Assembly (NCBI RefSeq): GCF_002744755.1
Contig: NZ_KZ319290.1
Span: 319,750 to 383,749, forward strand
From: Leeuwenhoekiella nanhaiensis
Lineage (GTDB): Bacteria; Bacteroidota; Bacteroidia; Flavobacteriales; Flavobacteriaceae
Length of the DNA: 64,000 bases
Reading direction: 5' to 3'
Part shown: positions 1-64,000 of the stretch, in pieces
How the letters are laid out: each line of letters starts with the position of its first letter
Position numbering within the stretch: position 1 is the first letter of the stretch
Program-made: the position numbers and the translations under genes
Notes under the pieces: generated by a model
What the model was told of the DNA's origin: nothing
Database searches by the model: none
What the model saw: only the letters and a program-made list of their open reading frames with translations

Positions 1-1
1 T

Positions 2-73
2 GTGGCTCAAAATGCAGTTTTTGAAATGATTGAAGGAGATACCCGAATTGAAGATGCGATCAAGCCGTTCTAA
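2..73 (+). CDS. 3' end of an unidentified gene (partial)
   Basis: An open frame enters from the left edge and ends at a TAA at 71-73, leaving 23 C-terminal residues (ending ..RIEDAIKPF). A strong hairpin terminator follows at once, which supports a genuine gene end. The fragment is too short for me to assign a family, so no function is claimed. Confidence 0.6.
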   Translation: MAQNAVFEMIEGDTRIEDAIKPF

Positions 74-95
74 CAAGACATAATGCAAAAAAACT

Positions 96-130
96 AAAAA
101 GCCCGTAAACTGAATGTTTACGGGCTTTTT
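96..130. terminator. Bidirectional intrinsic terminator
   Basis: A perfect 15-bp inverted repeat (96-110 and 116-130) with a 5-base loop, a GC-rich core and A/T tracts on the two sides. It can end the partial gene from the left on the plus strand and the tRNA-Leu transcript on the minus strand. Confidence 0.85.
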
Positions 131-137
131 CTGGTAG

Positions 138-220
138 TACCCGGGATGGGACTTGAACCCACACGTACGAAGTACACACGGCCCTCAACCGTGCCTGTCT
201 ACCAATTTCAGCACCCGGGT
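138..220 (-). tRNA. tRNA-Leu (anticodon GAG)
   Basis: Read on the minus strand, the sequence folds as a class II tRNA. The 7-bp acceptor stem is ACCCGGG/CCCGGGT. The anticodon stem is CACGG/CCGTG around loop TTGAGGG, giving anticodon GAG. A variable arm and a GGTTCAAGTCC T-loop region follow. The discriminator base is A, and the terminal CCA is not encoded. Length is 83 nt, normal for tRNA-Leu. Confidence 0.93.
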
Positions 221-250
221 CTGTTTAATTCAAAACTATTTAAAAAAACA

Positions 251-273
251 AAACCAGACTATAAATCTGGTTT
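251..273 (-). terminator. Hairpin with T-run between the two tRNA genes
   Basis: Arms aaaccaga (251-258) and tctggttt (266-273) form an 8-bp hairpin. On the minus strand it is followed by TTGTTTTTTT, so it can act as an intrinsic terminator for tRNA-Lys. This implies that tRNA-Leu has its own promoter or relies on readthrough. Confidence 0.6.
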
Positions 274-279
274 ATTTTG

Positions 280-352
280 TGACTTGGCTGGGGCTCGAAC
301 CCAGGACCCTCTCCTTAAAAGGGAGATGCTCTACCAACTGAGCTACCAAGTC
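280..352 (-). tRNA. tRNA-Lys (anticodon TTT)
   Basis: On the minus strand, acceptor stem GACTTGG pairs with CCAAGTC, followed by discriminator A. The D-arm is AGCTCAGTTGGTAGAGC. The anticodon stem is TCTCC/GGAGA with loop CTTTTAA, so the anticodon is TTT. The T-arm is CTGGGTTCGAGCCCCAG. Length is 73 nt and CCA is not encoded. Confidence 0.96.
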
Positions 353-474
353 TTTCCCTGAATGCGGCTGCAAATATACAGCCATTTTTTTGATCTGCAC
401 AAGGCTTTTTGTAATAAATTTGAAGAAAATTATTCAGTATTATTTACTGCTCTGAAAATCAGATTCATTTAAGC

Positions 475-993
475 ATGAAAATTTATTTAATAGGATATAT
501 GGGCTCAGGAAAATCTACTTTAGGTAGAGCTTTGGCCCAAAAACAACAACTTCGATTTATTGATTTTGATGAGTACCTCGAGGAAAAAGAGGGGCAGAGC
601 ATCGCAACTATTTTTAAAGAGAAAGGCGAAATCTACTTCAGGAAACGCGAATCACACTATCTGGACGAACTTTTAGATCTGGAAGAAGAAGCGGTTATAA
701 GCCTGGGCGGTGGTACCCCGTGTTATGGTGATGCAATGCAGCGCATAAAAGCGGCGCCGGGTACCTCTGTGTATATAAACGTTCCGGTTACTGAACTGAG
801 TAGTCGTTTGTGGAGTCAGCGGGAACACAGACCGGTTCTAAATCATCAGGATACTCCTGAGAAACTGGAAGAATTTGTGCGTAAACACCTCTTTGAACGC
901 AGTTTTTATTACAATCAGGCAGATTTAATACTGCGCACGCAAGATCAAACTCCTGAGGACTCTTTAAAAGCCTTAGAAGCGGCTTTATTCTAA
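475..993 (+). CDS. aroK: Shikimate kinase
   Basis: This protein (172 aa) phosphorylates shikimate at the 3-OH with ATP, a cytosolic step towards chorismate and aromatic amino acids. Visible motifs are the P-loop GYMGSGKS (residues 7-14), the DFD acid pair (30-32) that binds magnesium and shikimate, a conserved Arg in YFRKRE, the GGG loop (78-80), and a LID-like REHRPVL segment near residue 118. The length is typical of AroK. The ATG at 475 has an AT-rich leader and no Shine-Dalgarno site. The 3' end overlaps the convergent PyrR-like gene by 9 bases. Confidence 0.95.
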   Translation: MKIYLIGYMGSGKSTLGRALAQKQQLRFIDFDEYLEEKEGQSIATIFKEKGEIYFRKRESHYLDELLDLEEEAVISLGGGTPCYGDAMQRIKAAPGTSVYINVPVTELSSRLWSQREHRPVLNHQDTPEKLEEFVRKHLFERSFYYNQADLILRTQDQTPEDSLKALEAALF

Positions 994-1488
994 AATGGCA
1001 TAATCGCCTTCGGGTTTAAAGCGCACTTTTACACGCTCATTTAATGAAGTGCTTAAAGAGATGCCTTTGTAATCGGCTTTTACCGGATATTTCTTATGAT
1101 TTCGGTTTACCAAAACAGCGGTTTTAAATTGCTTTAGCGGCACATCCAAAAAATGTTTAACCCCGTAAATAAGTGTAGTCCCTGAATTGAGCACGTCGTC
1201 TATGAGTACCAAAGACTTGTTCGCATAAGCTTCCGGTTGTAATGAGGTCTCTACCGTTCCCTGAGGCGCGGTTTTATTCATGGTAACCCGGCACAGGGTA
1301 CATTTGATTTCTGATATCTCTTCTAAAATGGGTTTTAGCCGTTCCGCAATCGCATAACCGTTTAGCGCAACACCGGCAAGAATAATTTCGCTTTCATCAA
1401 CATTGCTTTCGTAGATCTGATAAGCAATGCGACGTATTTTATGTTGAATATCCTCGTGCGATAGAATGGTTTGTACTGCCGTTTTCAT
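985..1488 (-). CDS. PyrR-like phosphoribosyltransferase family protein
   Basis: A 167-aa type I phosphoribosyltransferase. The PRPP-binding signature VLIDDVLNSGTT lies at residues 94-105, preceded by the flexible-loop region usual for this fold. The size is close to PyrR, the pyrimidine attenuator protein with uracil phosphoribosyltransferase activity. No pyr gene or attenuator is nearby, so the family level is safe but a regulatory role is not shown. It is the last gene of a minus-strand cluster with the methyltransferase (17-base gap) and the S4 gene, and its stop overlaps the end of aroK. Confidence 0.8.
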   Translation of the reverse strand: MKTAVQTILSHEDIQHKIRRIAYQIYESNVDESEIILAGVALNGYAIAERLKPILEEISEIKCTLCRVTMNKTAPQGTVETSLQPEAYANKSLVLIDDVLNSGTTLIYGVKHFLDVPLKQFKTAVLVNRNHKKYPVKADYKGISLSTSLNERVKVRFKPEGDYAILE

Positions 1489-1505
1489 ACTTAAACTAAA
1501 AGATT

Positions 1506-2093
1506 TCAGATTTTTTCAAAGATAGCGAAGAGTTCTTTTCCTGCCCGTGGTTTTATGGAATTATAACAGCGCTCTAAAGTTTTTATGCGGAAGTATTCTG
1601 AAAATAAATTGGTGTATTCTCTTTTGCTGCCGCCAAAGGGAGGGCCTTGTTCGGTAAGCGGAAAATCAAAAAACAAACCTGCGAGTTTTCCGCCTGAAGT
1701 CAGTAAATGGTAACTGTGCCTCACATAATGAGGCCGGAGTTTGGGGTCAAGGGCGCAAAAAAAGGTTTGTTCCAGAATACGATCATAGCTGCCGGAATAT
1801 TCAAAAAAATCTCCTTCAATGATTTTTAAGCGATCTGTAGCCGGAATACGTTGCTGTAAGCGCTGCAGGGCAGAACCGGAAAGATCAATGACGGTGATAT
1901 TCGTAAACCCGGCATTTAAAAGGGATTCTGCCTCGTGTCCGTAACCGGCTCCGGGTATTAAAATGCGTAGATTTTTCGATGGGAGTTGATCTGCATATTG
2001 CATCAGGGCAGGAGCTGCGTAGCCTATATCCCAGCCCGTTTGCGATTCCATATAACGGGATTCCCAATATTTTTTATTCAGGTGAGTCTTCAA
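1506..2093 (-). CDS. SAM-dependent methyltransferase, TPMT family
   Basis: A 195-aa class I methyltransferase of the thiopurine/thiol S-methyltransferase type. The N-terminus carries the family's WESRY and TGWDIGYAAP segments. The SAM-binding loop ILIPGAGYGHE follows at about residues 44-54, an acidic strand end VIDLS at 68-72, and EQTFFCALDP at 108-117. The substrate is probably a small thiol or halide-like acceptor, as in the family, but cannot be read from sequence. The start overlaps the upstream S4-domain gene by 20 bases, which suggests translational coupling. Confidence 0.8.
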   Translation of the reverse strand: MKTHLNKKYWESRYMESQTGWDIGYAAPALMQYADQLPSKNLRILIPGAGYGHEAESLLNAGFTNITVIDLSGSALQRLQQRIPATDRLKIIEGDFFEYSGSYDRILEQTFFCALDPKLRPHYVRHSYHLLTSGGKLAGLFFDFPLTEQGPPFGGSKREYTNLFSEYFRIKTLERCYNSIKPRAGKELFAIFEKI

Positions 2094-2466
2094 AGAAGTC
2101 GTCGTTTTCGTAAAAATCGTCCAGATCGCGACGGTCTTTTTTAGTAGGACGGCCGGTACCTTTTTTACGGTAATAATCTTTAGAGTATTTCAGCAAATCC
2201 AGTTTTTCCAGATTTTCGGCAGGGGTTCGGTCTACATAATACAATCCGGTAAGCTTAGCTCCAACCCGGCTGGGCGGATGGGCTAAAACCTCTATAATGT
2301 AATCAATCTGATTCTTGCGTATTTGTATGGTATCTGAAGGGAAAACTTCCCGTGAAGGTTTTACTGCAACATCGTTCATTTTTACCTGTCCTTTTTTACA
2401 GGCTTCGGTTGCTATAGAACGGGTTTTAAAGTATCGCACACACCATAAATATTTGTCTACTCGCAT
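2074..2466 (-). CDS. S4-domain RNA-binding protein (Hsp15-like)
   Basis: A 130-aa protein that begins directly with an S4 fold (MRVDKYLWCVRYFKTRS..KKGQVKMND). The arrangement is that of the heat-shock ribosome-associated protein Hsp15 (HslR), which binds stalled 50S subunits. The C-terminal third is basic and then strongly acidic (DDFYENDDFFED), a common tail in flavobacterial homologues. It is the first gene of the minus-strand trio with the methyltransferase and PyrR-like genes. A ribosome-rescue role is inferred from family only. Confidence 0.8.
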   Translation of the reverse strand: MRVDKYLWCVRYFKTRSIATEACKKGQVKMNDVAVKPSREVFPSDTIQIRKNQIDYIIEVLAHPPSRVGAKLTGLYYVDRTPAENLEKLDLLKYSKDYYRKKGTGRPTKKDRRDLDDFYENDDFFEDSPE

Positions 2467-2544
2467 AATCTATTGCTTTAAAGCTCGTTTTTACACAACA
2501 AAAATAGCGCAAAATTGTATCTTGCGCGACCTAAAAGGATATTG

Positions 2545-3450
2545 ATGAATATGATGAAAAATACGGTTTTTGCAGCTCTTGGGCTTTTATTGATAGTGTC
2601 TTGTCAAAATGATGATGATGGTCCGGTTGTGGAGCCACCCAGAGATCGCGGCGAAGTTCAGTTAGAAAGTGAAGCAAACCTTCAGACTTATCTCGAAACA
2701 CATACGTATAATTACGAGGATTTTGCAACGCCCCCTGCAGATTTTAATTTTGACATTGTATTTGATACTATCTCAGGAGAAAATGCAGATAAAATACCTC
2801 TTATAGATCACCCAAATTTAAAGGCGACTCGGTATACTTATCGGGATGTCGATTATACGCTATATGTTCTTGAAGCTAAGGAAGGGCAGGGAGAGCAGCC
2901 TAGCTTTGCAGATTCTACTTTTGTAAATTATCAGGGAAATATTGTTGAGGGTTCTAAGTTTGACGGTACTACAACCCCAATATGGTTAAATCTTCCGGAA
3001 ACTATTTTTGGTTTTGGAAATGGGCTAAAGGAGCTTAAAGCCGGTACAGGGATTTCTCAAAATGAAGACGGCAGTTTCAATTATGGAACCGACTATGGTG
3101 TAGGTGCAGTATTTATACCCAGTGGTCTGGGATATTTTAGTAATCCTACCAATTCAATACCTGCCTATTCAGATTTAGTCTTTCGTTTCAAATTATACGG
3201 GATAGTCAAAGACGCTGATGAGGATAATGATGGCATTCCAAATGCAATGGAGGATATAAATGGCAATTTCTATTTGTTTGAAGCAGAAGATGACACGGAT
3301 AATGACGGTATACCTAATTTTCAGGATAGCGACGATGACGGTGATGGAATCCCTACTCGAGAGGAGATTGTTATAAACGAAGATGGAAGTATTACGTTTA
3401 CAGATTCAAACAATGATGACACTCCAGATTACTTAGACCCTGATAATTAA
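2545..3450 (+). CDS. FKBP-type peptidyl-prolyl isomerase lipoprotein with Asp-rich tail
   Basis: I start this gene at ATG 2545, giving 301 aa, because it places a lipoprotein signal at the N-terminus with the lipobox Cys near residue 20 (LLIVSC). An upstream in-frame ATG at 2515 would bury that signal. Residues about 118-220 resemble an FKBP domain: FVNYQGNIVEGSKFDGT, then a hydrophobic rim ending in a LVFRFKLYGI strand. The last 80 residues hold DEDNDGIPN, DTDNDGIPNFQD and DDDGDGIP repeats, like thrombospondin type-3 calcium-binding repeats. It is probably an envelope-anchored folding factor. Relation to the gliding protein GldI is possible but not shown. Confidence 0.82.
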   Translation: MNMMKNTVFAALGLLLIVSCQNDDDGPVVEPPRDRGEVQLESEANLQTYLETHTYNYEDFATPPADFNFDIVFDTISGENADKIPLIDHPNLKATRYTYRDVDYTLYVLEAKEGQGEQPSFADSTFVNYQGNIVEGSKFDGTTTPIWLNLPETIFGFGNGLKELKAGTGISQNEDGSFNYGTDYGVGAVFIPSGLGYFSNPTNSIPAYSDLVFRFKLYGIVKDADEDNDGIPNAMEDINGNFYLFEAEDDTDNDGIPNFQDSDDDGDGIPTREEIVINEDGSITFTDSNNDDTPDYLDPDN

Positions 3451-3471
3451 TCAGAAGAATATTGAAAACAA

Positions 3472-3504
3472 AAAAATCCCGCTACCTGAAGTAGCGGGAT
3501 TTTT
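3472..3504. terminator. Strong bidirectional terminator
   Basis: A 14-bp perfect inverted repeat (3472-3485 and 3491-3504) around loop ctgaa, with A/T tracts at both ends. It sits between the convergent FKBP lipoprotein gene and the minus-strand barrel gene and can end both transcripts. Confidence 0.9.
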
Positions 3505-3529
3505 AGTTTAACCGTTTGGTTATTGAATA

Positions 3530-4114
3530 TTATAAATTCAATGAAAGGCTTAGGATCAACTGATCAGGGCGGGTGTCTATTCGCGAATCGTTTGTGATGA
3601 TTCCATTAGTACTTAAGAATTGGGCTTCATTATCTTTAAAGCCGCGCTCATAGCGCAAATCAACTCCCAGCTTTCCTAAAGCAAGGCCTACACCAAAATT
3701 AAGGCCTACTGTAAAATCGTCCTGTACATCGCCAAGATCAATACCTTCATATTCGGTATCTAAGATGTATTGTAACGAAGGACCTGCAAAAATGTTGATG
3801 GGCCCAAAAACTTCAAGACCTACAAGAAGCGGCGCATCCAGTTTTTGAACACTAAACTCATCACTGTCATAGGTGGTCTTTAGTTTTGTGTAGACCAGCT
3901 CAGGTCTGAAGTATAAACGTTCACCTGTTCGGCCGTAAACCCCAACGTGAAAGCCTAAATCCCTGTCAGGATTCTCATAAGCTTCACCTACATCGTTACT
4001 GATATCGCCGGTGGCACCGTAATTAAGACCTGCTTTAATACCAAAGCCCGGGTCTGATTGCGCGTAAGTCAATGACGCGACTAAACAAAAAATTCCTAAA
4101 AATGCGTTCTTCAT
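3530..4114 (-). CDS. Outer membrane beta-barrel protein
   Basis: A 194-aa protein with a Sec signal peptide (MKNAFLGIFCLVASLTYAQS) followed by FGIKAGLNYG, the usual opening of the PorT/OmpW-like beta-barrel family in Bacteroidetes. Alternating hydrophobic strands run to the C-terminal LILSLSLNL, consistent with an 8-stranded barrel. Ligand and partner are unknown. It is transcribed alone, with a terminator shared with the FKBP gene downstream and its own 119-base upstream region. Confidence 0.75.
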   Translation of the reverse strand: MKNAFLGIFCLVASLTYAQSDPGFGIKAGLNYGATGDISNDVGEAYENPDRDLGFHVGVYGRTGERLYFRPELVYTKLKTTYDSDEFSVQKLDAPLLVGLEVFGPINIFAGPSLQYILDTEYEGIDLGDVQDDFTVGLNFGVGLALGKLGVDLRYERGFKDNEAQFLSTNGIITNDSRIDTRPDQLILSLSLNL

Positions 4115-4200
4115 ATCAATTAAGTTGTGCCCTTGCGGGCGGTTAAAATTAAATTGGATTAAAAATGATTCCGAACTAATTTTTGGTTGATGCTGAAAAC

Positions 4201-4235
4201 AGGCATTCTTAGGAATTATGTCATAAAGAGTGCCT
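4201..4235 (-). terminator. Possible weak terminator after the transketolase genes
   Basis: On the minus strand, aggcactctt and aagaatgcct form a 10-bp stem with one mismatch around a 15-base loop, followed by GTTTT. The stem overlaps the stop codon of the transketolase C-terminal subunit. It is weaker than the other terminators in this window. Confidence 0.4.
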
Positions 4236-5187
4236 ACTTCTTAGCCAGCACTCTATTAACGGCTTCTACAATAGATTTAGTATTGAGACCGTATTTTTCC
4301 ATCAATTCGGCAGGAGTACCAGACTCGCCAAAGGTGTCATTGGTAGCGATAAATTCCTGATAAACAGGATCGTTTTTGGCTAATACACCGGCAACGCTTT
4401 CGCCCAGACCACCTAAATAATTGTGCTCTTCACAGGTCACTACACAACGGGTTTTCTTAACTGAATTTAAAATAGCTTCCTCGTCAAGCGGCTTAATGGT
4501 GTGAATGTTTATCACTTCAGCGCTGATTCCTTTTTCTTCCAATTGCTCAGCAGCTTCAAGCGCGTGCCATACCAGGTGACCGGTTGCAATGATGGTAACG
4601 TCAGAACCATCTACTAAATGCAAAGCTTTTCCTATTTCAAATTTTCCGTCTTTCTCGGTGAAATTGGGAACGCTTGGACGACCAAAGCGTAAATAAACAG
4701 GTCCGTCATAATCAGCGATCGCTATTGTGGCAGCCTTGGTTTGGTTGAAGTCACAAGGATTGATTACCGTCATTCCCGGAAGCATTTTCATAAGACCGAT
4801 GTCTTCCAGAATCTGGTGGGTTGCCCCATCTTCTCCTAAGGTTAAACCGGCGTGAGAAGCACATATTTTTACGTTTTTACCAGAGTAAGCAACACTTTGA
4901 CGAATCTGATCGTAAACACGACCGGTAGCAAAGTTTGCAAAAGTAGTAGCGTAAGGTATTTTTCCGCCTATGGTCATACCGGCAGCCATACCTATCATGT
5001 TAGCTTCTGCGATTCCGGTTTGAAAGAAGCGCTCGGGATGATTTTTTTCAAAGTCATTCAGTTTAAGCGATCCGGTAAGGTCAGCACATAATGCAACAAC
5101 ATCTTCATGTGTTTTGCCGAGCTCATCCATTCCGGCACCAAAACCTGAACGTGTATCTATATTTCCTGAGTTTGTGAATTTTTTCAT
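4234..5187 (-). CDS. Transketolase, C-terminal subunit
   Basis: A 317-aa protein matching the pyrimidine-binding and C-terminal domains of transketolase, encoded apart from the N-terminal part. Visible are TGIAEANMIGMAAGM with the catalytic-site Glu that activates thiamine diphosphate, SHAGLTLGEDGATHQ in the substrate channel, and the C-terminal domain with VINIHTIKPLDEEAI. With the gene upstream at 5270-6115 it should form an alpha2beta2 enzyme that moves two-carbon units in the non-oxidative pentose phosphate pathway. The two are in the order N then C, with 82 bases between. Confidence 0.92.
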   Translation of the reverse strand: MKKFTNSGNIDTRSGFGAGMDELGKTHEDVVALCADLTGSLKLNDFEKNHPERFFQTGIAEANMIGMAAGMTIGGKIPYATTFANFATGRVYDQIRQSVAYSGKNVKICASHAGLTLGEDGATHQILEDIGLMKMLPGMTVINPCDFNQTKAATIAIADYDGPVYLRFGRPSVPNFTEKDGKFEIGKALHLVDGSDVTIIATGHLVWHALEAAEQLEEKGISAEVINIHTIKPLDEEAILNSVKKTRCVVTCEEHNYLGGLGESVAGVLAKNDPVYQEFIATNDTFGESGTPAELMEKYGLNTKSIVEAVNRVLAKK

Positions 5188-5269
5188 AGTGATTGTCCCT
5201 TAAATAATACGAGTATTAAAGTGGGATTGATTTTAAGATTAATAGCTTGTTTAAATACCTGGTTGAAGA

Positions 5270-6115
5270 TTAATAATCTCCAAGGGTTTCCGGGTTTTGA
5301 GCTAAAGCTTTCTCAAGCTGCTCGTCATTGGGAGCTTTACCGTGCCACGCGTGCGTGTACATCATAAAATCAACGCCGTTACCCATAATGGTATGCAGTA
5401 AAATACAAACCGGTTTTCCTTTTCCGGTACGTGACTTGGCTTCTTTTAAGCCTTCAAGAATAGCAGCCATATCGTTTCCTTTCTCGATATCAAGCACATC
5501 CCATCCAAAAGCTTCAAACTTGGCACGTACACTTCCCATGTTGAGAACGTCATCGGTGCTTCCGTCAATTTGCTGTCCGTTAAGGTCAACCGTAGCGATA
5601 ATATTATCTACTTTATTTGCAGCAGCATACATAATGGCTTCCCAGTTTTGACCTTCCTGCAACTCACCATCACCGTGAAGGGAGTAAACCAGGTTATCAT
5701 CACCATTAAGTTTTTTAGTTTGAGCCGCACCCAAAGCTACACTAAGTCCTTGTCCTAAAGAACCTGAAGCTACGCGTATTCCGGGTAGACCTTCGTGAGT
5801 GGTGGGGTGTCCTTGCAGACGTGAATCTATTTTTCTAAAGGTATTGAGTTCATCAACAGGAAAATAACCCGAACGGGCCAAAACGCTATAGAAAACGGGA
5901 GAAATGTGACCGTTAGAAAGGAAGAATAAATCTTCGCCCTTTCCGTCCATATCAAAACCTTCCTTACGTTTCATCACTTCCTGATATAAGGCTACAAAAA
6001 ATTCAGTACATCCTAATGAACCTCCGGGATGCCCAGAGCTTACCTGATGTACCTGCCTTACGATGTCTCTGCGTACCTGTGAGACAAAATCTTCTAATTC
6101 TTTAATGTTTGGCAT
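5270..6115 (-). CDS. Transketolase, N-terminal (ThDP-binding) subunit
   Basis: A 281-aa protein covering the diphosphate-binding domain of transketolase. Marks include QVSSGHPGGSLGCTEF near the start, LSNGHISPVFY, the GDGELQEGQNWEA ThDP/metal motif, NGQQIDGST and the TIMGNGVDFM loop. It pairs with the C-terminal subunit downstream. Splitting transketolase into two genes is common in Bacteroidetes and archaea, so this is not a broken gene: both halves have clean starts and stops. Confidence 0.93.
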   Translation of the reverse strand: MPNIKELEDFVSQVRRDIVRQVHQVSSGHPGGSLGCTEFFVALYQEVMKRKEGFDMDGKGEDLFFLSNGHISPVFYSVLARSGYFPVDELNTFRKIDSRLQGHPTTHEGLPGIRVASGSLGQGLSVALGAAQTKKLNGDDNLVYSLHGDGELQEGQNWEAIMYAAANKVDNIIATVDLNGQQIDGSTDDVLNMGSVRAKFEAFGWDVLDIEKGNDMAAILEGLKEAKSRTGKGKPVCILLHTIMGNGVDFMMYTHAWHGKAPNDEQLEKALAQNPETLGDY

Positions 6116-6313
6116 GTTGATTGAGTTAAAAATTGAAGGTCAAAAATACCCATTTTTAACAGGTATTACAATCAATAAGCTACTTAATACGGTGGTTTTT
6201 AGGATAATTTAAGAAGATAGGAGTTATAAGTGATTATTTTACACTTATTAAGCATTTTTTGGGGCCAAAAGTATCTATTAAATAGTTTTATCTTTGCCCC
6301 TCTAATTCACGAT

Positions 6314-7444
6314 ATGCAATTTGAACTCGTAAGTACCGATGCTGCCAGTAAAGCACGGGCAGGAACTCTAACAACTGACCACGGAACCATTGAAACTCCC
6401 ATTTTTATGCCGGTGGGTACAGTGGGAACTGTAAAAGGTGTGCATCAGCGGGAACTTACTCAGGATATTGACCCCGACATCATTTTGGGGAATACCTATC
6501 ATTTATACCTAAGGCCACAGACCACTATTCTGGAGAAAGCCGGCGGGCTGCACAAGTTTATGAACTGGGACCGGAATATCCTGACAGACAGTGGTGGGTA
6601 TCAGGTCTATTCGCTTTCAGCCAACCGAAAAATCAAGGAAGAAGGGGTAAAGTTCAAATCGCACATTGACGGCTCATTTCACATGTTTACGCCCGAGCGG
6701 GTGATGGAAATTCAACGTAGTATAGGTGCTGATATCATTATGGCATTTGATGAGTGTACGCCCTATCCCTGCGATTACAACTATGCCAAGCGTTCTATGC
6801 ATATGACCCACCGCTGGTTAGACCGGTGTATTAAGCATCTGGCAAAAACTCCGGTGAAATATGGCTATGATCAGGCGTTTTTTCCTATTGTACAGGGCAG
6901 TACCTATAAAGATTTGCGCAAGCAATCTGCGGAATACATTGCCAATTCTGGTGCAGTAGGTAATGCTATTGGTGGACTTTCTGTAGGTGAACCTGCTGAA
7001 GAAATGTACGCCATGACCGAAATTGTGACCGATATTCTTCCGTTTGAAAAACCACGTTATTTGATGGGTGTGGGAACCCCGATCAATATTTTAGAAAATA
7101 TTGCGTTAGGAGTTGATATGTTTGACTGTGTGATGCCTACACGTAACGGTCGTAACGGAACCTTATTTACGCAACACGGAACCATAAATATTAAAAATAA
7201 AAAGTGGGAGGATGATTTTTCGCCACTTGATCCTGACGGTACTACCTGGGTAGACACGGCCTATTCAAAAGCCTATGTACGGCATTTGTTTAGCGTAAAT
7301 GAAATTCTGGGCCGCCAGATTGGTACGATTCATAACCTGGGATTCTACATGTGGCTGGTGCGTGAGGCCCGTAAGCACATCATCGCGGGAGATTTTAATG
7401 CCTGGAAAGAAAAGATGGTAAAACAAATGGATAAAAGACTCTAG
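6314..7444 (+). CDS. tgt: tRNA-guanine transglycosylase (queuine tRNA-ribosyltransferase)
   Basis: I start at ATG 6314 (376 aa, the usual length). The longer frame from 6230 adds a non-homologous hydrophobic stretch. The enzyme swaps guanine 34 of GUN-anticodon tRNAs for preQ1. Key elements are ILTDSGGYQVYSL, with the catalytic Asp near residue 92, and VDMFDCVMPTRNGRNG, with the nucleophilic Asp near residue 270. The region where E. coli has the CxCxxC zinc cysteines reads DPDGTTWVDTAYS, so all three are replaced, while TIHN keeps the His. The permease gene starts directly after the stop, so the two are co-transcribed. Confidence 0.95.
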   Translation: MQFELVSTDAASKARAGTLTTDHGTIETPIFMPVGTVGTVKGVHQRELTQDIDPDIILGNTYHLYLRPQTTILEKAGGLHKFMNWDRNILTDSGGYQVYSLSANRKIKEEGVKFKSHIDGSFHMFTPERVMEIQRSIGADIIMAFDECTPYPCDYNYAKRSMHMTHRWLDRCIKHLAKTPVKYGYDQAFFPIVQGSTYKDLRKQSAEYIANSGAVGNAIGGLSVGEPAEEMYAMTEIVTDILPFEKPRYLMGVGTPINILENIALGVDMFDCVMPTRNGRNGTLFTQHGTINIKNKKWEDDFSPLDPDGTTWVDTAYSKAYVRHLFSVNEILGRQIGTIHNLGFYMWLVREARKHIIAGDFNAWKEKMVKQMDKRL

Positions 7445-8521
7445 ATGAAAATCTTAGACTGGTACATTTTAAAGCGTTATCTGGGTACTTTTATCACGAT
7501 GCTGTTGCTGTTTATCCCTATTGGGATAACCGTGAATCTGGCAGAAAAGATTGATAAAATGCTGGCTAATGAAGTGCCGTTTAGCGAAGTAGCCATCTAT
7601 TATCTCAATTTTACGATCTATTTTGCAAACCTGCTTTTTCCTCTGTTCTTATTTCTTTCGGTAATCTGGTTTACTTCTAAACTGGCCAATAACACCGAGG
7701 TAATTGCTTTCCTGAGTAGTGGAGTCTCGTTCTACCGTTTTCTCAGACCATATATAATAGGAGCAACTATAGTTTGTGTAGGTGCCTATATTTTAGGAAC
7801 CTATCTGGCTCCGGCAGCCAGTCGCGGGTTCAATGAGTTTTCGTACGAGTACTTAAAAAACAATAGAGACGCCCGGGAAACGAGTAACGTATATCGACAA
7901 ATCAATGACAACGATTACATTTATGTAAGCCGTTTTACGCCTTCAACCCGTATGGGGCAGAACTTTACACTGGAGCATTTTGAAGATAATACACTTCAAT
8001 ATAAGATTCAGGCGCGCAGTATTGTCTATATGCCCGAAGATTCCGTATATCGGCTTAACCAGTACAAAAAACGTATCGTTGGTAAAGAGGGGGATATTTT
8101 GATATCAGAGCCAAAGGTAGATACCACATTTTCATTCGATCTTGAAGATTTAACACCACTTGAGTACATTGCCGAAACCCTGACCACACCACGCCTGCGC
8201 GAATTTATCGCCAAAGAAAAAGCAAGGGGTTCTTCAGCTATTAATCGGTATGAAGTGGTATTGTACAAACGCTTCAGTTTGCCTGTAAGCGCCTATATTC
8301 TTACCATAATCGCGGTAGCGGTATCTTCTATGAAGCGCCGCGGTGGTATGGGGATTAATCTGGCTTTGGGTATTTCGCTTGCGTTTATATTTATTTTCTT
8401 CGACAAGGTTTTTGGAACCATTTCAGAGCAATCTGATTTTTCGCCTATGGTAGCGGTGTGGTTACCCAATCTGCTATTTGGTATTCTGGCGGTTTACTTG
8501 CTCAATTATGCAAAGCGCTAG
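7445..8521 (+). CDS. LptF/LptG family permease (YjgP/YjgQ)
   Basis: A 358-aa inner-membrane protein that starts at the base after the tgt stop. It has the family layout: an N-terminal LDWYILKRYLGTF segment, three early transmembrane helices, a periplasmic jellyroll-like middle (about residues 110-270) and three C-terminal helices with VAVSSMKRRGGMG between. LptF and LptG sit in the LptB2FG ABC complex that extracts LPS from the inner membrane. I cannot say which of the two paralogues this is. The next gene overlaps its 3' end by 14 bases. Confidence 0.88.
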   Translation: MKILDWYILKRYLGTFITMLLLFIPIGITVNLAEKIDKMLANEVPFSEVAIYYLNFTIYFANLLFPLFLFLSVIWFTSKLANNTEVIAFLSSGVSFYRFLRPYIIGATIVCVGAYILGTYLAPAASRGFNEFSYEYLKNNRDARETSNVYRQINDNDYIYVSRFTPSTRMGQNFTLEHFEDNTLQYKIQARSIVYMPEDSVYRLNQYKKRIVGKEGDILISEPKVDTTFSFDLEDLTPLEYIAETLTTPRLREFIAKEKARGSSAINRYEVVLYKRFSLPVSAYILTIIAVAVSSMKRRGGMGINLALGISLAFIFIFFDKVFGTISEQSDFSPMVAVWLPNLLFGILAVYLLNYAKR

Positions 8522-9419
8522 TCTCAAAGATTACCTGCATTTACACCTCATTGTCTTCATTTGGGGTTTTACCGCTGTTTTAGGCGCCCTGATCAGTATA
8601 GGTGCTTTAGAATTGGTGTGGTATCGCATGGGTTTAGCAAGTCTGGCAATTTTTGGATACCTCAAATTCAAAAAGATCCCTCTAATCACGAAACCCAAAG
8701 TCTTAACTCTTATGATAGGAGCCGGGATGCTCATCGCGCTGCATTGGATCACCTTTTTCGGAGCGATTAAAATGGCTAATGTTTCGGTTACTCTTGCGAT
8801 GATGAGCACCGGAGCGTTCTTTACGAGTATTCTCGAACCTCTATTTTATAAGCGAAAGATTATAGGCTACGAACTAGTTTTCGGTCTCCTGGTTATCGTG
8901 GGTTTGTATCTCATTTTTAATGTGGAAACGCGATACACCGCCGGAATTCTGGTCGCGCTTCTTTCTGCTTTGCTGGCCGCTTTTTTTACGTTGATAAACG
9001 GAAAATTGGTAAAAGAGCATCATCCGGTAAAGATTTCGTTTTTTGAAATGCTGTCAGGTGCCGGAAGCATCACCGTATTTCTGGCTTTGACTTCCCGGTT
9101 TGATTCCGTTTTTTTTAGTCTTCAGGTATCAGATTGGTGGTACCTGGCTATTTTGGCTCTGGTTTGTACCGCCTATGCGTTTATCGCTTCGGTAACTGTT
9201 ATGCGCAACCTTTCGCCCTATACCGTTATGCTTACCACAAACCTGGAACCGGTGTACGGTATCATTTTGGCCTTTATCATTTTAGGCGATGCCGAGCGGA
9301 TGCATACTGATTTTTACTTGGGAGCCGTTTTAATTTTGATCACAGTTATTTTAAACGGAATTTTTAAAACCCGCGAGCGTAAAAAACGTCGCCTATTGGA
9401 AAGCAATAAACTAACCTGA
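8508..9419 (+). CDS. DMT-superfamily transporter (EamA family)
   Basis: I start at ATG 8508 (303 aa), inside the last codons of the permease gene. The alternative start at 8478 adds only out-of-family residues. Ten hydrophobic helices are visible in two halves, each resembling an EamA repeat (FIWGFTAVLGALISIG and ALLAAFFTLINGKLV). The C-terminal half contains TTNLEPVYGIILAFIILGD, typical of the family. These are drug/metabolite exporters, and the substrate cannot be predicted. It is the third gene of the tgt operon. Confidence 0.85.
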   Translation: MQSASLKDYLHLHLIVFIWGFTAVLGALISIGALELVWYRMGLASLAIFGYLKFKKIPLITKPKVLTLMIGAGMLIALHWITFFGAIKMANVSVTLAMMSTGAFFTSILEPLFYKRKIIGYELVFGLLVIVGLYLIFNVETRYTAGILVALLSALLAAFFTLINGKLVKEHHPVKISFFEMLSGAGSITVFLALTSRFDSVFFSLQVSDWWYLAILALVCTAYAFIASVTVMRNLSPYTVMLTTNLEPVYGIILAFIILGDAERMHTDFYLGAVLILITVILNGIFKTRERKKRRLLESNKLT

Positions 9420-9466
9420 GGCAAGACCTCAAAGCATTAAAGTGCAACTGCTTTTGATTTCAATGC

Positions 9467-9486
9467 ATCCCGATAGCTATCGGGAT
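9467..9486. repeat. 20-bp perfect palindrome in the accA upstream region
   Basis: The sequence atcccgatagctatcgggat is its own reverse complement. A second imperfect copy (tcccgattatcgga) follows within 20 bases. The 255-base gap between the EamA gene and accA also carries a 12-bp inverted repeat (9485-9496 and 9634-9645). The palindrome could be a protein-binding site, a transcript hairpin or a dispersed intergenic repeat of this lineage. Confidence 0.75.
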
Positions 9487-9642
9487 AGCGCATTTAAGTC
9501 CCGATTATCGGATAAATGGTTTTTGTAAGTAGCTCTTTTTTTGAACCTTTGCACCTCGTAAAATGGAATTACTAAGGCTCGTATCTTAATTTTCAGAAGA
9601 TAAGCCACCCGGCATTTGTTCTCTAGTATCGAGTAAATGCGC

Positions 9643-9650
9643 TATATTTG
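9643..9650 (+). promoter_or_regulatory. Candidate -7 box for accA
   Basis: TATATTTG matches the Bacteroidetes -7 consensus TAnnTTTG and lies 24 bases before the accA ATG. The nearest TTTG that could serve as a -33 element is at 9615-9618, a spacing a few bases longer than usual, so the call is tentative. Confidence 0.4.
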
Positions 9651-9674
9651 TCAGCTAACTAAAATCTTCCCCTA

Positions 9675-10628
9675 ATGGAATATTTAGACTTTGAACAACC
9701 TATAAAAGAGCTTGAAGAACAGCTCGAAAAATGTACCCTAATAGGTCAGGAGAGTGACGTAGACGTCACCAATACCTGCAAGCAAATCGAGAAGAAGCTT
9801 AAAGAAACCAAGAAAGATCTTTATAAAAATCTTACACCCTGGCAGCGCGTTCAGCTTTCGCGTCATCCTAATCGCCCCTATACACTTGATTACATAAAGG
9901 CACTTTGCGGAGACACGTGGTTAGAACTTCACGGAGATCGAAATGTGAAGGATGATAAAGCGATGATTGGCGGTTTGGGTAAAATCGGTGATCAGAGTTT
10001 TATGCTTATCGGTCAGCAAAAAGGATATAATACGAAAACACGCCAGTACCGCAATTTTGGTATGGCAAACCCGGAAGGATACCGTAAGGCACTTCGTTTG
10101 ATGAAAAGCGCCGAAAAATTTGGTTTGCCGGTAGTCACTTTTATCGATACCCCGGGAGCATACCCCGGTCTGGAAGCAGAAGAGCGCGGACAGGGAGAAG
10201 CCATCGCCCGAAACATTTTGGAAATGACCCGCCTTAAAGTGCCCATTATCGTGTGTATTATAGGAGAGGGTGCCAGTGGCGGTGCTTTGGGTATAGGTGT
10301 AGGCGATAAGGTGCTGATGCTTGAAAATACCTGGTACTCGGTTATTTCGCCGGAATCATGCTCGTCTATTCTCTGGAGAAGCTGGGAATTTAAAGAGCAG
10401 GCTGCAGAAGCGCTTAAGCTTACCGCAACCGATATGAAGAAACAAAAACTTATTGACGAGATCGTAAAAGAACCTCTTGGAGGAGCGCACAGCGACCGTC
10501 AAAAAACCTTTGATACGGTAAAAGAAAAGATTCTACAAGCCTATGATGAGTTTAAAAACTTATCACCAACCGATTTGATTAAAAAACGGATGGATAAATA
10601 TTCTGAAATGGGAGTTTTCAAAGGCTAA
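9675..10628 (+). CDS. accA: Acetyl-CoA carboxylase carboxyltransferase, alpha subunit
   Basis: A 317-aa protein, the standard length. It opens with [16 protein letters not shown], a helical N-terminus typical of AccA, and carries [20 protein letters not shown]. The crotonase-like carboxyltransferase core includes [18 protein letters not shown], and [15 protein letters not shown], which lines the oxyanion hole. It transfers carboxyl from biotin to acetyl-CoA together with AccD, which is not in this window. It is followed by a terminator and is probably a single-gene unit. Confidence 0.96.
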
Positions 10629-10653
10629 AAGACTTAAACATCACTTGTCATTA

Positions 10654-10684
10654 AAATCCGGAGTTTTTGACTCTGGATTTTTTT
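10654..10684 (+). terminator. Intrinsic terminator after accA
   Basis: Arms aaatccggagt (10654-10664) and actctggattt (10670-10680) pair over 11 bp with one G-T wobble, followed by a T-run. It lies 26 bases after the accA stop. Confidence 0.8.
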
Positions 10685-10760
10685 ATGGTTGTTAACAAGA
10701 TTATTTAGTTATCAACAATCATATTGTTAACTTGTAGTGAACAACGACCGGTCAAAAAAC

Positions 10761-10792
10761 TTGAACTGCCCTTAACATTTTTTTTACATTCG
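10761..10792 (+). promoter_or_regulatory. Candidate promoter of dnaB
   Basis: TTG at 10761-10763 and TACATTCG at 10785-10792 are 21 bases apart. This fits the flavobacterial TTG-N17..23-TAnnTTTG pattern with one mismatch. The ATG follows five bases later, which would give a very short leader or a leaderless mRNA, so other starts are possible. Confidence 0.35.
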
Positions 10793-10797
10793 TCCTC

Positions 10798-12360
10798 ATG
10801 GAAAACCTAAAGACCAAACCTAACTATATAATTCCGTCTAAGGATGTTATTGCCCTTGAGAAGGGTAAAATACCGCCTCAAGCAATTGATTTAGAGCAAG
10901 TTGTTCTTGGGGCGATGATGATTGATAAAAAGGGTGTTGATGAAATCATTGACATTCTAAGCCCCGAAGTTTTCTATAAAGAAGCCCATCAACATATCTA
11001 TGATGCCATAAGATCACTCTTTGAAAACGGGGAGCCTATTGACTTATTAACCGTTTCTGAGCAGCTCAAGCAAATGGCTAAGCTTGACAAGGCCGGGGGC
11101 GACTATTATCTGATTCAACTTACCCAAAAAGTATCTTCTTCGGCTCACATAGAGTACCACGCGCGTATCATTTTGCAGAAATACATTCAGCGAAGCCTCA
11201 TTAAGATTTCTAACGAAATTATTGAAGAAGCTTACGATGAGACTACAGATGTATTTGACCTGTTAGACAACGCCGAAAGTAAACTGTACGAGGTAACTCA
11301 GGGAAATATTAAGCGTAGTTCAGAAACAGCACAGAGTCTGGTTATTCAGGCTAAAAAGAAAATTGAAGAAATTTCAAATAAGGAAGGTCTATCCGGTATT
11401 CCCTCAGGCTTTGACCGTCTCGATAAGCTTACTTCCGGGTGGCAGCCCAGTGATTTGATTATCGTTGCGGCACGTCCGGGTATGGGTAAAACGGCATTAA
11501 CCTTGTCTATGGCGCGAAACATCGCCGTAGGCCAGGGCATACCGGTAGCATTCTTCTCACTCGAGATGGCTTCGGTACAGTTGATTACCCGTTTGATATC
11601 TTCAGAAACCGGTCTTTCTTCAGAGAAGTTGCGTACCGGAAAGCTTGAAAAACACGAGTGGGAGCAACTTAACGTAAAAGTAAAGAGTCTGGAGAAAGCT
11701 CCGCTTTTTATTGATGATACACCGTCGCTTTCGATCTTCGACCTGCGTGCAAAAGCACGTCGTCTCGCCTCACAACACGGTATTAGAATGATCATCATTG
11801 ACTACCTGCAGTTGATGACCGCAGGAGGCAGCCAGAAAAACGGTAACCGTGAACAGGAAATCTCCATGATCTCGCGTAACCTTAAAGCTTTGGCAAAAGA
11901 ACTTGATGTGCCGGTAATCGCGCTATCACAGCTTTCACGTGCGGTAGAGACCCGTGGTGGCAGTAAGCGTCCGTTGCTTTCTGACCTTCGGGAATCTGGT
12001 GCGATTGAGCAGGATGCAGATATTGTATCGTTTATCTACCGTCCCGAATACTATAAAATTGATGAGTGGGATGATGAAGAACGCAGCCCTACAGATGGGC
12101 AGGCCGAATTTATCGTAGCCAAGCACCGTAACGGGGGACTTGAAAATATCAGGCTGAAGTTTATTGGCCATCTGGGTAAATTTGATAACCTCGATGATTT
12201 CAGTACGCCCTACCAGTTTGAGTCGGCGATGAACCAAAACGCCGCGGCAAACGATGATACTTTTAGACCCGACACCTTCCCAACTCCTGATCAGGCTTTT
12301 GGAAGCAGTATGAATGATGGTGGTTTTGACCGCGACGGGGAAGATGAAGTTCCTTTTTAA
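10798..12360 (+). CDS. dnaB: Replicative DNA helicase
   Basis: A 520-aa hexameric helicase that unwinds DNA ahead of the replication fork. The N-terminal DnaB domain begins near IPPQAIDLEQVVLGAMM, a linker helix region follows, and then the RecA-like motor. Its Walker A is ARPGMGKTAL near residue 224, Walker B is MIIIDYLQLM, and later come SQLSRAVETR and DLRESGAIEQDADIV. The last 60 residues are Asn/Asp-rich, low in complexity and end in DEVPF, a tail usual for flavobacterial DnaB. No intein interrupts the motor. Confidence 0.97.
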   Translation: MENLKTKPNYIIPSKDVIALEKGKIPPQAIDLEQVVLGAMMIDKKGVDEIIDILSPEVFYKEAHQHIYDAIRSLFENGEPIDLLTVSEQLKQMAKLDKAGGDYYLIQLTQKVSSSAHIEYHARIILQKYIQRSLIKISNEIIEEAYDETTDVFDLLDNAESKLYEVTQGNIKRSSETAQSLVIQAKKKIEEISNKEGLSGIPSGFDRLDKLTSGWQPSDLIIVAARPGMGKTALTLSMARNIAVGQGIPVAFFSLEMASVQLITRLISSETGLSSEKLRTGKLEKHEWEQLNVKVKSLEKAPLFIDDTPSLSIFDLRAKARRLASQHGIRMIIIDYLQLMTAGGSQKNGNREQEISMISRNLKALAKELDVPVIALSQLSRAVETRGGSKRPLLSDLRESGAIEQDADIVSFIYRPEYYKIDEWDDEERSPTDGQAEFIVAKHRNGGLENIRLKFIGHLGKFDNLDDFSTPYQFESAMNQNAAANDDTFRPDTFPTPDQAFGSSMNDGGFDRDGEDEVPF

Positions 12361-12393
12361 TTCAATTTAGACTGTTAGACTGGTTATATATCT

Positions 12394-12427
12394 AAAAAGG
12401 AAGCCGCTAAAAGGGCTTCCTTTTTTT
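12394..12427 (+). terminator. Intrinsic terminator after dnaB
   Basis: A 12-bp inverted repeat, aaaaaggaagcc (12394-12405) and ggcttccttttt (12414-12425), is followed by further T residues, 33 bases after the dnaB stop. Confidence 0.85.
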
Positions 12428-12455
12428 ATTTTTAGAATCGAAATTTCAACAACTC

Positions 12456-13016
12456 ATGAATCTCATTAAAAAGATTGCTTTTACTCTTTTTGCTTTTTTT
12501 CTGGCTTATCAGGTTTATGTTCTAATGGTGTCATTCATTCGTTTGGAGCCCGTTTCAATTTCTATAGGCATTCAGTTTGTACTGGCATTTTTATTGAGTC
12601 TTTGTATCACCGGCGTTTTTGCTTTTTTGGGTTTTGTATATCCTACCCATAAAATTTTACCTCACGGCTATTATGTGATCCGCCATCCCGAAAGACTGAA
12701 AAGGCTCTACGCTGTTGCTCAGGTTGAATATTTCAGAAAAGCGCTTCTGTTATTTTTTTGGGGAAGAACAGCAAATAGGAAAAAGTATTTTGACGGCTCA
12801 CGACAAGGCATTAAAAATTTTATGTATCAGACCAAACAATCAGAATTTGGCCATCTGGGTGCATTTTTAGTCACATTTCTGGCCTGCTTAATACTCCTTT
12901 ATTTTAGTTTTTATTGGCTTGCGGGCTTTTCGTTTTTGATCAATATTGTAGGCAATGCGTATCCGGTTATCCTTCAGCGCTATCACCGCATACGTATAGG
13001 TCGCCTTTTTAATTAG
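12456..13016 (+). CDS. Membrane protein of unknown function (possible CrtO-like acyltransferase)
   Basis: A 186-aa integral membrane protein. Hydrophobic segments lie at about residues 5-27, 33-58 and 128-160. A basic amphipathic middle (HPERLKRLY..GRTANRKKYFDGSRQG) separates them. The C-terminus reads GNAYPVILQRYHRIRIGRL. The NxYPxxLQRYxRxR pattern recalls glycosyl-4,4'-diaponeurosporenoate acyltransferase-type (CrtO) proteins, but no carotenoid gene is nearby and I hold this weakly. A leaderless-looking ATG follows the dnaB terminator by 29 bases. Confidence 0.7.
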   Translation: MNLIKKIAFTLFAFFLAYQVYVLMVSFIRLEPVSISIGIQFVLAFLLSLCITGVFAFLGFVYPTHKILPHGYYVIRHPERLKRLYAVAQVEYFRKALLLFFWGRTANRKKYFDGSRQGIKNFMYQTKQSEFGHLGAFLVTFLACLILLYFSFYWLAGFSFLINIVGNAYPVILQRYHRIRIGRLFN

Positions 13017-13094
13017 CTTATTAAATCCTTTGAAGGAATATGATTTACAGATACTAGGCATATTCTTTGCAACGTTGTATTTTAAGCAACGCTT

Positions 13095-14399
13095 ATGAAA
13101 ACAAACTTTACTTACTCAAATACTTCAAGTCAGGCACGACTAAGAGCCCTCCTTATCGGGGTTTTATTGTTTGCTTTTACAATACCGGCAATGGCCTCTT
13201 ACGTTTTGATCCCTATGGATGCCGATAGCCAAAAGGAACATCTCAAAGCCTACGGAATCACCTACTGGACGCTGGCCAAACAGCAAAAAGTAAAATGGTT
13301 GCTCAATTATCGCGGCGGATCTTTTCTGCTTCCGGATACCGAAGAATTACAGAAAGAATGCAAGATTCGCGGGGTTTCTTTTGAAGTGATTAGTGATGCT
13401 AAAGCCGAAAGTATTTTGGCAGAAATAGAAAGTCCGTCTCAAAATATGGAAGCCGTAGTGCTCGAGAAAGCTCCTAAAGTTGCGGTTTATACCCCCGATG
13501 GAACAGCGCCCTGGGATGACGCGGTTACCATGGTTTTAGAATATGCCGAAATTCCATACACCAAAATCTACGATCGTGAAGTGCTTGCAGACGAACTGGT
13601 ACTTTACGACTGGTTGCATTTACACCACGAGGACTTTACGGGGCAGTACGGTAAATTTTACGGCTCGTATCGCGCGGCTCCCTGGTACATTAAAGACAAA
13701 CAGGATGCAGAGGCATTAGCGGCAGATTTGGGTTATGACAAAGTTTCTCAGGAAAAACTGGCTGTTGCCAATAAAATAAGTGATTACGTCATAGGTGGCG
13801 GTTTTATGTTTGCGATGTGTAGCGCTACAGACAGTTTTGATATCGCGCTTTCTGCGGAAGGTGTAGATATTTGTGAACCTATGTTTGACGGCGATGCTTC
13901 AGACCCTAACTATCAGAGCAGAATCAGCTTTGAGCGAACGTTTGCCTTTCAGGACTTTATACTTGAAAAAAATCCGGCGCGCTATGAATTTTCGAGTATC
14001 GACACTACGCCCTATCGCAGGGTAAACGCCGATACCGATTATTTCAGTTTGAAAAGTTTTTCTGCGAAATGGGATCCTGTACCCACGATGTTGTGCCAAA
14101 ACCACACTGCTTTAGTCAAAGGTTTTATGGGACAAACCACGGCCTACAACGCAGAGCAAATCAAACCCCAGGTTTTGGTTATGGGTGAAAACAAGGCTAA
14201 TGGTGAAGCGCGTTACATCCACGGGGTGAAGGGAAAAGGCTTCTTCACGTTTTACGGAGGCCACGATCCTGAAGATTATCAGCATCGGGTAGGTGACCCT
14301 AAAACCGAATTGAGACTACATCCTACAAGTCCGGGTTACCGACTTATTTTAAATAATATTTTGTTTCCGGCTGCTAAAAAGAAAAAGCAAAAAACATGA
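13095..14399 (+). CDS. Secreted GATase1-like protein ('asparagine synthetase B' by common label)
   Basis: A 434-aa protein with an N-terminal membrane/signal segment (ALLIGVLLFAFTIPAMA, about residues 18-35). It resembles proteins commonly labelled asparagine synthetase B in Flavobacteria, but I see no AsnB elements: no N-terminal catalytic Cys and no SGGxDS pyrophosphatase loop. A Rossmann-like, class-I-amidotransferase-type fold seems likelier: VAVYTPDGTAPWDDAVTMVL, then YVIGGGFMFAMCSATDSFD, where a Cys follows a Gly-rich elbow. Residues FYGGHDPEDYQHRVGD near the end are also conserved-looking. The next gene overlaps by four bases (ATGA), so the two are coupled. Function unknown. Confidence 0.8.
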   Translation: MKTNFTYSNTSSQARLRALLIGVLLFAFTIPAMASYVLIPMDADSQKEHLKAYGITYWTLAKQQKVKWLLNYRGGSFLLPDTEELQKECKIRGVSFEVISDAKAESILAEIESPSQNMEAVVLEKAPKVAVYTPDGTAPWDDAVTMVLEYAEIPYTKIYDREVLADELVLYDWLHLHHEDFTGQYGKFYGSYRAAPWYIKDKQDAEALAADLGYDKVSQEKLAVANKISDYVIGGGFMFAMCSATDSFDIALSAEGVDICEPMFDGDASDPNYQSRISFERTFAFQDFILEKNPARYEFSSIDTTPYRRVNADTDYFSLKSFSAKWDPVPTMLCQNHTALVKGFMGQTTAYNAEQIKPQVLVMGENKANGEARYIHGVKGKGFFTFYGGHDPEDYQHRVGDPKTELRLHPTSPGYRLILNNILFPAAKKKKQKT

Positions 14400-15025
14400 T
14401 ACGCTTACTGCATACGACGATCTTTTCATTTTTTCTGGGACTTTCGCCTTTAGGTGAAAAGGGTTTTGCTGTAAACAGCCCGGATCGTAAGACTGAACTT
14501 GAGACCGGGTCGAAAGACGACTATGTTTTTCGTATTCCTAACAAAAACGTATGCTTTAGTTGGGAACCCAACAAAAGATTGAGTTGGTCTGATTTTAGAG
14601 GAATGCCAGACCGAAGCTCTACCTATGCAGCTACGGCCAATACAGGAATCAGTCATACGTATGCGATAGACTCTCGGGGTTATTTAATTAAAAAAGCGTC
14701 TCGGGTTTATGCGAATTTCTACCCAAATCTTTCCTGGTACGTCCCAAAGTTGATCAATGAGACAACTCTGGCGCACGAGCAAACCCATTTCGACATTTCG
14801 GAACTTCATGCACGCATACTGCGTAAAACCATCGCTGAATACAGATTTACCCGCAATTCAAAAGCCGAAATTCAGGCTATTTATCAAAAGGTAGAAAAGG
14901 CACGTAAGGCGATGCAGGTAGATTTTGACCGTCAAACAAATCATTCGGTTGACCGTCAAAAGGAACGGGCCTGGGAAGCTCACATTGCACAATTGCTTCA
15001 TAAATACAGACATTGGGCAAGTTAA
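14396..15025 (+). CDS. Secreted HExxH protein, DUF922-like putative zinc protease
   Basis: A 209-aa protein with a signal-like start (LLHTTIFSFFLGLSPLG). The WEPNKRLSWSDFRGMPD opening and the HEQTHFDISELHAR segment (residues 127-140) match what is seen in DUF922 proteins, predicted zinc-dependent peptidases. His127, Glu128 and His131 form the metal and catalytic set. The C-terminal third is basic and helical. Its start lies in the stop of the upstream gene (ATGA), so the two secreted products are made together and may act on each other. No substrate is known. Confidence 0.75.
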   Translation: MIRLLHTTIFSFFLGLSPLGEKGFAVNSPDRKTELETGSKDDYVFRIPNKNVCFSWEPNKRLSWSDFRGMPDRSSTYAATANTGISHTYAIDSRGYLIKKASRVYANFYPNLSWYVPKLINETTLAHEQTHFDISELHARILRKTIAEYRFTRNSKAEIQAIYQKVEKARKAMQVDFDRQTNHSVDRQKERAWEAHIAQLLHKYRHWAS

Positions 15026-15105
15026 GTTCTGCCAATAAGCAACGTTAATCTTCTGTTAGGGAGGGGGCTCGTTTTACTGAAGTCATTTATTTTTAAAAGA
15101 AAAAC

Positions 15106-15315
15106 ATGATACGAGAAGGAAGCGAAGTAAAATGGAAATGGGGTAATGGTACGGCAACAGGTACCGTAAAAAAAACCTATTCTAAAGAAGTAACTAAAAC
15201 CATTGATGGTTCTGAAATCACCCGTAAAGGAGAAGAAGGGAACAAAGCCCTTTATATCGAACAGGAAGATGGTGCTAAAGTTTTAAAACTGGAAAGCGAA
15301 GTTCAAAAAGCCTAA
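15106..15315 (+). CDS. Small DUF2945 (HVA1/TUDOR-like) protein
   Basis: A 69-aa protein. The opening IREGSEVKWKWGNGTATGTV, followed by KGEEGNKALYIEQEDGAKVLKLESEV, fits the small DUF2945 / hypervirulence-associated TUDOR-like family, a compact beta-barrel of unknown role. An A-rich leader (gaaaaac) precedes the ATG. It ends 4 bases before the YrdC/Sua5 gene, so the two are probably co-transcribed. Confidence 0.7.
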   Translation: MIREGSEVKWKWGNGTATGTVKKTYSKEVTKTIDGSEITRKGEEGNKALYIEQEDGAKVLKLESEVQKA

Positions 15316-15319
15316 AACT

Positions 15320-15937
15320 ATGGCGGAATTTATAAAAGTTTACGAAGATAATCCCAGCGAGCGGGAGATCAAACGTATCGTCAAGATTCTCAAAAATGAC
15401 GGAGTGATTATCTACCCCACAGATACTGTTTATGGTTTGGGATGCGATATTACCAGTAATCGCGCTTTGGAGCGTGTTGCACAGTTGCGGGGGGTAAAAT
15501 TAGATAAAGCTAATTTTTCATTTATATGTGAAGATTTAAGCAACCTTTCCGATTATGTCAGACAGATCGATACGCCTACATTCAAATTGCTGAAGCGAGC
15601 GCTTCCGGGTCCTTATACCTTTATTTTGCCGGGCAATAATAATTTGCCAACCGTATTCAAGAAGAAAAAAACGGTTGGTATACGCGTGCCCGATAACGCC
15701 ATTGCCCGCGCGATCGTTAAGGAGTTGGGAAATCCCATTATTTCGACTTCTATACGTGATGAAGATGAGGTGATTGAATATACCACAGACCCCGAGCTGA
15801 TTTTAGAAAAATGGGAGAAGCTGGTTGATGCTGTCGTAGATGGCGGCTATGGAGGGAATATTCCATCAACCGTGATAGATCTTACCAGTGGAGAAGCTGT
15901 CCTGATACGGGAAGGAAAAGGAGAGCTTACTATTTAG
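15320..15937 (+). CDS. YrdC/Sua5-family protein (L-threonylcarbamoyladenylate synthase or YciO-like)
   Basis: A 205-aa single-domain YrdC protein. Marks are GVIIYPTDTVYGLGCD near residue 30, KANFSFIC, a LPGPYTFIL segment, TVGIRVPDN and the ISTSIRDED loop. TsaC/Sua5 makes threonylcarbamoyl-AMP for the t6A37 modification of ANN-reading tRNAs, a step shared with TsaD, encoded at 21306-22358. The gene lacks the Sua5 C-terminal domain and resembles the YciO branch (KLDKANFSFIC), so activity in t6A synthesis is plausible but not certain. Confidence 0.85.
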   Translation: MAEFIKVYEDNPSEREIKRIVKILKNDGVIIYPTDTVYGLGCDITSNRALERVAQLRGVKLDKANFSFICEDLSNLSDYVRQIDTPTFKLLKRALPGPYTFILPGNNNLPTVFKKKKTVGIRVPDNAIARAIVKELGNPIISTSIRDEDEVIEYTTDPELILEKWEKLVDAVVDGGYGGNIPSTVIDLTSGEAVLIREGKGELTI

Positions 15938-15974
15938 AAAAAATACAGAAATACGGTTAAAGTCGTATTAAACA

Positions 15975-16008
15975 GAAGCCCCGGGTAAAGAATTTTATCC
16001 GGGGCTTC
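15975..16008 (+). terminator. Hairpin after the YrdC/Sua5 gene
   Basis: A GC-rich 10-bp inverted repeat gaagccccgg (15975-15984) and ccggggcttc (15999-16008) around an AT-rich loop. The T-run afterwards is poor, so it may stabilise mRNA ends rather than terminate efficiently. Confidence 0.6.
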
Positions 16009-16114
16009 GTAATTTATGTACAATCCAGAAAAGCATTATAAATTCTGTTCTCCTTAAGACTATAAGCCTATTCTGGAAAAATCAACTCCCGTTTCCGGGA
16101 ACAAAAAAAATACT

Positions 16115-16951
16115 ATGAGTTATTTTAAAACAAGTTCTATTGAAAATAGAGAAAACATTAAACTGTATTACGAGGATTATGGTACCGGCGATCCGGTGAT
16201 TCTCATTCACGGCTGGCCATTAAGTGCACAAATGTGGGAATATCAAACACAGGTACTGGTAGAAGCCGGTCATCGCGTGATTGCTTATGATCGGCGTGGT
16301 TTTGGACGTTCTGATAAACCCTGGAGCGGCTATGATTATGACACCCTGGCTAAAGATCTAAACGATGTGATTACGGGGCTTGATCTTAAAAATGTTACGA
16401 TTGTAGGGTTTTCGATGGGAGGCGGTGAAGTATCGCGATACATTGGGAATTATGGTACCTCAAAGCTGAAAAGAGCTGCTTTGATTTCTTCAGTCGCTGC
16501 ATTTTTGCTCAAGACCGATGACAATCCTGACGGTGTTCCGCAAGAAACTTTTGACGAATTTAAAGCTGCAGTCCGCAAAGACAGGCTAGGCTTTCTAAAA
16601 GATTTTGGAAACAATTTTGTCAATTACGACGATAACAAGGACAAAATCAGTGAGGCGCAGGTTCACTTTAATTGGTCAATTGCTGCAGGTGCTTCCCCAA
16701 AGGGTACTTTAGATTGTATCACTTCATTTGGCTCTTCAGATTTTAGAGCGGATCTCGAGAAATTTGACATCCCTACCTTGATTATTCACGGAGATGCAGA
16801 CCAGGTAGTGCCAATTAAACCTTCCGGTGAGCAAGCTGCTTCCATAGTTAAAGACAGCCGCTATGAAGTCATTAAAGGCGCACCACACGGTTTGGTTTTT
16901 ACGCACACCGAAGAAGTAAATAAAATTCTCATTGACTTTCTGAATAATTAA
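16115..16951 (+). CDS. Alpha/beta hydrolase (non-haem haloperoxidase / arylesterase type)
   Basis: A 278-aa alpha/beta-hydrolase. VILIHGWPLSAQMWEYQ carries the oxyanion-hole HGWP motif, YDRRGFGRSDKP is the usual strand-turn, and VGFSMGGGEVSRYI holds the nucleophile Ser. HGDADQVVP supplies the acid and KGAPHGL the catalytic His. This set is characteristic of cofactor-free chloroperoxidases and arylesterases, which are mainly esterases or perhydrolases. No signal peptide is visible, so it is cytosolic. It is a single gene flanked by hairpins on both sides. Confidence 0.88.
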   Translation: MSYFKTSSIENRENIKLYYEDYGTGDPVILIHGWPLSAQMWEYQTQVLVEAGHRVIAYDRRGFGRSDKPWSGYDYDTLAKDLNDVITGLDLKNVTIVGFSMGGGEVSRYIGNYGTSKLKRAALISSVAAFLLKTDDNPDGVPQETFDEFKAAVRKDRLGFLKDFGNNFVNYDDNKDKISEAQVHFNWSIAAGASPKGTLDCITSFGSSDFRADLEKFDIPTLIIHGDADQVVPIKPSGEQAASIVKDSRYEVIKGAPHGLVFTHTEEVNKILIDFLNN

Positions 16952-16973
16952 TTCAGAACTATATAGAAAGAAA

Positions 16974-16997
16974 AAACCCGGTCCAAAGGCCGGGTTT
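16974..16997. terminator. Bidirectional terminator between the hydrolase and OmpA genes
   Basis: Arms aaacccgg (16974-16981) and ccgggttt (16990-16997), extended by A/T-rich flanks, form a hairpin between convergent genes and can serve both. Confidence 0.8.
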
Positions 16998-17024
16998 CTT
17001 TATTTTCAAAGATTGAAAGCTTAC

Positions 17025-17855
17025 CTAGTTTTTAGGCATTCCATCTTCAATCATTTTGTAGAACTGATCTAGCTTAGGTAGTACCACAATACGGGTTCTA
17101 CGGTTACGGGCACGACCTTCTGCAGTATCGTTGCTGGCTAGAGGTACATAGTAACTTCTACCTGCTGCAACCATACGCTCTGGCGGTACACCAAATTCTT
17201 CCTGAAGAATACGTACTACTGAAGTTGCACGTTTCACACTAAGATCCCAGTTGTCTTCAATTACTGAAGTGCTGATTGGTTTGCTGTCAGTATGACCTTC
17301 AACCATAAATTCGATTTCAGGCTTGTTCTTTACAACAGTAGCAACTTTGCCTAAAACTTCTTTAGCACGGCTGGTTACATCCCAACGACCACTGTTGAAA
17401 AGTAATTTATCTGAAATAGAAACATAAACCACACCTTTCTCAACATTGATCTCGATGTCTTCGTCGTTCATATTGCCTATTGCACCTTTTAAACTGGTAA
17501 CTAAAGCAAGAGTTACCGAATCTTTGCGGTTAAGCGCATCGCGGAAAGCTTTGATCTGAAGATCTTTTTCTTTCATTTGCTCCAAAGATTTCTCCAGGTT
17601 TTCTGCACCTTTTGCAGATAGTGTAGTCAGGTTACCCTGCGTATTGATAAGATCGGTATTGGTTTTACGTAAATCAGCAATCTGATCGCGAAGGCTTTCT
17701 TCTGTAGCCAGACACGCGTTTAATTTTACGGTTGCTGTATTCAACATGTCTTGCGTCTCACGCTGTTTTGCTTCTAAAGCAGCGTATTTTTTTTGAGATA
17801 CACAAGAACTAAGCAGTACCAGCGCAGAGGCAGATACTATCATTAATTTTCTCAT
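17025..17855 (-). CDS. OmpA-family peptidoglycan-binding lipoprotein
   Basis: A 276-aa protein. The signal ends in a lipobox LLSSC with Cys 18, so it is lipid-anchored. Residues about 22-110 form a heptad-rich coiled coil (KKYAALEAKQRETQDML..LEKSLEQMKEKDLQ). The C-terminal OmpA/MotB domain (about 145-265) shows FMVEGHTDSKPI, DNWDLSVKRATSVVRIL, GRSYYVPLASN and GRARNRRTRIVV, the residues that bind diaminopimelate in peptidoglycan. It probably tethers the outer membrane to the cell wall. It is the last of a minus-strand run with the glycosyltransferase, 82 bases upstream. Confidence 0.92.
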   Translation of the reverse strand: MRKLMIVSASALVLLSSCVSQKKYAALEAKQRETQDMLNTATVKLNACLATEESLRDQIADLRKTNTDLINTQGNLTTLSAKGAENLEKSLEQMKEKDLQIKAFRDALNRKDSVTLALVTSLKGAIGNMNDEDIEINVEKGVVYVSISDKLLFNSGRWDVTSRAKEVLGKVATVVKNKPEIEFMVEGHTDSKPISTSVIEDNWDLSVKRATSVVRILQEEFGVPPERMVAAGRSYYVPLASNDTAEGRARNRRTRIVVLPKLDQFYKMIEDGMPKN

Positions 17856-17937
17856 AATTATTGTTGTTAATTTTTAGAATTCAGTACTCGCAAAAATATC
17901 AAAAAAGCTGCGCAATGGCAGATTCTTAACAATACTT

Positions 17938-18945
17938 TTAGTTATTCGGAAAGATATCGGTGTAATACTTTTTTCCAAGTACAAAATACTTCCAAACAAT
18001 TGAAAATGTAGTAGAATACGCCTTTAACTTAGGCGTATTTCGGCGCAAGCCTAAGGTTTGCGGTATTTTTTTATAAAAGCTGAAATGTGCACGAAGTATA
18101 GCAAAACTGTGTTTGGGTTTACCTTCGGCCAAAAATTTAAGAGCTGCAATCCCATCCAGACACATTCTGAAAAATAAAATCGCGTAAACCTGAAGTCCAG
18201 GAACATTTTTGAGCAGGAGCATCAAACCGTTTCTGAAATTGAGATAGGTCTTTTGCGGATTCATTTGCTCAAGGGTTGCACCGCCTAAGTGGTAAACACT
18301 GCTGCTCCCAATATGGTAAACAGCATAACCCAATGCCCGAACGCGCCAGCACAAATCAATCTCCTCCTGATGTGCAAAAAAGGTTTCGTCCAGCCCGTTT
18401 GCATCGTAAAACGCTTTTTTGCGAATAACGAGACAAGCTCCGCTGGCCCAAAAAACTGGCAAACTATCATCATACTGCCCCTCATCTTTTTCCAGAGTTT
18501 CAAAAAGCCGTCCCCTGCAAAACGGATATCCAAAAGAGTCTATGAAGCCACCCCCGGCACCTGCATATTCAAAATAATCCGGGCGTTTGAGGTCTAGAAT
18601 TTTGGGTTGTGCAGCACCTAGACTGGCGTCGGCTTTAAATGCTTCGATGATGGGATTTAGCCAGCCGGGAGAGGTGGCAATATCACTGTTCATCAAAACA
18701 AAAAGCTCTTCGCTCACATGTTGCAGGGCTTCGTTGTAGCCTTTGGCGTAACCGCCGTTTGTGCTGTTGCGTATGATTTTTACCTGTGGAAAGTTTTCGC
18801 CCAAAAAAGCAACAGAATCATCAGTAGAAGCATTATCTGCAACATACACCGCAGCCTGCTCAGCACTGTGCTCAAGCACTACAGGCAGGAATTTTTCAAG
18901 CAGATGCCTGCCGTTCCAGTTGAGTATGACAATCGCGATTTTCAC
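17938..18945 (-). CDS. Glycosyltransferase family 2
   Basis: A 335-aa GT-A glycosyltransferase resembling rhamnosyltransferases of the WbbL type. Motifs in order are IVILNWNGRHLLEKFLP at the start, YVADNASTDDSV, NGGYAKGYNEAL, LFVLMNSDIAT for the metal-binding acidic site, PVFWASGACLVIRK and a HQEEIDLCWR acceptor-side loop. Two hydrophobic C-terminal stretches suggest membrane association. It starts 9 bases after the nuclease-like gene, so the two are one transcript. The sugar and acceptor cannot be told. Confidence 0.9.
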   Translation of the reverse strand: MKIAIVILNWNGRHLLEKFLPVVLEHSAEQAAVYVADNASTDDSVAFLGENFPQVKIIRNSTNGGYAKGYNEALQHVSEELFVLMNSDIATSPGWLNPIIEAFKADASLGAAQPKILDLKRPDYFEYAGAGGGFIDSFGYPFCRGRLFETLEKDEGQYDDSLPVFWASGACLVIRKKAFYDANGLDETFFAHQEEIDLCWRVRALGYAVYHIGSSSVYHLGGATLEQMNPQKTYLNFRNGLMLLLKNVPGLQVYAILFFRMCLDGIAALKFLAEGKPKHSFAILRAHFSFYKKIPQTLGLRRNTPKLKAYSTTFSIVWKYFVLGKKYYTDIFPNN

Positions 18946-18954
18946 AAGGGCAAA

Positions 18955-19401
18955 TTAAGGGCTGTAAACCGGAATATCCCGTAAAAAATTATATTTTTTC
19001 TGCTCATAATCCATTTGGCAAAAATAATGGTTGAGTCCGTTTGTGACCATTAAAAAGGAAGCCTGAAGGGTAAGGTTATACCGCGCGATCTGGTCAAAGG
19101 TGACCTGGGTAATGTTGACTTTAGGTGCCTTGCATTCTACAATAAGCCTGATACTTCCATCCGATTCAAAAACCACCACATCATAGCGTTTTGACAGGCC
19201 GTTTACCTTAAGTTCTTTTTCAACATTGATCAAGCTCAACGGATACTTATAGACTTCCTGAAGATGCTTTACCGTATGCTGACGTACCCATTCTTCAGGG
19301 GTCAAAACGACGAACTTTTTACGGATGGGGTCAAATATAAGCGGTTTATTTTCGCTACTTTTGAGCCTGAAGGTATACGGTGGGAAGTTGAGTTGCTGCA
19401 T
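18955..19401 (-). CDS. Orphan type I restriction R-subunit N-terminal (HSDR_N) domain protein
   Basis: I choose ATG at 19401 (148 aa). The longer frame to 19527 would run into holA and adds unrelated residues. The protein carries a PD-(D/E)xK-like nuclease core: Asp74 in KRYDVVV and Glu89-x-Lys91 in VECKAP, with QHTVKHL upstream. This matches the HSDR_N family, but no helicase motor, S subunit or M subunit is present, so it is not a restriction system. It diverges from holA with about 95 bases between starts. The function of such orphans is unknown. Confidence 0.8.
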   Translation of the reverse strand: MQQLNFPPYTFRLKSSENKPLIFDPIRKKFVVLTPEEWVRQHTVKHLQEVYKYPLSLINVEKELKVNGLSKRYDVVVFESDGSIRLIVECKAPKVNITQVTFDQIARYNLTLQASFLMVTNGLNHYFCQMDYEQKKYNFLRDIPVYSP

Positions 19402-19495
19402 CCCGGTAAAGGTAATTATCCCTATCAAGTATACCAAGCTCCAATAGCAGTCTGCCCGGCAACTTCTTACAGTTGTGGCAGTAAAAATCAAACCT

Positions 19496-20524
19496 GTGGA
19501 AGAAGTTACCCGAATTGTAAAAGACATCAGGAATAAAAACTACAAACCCATCTATTTTTTGATGGGGGATGAGCCGTATTACATAGATCAACTTTCAGAT
19601 TTTATAGCCTCTTCAATTTTGACGGAAGAGGAGCGTGGCTTCAATCAAATGGTGCTTTACGGCCGCGATGTAAGTCTTGATGATGTGATTTCGCAGGCTA
19701 AACGTTTCCCAATGATGGCTGAGCATCAGGTTGTGATTGTTAAAGAAGCTCAGGATATGTCCCGCGAAATCCTGGCGCAATCTGACGATAAAAAAAATAA
19801 GCTGGAAGCTTACGCCGAAAACCCGCAACCTTCTACCATTTTGGTTTTTTGCTACAAATACAAGAAGCTCGACAAACGTAAGCGGGTTTATAAGAACATC
19901 GCCAAAAACGGGATTATTTTTGAAAGTAAACGCCTGTATGAAAATCAGGTAGGCGACTGGATTCGCCGGGTGATGCAAAGCAAGGGCTATACCGTAGAGC
20001 CCAAAGCAGCGCATATGCTGGTAGAGTTTTTAGGAACAGATCTTTCCAAAATCAATAATGAGCTGGAGAAACTGAAGCTGATTATGGAAAAAGGAAGTAC
20101 GATCACCCCACTGGCGGTGGAGCAGAATATTGGGATCAGTAAGGACTTTAATAACTTCGAGTTGCAACGTGCAATAGGTGATAAAGATGTGGTTAAAGCG
20201 CATCGCATCATCAATTATTTTGCTCAAAACCCGAAAGACAACCCGATGGTAGTTACCATTGCATTGTTGTTCAGTTTTTTTCAAAACCTGTTGATTTACC
20301 ACGGTTTGCCAAGTAAGGACAAAGCTTCGGTAGCCAAGGCTTTAAAGGTAAATCCCTATTTTGTGAGTCAGTATACCGATGCAGCGCGCAATTACCCCAT
20401 GAAAAAAGTGAGTCACGTCATCAATTTACTTCGTACGGCAGATGTGAAAAGTAAAGGTGTGGGCGCTTACAACGTGCCACAGGGTGATTTGCTTAAGGAA
20501 TTGCTGGTGCACGTGATGAACTAG
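19496..20524 (+). CDS. holA: DNA polymerase III, delta subunit
   Basis: About 342 aa from GTG 19496, which has an A-rich leader and gives MEEVTRIVKDI, matching usual flavobacterial N-termini. GTG 19475 would add seven residues. The clamp-loader delta subunit opens the sliding clamp. Characteristic stretches are PIYFLMGDEPYYIDQLSDFI, MMAEHQVVIVKEAQDM, FCYKYKKLDKRKRVYK, EFLGTDLSKINNELEKL and the C-terminal SKGVGAYNVPQGDLLKELL. It has no Walker A, as expected for delta. It is a single gene between the divergent nuclease-like gene and convergent rsmE. Confidence 0.92.
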   Translation: MEEVTRIVKDIRNKNYKPIYFLMGDEPYYIDQLSDFIASSILTEEERGFNQMVLYGRDVSLDDVISQAKRFPMMAEHQVVIVKEAQDMSREILAQSDDKKNKLEAYAENPQPSTILVFCYKYKKLDKRKRVYKNIAKNGIIFESKRLYENQVGDWIRRVMQSKGYTVEPKAAHMLVEFLGTDLSKINNELEKLKLIMEKGSTITPLAVEQNIGISKDFNNFELQRAIGDKDVVKAHRIINYFAQNPKDNPMVVTIALLFSFFQNLLIYHGLPSKDKASVAKALKVNPYFVSQYTDAARNYPMKKVSHVINLLRTADVKSKGVGAYNVPQGDLLKELLVHVMN

Positions 20525-20592
20525 TTCTACAATTCAAAATTTAAGATTCAAAGTTCAAAACAATGGAACCTTGAGCCTCAAATTTTAAATTC

Positions 20593-21303
20593 CTATTCAT
20601 TAACGAAAGCCACACTGTGCGTGGCGACAACTGCAGCAGTTTCGGTACGTAAACGTTGTTCGCCCAGCATCACCGGCACAAAGCCCGCTTTCAGGGCCTG
20701 TTCAATCTCAGCCGGTGAAAAATCCCCTTCAGGTCCTATCAGGATAAGAACATCAGTTTTGGGTTTTAGTTTTTGTTTGAGCGAAAAGCGGTTGGTTTCT
20801 TCACAATGCGCGATAAACCGGTCTGTTTTGGTTGCAGCCTGTGTCTCTATAAATTCGGAAAAGGAAACCGCTTCATTCAGTTTGGGCAGATACGCTTTGA
20901 GCGATTGTTTCATCGCACTTTGCAGAATACGCTCGTACCGATCTTCTTTTACCACCTTGCGTTCGCTGTGATCGCAGATGATGGGTGTGATTTCAGAAAC
21001 GCCTATTTCAGTGGCTTTTTCCAGAAACCACTCGTAGCGGTCGTTGAGTTTGGTGGGTGCAACGGCCAGATGCAAATGATAGTCAAAGGCTTTTTCGGTA
21101 GTGACTTCAAGGATTTTTACAGTACAATTTGACGGACTCGCCTGCGTGATTTCGGCTTTGAAAAAATTACCACTTCCGTTTGTGATGTCGAGAATATCTC
21201 CTTCCCGTTTCCGCAGCACTTTTACAATATGCTTGCTTTCATCTTTCGGGAACCTGGCTTCTTTGGCATTTGCGGCAATATCCGGATTGTAAAAAAGCTG
21301 CAT
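20593..21303 (-). CDS. rsmE: 16S rRNA m3U1498 methyltransferase
   Basis: A 236-aa SPOUT-class enzyme that methylates N3 of U1498 in 16S rRNA. The N-terminal PUA-like domain includes SKHIVKVLRKREGD. The knot domain shows KATEIGVSEITPIICDHSERK, then LILIGPEGDFSPAEIEQAL and LGEQRLRTETAAVVA, which bind SAM. Length and motifs are standard. It follows tsaD by two bases, so the two RNA-modification genes form an operon. Confidence 0.95.
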   Translation of the reverse strand: MQLFYNPDIAANAKEARFPKDESKHIVKVLRKREGDILDITNGSGNFFKAEITQASPSNCTVKILEVTTEKAFDYHLHLAVAPTKLNDRYEWFLEKATEIGVSEITPIICDHSERKVVKEDRYERILQSAMKQSLKAYLPKLNEAVSFSEFIETQAATKTDRFIAHCEETNRFSLKQKLKPKTDVLILIGPEGDFSPAEIEQALKAGFVPVMLGEQRLRTETAAVVATHSVAFVNE

Positions 21304-21305
21304 AG

Positions 21306-22358
21306 TTAGAATTTAAGTCGGGATTGCGCCTTGGCGTGGGTTTCTATATAACCGGAGCCCTGTAAGTTTTCGTCTTTATATTTTAAATAGCCCACGATCC
21401 CTATCATCGCCGCATTATCTGTTGTATATTCAAATTTGGGGACAAAGGTTTTCCAGCCGTATTTAGCTTCAGCATCTTTTAAGGCTTTCCGAATTCCGCT
21501 ATTTGCCGAAACACCGCCTCCAATGGCCACCTGTCTGATTCCGGTTTGTTTTACGGCCTTCTTGATTTTATCCATCAAAATATTGATAATGGTGTATTGA
21601 ATGGAAGCACAGATATCGTCCCGGTGCTTTTCAACAAAATCAGGATCTGCGGCCACTTCTTTTTGGTAGAAATACAAAATCGCAGTTTTAAGTCCGCTAA
21701 AGCTGAAGTCGAGTCCGTCAACCTTGGGTTTGGTAAACTTGAAAGCTTTCGGATTTCCGCTTTGCGCATACTTATCAATAAGCGGTCCGCCGGGGTAGGG
21801 CAGTCCCAGTATTTTAGCGCTTTTATCAAAGGCTTCACCTACGGCATCATCCAAAGTTTGGCCTAAAATAGTCATATCAAAATAGGAGTCTACCCGAACA
21901 ACCTGTGTGTGCCCCCCTGAAATAGTCAGAGCCAAAAAAGGAAATTGAGGCTTATCATAACCTTCCTCGTCTATAAAATGTGCGAGGATGTGCGCCTGCA
22001 TATGGTTTACATCTATCAGCGGAATGTCGAGACCCATCGCCAGGGACTTGGCAAATGAAGTACCCACGAGAAGCGAGCCCATAAGGCCGGGACCGCTGGT
22101 AAATGCGACGGCGCTGAGGTCTTCTTTGGTAATTCCGGCTTTTTTAAGAGCCTGATGCACCACCGGCACAATATTTTGCTGATGTGCACGCGAGGCCAGC
22201 TCAGGCACCACACCTCCATATTCTTCATGTACAGCTTGACGCGCCACAACATTTGAAAGGGTTTTGTCGTTGTCGAGTACAGCTGCAGCGGTATCATCGC
22301 AAGACGATTCTATAGCGAGAATGTAGGTTTTATTTTTTGTAGAATCTGCGTTAGGCAT
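21306..22358 (-). CDS. tsaD: tRNA threonylcarbamoyladenosine synthase subunit (Kae1/TsaD)
   Basis: A 350-aa ASKHA-fold protein that transfers the threonylcarbamoyl group to A37 of tRNA. Motifs are ILAIESSCDDTAAAVL at residues 13-28, the metal site HMQAH at 119-123, TISGGHTQVV, DDAVGEAFDKSAK and AIGGGVSANSGIR near the C-terminus. The ATG at 22358 is followed by a short polar leader before the core. It heads a two-gene operon with rsmE and diverges from the TamB-family gene. A YrdC/Sua5-family gene is at 15320-15937. Confidence 0.96.
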   Translation of the reverse strand: MPNADSTKNKTYILAIESSCDDTAAAVLDNDKTLSNVVARQAVHEEYGGVVPELASRAHQQNIVPVVHQALKKAGITKEDLSAVAFTSGPGLMGSLLVGTSFAKSLAMGLDIPLIDVNHMQAHILAHFIDEEGYDKPQFPFLALTISGGHTQVVRVDSYFDMTILGQTLDDAVGEAFDKSAKILGLPYPGGPLIDKYAQSGNPKAFKFTKPKVDGLDFSFSGLKTAILYFYQKEVAADPDFVEKHRDDICASIQYTIINILMDKIKKAVKQTGIRQVAIGGGVSANSGIRKALKDAEAKYGWKTFVPKFEYTTDNAAMIGIVGYLKYKDENLQGSGYIETHAKAQSRLKF

Positions 22359-22494
22359 AGGGATTGTTCATGTACTTTTACCCAAAATTAGGCTTTTAGT
22401 CATAGACTTTGATCAGCTGCTCAAAAGCCTGGCCACAAATGGTAAACTAAATTTGTATTTTGCCGGGATTGGCAAAGTTAAAACTTAATAGCAT

Positions 22495-25400
22495 ATCAGA
22501 AAATTTAGAAAAATACTGAGACGTGTCCTGTTTATCGCAATAGGCTCATTTGCTTTGTTTCTAATTATTTTCTCGATTCCCGCCGTGCAGACTTCAGTGG
22601 CCCGTAAGGTTACTACTTCGCTTAATGAAAAGTACGGTACTGATATTTCGGTAGAGCGGGTGCGCATCAAATACAATGGTAATGCGCTGCTTTATGAAGT
22701 CTATATTGCAGATCACCACGAAGACACGCTTATTTTTGCTGAAACGGTAGAAACCAGTATTCTGAGCATTCAGCAGTTGCTTAATAACCGCCTCAATCTG
22801 GGCGACGTTACCATCTCTAACGGAACGATGAATGTGCGGAAATACAAAGGGGAAGAAAACGACAACCTCTATATTTTTTCGCAGAAATTCAACACCGGTA
22901 ATCCTTCAGGAACTCCATTCAAATTAGCTTCTTCTGAGGTTGAGCTAGAGAATATGAAATTCCGCTTTACTGATGAAAACCGCGACGATCCCAGCCTGGT
23001 TGATTTCTCAAATTTAAATTTAGTCGCAAGTGATTTTAAACTCAATGATGTAGAGGTTACCGCTCAAATTGAAGAACTGAGTCTGGATGCTGCCCGTGAT
23101 TATCACATACGGGCTCTTGAGGCTGATTTTAAATACAATCCTGACGAGATTGTTTTGAAGGAGATGACGCTCAAAACCGAAAATTCAGTGATTCGGGGAG
23201 ATCTGAAGCTCGATACACGCAACGAGGCATTTTCAGATTTCAATAACCTGGTGCAGATCACCGCAGATTTTAAGCAAAGCGAAATCTCCACAACAGATTT
23301 AAAGGCTTTTTATTCGGAATTTGGAACCGGGTACCGCATTGACCTTTCGGGGAAATTGACCGGAACGCTTAATGACTTCAGGGTTCAAAATTTAAATTTA
23401 AACGGTTTGGAAAGCAGCCGTATATTAGGAAATGTACGTTTTGAACGCTTGCTTTCAGATGGAAATACCTTTCGCATAGATGGCGATTACCGCACGCTTC
23501 AAACTTCTTACCTTGATCTCACCCGGTTGCTTCCTAATGTTTTGGGAAACAGCCTTCCGCCAGAACTGGTGCGTCTGGGTATTGCCGACTTACAGGGCAA
23601 ACTTACCGTAACTGAAAATACAGTCTACGCCAATGCCGATGTACAAACCGATTTAGGTTTTTTGCAAACCGATATCGATTTTAGAAACTTCAAAAATATA
23701 GGGCAGGCTACCTACAGTGGGTCGTTGCGGGGAGAACGCTTCAATCTGGGGCGCTTGTTTAAAGATCCGCAGTTAGAAACCGCCAGCTTTAACGTAACTG
23801 TAGACGGTAAAGGTCTGGAGGCAGAAACGCTTGATACCAGTATAGAAGGAATTATAAGTAGGTTGCGTTATAAAGGCTATACCTATCAGGGAATTATGGT
23901 TTCCGGAAACCTGAGAAACCCCGTTTTTGACGGAAAACTCACGGTAGATGATCCCAATGCGCAGTTTACTTTTGATGGCCTCATCGACGTTTCCGAAGAA
24001 ATACATACCTATGATTTTACCGCAGATATTACCCGGGTAGATCTGGGGAAACTTAATTTCCTCAAAGATTCTTCAGCAGTTTTGAAAGGTAATGTGGCGA
24101 TGGATATGCGCGGAACAAACATTGACGATACCGGCGGTACCATTTTATTTACCGATGCCAGTTTTGAAAATGGAAATGACCTGTACGAGTTTCAGGACTT
24201 TTTGATTACCTCAGGTTTTAGACGGGGCATACGTACCATTACCATCAATTCGCCGGATATTATTTCGGGACAGATTTCAGGTCAGTTTAAAATAGGTGAT
24301 GTGAAAGCCTTATTTAGAAATGCCATTGGAAGCCTGTATACCAATTATGAGCCTACTAAAATTACAACCGCACAGTTTATGGATTTTGACATTAAAATCT
24401 ACAGTAAGATTGTGGAAATCCTGGTGCCCGAAATTGAACTGGAACCCGACACCTTTGTACGGGGAAGCGTGGTTTCAGACGATTCAGAATTTAAGTTAAC
24501 CTTTCGATCTCCAAAAATTAAAGCTTTCGGTATTCTGGCTGAATCGGTTAATGTGCGGGTAGATAATAAAAACCCGCTTTTTAATACCTTCATCGAAGCA
24601 GATAGTATAGGTAGCGGTATGTATGGGATTAGTGATTTTAATCTGATCAACGTTACGCTTAAAGATACGCTGTTCATTCGGTCTGAATTTAAAGGAGGAC
24701 CTCAGAAGCAGGATGCCTTTGATTTGAGCTTTTATCATACCATTAATGAAGACAACAATTCGGTGGTTGGTTTTAAGCGCAGCAGTCTTAAGTTTAAAAA
24801 CAACGACTGGTTTTTGAACGAAGCTGATAATAAGGAGAATAAAATCGTCTTTGATAACAACTTTAAAGATATTGATATCAAAGAATTGATTTTATCGCAC
24901 GATAAAGAGCGTATCACATTGAGCGGACAAATACAAGATACAGTCTATAAGGACATCAAGACTAATTTTGAGCAGGTACGTCTTTCTCACATCACGCCCT
25001 ACGTAGATAGTCTCGATTTGAAAGGCCTGGTAAACGGAAACCTTGATATTTTGCAGAAGGATGGGGTTTACCTGCCTAGCAGTACGATTGATATTTCCAA
25101 TTTTACGATTAATGATATTCTGATGGGAGATTTAGACCTTTCTATTTCGGGAAATGAAAGTCTTACCAATTATAAGATCAATACCACTCTTACTAACGAC
25201 GAGATTCAATCCCTTTCGGCTCTGGGGACTATTGATGTAAGTACCAGTAATCCTTCAATTGATCTCGATGTGCAACTGCGAAAACTGAATCTGGAAGCCT
25301 TTAGCCCATTGGGAGGCGATGTGATTTCTAAGATAAGAGGTCTGGCCAGCGGAAGGGCTTCGGTAACCGGGGATTACCGAAATCCTGATGTAGACGGGGA

Positions 25401-26910
25401 GTTGCTGCTGCGTAATGCGGGGCTGGCAATACCCTATTTAAATACCAATTACGATTTTACAGGTACGGCGCGGGTTACCCTGAATGATCAGAATTTTCGG
25501 TTCAATTCGGTTTCGTTAAGCGATACCAAATACAATACAAAAGGAACGCTTAGCGGTACGATAAGCCATCAGTACTTTAGAGACTGGGAACTTGATCTCG
25601 CGATAGATACCGATCGTTTATTGGTTTTGGATACCGAACCGGACGATCTGGCTTTGTATTACGGCACCGGCTTTATGAGTGGGGAAGCCACATTAAGAGG
25701 TCCCACAGATGAGTTGGTCATTGACGTAACCGCAACAACAGAACGGGGTACGGTGTTCAAGATTCCTTTAAGTGATACCGAATCCTTTGGAGACAGCAGT
25801 AATATTTATTTTCTAAGCCCTGAAGAAAAGGAGAGCCGTATGCAGGGTGAAGAGCTTGTAATTGAAGAAATTAAAGGTTTAGAGCTCAATTTTGACCTGG
25901 AGGTTACCCGTGATGCTGAGGTTGAAATTGTGGTAGATGAGGTCAATGGAAGCACTTTGAAGGGTAGGGGAGCAGGTTATTTGCTGATACAAATCAACAC
26001 CAACGGAAAGTTTAATATGTTTGGTGACTTTACACCCTATGAAGGAACCTATAACTTCAGGTATAGCGGGGTGGTACAGAAGCAGTTTGATATCCTTCCG
26101 GAAGGAAAAATAAGCTGGGACGGTAATCCTACCGAAGCTTTACTAGATATCAGCGCGGTATATAAAACTCAGGCAAACCCGTCTATTCTTTTGGAAAACC
26201 CTTCTATTAACCGAAAGATTCCGGTTAATGTGGTCATCAATCTCGATGGTGAACTGATGCAGCCTGAGATTACCTTTGACTTTGAGTTTCCCAATACCAG
26301 TTCGATCGTTACGTCTGAGTTGGCCTATCGTTTAGATAATCGTGCTACTAGGGAATTACAGGCCTTTTCTTTGGTCACTCAGGGATCATTCTTTAGTCAA
26401 AATGGTATTGATGCACAATCAGCGGCTTACGGTAACCTTATTGAGACGGCTTCGGGTATATTTAACGACCTGCTTTCAGATGAAGACGGGAAATTTAATG
26501 TGGGCTTAGACTATGTGCAGGCAGACAACCGTCCCGATCTGCAGACTTCAGGGCGTTTTGGTTTTACCCTTTCTACCCAAATATCAAATAGAGTCATCAT
26601 TAACGGTAAAGTAGGGGTGCCTGTGGGCGGTATCAGCGAACAGGCGGTTGTGGGAGACGTAGAGGTAAACTTTTTACTCAATGAAGATGGAACCCTGCGC
26701 GCGAGTATTTTTAACCGTCAGACCGATATTCAATTTGTTGCCCGAAATAATGAAGGGTATACCCAGGGGGCCGGGCTCTCGTACTCGGTAGATTTCAATA
26801 CCTTTAAAGAACTCATCCGAAAAATCTTTAAAGGAAAGATGCGGGAAGTTGAAGAAGAAATCAAGATCATTCAACCCGATTCTGAAATTCCATATCAGGG
26901 ATTAGACTGA
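22495..26910 (+). CDS. tamB: TamB-family translocation and assembly module protein (unusual start)
   Basis: A 1,471-aa frame if counted from ATC 22495, the second codon after in-frame stops TAA TAG (22486-22491). It encodes a basic patch and a full transmembrane anchor (KFRKILRR, then VLFIAIGSFALFLIIFSIPAVQ). The first ordinary start, TTG 22555, would cut that anchor in half. The long middle is repeated beta-strand, as in bridge-like lipid-transfer AsmA/TamB proteins. The C-terminal DUF490 region (about 1000-1450) has DFTPYEGTYNFRYSGVVQKQF and DFEFPNTSS. It is expected to span the periplasm and to help insert outer-membrane proteins or carry lipids. Confidence 0.88.
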   Translation: MRKFRKILRRVLFIAIGSFALFLIIFSIPAVQTSVARKVTTSLNEKYGTDISVERVRIKYNGNALLYEVYIADHHEDTLIFAETVETSILSIQQLLNNRLNLGDVTISNGTMNVRKYKGEENDNLYIFSQKFNTGNPSGTPFKLASSEVELENMKFRFTDENRDDPSLVDFSNLNLVASDFKLNDVEVTAQIEELSLDAARDYHIRALEADFKYNPDEIVLKEMTLKTENSVIRGDLKLDTRNEAFSDFNNLVQITADFKQSEISTTDLKAFYSEFGTGYRIDLSGKLTGTLNDFRVQNLNLNGLESSRILGNVRFERLLSDGNTFRIDGDYRTLQTSYLDLTRLLPNVLGNSLPPELVRLGIADLQGKLTVTENTVYANADVQTDLGFLQTDIDFRNFKNIGQATYSGSLRGERFNLGRLFKDPQLETASFNVTVDGKGLEAETLDTSIEGIISRLRYKGYTYQGIMVSGNLRNPVFDGKLTVDDPNAQFTFDGLIDVSEEIHTYDFTADITRVDLGKLNFLKDSSAVLKGNVAMDMRGTNIDDTGGTILFTDASFENGNDLYEFQDFLITSGFRRGIRTITINSPDIISGQISGQFKIGDVKALFRNAIGSLYTNYEPTKITTAQFMDFDIKIYSKIVEILVPEIELEPDTFVRGSVVSDDSEFKLTFRSPKIKAFGILAESVNVRVDNKNPLFNTFIEADSIGSGMYGISDFNLINVTLKDTLFIRSEFKGGPQKQDAFDLSFYHTINEDNNSVVGFKRSSLKFKNNDWFLNEADNKENKIVFDNNFKDIDIKELILSHDKERITLSGQIQDTVYKDIKTNFEQVRLSHITPYVDSLDLKGLVNGNLDILQKDGVYLPSSTIDISNFTINDILMGDLDLSISGNESLTNYKINTTLTNDEIQSLSALGTIDVSTSNPSIDLDVQLRKLNLEAFSPLGGDVISKIRGLASGRASVTGDYRNPDVDGELLLRNAGLAIPYLNTNYDFTGTARVTLNDQNFRFNSVSLSDTKYNTKGTLSGTISHQYFRDWELDLAIDTDRLLVLDTEPDDLALYYGTGFMSGEATLRGPTDELVIDVTATTERGTVFKIPLSDTESFGDSSNIYFLSPEEKESRMQGEELVIEEIKGLELNFDLEVTRDAEVEIVVDEVNGSTLKGRGAGYLLIQINTNGKFNMFGDFTPYEGTYNFRYSGVVQKQFDILPEGKISWDGNPTEALLDISAVYKTQANPSILLENPSINRKIPVNVVINLDGELMQPEITFDFEFPNTSSIVTSELAYRLDNRATRELQAFSLVTQGSFFSQNGIDAQSAAYGNLIETASGIFNDLLSDEDGKFNVGLDYVQADNRPDLQTSGRFGFTLSTQISNRVIINGKVGVPVGGISEQAVVGDVEVNFLLNEDGTLRASIFNRQTDIQFVARNNEGYTQGAGLSYSVDFNTFKELIRKIFKGKMREVEEEIKIIQPDSEIPYQGLD

Positions 26911-27068
26911 TTTATTCCAAAATCAGTGGCTGAGAATATGATATTTTGACCGCTATTTCATTTTTAAACTCTCAAAAAGGCTCATTTCAGATCAATATTT
27001 CCAAAAAAACACCCCTCAAAAAAAAATAGTTATTAACGATAACGATTGAAATTGAGAATACGGTTAAA

Positions 27069-27101
27069 TTCATTGCCAATGGTTTATTAAAAGGCAATGA
27101 A
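27069..27101. promoter_or_regulatory. Inverted repeat upstream of pfkA-gapA
   Basis: A perfect 9-bp inverted repeat, ttcattgcc (27069-27077) and ggcaatgaa (27093-27101), has a 15-base spacer and lies 31 bases before the pfkA ATG. There is no T-run after it, so it is more likely an operator or mRNA hairpin than a terminator. A taacgataacgat tandem lies about 20 bases further upstream. Confidence 0.45.
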
Positions 27102-27132
27102 ATTGCTATTTTTACCTTTCATTCTACAGGAA

Positions 27133-29149
<2,017 letters not shown>

Positions 29150-29159
29150 TAAAAGTTTC

Positions 29160-29198
29160 AACCCTTTAAGTCTGTAATAGACTTAAAGGGTTTTTTTT
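29160..29198 (+). terminator. Strong intrinsic terminator after gapA
   Basis: A 14-bp perfect stem (29160-29173 and 29179-29192) with loop gtaat followed by a run of T residues. Confidence 0.92.
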
Positions 29199-29211
29199 AA
29201 ATTCTTACCAC

Positions 29212-30075
29212 ATGATATTACTAGTAGATAGCGGGTCTACCAAGACAGATTGGATTGCCCTTGATGCTGAAGGAAATGAGATGTTTCAAACACAAACTTT
29301 TGGTTTAAATCCACAGGTTTTGTCTGCTGAAATTCTCACCGAGCGAATTATCAATAATTACGAGTTGTACAAACACCGTCACGACGTGACTCACGTTCAT
29401 TTTTACGGTGCAGGTTGTGGGACTCAAAAGCCAAAGGAACTCATAAAAGGTGTTTTTGATGAATTCTTTGATAAAGCTGAGGTTATCGATATTAAAGAAG
29501 ATACCTATGCAGCACTTTACGCTACTACAAAAAAGGGAGAGCCCGGTATTGTATGTATTATAGGAACGGGTTCTAACTGCAGTTTATATGACGGTAAGGA
29601 TATAGAGCAAAAGGTTACTTCATTAGGTTATATTCTTATGGATGATGGGAGTGGTAATTACTTCGGAAGACAGTTGCTTCGGGATTTTCACTTCAACAAA
29701 ATTCCAAAGGAATTGGCCTATGAGTTTGCAAAGCAATTTGATCTAACTGCCGAAAGTATTAAGAATCATTTGTATAAAATGCCAAACCCAAACACTTATT
29801 TGGCTCAATTTGCGCGTTTTTTGATTACTAATAAAGATCACGACTACTGCAAAAAGTTAATTCGTAAAGGCTTTAGATTATTTGTAGAGCATCAGGTGCT
29901 TCAGTTTGAAAACGCTAAAGAAATTCCGATTCACTTCGTAGGTTCGATATCTTTCTATTTACAGGAAGAAATGAAAGCCGTGCTTAAAGAATACGATTTG
30001 AAAATGGGTAAAGTATTGAAGCGTCCTATTGAAGGTCTTGTGTCCTATCACAAAAATTATATGATGGTTAAGTAA
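29212..30075 (+). CDS. N-acetylglucosamine kinase-like protein (BadF/BadG ATPase family)
   Basis: A 287-aa ASKHA-fold kinase. ILLVDSGSTKTDWIALD (residues 2-18) is the phosphate-1 loop, CIIGTGSNCSLYDG the phosphate-2 region and MDDGSGNYFGRQLLRDF a further signature of the BadF/GlcNAc-kinase group. It probably phosphorylates GlcNAc or a related amino sugar released from peptidoglycan or chitin. It starts 62 bases after gapA but behind a strong terminator, so it likely has its own promoter. Substrate is inferred from family and from the GH3 and amidase genes in this window. Confidence 0.8.
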   Translation: MILLVDSGSTKTDWIALDAEGNEMFQTQTFGLNPQVLSAEILTERIINNYELYKHRHDVTHVHFYGAGCGTQKPKELIKGVFDEFFDKAEVIDIKEDTYAALYATTKKGEPGIVCIIGTGSNCSLYDGKDIEQKVTSLGYILMDDGSGNYFGRQLLRDFHFNKIPKELAYEFAKQFDLTAESIKNHLYKMPNPNTYLAQFARFLITNKDHDYCKKLIRKGFRLFVEHQVLQFENAKEIPIHFVGSISFYLQEEMKAVLKEYDLKMGKVLKRPIEGLVSYHKNYMMVK

Positions 30076-30094
30076 ACCATACTTTATAAATAAT

Positions 30095-30130
30095 AAAAAG
30101 CCTGAAACTCTAAAGTTTCAGGCTTTTTTT
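30095..30130. terminator. Bidirectional terminator
   Basis: A perfect 15-bp stem (30095-30109 and 30114-30128) with a four-base loop and T-rich ends lies between the convergent kinase and RidA-family genes. Confidence 0.9.
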
Positions 30131-30148
30131 ATGCGCTAAAAATAGCTG

Positions 30149-30529
30149 TTATTTCATAGCGATCATTGAGATTTCAACATTCACGTATTTGGGCAGATTA
30201 GCCACTTCAACAGTTTCCCGGGCAGGAGCAGTGTCTTCATTAAAATAACTTCCGTAGACTTCGTTTACCGCGCTAAAACTACCCATATCACTAAGGAATA
30301 TGGAACTTTTTACCACGTGCTCAAAAGTAAGGCCTGCTTCGGTAAGAATGGCTTCCAGATTTTTCATCACCATTTTAGTCTCTTCTGCTATATCTCCGCT
30401 TACAAGTTCTCCACTTTTAGGATCAAGGGGTATTTGTCCGCTAATGTATAAAGTGTCTCCGGCAAAAATCGCTTGATTATACGGTCCTATGGGGGCCGGA
30501 GCGTTGGAGGTACTGATTATTTTTTTCAT
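30149..30529 (-). CDS. RidA family (YjgF/UK114) imine deaminase
   Basis: A 126-aa protein of standard RidA length. It starts with ISTSNAPAPIGPYNQAI and has LYISGQIPLDPKSGELV. Arg104 in APARETVEVANLP is the residue that holds the substrate carboxylate, and EISMIA near the end holds the usual Glu. RidA hydrolyses reactive enamines and imines released by PLP enzymes. It starts 44 bases after the LptD-like gene on the same strand and may share its transcript, although the two functions are unrelated. Confidence 0.93.
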   Translation of the reverse strand: MKKIISTSNAPAPIGPYNQAIFAGDTLYISGQIPLDPKSGELVSGDIAEETKMVMKNLEAILTEAGLTFEHVVKSSIFLSDMGSFSAVNEVYGSYFNEDTAPARETVEVANLPKYVNVEISMIAMK

Positions 30530-30573
30530 TGCTTATTGATTTTAGATAGTTGGTTGACTTCAGATTTAAATTC

Positions 30574-33291
30574 TTATAGACGTTGATCTGGTGTGCGACG
30601 CTGCTCGTATTTAAGGTCGCTAAGTACGTTTGATTTAATACCGATAAAGAAGTTCCATGATGAGAAGGTGCCAAAAGGTGTCCACGCAAAAGTCATATTA
30701 AAACTTTCCAGATCCCGTGCAAAGCGCAATTGGGTAGGGGTGAACTTACCCGTGGTAACATCAATACCTGAAGAAGCTCCTACAAACCACTTTTCGCCCA
30801 GTTCCACATCGCCACTAAAGTTGATGGCATGGGAGGTAATCCTGTTTTGTCTTTGGGTATTACCGTAATTTACGTTGTAGTTGACCCGCAAATTCCAGGG
30901 TATTTTATAGTTGTATAATTCCTGATTCTCTTGCGGGTCTTCATCAGCACCTTCGGCGTCATTAAATTTATTTTGTAATTGTCTGCTGTCTTCACCAAAT
31001 ATATCATCTCGCCTGGCTCCATTACGTGCGGTTTGCGTATCCTCGCCCTCTACATCGTCGTTTTCTTTTCCAAAAGTTTTACTGCTAAAAGAATAGCCGA
31101 AGTTAGCACTGGCATTGGTAAGTCTAAATAAGCTACCTCCATTGGCAATATTCAATTTATCGATACGTCTGTTATTATTATTAAGCGCATACGGGTCTAA
31201 GGTCATGTTGAAATTGACGCTAAGCTTGCTCTGAATAATGGGAATGGTTCCCCGTACGTTAACAGGGCTTAGTTTTAAGCTGTCTGCAAGAAAATTGTAG
31301 TTGGTCGAAATCGCCAGGTTGCTCAAAAGATCAATTTTTTTAGGCTCAAGAGCCGTAGAGTCTTTGTCGCGTACTTTGGCCTCAATGGTGTTGTTTACGT
31401 TAAAGCTGATTCCACTTGACTGAAAGTTGCTGGGAGCACCATAAAAACCTCCCTGAAAACGGCTGTAGGTGACTTCACGGGTTAATGGTCCGTTGGGGTC
31501 ATCAAGCTCGGGAGCTAGAAACGTCTCGTAATACTGGTCAAAAGCCGGGTTGTAATTGAAAGAAACCGAAGGCTTAACTGTATGGCGTATCGCCTGTATT
31601 TTTTTATCATCCCCAAAGTTAAACTGACCATAGAGAGTAGTACCAATACTGGTGCTAAAATTATACGTGTTAAACCGGTCAAAGCCACCTACCGTGTCGC
31701 GAACAATAGCCTGCTCATCTACATCATAGCGTTGATTGATGGTTTCAAATACCCAGCTTTCCTGAAAGTTGGTGCTCGCCGAAACACTGAGATAGTCAAA
31801 AAGTTTAAAATTGGTCGTAATCGGAATACTGTGACGAACGCCCAATTCGGCATCCCGAAACATTTGTGGAGTAAAGAATAAACTGTCGGTAGTTTGTATG
31901 CGATTTTCTCCGCTACCGGAGTAGTTAAAGTTGATGTTTTGAAATATTCCCTTTTTGGTTCCCGATTTTGGCGCGAAGGGGTAGATACGCCCTACATTAA
32001 CCTGTAAACTGGGCAGGGTCATATTTATTTGCTGCGTCTGGGTATTTTGCGAATGCCGTGCTGTAAGGGCCAGATTGACATCGGGTACGGTCTGAAAGGT
32101 TTTAGAATACGAAACAGACGAACTCAGGGTATTGGTAAGACGACTCGCCACGTTGTCGATGTTAGTTGACTGCCTGAAATAGTTACTACTTCCCAGGTTT
32201 ACCGATGCCGAAAAGCGACTGTTAGGACTTGATTTGGTATCCTGACTGTGTGACCACTGAATGTTGTAGGTATTGGTTTCCGAAAAATCAGGTAAGCCAC
32301 GTTCACTGGCGAGTAAGCGCTCAAAGCGGATGTTTACGTTACCACTAAATTTATAGCGCTTACGATACGAGCTGCTTCCGCGAAGCGCATAACTTCCGTT
32401 AGTGTAATAATCACCCTGTAAGGTGAGGTCTACATAGTCATTTATGGCAAAGTAATAACCTCCATTTTGAAGGAAATAACCGCGTTCCCGGTTTTCTCCC
32501 GGCGAAGGCAAAATAAATCCGGAAACGCTGGTTTCCTTTTCCATTGGGAAATACGCAAAAGGAACACCTAATGGAATAGGCACATCGTAGACAAACATGT
32601 TTACCAGACCGGTTACAATCTTTTTTCCGGGTACAAATTTGACCTTTCGGGCGTAGAAGTAATATTCGGGATCATCCTCATTTTCACTGGTTGTGAAACG
32701 CACATTTTTCATAAACACCACTGAGTCATTCACACGCTTACTAACTTCATTTCTGATGTAGAATTCCTGCTGTTGTGTACGCGAGCCGTAAATAAGTGCC
32801 TTTTCAGTTTTAAAATTGTATTTGATGGAGTCCGGCTCAACTGTATTAGGTCCCTGAACAAAGACAGGTCCCTGAGTATAGGCTCCCGTTGAGTCTACAA
32901 TTCCTTTGGCAAAAACAGTATTGCTAGTATTATCTACCACAATTTGCCCGGCTTTTATGTTGATATCGGTATAATTCACCTCTGCCTCATTGTACAAATA
33001 AAGCTTGTTTTCCCTGCGGTTAAAGCGACTGTAGTCTGTGGCACTGTATTTGACAATATCGGTAAGCGATTCCCGGGGTGCTCTTATACTGTCTTTGGCA
33101 GTGGTGTCCTGTACAGATTCGGGTTTTTGTTCGCTTAGCAACGTTCCTTTGGGGAGTAGCCTGTCAGTCTCTGTAGTGTCTGCAGGGATGGTGTTAAGGC
33201 TGCTAACCGGAAGTTCCTGAGACCATACAGACCCACAGCTTATAAGGCCTAAGCCTAGAACCAGTAGTGCTGAGAGGATCTTTGTTTGCAA
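30574..33291 (-). CDS. lptD: LptD-like LPS-assembly outer membrane protein
   Basis: About 905 aa from TTG 33291, which puts a clean signal peptide (KILSALLVLGLGLISCGSVWSQ) at the N-terminus. The open frame extends to 33468, but those residues look non-coding. A short OstA-like periplasmic domain (NEAEVNYTDINIKAGQIVVD) is followed by the large barrel region with PLGVPFAYFPM, GFILPSPGENRERGYFLQNGGYYFAINDY and a Trp/Phe-rich C-terminus. LptD inserts LPS into the outer leaflet. The family is divergent in Bacteroidetes, and I see none of the paired cysteines of E. coli LptD. It diverges from the amidase gene. Confidence 0.85.
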   Translation of the reverse strand: MQTKILSALLVLGLGLISCGSVWSQELPVSSLNTIPADTTETDRLLPKGTLLSEQKPESVQDTTAKDSIRAPRESLTDIVKYSATDYSRFNRRENKLYLYNEAEVNYTDINIKAGQIVVDNTSNTVFAKGIVDSTGAYTQGPVFVQGPNTVEPDSIKYNFKTEKALIYGSRTQQQEFYIRNEVSKRVNDSVVFMKNVRFTTSENEDDPEYYFYARKVKFVPGKKIVTGLVNMFVYDVPIPLGVPFAYFPMEKETSVSGFILPSPGENRERGYFLQNGGYYFAINDYVDLTLQGDYYTNGSYALRGSSSYRKRYKFSGNVNIRFERLLASERGLPDFSETNTYNIQWSHSQDTKSSPNSRFSASVNLGSSNYFRQSTNIDNVASRLTNTLSSSVSYSKTFQTVPDVNLALTARHSQNTQTQQINMTLPSLQVNVGRIYPFAPKSGTKKGIFQNINFNYSGSGENRIQTTDSLFFTPQMFRDAELGVRHSIPITTNFKLFDYLSVSASTNFQESWVFETINQRYDVDEQAIVRDTVGGFDRFNTYNFSTSIGTTLYGQFNFGDDKKIQAIRHTVKPSVSFNYNPAFDQYYETFLAPELDDPNGPLTREVTYSRFQGGFYGAPSNFQSSGISFNVNNTIEAKVRDKDSTALEPKKIDLLSNLAISTNYNFLADSLKLSPVNVRGTIPIIQSKLSVNFNMTLDPYALNNNNRRIDKLNIANGGSLFRLTNASANFGYSFSSKTFGKENDDVEGEDTQTARNGARRDDIFGEDSRQLQNKFNDAEGADEDPQENQELYNYKIPWNLRVNYNVNYGNTQRQNRITSHAINFSGDVELGEKWFVGASSGIDVTTGKFTPTQLRFARDLESFNMTFAWTPFGTFSSWNFFIGIKSNVLSDLKYEQRRTPDQRL

Positions 33292-33486
33292 TGGGATTAA
33301 TACTATTTTTGTAAATGTAAGGGCAAAATTCAAAGTGCCAAAATTACATCTATTTTTTAGAAGCCCTAGGTAAACCCGAGTAAAATAGAAAAGCCCTGGT
33401 GATGCTGTACGCTGATCGCAGCAAAACGCAGGTGCAGGTTTTAAAATGTTTGTAAAATAGCCCAACAAAATTGACGTTACCCAAAT

Positions 33487-34584
33487 ATGAGAACGATTAT
33501 AACCTACTTATTAGTATTTATGGTTTTCGCTTATGCGAAAACAAGTTACGCCAATCTAAAACCCACTGACTATAAAAAGTTTGTAGTGGTGATTGATGCC
33601 GGTCACGGCGGTCACGATCCGGGTAAGAATACTAACGGCGGCATCAAAGAAAAGGATATTGCTCTAAAAATAGCATTGCTGGTAGGTGATGAACTGAAAC
33701 GTGATCAGGACATTGAGGTAATTTACACCCGTAAAACCGATGTGTTTATAGGTCTTGAAGAGCGGGGTCATATTGCAAACCGGGCAAAAGCAGATCTTTT
33801 CATTTCAATACATTGTAATGCTCACCATTCACAGGCATCAGGAGCGGAGACATACGTTTTGGGATTGCATCGTAACAAAACGAATCTTGAAGTTGCAAAG
33901 GCTGAAAACGAGGTGATCTTTTTGGAAGATAATTACAAGGAGAAGTATGCCCAGTATAACTTGAATGCTCCGGAGTCACTTATAGGGCTTACCCTGATGC
34001 AGGAAGAATTTTTAGATCAAAGCATTCAGTTAGCGAGTTACGTTCAGGATAATTTTAGAGAGAAATTAAAGAGAAAAGACCGCAGCGTAAAGCAGGCAGG
34101 TTTTGTAGTCTTACATCAGACCGTAATGCCCAGCATTCTTATAGAAACCGGTTTTATTACCAATACTGAGGAAGGAAGATATCTGAATTCTTCTAAAGGT
34201 CAGCAGGAGATCGCAGGTTCCATCGCTCGTGCTGTTGTAGACTACAAAGATCATGTGAGAGCCAATGATTTTCTACCGATTCAAAAAGAGTTGCCCGTAG
34301 CTCAGGTTGAAGATGTGGTGGTTGAAGATGCTGTCTTTCGGGTTCAGATAGCAGCGAGTAGCCGCAGCCTCGATACCAAACCTTATAATTTTAAGGGTCT
34401 TTCTCCTATTGAGCGTGAAAAGGAAGGAAAGCTGTATAAGTATTATTACGGAAATACTTCAAATTACTCTGAAATTCAACGTAAATTAAGTGAAGCCCAG
34501 GCTAAAGGATATAAAACAGCCTATATTGTCGCCTTTAGAAATGGGATAAAACGAAACGCTAACGATTTTATAAATAAAAGTTAG
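33487..34584 (+). CDS. N-acetylmuramoyl-L-alanine amidase with C-terminal SPOR-like domain
   Basis: A 365-aa secreted amidase_3 enzyme with a signal peptide (MRTIITYLLVFMVFAYAKTSYA). VVIDAGHGGHDPGKN supplies zinc ligand His40, GGIKEKDIAL the Glu, SIHCNAHHS the second His, and SILIETGFITNTEEGRYL the catalytic Glu. The C-terminal 90 residues (VFRVQIAASSRSLDT.., KTAYIVAFRNG) look like a SPOR-type peptidoglycan-binding fold. It cleaves the lactyl-peptide bond for cell separation. It lies 59 bases before the MCE gene. Confidence 0.9.
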   Translation: MRTIITYLLVFMVFAYAKTSYANLKPTDYKKFVVVIDAGHGGHDPGKNTNGGIKEKDIALKIALLVGDELKRDQDIEVIYTRKTDVFIGLEERGHIANRAKADLFISIHCNAHHSQASGAETYVLGLHRNKTNLEVAKAENEVIFLEDNYKEKYAQYNLNAPESLIGLTLMQEEFLDQSIQLASYVQDNFREKLKRKDRSVKQAGFVVLHQTVMPSILIETGFITNTEEGRYLNSSKGQQEIAGSIARAVVDYKDHVRANDFLPIQKELPVAQVEDVVVEDAVFRVQIAASSRSLDTKPYNFKGLSPIEREKEGKLYKYYYGNTSNYSEIQRKLSEAQAKGYKTAYIVAFRNGIKRNANDFINKS

Positions 34585-34643
34585 CAGGTAAAGTCCCAAG
34601 AGATTTTATTCCTAAATTTGGGGCTCATCAAAAAATCAGTGCA

Positions 34644-35594
34644 TTGAACATTTCTAGAGAAGTAAAAACAGGTCTTTTAGCTGTTATAGCCATAGCGCTA
34701 TTGATCTTTGGCTATAGTTTTCTCAAGGGTAACAACCTGCTCAATAATGACCGTACCTACTATGCTATCTATGATAATGTCGAAGGGCTTTCTCCGGGAT
34801 CTAATGTGACGATAAATGGTCTTGTTGTAGGTAAAGTATTGTCTATTGATTTTGCCGATACCAAAGGAGACCTGCTCGTAACATTCAATGTTCAAAATGA
34901 TTTTCAGTTTTCAAAAAACAGTAAAGCCCAGATTTACGGAGGTGGTTTAATTGGAGGTAAAAACCTTTCCATAGTTCCTGAATATGACCGGGATGAAATG
35001 GCAAAATCTGGGGATACGCTTGAAGGTACCATTGATGAAGGTATTTTTGAATTGGTAAATGAGCGTCTAACTCCATTACAGGCCAAAGTAGAATCGGTAA
35101 TCAACAGTACAGACTCTGTGTTAACCGGGGTTTCTAATGTACTGGATGAGCCAACCCGCAAAAATTTACGGGAGACCATTGCAGACATCAGCCAGACTGC
35201 AATCTACTTCAAAGAAGCTTCAAAAAATCTGAATGAACTGCTGGCAGATAACGATCAGAAATTGAGTCGTACGTTTACCAATCTTGATAAGATGTCGGCT
35301 AACTTCAGTAAAGTAAGTGACAGTTTATCACATGTGAATATTAACGAACTGGTAGGCAGAATGGAGAACGTTTTGGCCGACTTTGAAAGCATTTCCGGAA
35401 AAATAGAACAGGGTGAAGGCACACTGGGTCAACTCATCAATGATAAAGATATGTACAATAACCTGGAGCGCGCTACCAAGCAAATGGAAGAGTTACTTCA
35501 GGATATAAAGCTTAACCCTAAACGCTATGTACACTTTTCGGTATTTGGTAAAAAGCCAGGGCCCTACGAGGAGCCGAAAGACTCACTTAAATAA
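34644..35594 (+). CDS. MCE-domain protein (MlaD-like)
   Basis: A 316-aa protein that starts at TTG 34644, giving MNISREVKTGLLAVIAIALLIFGYSFLKG, a single N-terminal anchor typical of the family. The MCE domain spans about residues 37-115 (YAIYDNVEGLSPGSNVTINGLVVGKV). The rest is a helical, coiled-coil region (150-290). MlaD-type rings carry phospholipids between membranes with an ABC transporter, but no mlaE or mlaF gene is in this window. It is next to the amidase and Fe-S genes, in what appears to be one operon. Confidence 0.85.
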   Translation: MNISREVKTGLLAVIAIALLIFGYSFLKGNNLLNNDRTYYAIYDNVEGLSPGSNVTINGLVVGKVLSIDFADTKGDLLVTFNVQNDFQFSKNSKAQIYGGGLIGGKNLSIVPEYDRDEMAKSGDTLEGTIDEGIFELVNERLTPLQAKVESVINSTDSVLTGVSNVLDEPTRKNLRETIADISQTAIYFKEASKNLNELLADNDQKLSRTFTNLDKMSANFSKVSDSLSHVNINELVGRMENVLADFESISGKIEQGEGTLGQLINDKDMYNNLERATKQMEELLQDIKLNPKRYVHFSVFGKKPGPYEEPKDSLK

Positions 35595-35599
35595 ACCTG

Positions 35600-36943
35600 A
35601 TGGAATATTTACCTAACATTCTTTTTATACTGGCTCTTGCAGCAGGTATTGGTTTTTTCGTTGTCAATTGCAGAAAACTCATTCGCAATATCAAATTGGG
35701 TCGCGATGAAGACCGCAGCGACAACAAACCACAGCGATTTAAAAACATGGCCAAGATTGCACTGGGTCAATATAAAATGGTGCGCAGACCGGTTTCGGGT
35801 ATTATCCACGTATTGGTTTATCTGGGTTTTGTCATCATTAATATCGAAGTACTTGAGATCATTATTGATGGGATTTTCGGTACACACCGTATTTTTAGCT
35901 TTTTAGGAGGTTTCTACGATTTCTTAATAGCAGTTTTTGAGGTTTTCGCCTTATTGGTTTTAGTGGGTGTAATCATCTTTTGGATACGGCGTAACGTTTT
36001 ACACATCAAACGTTTCCTAAATAAAGAACTTAAGGGTTGGCCAAAGCTTGATGCCAATCTCATTTTATATTTTGAGGTGGTATTGATGTTGCTTTTTCTT
36101 ACTATGAACGCGGCAGACCTGAGTCTTCAACTGCGAGGAGCAGAGCACTACGCTCAGGCTTCGGGTATTGTCGGGGCATTTCCTGTGAGTCAGTTTATCG
36201 CTCCGATATTTGAAAATATGGACACCGCTTCTGTCATTATGATTGAGCGGGCGGCCTGGTGGATACATATATTAGGTATTCTGGTTTTTCTGAATTACCT
36301 GTATTACTCCAAGCACTTACACATTCTTTTAGCCTTTCCAAATACCTATTTCGCCCGACTTAAACCACAGGGTGAACTTGATAATCTGGAAGCGGTTACT
36401 AATGAAGTGAAGTTAATGATGGATCCTGATGCCGATCCTTATGCCATGCCGGAAGAGGGTGCGGCAGATGAGGTTCCGGCAAAATTTGGTGCCAGTGAAG
36501 CGACAGATTTGAGTTGGGCACAACTTTTAAATGCATATACCTGTACCGAGTGTGGTCGTTGTACCAGCGAGTGCCCTGCACATCAAACCGGTAAAAAATT
36601 ATCACCTCGTCGTATTATGATGGCGACCCGCGATCGTATTGAAGACATCGGTAAAAATATTGATGCTAATAAGGGGGAATTTAAAGAAGACGGTAAGCAG
36701 TTACTGGATGATTACATAACCCGCGAGGAATTGTGGGCCTGTACAACCTGTAACGCCTGCGTTGAAGCCTGCCCGGTAGGAATCAATCCGCTTTCCATAA
36801 TCATGGATATGAGACAATATCTGGTTATGGAGCAAAGCGCGGCCCCTTCTGACCTTAATAACGCTATGACCAATATTGAAAATAATGCAGCTCCCTGGCC
36901 GTTTAACCAAATGGATCGTGCGAACTGGATAAACGAAATCTAG
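35600..36943 (+). CDS. Membrane 4Fe-4S oxidoreductase subunit (HdrD/GlpC-like, N-terminal half)
   Basis: A 447-aa protein. The first about 260 residues hold several transmembrane helices resembling a NarI-type quinone-facing unit. Two 4Fe-4S motifs follow, CTECGRCTSECP near 314-325 and CTTCNACVEACP near 380-391. It matches the first part of Fe-S oxidoreductases related to heterodisulfide reductase D and LutA/GlpC. The missing cysteine-rich CCG domain is encoded separately at 37430-38221. The likely role is electron transfer to the quinone pool; the donor is unknown. Confidence 0.85.
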   Translation: MEYLPNILFILALAAGIGFFVVNCRKLIRNIKLGRDEDRSDNKPQRFKNMAKIALGQYKMVRRPVSGIIHVLVYLGFVIINIEVLEIIIDGIFGTHRIFSFLGGFYDFLIAVFEVFALLVLVGVIIFWIRRNVLHIKRFLNKELKGWPKLDANLILYFEVVLMLLFLTMNAADLSLQLRGAEHYAQASGIVGAFPVSQFIAPIFENMDTASVIMIERAAWWIHILGILVFLNYLYYSKHLHILLAFPNTYFARLKPQGELDNLEAVTNEVKLMMDPDADPYAMPEEGAADEVPAKFGASEATDLSWAQLLNAYTCTECGRCTSECPAHQTGKKLSPRRIMMATRDRIEDIGKNIDANKGEFKEDGKQLLDDYITREELWACTTCNACVEACPVGINPLSIIMDMRQYLVMEQSAAPSDLNNAMTNIENNAAPWPFNQMDRANWINEI

Positions 36944-36975
36944 CAACCAACCATAATTATTATAAATTGAATCTC

Positions 36976-37410
36976 ATGAAAAAAGAGGAAGTAGACAAAA
37001 TGTTAAGTGAAAAATTGCAGGATGGCGAGCATGTAAGTCCGGTACTGCCAGAAGGTGTGAAAAACTACCTCATTGATATAGACGGTACTATTACCGAAGA
37101 TGTGCCAAATGAGGAGCCAGAGCGTATGGCAACCTGTAAACCATTTCCGGATGCTTTGGCAACCCTAAATAAATGGTATGATGAAGGTCATATTATTTGC
37201 TTTTTCACCTCACGCACCGAAGAGCATCGTAAAGTTACAGAAGCCTGGCTGGAAAAACATGGCTTTAACTACCACAGCTTATTGATGGGCAAACCCAGAG
37301 GCGGTAACTATCATTGGATAGACAATCACCTGGTACGTGCAACACGCTATAAAGGGAAATTTACAGATTTGGTAGAAAAAGACGTTACCATAGAAGTATT
37401 TAAAGACTAA
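36976..37410 (+). CDS. HAD-superfamily phosphatase-like protein
   Basis: A 144-aa protein from ATG 36976; TTG 36967 would add three residues. YLIDIDGTITED (residues 31-42) is HAD motif I with the nucleophile Asp34 and acid Asp36. FFTSRTEEHRK is motif II (Thr/Ser), GKPRGG carries the Lys, and HWIDNHLV the final acidic motif. It is cap-less and small. Related proteins are sometimes labelled phosphoheptose isomerase, which this motif set does not support. It lies between the two halves of the Fe-S oxidoreductase, 32 and 19 bases from its neighbours, so it is co-transcribed. Substrate unknown. Confidence 0.82.
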   Translation: MKKEEVDKMLSEKLQDGEHVSPVLPEGVKNYLIDIDGTITEDVPNEEPERMATCKPFPDALATLNKWYDEGHIICFFTSRTEEHRKVTEAWLEKHGFNYHSLLMGKPRGGNYHWIDNHLVRATRYKGKFTDLVEKDVTIEVFKD

Positions 37411-37429
37411 CTCAAAAGAGGAAAATCTT

Positions 37430-38221
37430 ATGGCAGAAGCGATCAAAGTTCCTACAATGGCAGAATTTATGGCACAAGGTAAAAGCCCTGAAGTTTTATT
37501 CTGGGTGGGTTGTGCCGGTAGTTTTGACGACCGTGCAAAGAAAATAACTAAGGCTTTTGTTAAGCTATTGGCGAAAGCTGGTGTTGAGTTTGCGGTATTG
37601 GGAACTGAAGAGAGCTGCACCGGTGATCCGGCAAAACGCGCCGGAAATGAATTTCTATTCCAAATGCAGGCCGTTACCAATATTGAAGTGCTTAATGGCT
37701 ATGAGGTAAAAAAGATTGTAACTGCCTGTCCGCATTGCTTCAACACCATTGCTAATGAATATCCCGGTTTGGGGGGTAATTACGAAGTCTTGCACCATAC
37801 CCAGTTTTTAAAGTCCCTTATTAACGAAGGTCGTTTAACTGTTGAAGGCGGTAAATATAAAGGCAAGCGCATAACGTTTCATGATCCTTGCTATCTGGCG
37901 AGAGCTAATCGTATATATGAAGCGCCAAGAGATCTTTTAGCTAAGCTCGAAGTGGAGCTTGTAGAAATGAAGCGTTGTAAAACAAAAGGTTTTTGCTGTG
38001 GTGCAGGCGGTGCTCAGATGTTTAAGGAACCAGAACCCGGGAACAAAGACGTCAATATTGAGAGAACCGAACAGGCATTGGAAACAAAACCTGAAATAAT
38101 TGCCGCAGGTTGCCCTTTTTGTAATACCATGATGACTGATGGTGTCAAAAACAAAGAAAAGGAGTCTGAAATTGAAGTTTTAGACATTGCAGAAATGATT
38201 GCAGCAGCAGATGATTTATAA
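37430..38221 (+). CDS. CCG-domain Fe-S oxidoreductase subunit (HdrD/GlpC-like, C-terminal half)
   Basis: A 263-aa cytosolic protein with paired cysteine-rich CCG domains. The first shows WVGCAGSFDDRAKK, ESCTGDPAKRAGNEF and ACPHCFNT; the second shows FHDPCYLARAN, GFCCGAGGAQMF near residue 187 and AGCPFCNTMM. This is the catalytic or cluster-binding half of HdrD/GlpC-type oxidoreductases and should partner the membrane subunit at 35600-36943. A terminator follows. Confidence 0.88.
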   Translation: MAEAIKVPTMAEFMAQGKSPEVLFWVGCAGSFDDRAKKITKAFVKLLAKAGVEFAVLGTEESCTGDPAKRAGNEFLFQMQAVTNIEVLNGYEVKKIVTACPHCFNTIANEYPGLGGNYEVLHHTQFLKSLINEGRLTVEGGKYKGKRITFHDPCYLARANRIYEAPRDLLAKLEVELVEMKRCKTKGFCCGAGGAQMFKEPEPGNKDVNIERTEQALETKPEIIAAGCPFCNTMMTDGVKNKEKESEIEVLDIAEMIAAADDL

Positions 38222-38246
38222 ATACTGTAAAACATAAGTTTAATTC

Positions 38247-38276
38247 AAGCATCGTGAGAACGATGCTTTTTTTTTT
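38247..38276 (+). terminator. Intrinsic terminator after the Fe-S operon
   Basis: A 9-bp stem (38247-38255 and 38260-38268) with loop gaga and a long T-run, 25 bases after the stop codon. Confidence 0.9.
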
Positions 38277-38375
38277 CAAGCTAAACAATATATAAGAACA
38301 TTATTTTGTAGTTCAAAAACCTACACTTCTTTTTGGTTTAGTTAAATTTTAACTTTATATATGTATTTCAACGAT

Positions 38376-38383
38376 TATATTTG
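38376..38383 (+). promoter_or_regulatory. Candidate -7 box for the three-gene secreted cluster
   Basis: TATATTTG fits the Bacteroidetes -7 consensus and lies 48 bases before the first ATG in a very AT-rich stretch. No clear -33 TTG is present at the usual distance, so the call rests on the -7 box and its position between the terminator and the gene. Confidence 0.4.
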
Positions 38384-38430
38384 CATTTAATCCTTTAATC
38401 TTTTTATATTAGCAGGGTAACTAACAGGAT

Positions 38431-39087
38431 ATGTACAGTTTTACCCCAAATCAAAACTTTGTTCTTATAGTATATAGTGTTTTTAGTATACTATTTGGCA
38501 CCTGCCAGATATCCGCTCAGGGAGTGGGTTTTGGTACTACAAATCCGCAGGCGACGCTTCACGTGGCCGGCGCGATGCAGTATATCCCAGATACGTCAGT
38601 GCAGCCTAAACGCGTCGTAGGTATTGACGATACCGGTCTTCTTGGTGAAGTTGATCTGGGTGATGATTTTGGAATTATTAATAATGAACTTACGATTATA
38701 AACGATTCAGGTGCCGACCTACTCAATATTGAGGATTTATCGGTTACTACCAATACGCTAAGCAGCGGTAATATTTATCACAATTTTGACATAGCCTTAG
38801 ATGGAGTGCATCAAATGACTCCAATTGTGAGGCTTAATGATGTTTCAGGTAATTACAGCATAAGCGGTTTTCAGGATGGCATAGACGGAAAGCATATTTA
38901 CGTTTTAAATGAATCTTCAGTCAATGTTACTTTTCTTGATAGATCTAACGGTGCAAACGCTTCAAGTGATGAAAACCAGATCATCTTGCCAAATGGAAGC
39001 AGTATGGGACTTAGTGGTAAGGGAGTGGCAGAATTCATTTATGATGGTAGAATAAATAAATGGCTACTGGTCAACCTTAGAAATTAA
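38431..39087 (+). CDS. Secreted fibre-like protein 1 of 3 (VGxGTxxP motif)
   Basis: A 218-aa protein with a signal peptide ending near ISAQG. It opens after cleavage with GVGFGTTNPQATLHVAG, the motif that begins many Bacteroidetes surface proteins. The C-terminal 90 residues (YSISGFQDGIDGKHIYV.., NQIILPNG.., FIYDGRINKWLLV) share a pattern with the two genes downstream and recall beta-structured domains of phage tail fibre-type proteins. No T9SS sorting domain is visible. It is the first of a tight tandem of three paralogues, 13 bases before the next. Function unknown. Confidence 0.75.
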   Translation: MYSFTPNQNFVLIVYSVFSILFGTCQISAQGVGFGTTNPQATLHVAGAMQYIPDTSVQPKRVVGIDDTGLLGEVDLGDDFGIINNELTIINDSGADLLNIEDLSVTTNTLSSGNIYHNFDIALDGVHQMTPIVRLNDVSGNYSISGFQDGIDGKHIYVLNESSVNVTFLDRSNGANASSDENQIILPNGSSMGLSGKGVAEFIYDGRINKWLLVNLRN

Positions 39088-39100
39088 AAACCTCCGGCGT

Positions 39101-39739
39101 ATGAAGAAACAATTACTCTTGTCTTTAGGAATTATTTTTTTTGGAAGCGGTCTAGTGACTGCCCAGGTGGGTATTGGTACTTCAAATCCACAGCATCAGT
39201 TAGATGTAAATGGTAATGTCAGAGTACGTGATCTTTCTTCCACAGGTCTTGATCTTACCGGTACAACCTCAAATGGTTTGCTTCGAAAAACCGAACTGGG
39301 TGGAGGCATTATTAAAGAAAATAACAAAAAGGAAATTCGGCTCACCCCAACAAAATTATCCTTGGGAGAATACGATTTAGATACAGTGACTCCCGATAAA
39401 AATAGTGGAGGTAACCGTTTCTACAATAATCTGGATTTAGATATTAATGGCAGTAACAAAGATATTACGCTGCTTACCGTATTCAATACGGGAGGCAAGG
39501 TCTCTATAACCGGATTGCAGGGAGGTACTCACGGTCGACGTGTAATTATTTACAATGCTGGTTCTGCAAATATGAGCTTTGAACAGGATAATAATGGATC
39601 TCTACCTCAAAACCGAATTCTTACCCTTGCCAATGCTTCACGTTCTACTTCAGGGCAGGGATTTTGTGAATTAGTTTACGATGAGAATGGTGGTGATGAT
39701 GGTTTAGGACGCTGGTTTATCATCAAGTTTCAGGAATAA
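39101..39739 (+). CDS. Secreted fibre-like protein 2 of 3
   Basis: A 212-aa paralogue of its neighbours. A signal peptide (LLLSLGIIFFGSGLVTAQ) precedes QVGIGTSNPQHQLDVNGNVRVRDL. The central region is divergent and low in hydrophobicity. The C-terminal domain reads VSITGLQGGTHGRRVIIYN.., SLPQNRILTLAN.., ELVYDENGGDDGLGRWFII, with a short insert before the final Trp. Alternating polar/hydrophobic residues suggest an all-beta trimer-type fold. Function is unknown; co-transcription with both neighbours is likely. Confidence 0.75.
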   Translation: MKKQLLLSLGIIFFGSGLVTAQVGIGTSNPQHQLDVNGNVRVRDLSSTGLDLTGTTSNGLLRKTELGGGIIKENNKKEIRLTPTKLSLGEYDLDTVTPDKNSGGNRFYNNLDLDINGSNKDITLLTVFNTGGKVSITGLQGGTHGRRVIIYNAGSANMSFEQDNNGSLPQNRILTLANASRSTSGQGFCELVYDENGGDDGLGRWFIIKFQE

Positions 39740-39759
39740 AACATAACAAACCCCAAATT

Positions 39760-40380
39760 ATGAAAACAGTACAACTTATTGTCGTTGCCTTTGTAAGTAT
39801 TCTGCCTTTCTCAATTCAGGCTCAGGTTGGTATTGGGACTACCCAGCCTACCAAGATGCTTGATGTTAATGGGACCATTATGGTAGAGTCTGCAATTATT
39901 GACAAGAATGTAGATGCTTTGGTTGCAGCAGATGAAAATGGTGTACTTACCACTATTGATTTGGGTCAAAATTTGGTTTTAAACGAAGGCCGAATCTCTA
40001 TGCGCAGTTCAAGTTTCTATTCGATGGGAGTAAGAGACCTGAAGAGTATTATGGTTTTCCCGGGAGGAATTACAAATAATCTGGACCTTAAGATTGGTGC
40101 AGGGCAGGCCAACGAAGATAAAATAGTTATCAAGCTGATCAATACACCGGGAAATATTAAAATTACCGGGATTCGGGGAGGATATGATGGGCGTCACGTA
40201 TATCTGTATCAGGATGACAAAAGCACACTTACTATTCTTAATATGAGTAACTTGTCACTACCCGGCAATCAGGTAGATACGTTAACCGGTTCATCCTTTA
40301 ATATTTCAGGACAGGGAATGATTGAATTGGTGTATGATGGCCCTACCAGTAAATGGGTAGTGATTTCACATATTGAGTAG
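39760..40380 (+). CDS. Secreted fibre-like protein 3 of 3
   Basis: A 206-aa third paralogue, 20 bases after the second. Signal peptide MKTVQLIVVAFVSILPFSIQAQ leads into QVGIGTTQPTKMLDVNG. The C-terminal domain has IKITGIRGGYDGRHVYLYQ.., LPGNQVDTLTGSSFNISGQGMIELVYDG and SKWVVISHIE, close to copies 1 and 2. The middle differs, so the copies may have diverged in binding or assembly. No clear terminator follows. Function unknown. Confidence 0.75.
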   Translation: MKTVQLIVVAFVSILPFSIQAQVGIGTTQPTKMLDVNGTIMVESAIIDKNVDALVAADENGVLTTIDLGQNLVLNEGRISMRSSSFYSMGVRDLKSIMVFPGGITNNLDLKIGAGQANEDKIVIKLINTPGNIKITGIRGGYDGRHVYLYQDDKSTLTILNMSNLSLPGNQVDTLTGSSFNISGQGMIELVYDGPTSKWVVISHIE

Positions 40381-40523
40381 TAAAGCATCCGTACATTAAA
40401 AGCATATGTGCTTCGTCTGAAGCAAAAGACAAACTTCTGGCTTTTAGAGCCTTTTAACACTCTGTTTCCACATCAACTTTGCGATAAACCTTAAGTTTGT
40501 GATCTTACACAGGATCACTTTTT

Positions 40524-41009
40524 ATGCTTATTCAATTTAAGGAATTACCTCAAACTTCGCGTGTCTGGATTTACCAGAGCGATCGTAAATTTACCGAAGA
40601 AGAACTTCCCAAACTCAAACAGGAACTTGCTGTTTTTCTGGAGCAGTGGACTGCCCACGGAGCTGACCTCAATGCAGGTTTTGAGATTAAGTACGATCGC
40701 TTTATTGTGATAGGTCTTGATCAGCACATAAACGCTGCCTCAGGATGTTCTATAGACGCTCAGGTGCGTTTTATACAAAAACTGGAAACGGCTTATGATG
40801 TTTCGCTTCTAGATAAAATGAATGTGACCTACATTCAGAATGACCGACTTCATTTTAAACCTTTGGCCGACTTTAAAAAGATGGCTAAAGACGGTGCTGT
40901 GGGTAAGAATACCACGGTTTTCAACAATTTGGTCAATACCATTGAAGAATATGAGGAACATTGGGAGGTTCCCGCAATAGAAAGCTGGCATAACCGTTTC
41001 TTTAAATAA
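40524..41009 (+). CDS. Conserved small cytosolic protein (wrongly labelled 'ABC transporter ATPase')
   Basis: A 161-aa soluble protein. It resembles a flavobacterial family that databases often call ABC transporter ATPase, yet I see no Walker A, signature or Walker B motif. Notable stretches are SRVWIYQSDRKFTEEEL, WTAHGADLNAGFEIKYDRFIVIGLDQ and ASGCSIDAQVRFIQKLE. The pattern suggests an alpha/beta fold with a conserved Cys in the SGCSID loop. It ends six bases before the GH3 fusion gene and is probably in the same transcript. Function unknown. Confidence 0.75.
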   Translation: MLIQFKELPQTSRVWIYQSDRKFTEEELPKLKQELAVFLEQWTAHGADLNAGFEIKYDRFIVIGLDQHINAASGCSIDAQVRFIQKLETAYDVSLLDKMNVTYIQNDRLHFKPLADFKKMAKDGAVGKNTTVFNNLVNTIEEYEEHWEVPAIESWHNRFFK

Positions 41010-41015
41010 AAAACA

Positions 41016-43931
41016 ATGCTGCAAAAATCACTTTTCCTAATTCTCATACTAGTTATGGGTTTTCAGGCTACCGCACAAACCAATAACCCACTCGTAGCAA
41101 AAGAAATCTCAGAGCAGCAAGCCTGGGTAGATAGCGTGTACAATGCCATGAGCCTAAAGGAGCGCATTGGCCAGCTTTTTATGGTTGATGTCTTTTCGAG
41201 CGATCCTAAGGCCAAAACCGATGCGATTAAATCGCTCATTCGCAATCAGCATATAGGTGGTGTGATTTTTTCTAAAGGTGGTCCTATGCGGCAGGCCAAG
41301 CTCAATAATGAGTTTCAGGCTGCAAGTAAAGTACCTTTGCTTGTTGCGATGGATGCGGAATGGGGTCTGGCGATGCGTCTCGATTCTACCTATGCTTTCC
41401 CGTGGAATATGACTTTGGGAGCTATAAAAGACAACAAGATTGTTGAAGCAGTAGGGAGACAGATAGGTTTACACAATAAGCGTCTGGGGGTGCATATCAA
41501 TTTTGCCCCGGTAGTAGATATCAATGTCAATCCCGAAAACCCAATTATCGGAAACCGGTCTTTCGGTGAAGACCGTAATAATGTAACTCAAAAAAGTATT
41601 GCGTTTCTAAAAGGAATGCAGAGCACCGGTGTTTTGGGCAGTGCCAAGCATTTTCCGGGGCACGGGGATACCAATCAGGACTCGCATAAAACCTTACCTA
41701 CGATACCTTTTTCGCGCAAGCGTCTCGATTCTATTGAGATGTATCCTTACAAACCCCTTATTGATGCAGGTATTGCCAGTATCATGGTTGCGCATCTCAA
41801 TGTGCCGGCTTTAGAAAGTCGAAAAGCTTACCCCACTTCGATTTCTAAAAATGTGGTGACCGGTTTGCTCAAAGACAGTCTTGATTTTCAGGGGTTGATT
41901 TTTACCGATGCCCTGAATATGAAAGGTGCCGCTAACTTTAAGGAGCCCGGAGATATCGATCTGGAAGCCTTCTTAGCCGGAAACGATATTTTGCTTATAA
42001 GTGAAAATGTACCGAAAGCAGCAGCTAAACTAGAAGAAGCCTATAAAAACGGAAGCATTACTGAAACCCGGCTCGCGCGCTCCGTCAAGAAAATTTTATT
42101 TGCCAAGTTTAAAGTAGGCCTTAACGCTTATCAGCCGGTTGATACGCAAAATCTGTATGAAGATTTAAATAACCCGGAAGATGATGTGATTTATACTAAA
42201 GCGATGGCTCAGGCTCTGACCGTTTTAAAAAATGACGGTGCGATCCTGCCCGTTAAGGATTTAGATGATAAGAAAATCGCTTACGTAGAACTGGGCGATG
42301 ACAGCGGTAAAGCTTTTTACGAAGCAATGCGGAAATATGCCGATGTGACCCAGGTAAGTGGAGCAAGCACGACCGAGCTTTTACAGAAACTGGAAAAATT
42401 CAATTATGTCATTGTTGGTTTTCACCGTTCTAACGAAACACCGTGGAAATCCTTTTCCTTTTCAGCTCAGGAGATTGCTACAATCGAAGCTGTGGCAGCT
42501 GCTAAACCTACCGTGCTCGATGTATTTGTACGTCCGTACGCCTTGCTTCAACTTAAAGATCTTACTAAACTGGAAGGCGTGGTGCTTTCGTATCAAAATA
42601 GCCGTATTGCACAGCAGCTCAGTACTCAGCTTATCTTTGGAGCGATCAGTGCCGAAGGAAAACTTCCCGTTTCGCTCAATCCACATTTTAGAATCAATAC
42701 CAGCTACGAGACCGGAACCTTGCGTCGCCTTAAATACGGCATCCCCGAAGAGGAGCAGATGGACTCCCAAAAATTACAGGGAATTGATAAACTGATGCGC
42801 GAGGGACTTACCGATCTGATGTTTCCGGGAGCTCAGGTGCTTGTAGCCCGTCATGGAAAGGTGATTTTTGAAAAAGCCTATGGTTATCACACCTACCGTA
42901 AAAAGCAACCCGTTGGGCTTGACGATGTGTATGATTTGGCTTCAATGACCAAAATTCTGGCAACCCTACCCGTCTTGATGCAGCAATACGACGCCGGAAT
43001 GCTCAAACTTGATGATCAATTAGGAGATTTGCTTCCGGTATTAAAGGGGACTAATAAGCAAAACATCACTGTAAAAGAAGTTTTATCCCATTATGGGCGT
43101 TTAAAACCCTGGATTCCTTTTTATACGGCGACTTTTGATGAAAGCGGCAAGCTTTCCAAAAATTATTACCGCACCCGCCCGGAAGACGAATTCAGCATTA
43201 AAGTTGCCGAAGATTTATACCTGCGTAACGATTACCCGGATAGCATAATAAAAACCATTGCAGATTCCGATTTGCTATCGAGACGTGTTTACAAATACAG
43301 TGATCTTTCGTATTTCCTTTTCAAAAAATACCTGGAAGATACGTTAGGCTCAGATCTCGACACCCTGACCCAAAGACGTTTTTATGAACCGCTTGGAGCT
43401 TTTGAAATGGGTTACAAACCGCTGACCCGCCTCTCAAAATCTAAAATTGTTCCTTCTGAGAATGATACCTACTGGCGTATGCAGCAGGTGCAGGGCTATG
43501 TGCACGATATGGGTGCCGCGATGGAAGATAATGTTGGCGGTCACGCCGGCCTGTTCAGCAATGCCAATGACGTGGCCAAAATGATGCAGATGTACTTGCA
43601 AAATGGCTATTATGGTGGTAAACGCTATTTTTCGGAAAATACGATGAAGGCCTTTAATACCTGTTATTATTGCGATGAGGGCGTGCGCCGCGGGGTAGGA
43701 TTTGACAAACCTCAATTGGGAACAGTAGGGCCTACTTGCGGATGCGTAAGTAAAGCAAGCTTCGGTCATTCGGGCTTTACAGGCACATTTACCTGGGCTG
43801 ATCCGGAGTCTGAGATCATCTACGTGTTTCTTTCTAACCGAACCTTTCCCACGGCAGAAAACCGAAAGTTGATTACTTCCGACTTAAGAACCCGCATTCA
43901 GGAGGTAATTCAGGAAGCGATCATACTGTAG
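41016..43931 (+). CDS. GH3 beta-N-acetylhexosaminidase fused to a serine beta-lactamase-type domain
   Basis: A 971-aa secreted protein (signal MLQKSLFLILILVMGFQATAQ). Residues about 30-370 are a GH3 barrel with KHFPGHGDTNQDSHKTLP near 210, the NagZ-type loop whose His/Asp pair acts as acid/base. A GH3 C-terminal domain follows to about 570. Residues about 590-965 form a class C beta-lactamase/penicillin-binding-like domain with SMTK near 642, YSD near 760, and GHSGFTG near 915 in place of KTG. It likely acts on cell-wall muropeptides: hexosaminidase plus peptidase or esterase. Confidence 0.9.
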   Translation: MLQKSLFLILILVMGFQATAQTNNPLVAKEISEQQAWVDSVYNAMSLKERIGQLFMVDVFSSDPKAKTDAIKSLIRNQHIGGVIFSKGGPMRQAKLNNEFQAASKVPLLVAMDAEWGLAMRLDSTYAFPWNMTLGAIKDNKIVEAVGRQIGLHNKRLGVHINFAPVVDINVNPENPIIGNRSFGEDRNNVTQKSIAFLKGMQSTGVLGSAKHFPGHGDTNQDSHKTLPTIPFSRKRLDSIEMYPYKPLIDAGIASIMVAHLNVPALESRKAYPTSISKNVVTGLLKDSLDFQGLIFTDALNMKGAANFKEPGDIDLEAFLAGNDILLISENVPKAAAKLEEAYKNGSITETRLARSVKKILFAKFKVGLNAYQPVDTQNLYEDLNNPEDDVIYTKAMAQALTVLKNDGAILPVKDLDDKKIAYVELGDDSGKAFYEAMRKYADVTQVSGASTTELLQKLEKFNYVIVGFHRSNETPWKSFSFSAQEIATIEAVAAAKPTVLDVFVRPYALLQLKDLTKLEGVVLSYQNSRIAQQLSTQLIFGAISAEGKLPVSLNPHFRINTSYETGTLRRLKYGIPEEEQMDSQKLQGIDKLMREGLTDLMFPGAQVLVARHGKVIFEKAYGYHTYRKKQPVGLDDVYDLASMTKILATLPVLMQQYDAGMLKLDDQLGDLLPVLKGTNKQNITVKEVLSHYGRLKPWIPFYTATFDESGKLSKNYYRTRPEDEFSIKVAEDLYLRNDYPDSIIKTIADSDLLSRRVYKYSDLSYFLFKKYLEDTLGSDLDTLTQRRFYEPLGAFEMGYKPLTRLSKSKIVPSENDTYWRMQQVQGYVHDMGAAMEDNVGGHAGLFSNANDVAKMMQMYLQNGYYGGKRYFSENTMKAFNTCYYCDEGVRRGVGFDKPQLGTVGPTCGCVSKASFGHSGFTGTFTWADPESEIIYVFLSNRTFPTAENRKLITSDLRTRIQEVIQEAIIL

Positions 43932-44002
43932 TAACTTCTTAATTATTTCTAAAAAAGCGCTTTTGCAATCTGTGCCGTCTGATTATTGAGTAATTTTAGA
44001 CG

Positions 44003-45160
44003 ATGAAAATTGCTATAGTTTGTTATCCCACTTTTGGAGGAAGCGGCGTAGTCGCAACCGAATTGGGAATCGCGCTTTCTAAGCGCGGTCACGAGGTTCA
44101 TTTTATTACCTACAAGCAGCCCGTACGCCTTGACCTGCTCAACGAAAAGATATTTTTCCACGAGGTCAATGTGCCGGAGTATCCCTTATTTCATTTTCAG
44201 CCTTACGAACTGGCGCTTTCCAGCAAACTGGTAAACATCATAAAGGGCTATGATATAGATGTGCTTCACGTGCATTACGCCATTCCGCATGCCTATGCGG
44301 GGTATATGGCAAAAAAAATGCTGGAGCAGGAAGGGATAAGCATTCCTATGGTGACTACACTCCACGGTACAGATATTACCCTAGTAGGTAACCATCCATT
44401 TTACAAACCTGCTGTTACCTTCAGTATTAATAAAAGTGATGTCGTTACTTCGGTTTCTCAAAGTTTAAAAGACGATACCAATCGGTTGTTTGACATCAAG
44501 CGTAAAATAAAGGTGATTCCTAATTTTATTGATTTGGCAACCGTAAAAAATACCTTTACAGACTGTCAGCGCGGGCTAATGGCCAGCGAAAATGAACGCA
44601 TCATTACGCACATCAGTAACATGAGGGAAGTAAAATGCATCCCTGATGTAATCAGAACTTTTTACGCGATTCAAAAGGAAATCCCTTCAAAACTCATTAT
44701 GGTGGGTGACGGCCCTGAACGCGGACCTGCTGAAGACCTGGCTAATGAACTGGGCATTGCACCTAAAGTGGTTTTTCTGGGTAATAGCAACGAGGTAGAG
44801 AAAATTCTGTGTTTTTCAGATCTGTTTTTACTTCCTTCTAAAGCCGAAAGCTTTGGTCTTGCCGCACTGGAGGCTATGTCGCACGGGGTTCCGGTAATTT
44901 CGTCTAATGCAGGCGGTCTTGCGGAAGTAAATGTTCACGGTTTTTCTGGTTTTCTAAGCGACGTGGGCGATGTTAGCGATATGGCTGCTAACGCCCTTAC
45001 GATCTTACGCACCGATGCCGGGCTTAAAAATTTTAAAGCACAGGCTAAAGAACAGGCCCAAAATTTTGCGATAGAGAAGGTAGTACCCTTATATGAAGAG
45101 GTGTACACCAAAGCCATTAAGCGCATTGCGCTCAAAAAGAAACCTTCCCTGACAAAGTAA
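44003..45160 (+). CDS. bshA: N-acetyl-alpha-D-glucosaminyl L-malate synthase
   Basis: A 385-aa GT4 glycosyltransferase, the first step of bacillithiol synthesis (UDP-GlcNAc plus L-malate). Features are IAVCYPTFGGSGVVATELG-type opening (residues 3-20), HVHYAIPHAYAGY, TTLHGTDITLVGNHPFYKP, SQSLKDDTN, and the C-terminal donor site PSKAESFGLAALEAMSHGVPVI with GGLAEV. It is close to BshA in length and motif order. bshB and bshC are not in this window, which is common because bsh genes are dispersed. A strong terminator follows. Confidence 0.93.
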   Translation: MKIAIVCYPTFGGSGVVATELGIALSKRGHEVHFITYKQPVRLDLLNEKIFFHEVNVPEYPLFHFQPYELALSSKLVNIIKGYDIDVLHVHYAIPHAYAGYMAKKMLEQEGISIPMVTTLHGTDITLVGNHPFYKPAVTFSINKSDVVTSVSQSLKDDTNRLFDIKRKIKVIPNFIDLATVKNTFTDCQRGLMASENERIITHISNMREVKCIPDVIRTFYAIQKEIPSKLIMVGDGPERGPAEDLANELGIAPKVVFLGNSNEVEKILCFSDLFLLPSKAESFGLAALEAMSHGVPVISSNAGGLAEVNVHGFSGFLSDVGDVSDMAANALTILRTDAGLKNFKAQAKEQAQNFAIEKVVPLYEEVYTKAIKRIALKKKPSLTK

Positions 45161-45205
45161 TACCCTCTCTGTTTTCAGTTTAAAACTGAAGTTTTAATGC
45201 ATAAA

Positions 45206-45231
45206 AAAAGGCCGTCAATCGACGGCCTTTT
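45206..45231. terminator. Bidirectional terminator after bshA
   Basis: An 11-bp perfect stem (45206-45216 and 45221-45231) with loop aatc, A/T-rich at both ends, between convergent bshA and the barrel gene. Confidence 0.9.
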
Positions 45232-45250
45232 CAATAGTGTTGATTTCTTA

Positions 45251-45745
45251 TTAGAACTGGTAACGCAAACCTAATGCGATATCAAAACCTAAATCATCAT
45301 TGAAGTCGTTAAACCCGATTTCTGGTCTGAAGTCCAAAGAAATTAAAAGCGGAATGTCAAAATTATATTCAATACCTATATCTCCCGCTCCAAAGGCAAA
45401 AAATTCAGATCGTCCATCGTAAACATTATCATTGGGACGATTATCGTATGAAACGCTTCCTAAACCACCACCTACACCGGCGTACCAGTTAAAGCCACCG
45501 TCAATATTCCATACCCATTGGTAAAGAGCTGCAAGTTTAAATGCATCGTAGTATTTTCCATCATTGATACCAAGGTCTAATTCCAGACGGTTATTTCCGC
45601 CTAAAGCACGTTGGTAGGAGATTTCAGCACCAAAACCATCATTGTCTCCAAGTCGTAGACCTAAAGCATTATCTGCAATTTCCTGAGCCTGCGAGCTAAA
45701 TGAAAAGCCAGCGATTAAAACAAAAGCTATAAATAATTTTTTCAT
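45251..45745 (-). CDS. Outer membrane beta-barrel protein
   Basis: I start at ATG 45745 (164 aa), which opens with signal peptide MKKLFIAFVLIAGFSFSSQAQ. The frame to 45802 would add a non-signal leader. The mature part is a run of amphipathic strands (LGLRLGDNDGFGAEISYQRAL.., ALYQWVWNIDGGFNWYAGVGGGLGSV.., ISLDFRPEIGF) ending in GLRYQF, a C-terminal Phe as usual for outer-membrane insertion. It resembles small OmpW/PagP-size barrels. Cargo is unknown. Confidence 0.75.
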   Translation of the reverse strand: MKKLFIAFVLIAGFSFSSQAQEIADNALGLRLGDNDGFGAEISYQRALGGNNRLELDLGINDGKYYDAFKLAALYQWVWNIDGGFNWYAGVGGGLGSVSYDNRPNDNVYDGRSEFFAFGAGDIGIEYNFDIPLLISLDFRPEIGFNDFNDDLGFDIALGLRYQF

Positions 45746-45889
45746 AATTAATTCGTGTTTGTTAATACTTGATTGGTGCAAATGTAGTTTTAGAAAGTAC
45801 ACGCTATAGTAGTGCCTGCGCCAATCTTTTGTTAAGCTTATCTAAGAATCTGTTAATAGCTGTTCCGTGAATAATTGTACCTTTAGCCT

Positions 45890-48814
45890 ATGATTACAAG
45901 CCTTGACGAAGCTCTCGATACCCTAACCGCATCACTCGAAGGAGAGTTGTTGACCGATCAATTGCACCGCAATTTATATGCGACAGATGCTTCGGTTTAC
46001 CGCCGGCTGCCTCTTGCGGTGGCATTTCCAAAAAACGAGGAAGACCTCAAAAAACTGATCCTTTTTGCTCAGGCCAACAAGGTTGGGCTCATTCCCCGTA
46101 CGGCAGGTACTTCGCTCGCCGGGCAATGTGTAGGAGAGGGGGTTGTGGTAGATGTTTCGAAACATTTTACGAGAATTATAGACTTTGATCAGGAGAAAAA
46201 AACGGTTAAAGTTCAGCCCGGCGTCATTCGGGATGAGTTAAACAGTTTTCTGGAATCTCACGGTTTATTTTTTGGTCCGAATACTTCTACTTCAAACCGC
46301 TGCATGATTGGCGGAATGGTAGGCAACAACTCTTCCGGTACGACTTCTATTCAATATGGCATAACCCGCGATAAAGTGGTTGAGCTAAAGACCCTGTTGA
46401 GTGACGGTAGCGAAGCGGTTTTTAAAGATTTAACTGCGGAAGAATTTGCGCAAAAGCGAAAACTACAAAGTCTTGAAGGGAAAATTTACGACACGGTGTA
46501 TCAGCAATTAAAGGACAAAGAAGCTCAGGCCGATATAAAAAGCAACTATCCCAAGCCCGAAATTCACCGCCGAAACACCGGTTATGCGCTTGATGCACTT
46601 TTGGATAATGAGGTGTTTTCCAATACGCCTGAAGCCTTCAATATGTCTAAACTGCTTGCCGGGAGCGAGGGAACTTTGGCATTCACAACAGAAATTACTT
46701 TAAAACTTGACGAACTTCCCCCTGCAGCAGGGGTGATGGTTGCGGCGCATTTCAAAACCATTAATGCCTGTCTCGAAGCGGTTGTGCCGGTAATGCGGCA
46801 TAATCTGTATGCCTGTGAAATGATGGATAAGGTGATTTTAGATTGCACCCTGAATAATCGGGAGCAGCAAAAAAACCGGTTTTTCATTCAGGGCGATCCG
46901 CAAGCCATTTTGATGCTTGAGGTACGTGCGGCAGATTTAGATACCGCACGCCGGCAGGCTCTTAAGCTTATTGAAACGCTGGATGCATCGGGATTGAGTT
47001 ATGCGCATCCAACGCTCGAAGGTCCTGAAATCAAGCAGGCGCTGGAGTTGCGCAAAGCCGGTCTGGGTCTTTTGGGCAACATCGTAGGCGATCGCAAAGC
47101 GGTTGCGTGTATCGAGGATACGGCGGTAGCTTTAGAAGACCTCGCTCCATATATTAAAGAGTTTAGCGCGTTGATGGAAGAGTTTAAGCAGGATGCAGTG
47201 TACTATGCCCACGCCGGTGCGGGGGAGTTGCACCTGCGACCCATTCTCAACCTCAAAACCAGCGGTGATGTTGTGCTGTTTCGGCAGATTACCACCGCTG
47301 TGGCGCAACTGGTTAAAAAATATAAGGGCTCCATGAGCGGGGAACACGGCGACGGTATTGTACGTGGTGAATTTGTGGAGTTGATGCTGGGTAAAGCGAA
47401 TTATAAGCGCATAGAAGCCATTAAAAATGCTTTTGACCCGCAGCATATCTTTAATCCGGGGAAGATTGTTGATGCGCAACCGCTTGATACGCATTTGAGA
47501 TATACGCCAGACCGCGAAGAACCGGAGGTAGAAACCCTGATGGATTTTTCAGATTCTGAAGGCATTTTGAGAGCGGCTGAACAATGCAACGGAAGCGGCG
47601 ATTGCCGAAAACTTCCATTGGCCGGGGGGACGATGTGCCCCAGTTACCGCGCCACCCGTAATGAAAAGGATACGACTCGCGGCAGGGCTAATGCTTTACG
47701 GGAATTTTTGACCAATTCGCCCCGAAAGAATCCCTTTAATCATAAAGAACTCAAAGAAGTTTTTGATCTGTGCCTCAGCTGTAAAGCCTGTGCCAGCGAA
47801 TGTCCCAGCAATGTGGATGTAGCAGCATTAAAAGCTGAATTTGAATACCAGTATAAAAAAGAGAACGGGAGCTCCCTCCGCACTCGTGCTTTTGCCTTTA
47901 ACAGCTACCTTAATCGCTTTGCTTCTGTAGTGCCGGGCGTTACAAACGGTTTGTACACCGGTAAACTCACCGGTAAGTTTATCAAGAAAACCCTGGAGGT
48001 GGCTCCTGAGCGCAGCCTTCCGCCTTTGGCTAAAAAAACCTTGCGCAAACGTCTTAAAAAGCTGCGGGCTTTCAATCCTAAAAAGCCAATAAAAACCGTC
48101 TACCTCTTTGTAGATGAGTTTACTAATTTTCTGGACGCCCAAATTGGTGAAGATGCGGTGGTGCTTCTGCAACGCCTCAATTATGAAGTGCGTACGATAG
48201 ACCACGCAGAGAGCGGACGCTCGATGATTTCCAAAGGTTTTTTAAAGGAAGCCGCTAAGGTTTCCGACAAAAACATTAAGGCATTTAAGAATCTTGTTGA
48301 TGCAGAACACCCGCTTATCGGGATCGAACCTTCGGCTATTTTAGGCTTTAGGGATGAATACATTCGGCTGAGTGAAGATGTAGAAGCCGCAAAGATTCTG
48401 GCTAAAAATGTGTTTATCATTGACGAGTTTATCGCAGCCGAAATCAAGTTGGGAAATATCACCTCCAAATCTTTCACCACTCAAGCCAAAAGACTCAAGA
48501 TTCACGGGCATTGCCATCAAAAATCCCTCAGCGGGATGGAACATACCTTTACGATGCTCAACCTTCCTGAAAATTATAAACCAACGCTTATTCCTTCCGG
48601 ATGTTGCGGTATGGCCGGGTCTTTTGGGTATGAAAAAGAGCATTACGAACTCAGTATGCAAATAGGGGAGCAGACCCTGTTTCCGGCTGTGCGTAAAGCG
48701 CCTTCAGACACGCTTATCGTGGCGCCGGGTACCAGTTGCAGACATCAGATTAAAGACGGGACACAACGCGAGGCATTGCATCCCGTGACCGTTTTACGGG
48801 AAGCTTTACTTTAA
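45890..48814 (+). CDS. FAD-linked oxidase / Fe-S fusion (D-lactate dehydrogenase or glycolate oxidase-like)
   Basis: A 974-aa protein. An FAD-binding 4 domain (about 40-220) has IPRTAGTSLAGQCVGEGVVVD and GPNTSTSNRCMIGGMVGNNSSG. The FAD-oxidase C-terminal domain follows to about 530 with HAGAGELHLRPIL and SGEHGDG. Then come a 4Fe-4S region (CNGSGDCRK near 565; CLSCKACASECP near 627) and a CCG domain ending in SGCCGMAGSFGYE near 903. This fuses GlcD- and GlcF-like parts, as in bacterial D-lactate/D-2-hydroxyacid dehydrogenases feeding the respiratory chain. The substrate is not settled by sequence. Confidence 0.88.
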   Translation: MITSLDEALDTLTASLEGELLTDQLHRNLYATDASVYRRLPLAVAFPKNEEDLKKLILFAQANKVGLIPRTAGTSLAGQCVGEGVVVDVSKHFTRIIDFDQEKKTVKVQPGVIRDELNSFLESHGLFFGPNTSTSNRCMIGGMVGNNSSGTTSIQYGITRDKVVELKTLLSDGSEAVFKDLTAEEFAQKRKLQSLEGKIYDTVYQQLKDKEAQADIKSNYPKPEIHRRNTGYALDALLDNEVFSNTPEAFNMSKLLAGSEGTLAFTTEITLKLDELPPAAGVMVAAHFKTINACLEAVVPVMRHNLYACEMMDKVILDCTLNNREQQKNRFFIQGDPQAILMLEVRAADLDTARRQALKLIETLDASGLSYAHPTLEGPEIKQALELRKAGLGLLGNIVGDRKAVACIEDTAVALEDLAPYIKEFSALMEEFKQDAVYYAHAGAGELHLRPILNLKTSGDVVLFRQITTAVAQLVKKYKGSMSGEHGDGIVRGEFVELMLGKANYKRIEAIKNAFDPQHIFNPGKIVDAQPLDTHLRYTPDREEPEVETLMDFSDSEGILRAAEQCNGSGDCRKLPLAGGTMCPSYRATRNEKDTTRGRANALREFLTNSPRKNPFNHKELKEVFDLCLSCKACASECPSNVDVAALKAEFEYQYKKENGSSLRTRAFAFNSYLNRFASVVPGVTNGLYTGKLTGKFIKKTLEVAPERSLPPLAKKTLRKRLKKLRAFNPKKPIKTVYLFVDEFTNFLDAQIGEDAVVLLQRLNYEVRTIDHAESGRSMISKGFLKEAAKVSDKNIKAFKNLVDAEHPLIGIEPSAILGFRDEYIRLSEDVEAAKILAKNVFIIDEFIAAEIKLGNITSKSFTTQAKRLKIHGHCHQKSLSGMEHTFTMLNLPENYKPTLIPSGCCGMAGSFGYEKEHYELSMQIGEQTLFPAVRKAPSDTLIVAPGTSCRHQIKDGTQREALHPVTVLREALL

Positions 48815-48815
48815 T

Positions 48816-49589
48816 TTAAACGGATAAAGTCACTTTAAACCGCGCCGGCTCATTGATGAGTTGTCTAAAACCCTTATCCAGATTTTTCTGCTCGACAGCG
48901 TAGGGATAAAAGCTTATCGGCTCGATGCACAGCATATTGGTGACTTCGGTCCACAACATAAAATTGCCAAATCCCTGCGAACTGATGCGCAGTGTTTTGG
49001 CGTCCTTAAGTGTGATCTCGGTACAATCTGCAACCTCGTAAGCCCTGCTGCCTACTGCGAGAATATCCTGTAATGGAATTTCCTCTTTTGAAGTGACTAC
49101 GACCGGATTTTCACTGTGTAATTTAAATGCGGGATGATAACCCAGCATAAACGGCATCTCTTCGGGGCCGGTAATGATAAATTCAATTTCCAGAGCGTTT
49201 TGCTTGAGGCTGAATTGCTTCTGAAACCTGAAATCATAAGGCCAGGTCAACCATTCTTCGCTAGATTTTTTCGGGAATTTGGAGTTTTTAACCGGAGTAT
49301 TGGCCATGTAGGTTTTCTGAAAAACTGCCCGGGTATCTGTAGCATTCACGCATTGGTATTTAAGTTCGCGTAACAACCCATGCTGATCTAGAACCGCATC
49401 TCCTTTAGGTGTTTTTACCTTAAAACCGGCTTCATCAGTAGGGCCTATGATGGGGAACATTTCGTCGTCAGACTTGCCCCAACCGGGACTGCCAACCTGG
49501 TGTATGTATTCGTGTCCGTCAGCCTTAAAGCTCACGAGTGAACCTTCATCTAATTGTACTTTTAATTGGTCAAGTTGTAAGGTGGTCAT
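48816..49589 (-). CDS. Aldose 1-epimerase family protein
   Basis: A 257-aa galactose-mutarotase-like beta-sandwich (LacX-type). It shows SPGWGKSDDEMFPIIGP near residue 33, a LGYHPAFKLH segment with the usual catalytic His, and FMLWTEVTNMLCIEPISFYPYA near the C-terminus, where the Glu base is expected. It probably interconverts anomers of an aldohexose. Its start is one base from the stop of the upstream gene (49591-50064), so the two are coupled. It converges on the FAD/Fe-S gene. Confidence 0.83.
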   Translation of the reverse strand: MTTLQLDQLKVQLDEGSLVSFKADGHEYIHQVGSPGWGKSDDEMFPIIGPTDEAGFKVKTPKGDAVLDQHGLLRELKYQCVNATDTRAVFQKTYMANTPVKNSKFPKKSSEEWLTWPYDFRFQKQFSLKQNALEIEFIITGPEEMPFMLGYHPAFKLHSENPVVVTSKEEIPLQDILAVGSRAYEVADCTEITLKDAKTLRISSQGFGNFMLWTEVTNMLCIEPISFYPYAVEQKNLDKGFRQLINEPARFKVTLSV

Positions 49590-49590
49590 A

Positions 49591-50064
49591 TCAATCTAAT
49601 TTTTCAAGTGCATGTATATAGTCTAGCTGCAGATCTTCGTGCAGCGCTTCGATCTTTTTGGCGATGTATTCCTTCTGGCGCAGATACAGGTTTCGCAATA
49701 CATTGTTGTTACGGATAGCCGGCCGTACTTCCGTCATTTTTTCGCAGAAATACAGCAGAAGCGCAACTTCCGTTTCTTTATTGCCGGAGTAGCGGGCGTA
49801 TTTTTTGGTTTCCTTCAGAATCTTACGGATGCCTTTCTTCATCCAGTAATAATTCTTGGTATTGATGGTCTCAAATTGTTCGGCGATCAGCTCTTTGACG
49901 CTTTCCACATACCCGGTTTCATAATCAGATTCAAACAGCAGGTAGGTAAGCAATTCTTTGTTTTCTTTCTTGAATTTTGCCAGTTTGAGGCAGATTTCGA
50001 GCAGGTCTGCCTCGTCCCGATGCTGCAATTCTTTCTTTAGTTGAGAAACCGTCGCTGTCTTCAT
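49591..50064 (-). CDS. Conserved helical protein of unknown function
   Basis: A 157-aa protein that I do not recognise. It is almost wholly helical and charged, with Lys/Glu/Leu-rich stretches (VSQLKKELQHRDEADLLEICLKLAKF, LAKFKKENKELLTYLLFES). No signal peptide, membrane segment, cofactor motif or catalytic set is visible. The length and NYYWMKKGIRKILKETKKYARY region suggest a structural or RNA/protein-binding role, but this is a guess. It lies directly upstream of the epimerase gene with a one-base gap. Confidence 0.65.
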   Translation of the reverse strand: MKTATVSQLKKELQHRDEADLLEICLKLAKFKKENKELLTYLLFESDYETGYVESVKELIAEQFETINTKNYYWMKKGIRKILKETKKYARYSGNKETEVALLLYFCEKMTEVRPAIRNNNVLRNLYLRQKEYIAKKIEALHEDLQLDYIHALEKLD

Positions 50065-50196
50065 ACCCGCAAGTTAGCCAAAAAGCTGTTAAAGCCCGTT
50101 AATACTGGTGTTTCAAAAGCTAAATTATCTTTAAAATGTTGCAGGAGCGTCGTCTGATGCCTAGTTTTAGGTATAACCAAATGAAAAAATAACATT

Positions 50197-50616
50197 ATGA
50201 AATTTACACGTAACGCATCTGCAACTTGGAAAGGAAGAATAAAAGCCGGAATGGGAACTATTTCTACCGAAAGTGGTGTACTTGATGCTGCAAAATATGG
50301 TTTTGCTACCCGTTTTGAAGATGGAAAAGGTACAAACCCGGAAGAATTAATCGGAGCGGCTCACGCAGGATGCTATACCATGCAGTTATCTGCGTTTTTA
50401 GGCGAAGAGGATTACAATCCTGAAAACCTGCACACCGAAGCTAAAGTAACTTTTGAAGACGGTGCGGTAACTAAGGTGCATTTAACCTTAACCGGCAAAG
50501 TGCCGGAGTGCAGCGAAGACGAGTTTTTAAAGTTGGCCAACAAGGCTAAAGAAAACTGTCCGATCTCAAAATTGCTCAAAGCCGAAATTACGCTTGACGC
50601 TACTTTAGAATCCTAA
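50197..50616 (+). CDS. OsmC/Ohr-family peroxiredoxin-like protein
   Basis: A 139-aa protein in the OsmC branch. The first reactive Cys59 sits in LIGAAHAGCYTMQLS and the second Cys121 in KENCPISKLLKA. NPEEL supplies the Glu and the Arg39 region (ATRFEDG) the Arg of the active site. These thiol enzymes reduce organic hydroperoxides. A role with low-molecular-weight thiols such as bacillithiol would fit the bshA gene in this window but is only inferred. It is a single gene with a terminator downstream. Confidence 0.93.
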   Translation: MKFTRNASATWKGRIKAGMGTISTESGVLDAAKYGFATRFEDGKGTNPEELIGAAHAGCYTMQLSAFLGEEDYNPENLHTEAKVTFEDGAVTKVHLTLTGKVPECSEDEFLKLANKAKENCPISKLLKAEITLDATLES

Positions 50617-50640
50617 TTTCTTGCAGAACAAGATAAAATC

Positions 50641-50667
50641 AAAAGTCGCCAACAGGCGGCTTTTTTT
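50641..50667 (+). terminator. Intrinsic terminator after the OsmC gene
   Basis: agtcgcc and ggcggct form a 7-bp GC-rich stem (one wobble pair) with loop aaca followed by seven T residues, 25 bases after the stop. Confidence 0.85.
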
Positions 50668-50735
50668 CATTTAAGATGATTTGTAAACAGGTTTGCTTTG
50701 GCCTTGCGTATATTTGAAAACCATAAAGTTGATAC

Positions 50736-51785
50736 GTGCCCTACTCTTTAGCCAATTTACTGCCGCCGTTTATAGCCCTGTTGCTTACCTACGGTTTATG
50801 TATGCTGCTTTACAAAACCCATTTGGCAGACTATTTTAACGATGTTGGTGGCGGAAAAAAGTTGCACAAAAAAGCAGTGCCGGCATCGGGAGGTATTGCG
50901 ATAGTTCTGGGAATTTTTGGGGCCTCGGCTTGGTTTTATCCCGAATTTCTTATGGCCGAAAAATGGCTTTTCCTGGGGCTTATAGGCATATTTATTTTGG
51001 GTTTGATAGATGATCTCAAACCACTAGGCTGGCTACCCAAACTTATCACCCAGCTCGTTCTCATTGGCTTTGTGGTCGTGGTGGCCGATGTACGTTTGGA
51101 AACGGTTTTATTTGAAGACCGTTTTCTACTGATGCCTAATGCGTTAAGTGTTATTCTGAGTATAGCGATTATCACCTTTGGTACCAACGCGTTTAATTTT
51201 ATTGACGGTTCAGACGGACTGGCAGCTCTCGTTGCGCTTACGGCAATTTTAGGCATGCTGTTTTTTCAGATTCCTTTTTTCAATCCGTTTTTATTTGTAG
51301 TGGTTGCTGCGGTATTTGGTTTTAGAATGCTCAATAAAAAACCTGCCAAGATCTTTATGGGTGATAGCGGTTCGCTGTTTCTGGGCTTGTTGTGCAGTGT
51401 GTTACTCATTAAATTTATTGAAGCAGACCTTTCTACAACAAATTACTGGCTTGAGACTTACAGCCAGCGTCTGCCGGTCGCAATAGCTTTATTTTGGTTT
51501 CCCCTTTTTGATACGTTGCGGGTTTTTAGTCTGCGTCTTCGTGCCAGGAAATCGCTGTTTGAGCGCGATAAGCTACACAGTTATTCCTTATTGTTGCGCC
51601 TGGGTTACCAACCTGCCTTTATTGCGCTTGTGGTTTTTCTGGCGACCCTGATTCAGGTATTGGGGGCGGTTTATCTGGTTCCTGTAACCGGAATTTATCT
51701 GTATTTTGTTATACAAATGATGCTTTGGTTTGGGTTTCATTTTTACCTCAGACTTTTGGTAAAGCAGTTTAAAGAAGAAAAGTAA
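50736..51785 (+). CDS. Undecaprenyl-phosphate GlcNAc-1-phosphate transferase (WecA/TagO/MraY family)
   Basis: A 349-aa polytopic enzyme starting at GTG 50736 with ten or so helices. It has DVGGGKKLHKKAVPASGGIAIVLG, the FILGLIDDLKPLGWLPKLITQ loop with the DD motif, NAFNFIDGSDGLAAL, FMGDSGSLFLGLL, and the HSYSLLLRLGY His-containing loop. These are the WecA/TagO-type signatures; it loads GlcNAc-1-P or a related sugar on the lipid carrier to begin a glycan. It leads the small polysaccharide cluster, with 12 bases before the aminotransferase. Confidence 0.9.
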   Translation: MPYSLANLLPPFIALLLTYGLCMLLYKTHLADYFNDVGGGKKLHKKAVPASGGIAIVLGIFGASAWFYPEFLMAEKWLFLGLIGIFILGLIDDLKPLGWLPKLITQLVLIGFVVVVADVRLETVLFEDRFLLMPNALSVILSIAIITFGTNAFNFIDGSDGLAALVALTAILGMLFFQIPFFNPFLFVVVAAVFGFRMLNKKPAKIFMGDSGSLFLGLLCSVLLIKFIEADLSTTNYWLETYSQRLPVAIALFWFPLFDTLRVFSLRLRARKSLFERDKLHSYSLLLRLGYQPAFIALVVFLATLIQVLGAVYLVPVTGIYLYFVIQMMLWFGFHFYLRLLVKQFKEEK

Positions 51786-51797
51786 TACCGTGTATTT

Positions 51798-52937
51798 ATG
51801 AACAAAACGCCAAAAATAGGTCTTTCGCTTCCGTTGCTTAACGAAACGGATACTACCGCGGTGGCGGAGGCTTTGCAGGCGAACTGGATTACAGCCGGAG
51901 GTCCTTTTGTACAGACTTTTGAGCAAGATTTAAAAGCGTATTTAAACACCGAAGCTGAGGTTGTTGCTTTAAATGCAGGTACTGCCGCCTTACATCTAGC
52001 GCTTATTTTGGCGGGGGTGAAAAGTGGCGATTTTGTGATTTGCCAGACGATGAGCTATGTGGCCACTGCCAATCCTATCGCGTATCTCAATGCCATTCCG
52101 ATTTTTGTGGACAGCGAGCCTGAAACCTACAATTTGGACCCCGAGGCAGTGCTCGAGACTATTCAATTTTGTGTAAGTCAGCATAAAAAACCGGCTGCCA
52201 TTGTTGCGGTTCACTCATACGGTATTCCGTGCAAAATTCAGGAAATCGCAGCGATAGCACAGGAATACGAGATTCCGCTTATTGAAGATGCTGCAGAAGC
52301 ACTCGGAAGCAGTGTTGCTGGAAAGGCCTGCGGGACTTTCGGCGATTTTGGAATCTTATCCTTTAATGGCAATAAAATCGTTACCACCGGCGGGGGCGGA
52401 GCACTGATTTGTAAAAATAACGAACAGGCAAAATTGGCACGGCATCTCGCGTGTCAGGCAAAAATCACTCAGCAAGCTTTTGAACACGATGCGGTGGGCT
52501 ATAATTATGCGATGCCCGGTCTCAATGCAGCTCTGGGTAGGAGTCAGTTACAGTCTTTGGGCGCTAAGATTTCCGCAAAGCGAAATATACACGCAGTGTA
52601 TAGCGAAATTTTCAAAGAGCAATCAGGTGTTACATTGTTAAACGAACCACCGGAATGCTTTTCAAACTATTGGCTGAATGTTTTGCGTTTTACCGAAACA
52701 GACTCCGAAATTACACCCCAAGGCCTGATGCAATACTTGCAAAGTGCCGGAATTGAGAGCCGCCAACCCTGGAAACCCTTACATTTACAGGGAATCTATA
52801 AAGAACAGCAGTATTTTGGGAATCCCGTTGCCGAAAGTCTTTGGCAAAACGCCCTGTGCCTGCCCAGCGGTGCCGGACTCACAAAAAGCGAACTTAACTA
52901 CATTCAGGAAACGCTAATTGCGTATTTTTCACGCTGA
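51798..52937 (+). CDS. DegT/DnrJ/EryC1/StrS-family sugar aminotransferase
   Basis: A 379-aa PLP enzyme of the sugar-nucleotide aminotransferase class. It has WITAGGPFVQTFEQDLKAYL, NAGTAALHLALILAGV, VALHS-like VAVHSYGIPCKI, IEDAAEALGSS and SFNGNKIVTTGGGGAL with the Schiff-base Lys near residue 193. It probably aminates C4 of a 4-keto-6-deoxy-hexose made by the dehydratase encoded two bases downstream, as PglE/PseC/LegC-like enzymes do. The exact sugar is not readable. The gene is coupled on both sides. Confidence 0.88.
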   Translation: MNKTPKIGLSLPLLNETDTTAVAEALQANWITAGGPFVQTFEQDLKAYLNTEAEVVALNAGTAALHLALILAGVKSGDFVICQTMSYVATANPIAYLNAIPIFVDSEPETYNLDPEAVLETIQFCVSQHKKPAAIVAVHSYGIPCKIQEIAAIAQEYEIPLIEDAAEALGSSVAGKACGTFGDFGILSFNGNKIVTTGGGGALICKNNEQAKLARHLACQAKITQQAFEHDAVGYNYAMPGLNAALGRSQLQSLGAKISAKRNIHAVYSEIFKEQSGVTLLNEPPECFSNYWLNVLRFTETDSEITPQGLMQYLQSAGIESRQPWKPLHLQGIYKEQQYFGNPVAESLWQNALCLPSGAGLTKSELNYIQETLIAYFSR

Positions 52938-52939
52938 TT

Positions 52940-53932
52940 ATGATGCAACAATCAGTACAGAACGAAATCATTCTAATCACGGGAGCAGCAGGAAGCATTG
53001 GCCGCGAACTCACCCTGGGTCTTGCGAAACGCAATCCAAAACAGTTGATTCTGGTTGATTTTGCCGAAACAGCTTTGCACAGCCTGCTACTCGAATTAAA
53101 ACAGGCCGCCCCGAATACCGCGATCAGGTATTTTATAGACAGCATTTGCAATGAAGCTTTCGTTGCGTATCTGTTCAATGAGTTCAAAGTCACGACGCTT
53201 ATACACGCGGCGGCTTACAAGCACGTGTCTATGGTTGAGACTAATGTGTGTGCAGCTATTAATACCAATTTTACAGGAGCTAAGCAGATTCTCGATAAGG
53301 CGATAGCGCATGAGGTAGCTCGATTCATCTTTGTTTCAACAGATAAAGCAGTAAACCCCCAAAGTGTGATGGGGCGCACCAAAAAGCTTTTTGAAATGTA
53401 CGCGCTGAGGGAGCAGAAGCAAAATCCCGATATTAAAATTCACATCCTGCGGTTGTGCAATGTGTACGGTTCGTCAGGTTCTGTTGTGCCTTTGTTTGAA
53501 GAACGAATTTCTAAAAATCAGCCACTTATCATTCGCGGAAAGGAGTCCAGAAGGGCTTTCGTGCAACCCGGGCAGTTGATGCCTATGTTAGACGTTTTGA
53601 TGGGGGGTGCAGCTTCGGGAGTCTATATTCCAAAGGATTATGAACTGTTAACCGTACCCGAGGTTGCAAAACGGGTGCTGGAATCCTTCGGTATCAATAA
53701 GGAAGATTATCCTCTGGAATACGAACCGCTCTTTTCATCCGAAAAAGAAAATGAAGAGCTTAAAGCTTCCACCGAAATGGAAAGTACTGCGTGTACCGGA
53801 TCATTGGTCTTGGTTAGCAATACCAAAGAAACCCTGCTAGATTCAGCCTTACTGCAGCAATGTATACGTTCCGCCCAAAGTTACAGAGTAAAAGAAGCTC
53901 AGTCTCATTTAGAAAGACTTACTTCAGCATAA
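52940..53932 (+). CDS. UDP-sugar 4,6-dehydratase-like protein (CapD/PglF/FlaA1 short type)
   Basis: A 330-aa extended SDR without the membrane N-terminal half of long CapD proteins. It has ITGAAGSIGRELTLGL near residue 14, VDFAETALHSLLLEL, AAAYKHVSMVETN, FVSTDKAVNPQSVMGRTKKLFEM near 134 with the catalytic Thr-Asp-Lys and Lys of the TDK...K set, and LRLCNVYGSSGSVVPLF. It dehydrates a UDP-GlcNAc-type sugar at C4/C6, feeding the upstream aminotransferase. The C-terminal Glu-rich region is usual for PglF-like forms. Confidence 0.87.
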   Translation: MMQQSVQNEIILITGAAGSIGRELTLGLAKRNPKQLILVDFAETALHSLLLELKQAAPNTAIRYFIDSICNEAFVAYLFNEFKVTTLIHAAAYKHVSMVETNVCAAINTNFTGAKQILDKAIAHEVARFIFVSTDKAVNPQSVMGRTKKLFEMYALREQKQNPDIKIHILRLCNVYGSSGSVVPLFEERISKNQPLIIRGKESRRAFVQPGQLMPMLDVLMGGAASGVYIPKDYELLTVPEVAKRVLESFGINKEDYPLEYEPLFSSEKENEELKASTEMESTACTGSLVLVSNTKETLLDSALLQQCIRSAQSYRVKEAQSHLERLTSA

Positions 53933-53935
53933 ATT

Positions 53936-54673
53936 TTAGCTAAATGTCTCAGTGGTGTTGCTGATGATGCGTTCCAGAGCCTGCTCGTATTTACCCGGGT
54001 ATTTGGCGTTCTTCAGGTTTTCAATATGCCGCATATGATGGGTATCTGTTCCAAAGAAGTCAAACATCCCATCTTCCAGAAGCTTGAGGGCTGTTTTGGC
54101 AATTCCCGAACCGTAATAGCCGGTGATTGAAAGGGCATTAAGCTGAAATTTACAGATGCTCTTCAATTCGGTATAGGTGTCGTATTTACTGTGGTAAAAG
54201 GCATAGCGCTCGGGATGTGCCAGTACGGGAACAAAGCCGGCATTGCCTATTTTAAACAAAATTTCTCGCAGGTTAACCGGAGGTTGCAAATAAGACATTT
54301 CTACCAAAACAAACTGCTCCTTAAGCGGCAGGATTTTTTTGGCTTCCAGTAAATCGGTAAAGGCACTGTCCATCATATACTCAGATGAAGCACGTATGTT
54401 GAACGAATCCTGGCCTTTTTCGGCTAAAAATTCTTCCAGTTTTGTTTTGGCTCCAAGGATACTCTCTGGAGTATTGGGGTGAAAATCACTCATGGTATGC
54501 GGTGTGCAGATAAGCTTTGTTATTCCCAGTTCCTTAAAATGAGAGAGCAATGTCAGAGAATCTTCTGGTGTTTTAGCCCCATCATCGATTCCGGGTAGTA
54601 TATGATTGTGAATATCTGTAAATTCGCCTAATCTGGAGGCGAGGAGTTTTTTAGAACTGAAAATAGAAAACAT
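53936..54673 (-). CDS. PHP-family protein tyrosine phosphatase (CpsB/CapC-like)
   Basis: A 245-aa metal-dependent phosphoesterase. FTDIHNHILPGIDDGAKTPEDSL begins the PHP domain with His22 and His24. LICTPHTMSDFHPN, LAHPERYAFYH and FFGTDTHHMR supply further metal ligands. Members dephosphorylate the tyrosine kinases (Wzc/CpsD) that control capsule chain length. No BY-kinase gene is in this window. It converges on the dehydratase gene with 3 bases between stops and diverges from the Wzi-like gene. Confidence 0.88.
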   Translation of the reverse strand: MFSIFSSKKLLASRLGEFTDIHNHILPGIDDGAKTPEDSLTLLSHFKELGITKLICTPHTMSDFHPNTPESILGAKTKLEEFLAEKGQDSFNIRASSEYMMDSAFTDLLEAKKILPLKEQFVLVEMSYLQPPVNLREILFKIGNAGFVPVLAHPERYAFYHSKYDTYTELKSICKFQLNALSITGYYGSGIAKTALKLLEDGMFDFFGTDTHHMRHIENLKNAKYPGKYEQALERIISNTTETFS

Positions 54674-54757
54674 GCTGCCGGTTTATTTAGTGTAAAAATA
54701 CATGTATTGACCGGTTTAAGATGTTAAACACTTCCTTCCACATTTAAACAAACAAGT

Positions 54758-56113
54758 ATGAAAACCCTTTTTAGTTTCCTGAGTCTGATGCTCGTTTCTG
54801 TATTACAGGCCCAGGACAGTCTGGTGACCTCAATAGAGCTGCGCGGAATGGCTTCAAGCGGCGATGCTAATAACTTCTGGTTTTATGCCAATCAAAAAGG
54901 CCGCGTAGATGAGCAGACTAACTTTTATGCTCTGGCAGAGACTAAATATGAAAAGGCTTTAGATGAAGACAATCGCTTTGAATTGGGCGGAGGGGTATTA
55001 TATAAAGATGGTTTGTATGACGGTGCAATAATAGACCAGCTTTATGGCACCTACCAGTGGAAGATCATCAGGGCCGATCTTGGTTTAAAGCATCGTGACG
55101 AAAAGTTAAGTGGAATCTCAAGTGTAGGCGGTGATATCGTATGGAGTAACAACGCACGCGCTTTACCCGGAGTATATTTACAAATGACCGAACCCTTCAA
55201 AATTTTTAAATGGTTTGAAGCCAAAGCCACTTTTGGGCATTATTTTCTGGGAGACGACCGGGTGGTTGAAAATGCACAGGTACATCACAAAAGCCTCGAG
55301 CTGGCACTGGTTTTTTCGCCGGGAGACCGTCTGAGTGGGAGTATGAAGCATTATGTGCAGTTTGGTGGAACCTCAAGTAACCCCAATTTCGGCAAGCAAC
55401 CTTCCGGTTTCAGGGATTTTATAGATGTTTTTTTTGGACAGGGATCCAGTAATGCCGGTTCTTTTGACGGAGAGCAGGTAAACTCCTTAGGAAATGGTTT
55501 GGGGTCTTACGAACTTGCCTATGACTTAACCCGTGAAAACTTTTATTTACGAATGTACCATCAGTCACTGTTTGAAGATACTTCCGGGATTGAACTCAGC
55601 AATTTTCCTGACGGGGTTTGGGGCGCTTATCTGGAGCCGGAAAACTGGGGTTCTATAGATGCTGTTATTTATGAATATGTTCAAACCGTATCTCAGAGCG
55701 GGCGCTTCTCGAAGGATCCTACTCAGGGTAGTGTAAGTGGCAGCGACAGTTATTTCTGGAACGGGATTTACAACACAGGTTGGCAATACCACAACCGCAT
55801 CATTGGTTTGCCTTTTGTAATTCCGGACCGCGTTAATCCAGAAAACAAAAATATAAACGACCGTTTTTACATTCATCACCTTGGAGCGACAGGTAGTCTG
55901 GGTAAATTTAATTTTAAAGGTAAAGTGAGTTATGTGAAAAATTTAGGTACTTACGGCAGACCTTATCCTGTAACTGAAAAAGCCATTTATTCTTTTCTGG
56001 AGCTCACGTATCCCAGTAATTTCGGGAGTTTCACCGGTTTGTTTGGCGTAGATTACAGCAATCTCTCTAAAGAAAACCTGGGAATCGGCCTCAACTACCG
56101 GTATCAGTTTTAG
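54758..56113 (+). CDS. Capsule assembly Wzi-family outer membrane protein
   Basis: A 451-aa protein with a Sec signal (MKTLFSFLSLMLVSVLQAQ) followed by a beta-strand-rich domain that ends in GIGLNYRYQF, so an outer-membrane barrel is likely. Visible are RGMASSGDANNFWFYANQKGRVDE and LYGTYQWKIIRADLGLKHRDEKLSGISSVGGDI, which match my memory of Wzi-like proteins of Bacteroidetes. Wzi anchors capsule polysaccharide at the surface. It is in the polysaccharide cluster but 42 bases before the PUL regulator on the same strand. Confidence 0.82.
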   Translation: MKTLFSFLSLMLVSVLQAQDSLVTSIELRGMASSGDANNFWFYANQKGRVDEQTNFYALAETKYEKALDEDNRFELGGGVLYKDGLYDGAIIDQLYGTYQWKIIRADLGLKHRDEKLSGISSVGGDIVWSNNARALPGVYLQMTEPFKIFKWFEAKATFGHYFLGDDRVVENAQVHHKSLELALVFSPGDRLSGSMKHYVQFGGTSSNPNFGKQPSGFRDFIDVFFGQGSSNAGSFDGEQVNSLGNGLGSYELAYDLTRENFYLRMYHQSLFEDTSGIELSNFPDGVWGAYLEPENWGSIDAVIYEYVQTVSQSGRFSKDPTQGSVSGSDSYFWNGIYNTGWQYHNRIIGLPFVIPDRVNPENKNINDRFYIHHLGATGSLGKFNFKGKVSYVKNLGTYGRPYPVTEKAIYSFLELTYPSNFGSFTGLFGVDYSNLSKENLGIGLNYRYQF

Positions 56114-56155
56114 AAGTTAGCTTCGGTTTTAAGTATCTTGCTTTAAAACACTGCT

Positions 56156-58957
56156 TTGTTGAAATTTCTACATTTCATTTGTTGCTTTATACTCTTTCTG
56201 CCTCCCGTGATAGGGCAGGAGCTGCCTCCTGTGCAAAACTTTTCGCCTGAAGAATATGCCGCAGAGAATCAAAACTGGGCAATCACTCAGGGAGCTAATG
56301 ATTTTATTTACGTAGCAAACAATTCGGGTTTGCTGGAATATGATGGCGCGCGCTGGCGTATTTACGATTCTCCTAATAAAACCATTATAAGAGCCGTTGA
56401 GACCAGTGGGGATCGCATTTATACAGGGGCTTATATGGAATTTGGCTACTGGGAGCCCGATCAAAAGGGACTTCTAGAGTATCATTCGTTAAGCCGAAAA
56501 GAAGAACTGCAACTGGTAGAAGATGAACAGTTCTGGAATATTTTTACCATTGATAATTTGGTTTTATTTCAGTCTTTAAACCGAATTTACAGCTACGATA
56601 CACAGAATCAGAGTCTTGATATCTTTGCGCCGGAAGGGAACATTACTAAAGCATTCCGGATTGATAAATCGGTTTATTTTCAACTGGAAGGGCAGGGCCT
56701 TTTTCAGCTTCAGGAAGGAAAAGCAGTATTGATTTCAGAGGCTGAATTTTTAAAGAATGACGTTCTGGTTGGTTTTTTTAAAGAGGAAAGCCGATTTGTA
56801 TTGATTACTGCACGATCCGGATTTTTTAGTCTTAAAAATGATGAAGTAATAAATATTCCCGTGCCTCAAAATGTTCAGGAGGTAGTAATTTATAGTTGCC
56901 AGAAGCTTAGGGACGGTTCACTGATGCTGGGTACCATCTCCTCAGGGCTTATGCATTTAGATCAAAACTTCACTTTCGATTACGTGCTGAATCAGCAGCG
57001 TGGTATCAGTAATAATACAGTGCTTTGTATTAAAGAAGATCGGGATGCTAACGTATGGTTGGGGCTTGACAATGGTATAAGTGTTATTAACAGCAGTACG
57101 GCTTTTAAAGTTTTTAGGGATAATGCCGGTAAGTTGGGCTCAGTCTATACCGCTGCCCGTATGGGAGACTATTTATACTTAGGTACCAATCAGGGATTAT
57201 TTTACCGCACTATTCAGGATAAAGCAAATAATTACCAATTAATTTCCGGAACCAAGGGGCAGGTATGGAGTCTTAATAAACTGGGAGATGATCTGTTTTG
57301 TGGTCATCACGAAGGTACTTTTTTAGTAGATAAGGCGAGCGTAAGGCAAATTGCAAAAACACCGGGAACCTGGCAGATTCAATGGCTTGATAAGGCTCAG
57401 GGGCTTGCCATTCAGGGAAATTACAGTGGTCTTTATGTCTTGCAAAATACTGCAAACGGCTGGGAGCTGCGCAATAAGATTACCGGCTTTGACATTTCGA
57501 GTCGGTATTTTGGTCTGGGACCCAATCAGACAATTTATGTGAGTCACGAGTACAAAGGAGTTTTTAAAGTTTCGGTAAACGAAAATTTTACACAGGTTCG
57601 CAATTACAAATTAATCCCTGAATTACCGCCTGCAGAAAAAGCAGGTATTACCTCTTATAAAAATCGCTTGTTTTACGTGAGCAATGCGGGTGTTTATGAA
57701 CTCAATGAACAGACCGAAACTTTTCAGATGGACATTCTGCTAACTAAGAGTTTTTTTGAAACTGGTAGTTATACTACGGGTAAACTTACCTATGACCCCG
57801 AGAATGATCGTTTGTGGGCTTTCAATTCACAGGAAATTAGTTATCTCAAGCCGGGTATTCTCGCGGATGAGTTTGAAATTAACCGTTTTGCCCTACCTGC
57901 GAAAGCACGTAGAGATATTCCGGGATTTGAGAATATTACCCCGGTAGGCACCAATGTCTATTTGCTGGGCAATTCTACCGGATATACGCTTTTTGACCTC
58001 AACGAGGCTCGTGAGGAAGCATTTACCATTCGATTACGGAGTATCGAGAACGGTACCCGGGACGGAAAGTTGCAATACATCAATCAGAATCTAGAAGAGA
58101 CATTTGCTAACGAGCAGTCTAATTTTCGGTTTATGTTTAGCGTTCCGCAATATGATAAATTTCGTGCTGTGGTCTATCAGTACCGTCTAAAGGGCTATTA
58201 CGAGGAGTGGTCTGCCTGGTCACCCGAAGCTCAGGTTTCTTATGAGAACCTTCCTTATGGAGACTATGTTTTTGAAGTGCGGGCGCGCATTGGTGAAGCC
58301 TATTCTGAGAATACGCTCAGCTATCCGTTTAGAATCAAACGCCCCTGGTATTTATCTATACTGGCCATTGCTTCTTATGTTGTTTTGGGGCTATTGCTCT
58401 TGACAGGAATTCAGATGTATAACCGCCGCCACTACCAGAAACAAAAACAGCGGCTCATCGAGATTAATAACCGTAAAATTGAACTGGCCAATTCTGAAAA
58501 GCAGCGGGAAATTATCAGGCTTGAGAATGAAAAACTTCAGCAGGATGTAGATAGTAAGAGTAGAGAACTCGCTGCCTCTACAATGAATCTGGTTAAGAAA
58601 AATGAGCTGCTGAATACCATTAAAAAGGAATTGGAACAGGCAGAACAAAAAAACACCAAATCGGTTATTAAAATCATAGATAACAATCTGGATCCTAAAA
58701 AAGATTGGGAGTTTTTTAAAGAGGCCTTCAATAATGCTGATAAAGACTTCTTAAAGAAGATCAAACGCCTGCATCCCAAGCTCACTCCTAATGATCTTAA
58801 ACTATGTGCATACCTGCGCTTAAATTTGACTTCCAAAGAAATCGCTCCCTTACTCAACATTTCGGTACGCAGCGTAGAAATTAAAAGATATCGTTTGCGT
58901 AAAAAAATGGATTTAGAGCGTGAAGATGGCCTTGTTGAGTATATACTTTCCATCTAA
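56156..58957 (+). CDS. Membrane-tethered propeller/Y_Y_Y/LuxR-type transcription regulator
   Basis: A 933-aa sensor-regulator starting at TTG 56156 (or TTG 56159). After a signal peptide (FLHFICCFILFLPPVIGQ), about 600 residues form two-component-regulator propeller repeats (ANVWLGLDNGISVIN). The Y_Y_Y domain is at about 658-728 (YQYRLKGYYEEWSAW). One transmembrane helix (about 730-752) and a coiled coil (about 765-845) follow. The C-terminal HTH (about 870-930) has NLTSKEIAPLLNISVRSVEI. There is no histidine kinase H/ATP domain, so signal and DNA binding must be in one polypeptide. It stands just upstream of susC. Confidence 0.88.
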   Translation: MLKFLHFICCFILFLPPVIGQELPPVQNFSPEEYAAENQNWAITQGANDFIYVANNSGLLEYDGARWRIYDSPNKTIIRAVETSGDRIYTGAYMEFGYWEPDQKGLLEYHSLSRKEELQLVEDEQFWNIFTIDNLVLFQSLNRIYSYDTQNQSLDIFAPEGNITKAFRIDKSVYFQLEGQGLFQLQEGKAVLISEAEFLKNDVLVGFFKEESRFVLITARSGFFSLKNDEVINIPVPQNVQEVVIYSCQKLRDGSLMLGTISSGLMHLDQNFTFDYVLNQQRGISNNTVLCIKEDRDANVWLGLDNGISVINSSTAFKVFRDNAGKLGSVYTAARMGDYLYLGTNQGLFYRTIQDKANNYQLISGTKGQVWSLNKLGDDLFCGHHEGTFLVDKASVRQIAKTPGTWQIQWLDKAQGLAIQGNYSGLYVLQNTANGWELRNKITGFDISSRYFGLGPNQTIYVSHEYKGVFKVSVNENFTQVRNYKLIPELPPAEKAGITSYKNRLFYVSNAGVYELNEQTETFQMDILLTKSFFETGSYTTGKLTYDPENDRLWAFNSQEISYLKPGILADEFEINRFALPAKARRDIPGFENITPVGTNVYLLGNSTGYTLFDLNEAREEAFTIRLRSIENGTRDGKLQYINQNLEETFANEQSNFRFMFSVPQYDKFRAVVYQYRLKGYYEEWSAWSPEAQVSYENLPYGDYVFEVRARIGEAYSENTLSYPFRIKRPWYLSILAIASYVVLGLLLLTGIQMYNRRHYQKQKQRLIEINNRKIELANSEKQREIIRLENEKLQQDVDSKSRELAASTMNLVKKNELLNTIKKELEQAEQKNTKSVIKIIDNNLDPKKDWEFFKEAFNNADKDFLKKIKRLHPKLTPNDLKLCAYLRLNLTSKEIAPLLNISVRSVEIKRYRLRKKMDLEREDGLVEYILSI

Positions 58958-58963
58958 TACACC

Positions 58964-59002
58964 TATACAAGTTAGATATACAACTCAACATTACCTATAC
59001 AA
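58964..59002 (+). repeat. Three TATACAA direct repeats between the regulator and susC
   Basis: TATACAA occurs at 58964-58970, 58977-58983 and 58996-59002, with two of the copies extended to ACCTATACAA (58961-58970, 58993-59002) exactly 32 bases apart, about three helical turns. They lie immediately after the regulator stop and 205 bases before susC. The arrangement suggests operator sites for a dimeric LuxR-type protein. Confidence 0.55.
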
Positions 59003-59180
59003 AAAGCTGTAATGTGGTGTTTTTGAACGTTTTTCGATTGCATGTCCTTAATTTTAACATCTGTGCTTAAGCCTTGTAGCGAAAGCGTTTGCGTTGAGTT
59101 TTTCTCAGTTATACCTGTAGATGTTTGACTTGTTGATTTTTTGTAAAGGCAGGTTTTAAGGAATTGTTAATACTTGCGGG

Positions 59181-59188
59181 TAGATTTG
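59181..59188 (+). promoter_or_regulatory. Candidate -7 box for the susCD operon
   Basis: TAGATTTG matches TAnnTTTG and lies 18 bases before the susC ATG. The nearest TTG (59164-59166) is only 14 bases upstream, which may mean a weak -33 that needs an activator. Confidence 0.45.
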
Positions 59189-59206
59189 ATTTCAAATTAA
59201 ACATTT

Positions 59207-62200
59207 ATGAGATCAATATTATCCTTTGTGGTTCTTGTTTTGTTTTCATCGGGGCTTCTTGCACAAACCGGTGACCCAATTCAGGCATCAGGAACAGTGA
59301 CAGATATGACGGGAATGCCACTTCCCGGGGTTAATGTTATTGTAAAAGGAACTTCAAGAGGTACCAGTACAAATTTTGACGGTGAATTTAGCCTCTCGGT
59401 TCCGCAATCAGGCACACTGGTTTTTTCGTATTTGGGTTTTCAACCTAAAGAAGTAGTCGTTACAAGTGCCGGTCCAATCACCGTTCAATTAGTAGAAGAC
59501 GCCAGTGCCTTAGAAGAGGTGGTGGTAATTGGGTACGGTACACAAACCCGTAAAGAAGTTACCGGAGCCGTTGCTGTGGTAGGTTCTGAAACTATCGAAG
59601 AACAGAATCCGGTACGTATAGAACAGGCGCTACAGGGTCGTGTTGCCGGGGTTAACATCAGCTCAACTTCAGGTTCTCCGGGGAGTGCTTCAACCATTAA
59701 CATTAGGGGTATATCTACTAATGGGGATAACCGCCCTCTTATTTTGGTTGATGGGGCAAGAATTGAAGATTTAAGTGTCTTAAATCCAAATGATATTGAA
59801 AGTATCAATATTTTAAAAGATGCCACAGCTGGTATTTATGGGGTTTTAGCAGCAAACGGGGTGATTCTGATTACGACTAAAACCGGTCGTAAAAACAGCG
59901 ATCTTCGTGTAAATGTAGATTCCTATGTAGGCTTGCAGGAAACTACTCGTAAGTTGCCGGTTTTAAACGCTACTGAATATGGCGCAATTATTAATGAAGC
60001 TTTTGTAGCCGGTAATCAGGCTCCGCCATTCCCCAACCTAAGAAATTTAGGTATGGGAACCGACTGGCAGGATCAGGTATTTAGACAAGCCCTACTTTCC
60101 GATGTTAACGCAACAGCTTATGCAGGTGGCGAAAAATCTGCATACTCCATCGGTCTGGGTTATTTAGATCAGGATGGTATCGTTGGCGGCAGCGCAGCAA
60201 ACTTTGAGCGATTTACCGGTCGCGGAAGCTATAGTCTCGATATTACCGATAATCTTAAATTTAAAGCTTCAGGTATTTACACCAATTCAAACCGAAGTAC
60301 CCTGCTTGAAAATGTACTGGGATCGGTACTTTTCAACGCTGTAAATATGGATCCTACCAAGCCGGTTTATGATGCCAACGGTGATTTTACCCTGGCTACC
60401 GGTTTAGGAAACGAGGTGATCAATCCGGTTGCTCAGATAGCCAATACGTTTAATCGTACTCAGGTGGACAAAATAACGGGGAGCGTAGGATTGTCCTATG
60501 AGTTCTTTGATAATTTTAAAATTGAATCGAACTACCAGTTCAACTATTCTGAAGTGCGCAATCGCGCTTTTACACCCTCCGGACTCTTTTACGGAGATGG
60601 TAAGGTGTTTAACAATATAGGGGTTAATCAATATTTTGTAAACGATAGTTTCTTTAGAGATTACACCTGGGATAACTTATTGACCTATACCAATACCATT
60701 GCAGACGATCATAATATCACCGCCCTGCTTGGCACATCTGCCTTCAGAACCAGTGGAGAATTTTACAACTTTACCGGACGTGGTGTACCAGGGAACACCT
60801 TTGCAGAGGCAACACTTAACGGAGCAGAAGAGGTCATTGATGCGCGCGATATTAATGGTCCTGCTGAATTTGATCAACGTTTGCTGTCCTATTTTGCGCG
60901 TCTGCAATATGGATTTAAAGAGAAATACCTGTTTTCAGCATTAGTAAGGCGGGACGGCTCTTCAAATTTTGGACCTGAAAATAAATTTGGAACATTTTAC
61001 TCCTTATCAGGAGGTTGGGTAATAAGTGAAGAAGCCTTTTTTGATAGTGAGCTTGTCAATTTCGCCAAATTTAGAGGGAGTTACGGTAGCTTAGGTAATG
61101 ATAGAATAGGAGCTTTTGGATTTGTATCTACACTTAATGGTGAAGGAACTTATGTTTTTGATAATGAGTTGGTAAACGGTGTTGCCGTAGGAAGACTTTC
61201 AAATCCGGAAATCAAATGGGAAAGCCAAAAGTCTTATGACATAGGGCTTGATTTAGAATTATTCAATTCTGCCGTAAAAATAACAGCAGATTATTTCAAC
61301 AAACGTACTGAAGATCTATTATTAACTCCTCAGGTATCAGGGATATTGGGAGTAAGTGCTCCGGGAGCCGGTGCACCCATTGTAAATGCAGGTAGCGTTG
61401 AAAATAAAGGTTTTGAGTTTTCAATCAACTACAATCAGATCATCAGCGATGATGCCGATTTTAATATTGGTTATAACCTGACTACTCTTAAGAATGAGGT
61501 GCTTCAGGTAGGTAATGAAAGTGGTTTTATACCCGGCGGTGCTTTTGGTTTTGGCCAGGAGGCTCCAGCACGTATGAAGGCCGGTTTCCCAATAGGTTAC
61601 TTCTACGGTTTACAAACCAACGGTATTTTCCAAACTCAGGCAGAAGTTGATGCACACGCTACACAGGCAAATGCAGTGCCGGGAGACTTACGCTATGTTG
61701 ACCAAAATGGCGACGGAGTTATTGACGGGGACGACCGTATAAATATTGGTGACCCAATCCCGGATGTTACTATGGGACTTAATTTAGGTTTCAATTATAA
61801 GAACTTTGACTTTACGGCTTATGCCTATGCGTCAATAGGTAATGATATTGTAAGGGCTTACGACCGTAATCAAAACCTGACCAATAAAACCAACTATGTT
61901 TTAAACCGTTGGATTGGTCCCGGTTCTACAGATACCTATCCTCGTGTGACTATTGGGCCTAACTCAAACCTGCTGTTTTCTGATTTTTATGTGGAAGATG
62001 GTTCGTATTTGAGATTACAAAACGTGCAGTTGGGATATAGTTTAGGAAGTGATGTTATAGAGCAGTTGGGAATTAGCAAATTGCGTTTTTACGTGGCTGT
62101 CGCTAATGCCTTTACACTTACCGAATATCAGGGCTTTGATCCTTCTGCATCTTCAGGAGCTCCTATTGGAGGTGGTATTGATCAGGGATTCTACCCGGTA

Positions 62201-62239
62201 CCACGCATCTATACAGCCGGACTTAACTTCAAATTTTAA
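59207..62239 (+). CDS. SusC/RagA-family TonB-dependent outer membrane receptor
   Basis: A 1,010-aa receptor. The signal peptide ends at LLAQ. The carboxypeptidase D regulatory-like domain spans about 28-95 (ASGTVTDMTGMPLPGVNVIVKGTSRGTSTN). The TonB box-like LEEVVVIGYGTQ at about 101-112 precedes the plug (VTGAVAVV.., LQGRVAGVNI, NIRGIST). The rest is the 22-strand barrel with extracellular loops, ending in LNFKF. With SusD it takes up oligosaccharides across the outer membrane, powered by TonB. It is the first gene of a PUL, 10 bases before the SusD ATG. Confidence 0.95.
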   Translation: MRSILSFVVLVLFSSGLLAQTGDPIQASGTVTDMTGMPLPGVNVIVKGTSRGTSTNFDGEFSLSVPQSGTLVFSYLGFQPKEVVVTSAGPITVQLVEDASALEEVVVIGYGTQTRKEVTGAVAVVGSETIEEQNPVRIEQALQGRVAGVNISSTSGSPGSASTINIRGISTNGDNRPLILVDGARIEDLSVLNPNDIESINILKDATAGIYGVLAANGVILITTKTGRKNSDLRVNVDSYVGLQETTRKLPVLNATEYGAIINEAFVAGNQAPPFPNLRNLGMGTDWQDQVFRQALLSDVNATAYAGGEKSAYSIGLGYLDQDGIVGGSAANFERFTGRGSYSLDITDNLKFKASGIYTNSNRSTLLENVLGSVLFNAVNMDPTKPVYDANGDFTLATGLGNEVINPVAQIANTFNRTQVDKITGSVGLSYEFFDNFKIESNYQFNYSEVRNRAFTPSGLFYGDGKVFNNIGVNQYFVNDSFFRDYTWDNLLTYTNTIADDHNITALLGTSAFRTSGEFYNFTGRGVPGNTFAEATLNGAEEVIDARDINGPAEFDQRLLSYFARLQYGFKEKYLFSALVRRDGSSNFGPENKFGTFYSLSGGWVISEEAFFDSELVNFAKFRGSYGSLGNDRIGAFGFVSTLNGEGTYVFDNELVNGVAVGRLSNPEIKWESQKSYDIGLDLELFNSAVKITADYFNKRTEDLLLTPQVSGILGVSAPGAGAPIVNAGSVENKGFEFSINYNQIISDDADFNIGYNLTTLKNEVLQVGNESGFIPGGAFGFGQEAPARMKAGFPIGYFYGLQTNGIFQTQAEVDAHATQANAVPGDLRYVDQNGDGVIDGDDRINIGDPIPDVTMGLNLGFNYKNFDFTAYAYASIGNDIVRAYDRNQNLTNKTNYVLNRWIGPGSTDTYPRVTIGPNSNLLFSDFYVEDGSYLRLQNVQLGYSLGSDVIEQLGISKLRFYVAVANAFTLTEYQGFDPSASSGAPIGGGIDQGFYPVPRIYTAGLNFKF

Positions 62240-62249
62240 AAGAAGAGCG

Positions 62250-63722
62250 ATGAAAACTAAAAACATATATAAAATACTAATTGGGTGTTTTACATCATTG
62301 GCCCTGCTTTCCTGCGGTGACGATTTTGTAGACGTAGATCCTATAAACACAAACTCTGAAGACTATTTCAATACTCCGGAAGAGTATGAACTGGCTTTGG
62401 TAGGTGCCTATGATTTATTACAGGCCACGTATCTGAATGTTATGGTAGGAGAAATTGCTTCCGACAATACCCTTGCGGGTGGTGAAAGCGCTACCGATAC
62501 TCCCGGAATACAGGAGATTGATGATATGACCCATACTCCGGTTAATCAGCAATTGCGGGATATCTGGGGATGGATGTTTAGCGGGGTAAACCGTGCTAAT
62601 TATATTCTGGAGTTTCAGGATAAAATTGATTTTGAAGGCAAAAATGAAATCATTGCTCAGGCCCGTTTTTTAAGAGCCTATTACTATTTTGAATTGGTGA
62701 AATGGTTTGGTGATGTGCCGCTCGCTGTTGATCGTAGATTGCTGTTTGGAGATCAGTTTAGTGTAGATCGCACTCCGGCTTCAGAAGTGTATGCTCAGAT
62801 TGAGCAGGACTTGATTTTTGCTGCCGACAACCTGCCTGCTACTCAGGCTCAGGAAGGACGTATCACGAGTGGAGCTGCCCGTGCGCTTTTAGGCAAAGCT
62901 TACCTGTATCAGGACAAATTTACCGAAGCAGCTAACGCGCTTGATCAGGTGATCGCAGGGCCTTATGATTTGCTTGATGATTATTCGATTTTATTTCTTC
63001 AGGAAGGCGAAAACAGCGTGGAGTCTGTGTTTGAAGTACAGTATACCGATAAGGAAGGGGCTGGTTTTGGATGCTTACAGTGTAGTGAAGGTAACGTAGC
63101 TGTAGGATTTAATGGTATCCGTAATTATTCAGGTCCCGAATTTGATAGCGGTTTTAGTTTTAACGTCCCCGTTGCCGAAGCTTACAATGCTTTTGAACCT
63201 GGAGATACCCGTCAGGATAATGCGATTTTAGATATCGAAGCCTTTGCGGCACGTACCGGAGCAACCTATAATGAAGGTTACGAGCATACGGGTTATTTCA
63301 ACCGTAAATACTTGCCACGTAAAGGTGATGCTAATATAGGTGATGCAAACCTGACGAACCCAAACAATTATCGGTCTATTCGTTTTGCAGACGTATTGCT
63401 TATGGCTGCAGAAGCGCATAATCGTAAGGCGAATCCCAACGATGTTCTGGCCCAGGAATATTTAAACCGCGTAAGACGCAGAGCTTTTGGCGATCTGGAC
63501 CACGATATCGTGGCAACCGGTGCGGCATTAACGGAGTTTATCTATGCCGAGCGCAGACTAGAGCTGGTAGGTGAAGGACATCGTTTCTTCGACCTGGTTC
63601 GTACCGGTCGTGCGGCAGATGAAATACCCGGCTTTACACCTAATAAAAACGAATTATTCCCCATCCCGTCAATCGAGATTGAATTGGCCGGAAACCGATG
63701 GGAACAAAATCAAGGATACTAA
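62250..63722 (+). CDS. SusD/RagB-family glycan-binding lipoprotein
   Basis: I start at ATG 62250 (490 aa); the open frame to 62106 overlaps susC and adds unrelated residues. The signal peptide ends with LALLSCGDDF, where the lipobox Cys follows. The fold has TPR-like helices: ARFLRAYYYFELVKWFGDVPL, RITSGAARALLGKAYLYQDKFTEA, IRFADVLLMAAEAHNRKANP and ERRLELVGEGHRFFDLVRTG are the family signatures. It is the surface lid of the SusC transporter and binds the polysaccharide. The next gene starts 18 bases later. Confidence 0.95.
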   Translation: MKTKNIYKILIGCFTSLALLSCGDDFVDVDPINTNSEDYFNTPEEYELALVGAYDLLQATYLNVMVGEIASDNTLAGGESATDTPGIQEIDDMTHTPVNQQLRDIWGWMFSGVNRANYILEFQDKIDFEGKNEIIAQARFLRAYYYFELVKWFGDVPLAVDRRLLFGDQFSVDRTPASEVYAQIEQDLIFAADNLPATQAQEGRITSGAARALLGKAYLYQDKFTEAANALDQVIAGPYDLLDDYSILFLQEGENSVESVFEVQYTDKEGAGFGCLQCSEGNVAVGFNGIRNYSGPEFDSGFSFNVPVAEAYNAFEPGDTRQDNAILDIEAFAARTGATYNEGYEHTGYFNRKYLPRKGDANIGDANLTNPNNYRSIRFADVLLMAAEAHNRKANPNDVLAQEYLNRVRRRAFGDLDHDIVATGAALTEFIYAERRLELVGEGHRFFDLVRTGRAADEIPGFTPNKNELFPIPSIEIELAGNRWEQNQGY

Positions 63723-63740
63723 TTAATACACCAGAATACG

Positions 63741-64000
63741 ATGAAAATTTTTAAACTTTTAGTGTTAGTTCTTACGGCAGTGACTGCGTTTACCGCCTGT
63801 GAGGATGATATCATCACCAACTATGCTTTTGATGATATTTCTGCTCCTCAAAATTTAAAAGCAAACTTTGAGGTAACTCAGGATGACTCAGGTGTGGTAA
63901 ACATTACCCCTGTGGGTGAAGGTGCTTCAACCTTTACGGTTTATTCCGGAATTGAAGGAGATACGCCTGTAACCATTAACGCCGGCGAGACTGTAAGTTT
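63741..64000 (+). CDS. SusE-position lipoprotein, possibly PKD-domain (partial, cut by window edge)
   Basis: An ATG at 63741, 18 bases after the SusD stop, opens a frame that reaches the window end without a stop. It begins with a lipoprotein signal (MKIFKLLVLVLTAVTAFTAC, lipobox Cys 20). The mature start reads EDDIITNYAFDDISAPQNL and continues with VTQDDSGVVNITPVGEGA. This looks like an Ig/PKD-type beta domain of a surface glycan-binding protein (SGBP). The remainder lies outside the window, so function is inferred from position. Confidence 0.75.
   Translation, partial: MKIFKLLVLVLTAVTAFTACEDDIITNYAFDDISAPQNLKANFEVTQDDSGVVNITPVGEGASTFTVYSGIEGDTPVTINAGETVS

Follow-up and report, generated by a model that had tools for sequence, protein, structure and literature searches.

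HTCS regulators have a Y_Y_Y-type periplasmic sensor. The response regulators DosR, LiaR, VraR and NarL are soluble proteins, and NarL/LuxR-type dimers mostly bind inverted half-sites. The predicted operators of the Bacteroides HTCS are direct repeats with a spacing of ~21 bp, located upstream of the target genes (PMC3878776). The SusR boxes are two predicted sites that form a direct repeat, 67 or 77 bp apart, and the DNA-binding domain of SusR (BT3705) has been described as unlike known ones (PMC3878776). In the passage of the source that mentions the regulator, the first gene of the Muricauda lutaonensis laminarin locus is annotated LuxR (PMC13188888).

The window analyzed here, a stretch of 64 kb from the Leeuwenhoekiella nanhaiensis genome, carries on the + strand a regulator gene (56156–58957), a gene for a susC-like TonB-dependent receptor with Plug and CarbopepD_reg_2 domains (59207–62239) and a susD-like gene with SusD_RagB and SusD-like_3 domains (62250–63722), the start of which was set at an internal ATG (MKTKNIYK). 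The genes downstream of the regulator are susC, susD, PKD, three GH16, GH2-like and CBM4. This gene content, SusC/SusD together with GH16 and other beta-glucan-active genes, is that of a laminarin utilisation locus, and we infer that laminarin is the substrate because the downstream genes fit it. The DNA between the regulator and susC contains two arrays of a 9-bp unit, A and B. Judged by sequence comparison, arrays A and B together probably constitute the operator by which the adjacent membrane-anchored Y_Y_Y/LuxR-type regulator activates the laminarin susC locus (probability of about 0.85).

The regulator comprises a sensor region, a Y_Y_Y domain (Pfam, 3.8e-9), one putative transmembrane segment, a coiled coil and a C-terminal LuxR/GerE-type HTH. 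The Y_Y_Y domain, the hydrophobic segment, the coiled coil and the HTH are all present in one polypeptide sequence, from which the membrane topology is predicted. Y_Y_Y is the sole Pfam match at E 0.001, and no kinase domain, receiver domain or AraC-type HTH was found in the regulator. The C-terminus matches GerE (3e-4) and Sigma70_r4_2 (5e-5), both under the curated Pfam cut-off. The AlphaFold model of the HTH has a pLDDT of 87 and its top structural matches are all of the NarL/LuxR type; superposition on the DosR, LiaR and VraR domains yields Z scores of 8–9 and an rmsd of ~2 over ~62 residues. The structural match of the model thus assigns the C-terminus to the GerE-fold HTH of LuxR/GerE-type regulators.

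The repeat unit was defined by comparing the DNA 3' of the stop codons of 84 orthologues of the regulator. It is 9 bp long, ACC(T/A)(C/A)(A/T)ACA, and array A contains three copies on the + strand at offsets 0, 21 and 32: unit 1 at 58961–58969 (ACCTATACA), unit 2 at 58982–58990 (AACTCAACA) and unit 3, 11 bp after unit 2, at 58993–59001 (again ACCTATACA). A 22-mer matrix spanning two 9-bp units with an 11-bp period was built from the orthologous loci (shuffle maximum 12.7), and the 22-mer at 58982–59003 scores 29.2. Array A reaches a score of at least 13 in 78 of the 84 loci, mostly 22–26 nt 3' of the regulator stop codon; the preliminary description of this DNA had named a lack of repeats at orthologous loci as grounds for giving up its proposal. 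The third unit, 21 bp upstream of the pair, is weaker and is recognized by column conservation across the loci (columns -21 to -13 from unit 2). Array A is visible with low scores at two loci (L100 and L104), and is missing from four, those that lack a candidate target gene directly after the regulator. The orthologous loci are related and their counts are not independent, yet most of the proteins are 38–60% identical and the spacers have diverged.

Array B consists of the same unit, ACCnnwACA, on the opposite strand with the same 11-bp period (59130–59150). Unit 1 (GCCTTTACA) occupies positions 59142–59150 and unit 2 (AAATCAACA), 11 bp away, positions 59131–59139, both on the - strand; the minus-strand consensus is ACCTCWACA-AA-AAAYATACA. 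Each of the 80 loci with a candidate target gene after the regulator has array B, always inverted, at scores of at least 13.5 (shuffle maximum 9.3). The array B of the window scores 20.1 and is the sole strong match in the 64 kb, yet it is among the weaker ones across the loci. Thirty bp after array B lies the -7 box of a Bacteroidota sigma-A promoter (TAGATTTG, 59181–59188, + strand), which conforms to TAnnTTTG. Its TAnnTT is conserved and keeps a fixed spacing to array B (30 bp in 64 of the 79 loci); a TTTT at 59154–59157 (+ strand; columns +25 to +28 from array B) is conserved between array B and the box. A scan for sigma-70-type promoters found none, as expected in Bacteroidota. The -7 box has been placed at -12 to -5 (PMC9723704). 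On this basis susC transcription is predicted to start at ~59193, and array A spans ~-232 to -190 (the pair -211 to -190) and array B ~-64 to -43 relative to that start.

The distance between arrays A and B changes stepwise among the loci, with values near 112, 122, 135, 146, 156 and 171 bp. The deduplicated distances exhibit a period of ~11–12 bp (R 0.60 versus 0.12 for a simple null model). The best period is ~12 bp and not 10.5, so that helical phasing is not clean and a single helical phase for the A–B distance was dropped. The periodicity favors a face-of-helix constraint with bridging of the arrays, with looping itself as a hypothesis. A LacI-type palindrome, CGAAAGCGTTTGCG, occupies positions 59080–59093 between the arrays; its core is invariant in eight Leeuwenhoekiella loci and the exact sequence occurs once in the genome. 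Other genera carry palindromes resembling TTACAA..TTGTAA just 3' of array A. A common palindrome class between the arrays was considered and dropped, as the forms are genus-specific only. The inter-array palindrome is possibly the site of a second regulator.

The exact array A pattern was searched for in 299 genomes of the family, and 7 kb around the matches were inspected. It occurs 81 times in 72 genomes, versus 11 matches to a reversed control pattern. Array B follows downstream at 73 of the 81 distinct sites (the raw counts, 75 of 83, included two sites in overlapping stretches), and all 73 have a -7 box at 29–31 bp. Random positions in the scanned loci reach the array B score in 2.4% of cases, approximately what the true sites alone would yield. 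Relaxing the array A pattern by one mismatch in the L. nanhaiensis genome gave a noise-dominated result (48 matches versus 33 for the control), and no further strong array sites were found across ~19 kb downstream in the L. nanhaiensis locus. The majority of the exact sites lie after the regulator gene. The others, about two dozen, precede genes for proteins with type IX secretion tails, CBM4/9 proteins, and SusC-like or GH2-like genes, often some 8–30 kb from the regulator and in one genome (G166) on another contig. Flavobacterium loci contain a second site, which lies ~200 bp ahead of the gene that precedes the regulator. The arrays therefore track target promoters, not the place where the regulator gene ends. 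The operator-linked secreted proteins at L196, L197, L198, L204, L213, L223 and L265 have type IX secretion tails and start with MKKITLLF or a similar sequence; they are candidate laminarin-binding or laminarin-degrading proteins.

This distribution bears on the role of array A. Array B could activate while array A serves as a repression or autoregulation site, for instance within a loop that represses in the absence of sugar. The position of array A far upstream, and the inverted orientation of A and B at stepwise distances as in repressing loops, would suit such an arrangement. However, array A also accompanies array B at the promoters not adjacent to the regulator gene, which leaves nothing to autoregulate there, and the nearest relative in function, SusR, has been described as an activator (PMC3878776). 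We regard a repressing array A as unlikely.

Arrays and regulator also occur together across genomes. Orthologues of the regulator (E below 1e-160) are encoded in 160 of the 299 genomes and in 70 of the 72 with array A; the two exceptions lack array B. The exact array B has 100 matches in 81 genomes (3 for the control), and all 81 encode the regulator (p ~1e-28, from lists compared by eye and with a significance inflated by phylogenetic relatedness). Of 13 Leeuwenhoekiella genomes, 12 have a single exact array B each, and it lies at the regulator locus. The thirteenth genome (G009) retains a regulator remnant of ~100 residues with no array and no adjacent susC; this locus (L271) is decayed.

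A paralogous Y_Y_Y/LuxR regulator, ~30% identical, precedes another susC-like gene in Leeuwenhoekiella (in L. nanhaiensis at L019 and L127, contig C3, ~216 kb). Its putative operator contains forward units and two inverted ones with 11-bp spacing, at identical offsets in 10 of 11 Leeuwenhoekiella copies, with one inverted unit altered in one copy. The unit is TACATCA, the arrays are fixed relative to a TAnnTT box, and the recognition helices of the two proteins differ accordingly (SVRSVEIKRYRLRKKM versus SVRGVEIHRYRLRKKL). The recurrence of the layout with a different unit suggests that a two-array operator is likely a trait of the regulator class. Separately, the DNA before the GH2-like gene of the laminarin locus (L126:9700-9945) contains TTATAACGTTTGCGAAGTGTTTTGAT, which resembles the inter-array palindrome and part of the paralogue's array and hints at cross-regulation.

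A different transcription factor, co-inherited with these loci, might bind the arrays while the LuxR-type neighbor acts elsewhere. Co-occurrence is not proof of binding, and a second conserved palindrome does lie between the arrays. Nonetheless, the co-occurrence of array B with the regulator is perfect, array B was lost together with the regulator in G009, and a separate version of the arrays accompanies the paralogous regulator, which leaves a separate factor quite improbable. The proposal that the operator belongs to the regulator encoded directly upstream is, by this comparative evidence, very likely correct.

The regulator transcript might instead end in an RNA element or terminator formed by the repeats, since array A begins a few bases past the stop codon and ACATTAC..GTAATGT can pair ahead of a TTTTT. 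The fold energy is, however, no better than that of shuffled sequences (z 0.23), Rfam gives no match, array B keeps a fixed position relative to the -7 box, and the recurrence of the arrays at promoters without an upstream regulator contradicts this reading, which we consider highly improbable.

The preliminary description had proposed three copies of TATACAA as the operator sites. All three are present on the + strand (58964, 58977 and 58996), as are the 10-mer ACCTATACAA, found twice at a distance of 32 bp (58961 and 58993), and the -7 box that it reported (59181). TATACAA is nevertheless not the repeat unit, as the unit conserved among orthologous loci is ACCnnwACA with 11-bp and 21-bp spacing. 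Of the three copies, that at 58977–58983 (+ strand) is incidental: it is no part of the operator, no conserved columns occur at its offset, the two closest relatives (L047 and L046) have TTTAGAA and TTTTGAA in its place, and it is missing even in the 90%-identical sister locus. The site list was also incomplete, since the unit at 58982 and the inverted array at 59130–59150 had been overlooked. Taken singly, TATACAA shows no enrichment in the window (9 copies versus 10.65 expected). It is the sole 7-mer in the 64 kb with three non-overlapping copies inside 45 bp, and when the 249-bp region was dinucleotide-shuffled 3000 times, only 7 of the shuffles gave a triple of any 7-mer inside 45 bp. The preliminary description had also asked whether TATACAA is equally common elsewhere; the 4.37-Mb genome contains three close pairs, two of them here. 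Neither this check nor that on the orthologous loci spoke against the proposal. A chance cluster of an A+T-rich 7-mer would agree with the lack of enrichment but is contradicted by the rarity in shuffles and the conservation in ~80 loci, and its probability is negligible. The first reading was right in outline and wrong in detail, and its view of the region as the operator of an activator-type susC promoter is backed by the comparative evidence.

If A and B are the operator of the membrane-anchored regulator, a laminarin-derived oligosaccharide in the periplasm would cause the regulator to dimerize or multimerize, which would place its LuxR-type HTH domains on the two tandem arrays, the three forward units of A and the two inverted units of B. 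The susC promoter lacks a good -33 element and would be served by protein at array B, which could contact RNA polymerase given the fixed 30 bp to the -7 box, and so activate susC. Array A would act as a distal helper site; that it is inverted relative to B and spaced from it in steps suggests bridging or looping. A broader generalization is tentative and, in our estimate, rather doubtful: that a large Bacteroidota class of membrane-anchored Y_Y_Y/LuxR regulators would use a distal three-unit array and an inverted proximal array, activating by membrane DNA looping, with the stepwise spacing requiring the membrane-bound regulator to bridge both arrays.

The regulator is predicted to resemble the SusR-like regulators of Bacteroides in being a membrane protein with a periplasmic sensor and a cytoplasmic DNA-binding domain. 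A neighboring susCD locus that is probably activated and a direct-repeat operator, itself predicted for SusR, are further likenesses. It differs in its LuxR/GerE-like HTH, in two opposed arrays and in unit spacings of 11 and 21 bp rather than the 67- or 77-bp centre spacing of the SusR direct repeat. With the HTCS it has in common a Y_Y_Y-type sensor, direct-repeat sites and the 21-bp step. A tandem at 11 bp, a second array in inverted orientation and an HTH of the LuxR type set it apart, and the kinase domain, receiver domain and AraC-type HTH that HTCS possess were not found in this regulator. For HTCS, no operator made up of two inverted arrays is described (PMC3878776). The modeled C-terminal four-helix HTH fold is that of the LuxR/NarL/FixJ-type regulators DosR, LiaR, VraR and NarL, but here it is fused to a membrane sensor and its putative sites form tandem direct repeats. 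LuxR/GerE-type proteins usually, though not universally, bind inverted half-sites roughly one turn apart; in both arrays the units repeat directly, with an 11-bp period. It is therefore doubtful that a LuxR-type dimer should be expected to sit on direct repeats, as the preliminary description stated; the tandem repeats look like the sites predicted for SusR and HTCS (PMC3878776). The Muricauda lutaonensis laminarin locus with its LuxR-annotated first gene is of the same kind, and the passage mentioning that regulator describes no operator for it (PMC13188888). No published operator or binding site for the present regulator, or two-array layout, was found in the open-licence literature. The function is ordinary, that of a local activator of a sugar-uptake locus, and the layout is unusual and very well conserved, recurring in about eighty related bacteria. 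With a precise operator at a fixed promoter distance, regulons become predictable from the sequence of flavobacterial genomes, secreted proteins that lack annotation are tied to laminarin use, and short DNA probes and reporters offer a direct test of the mechanism.
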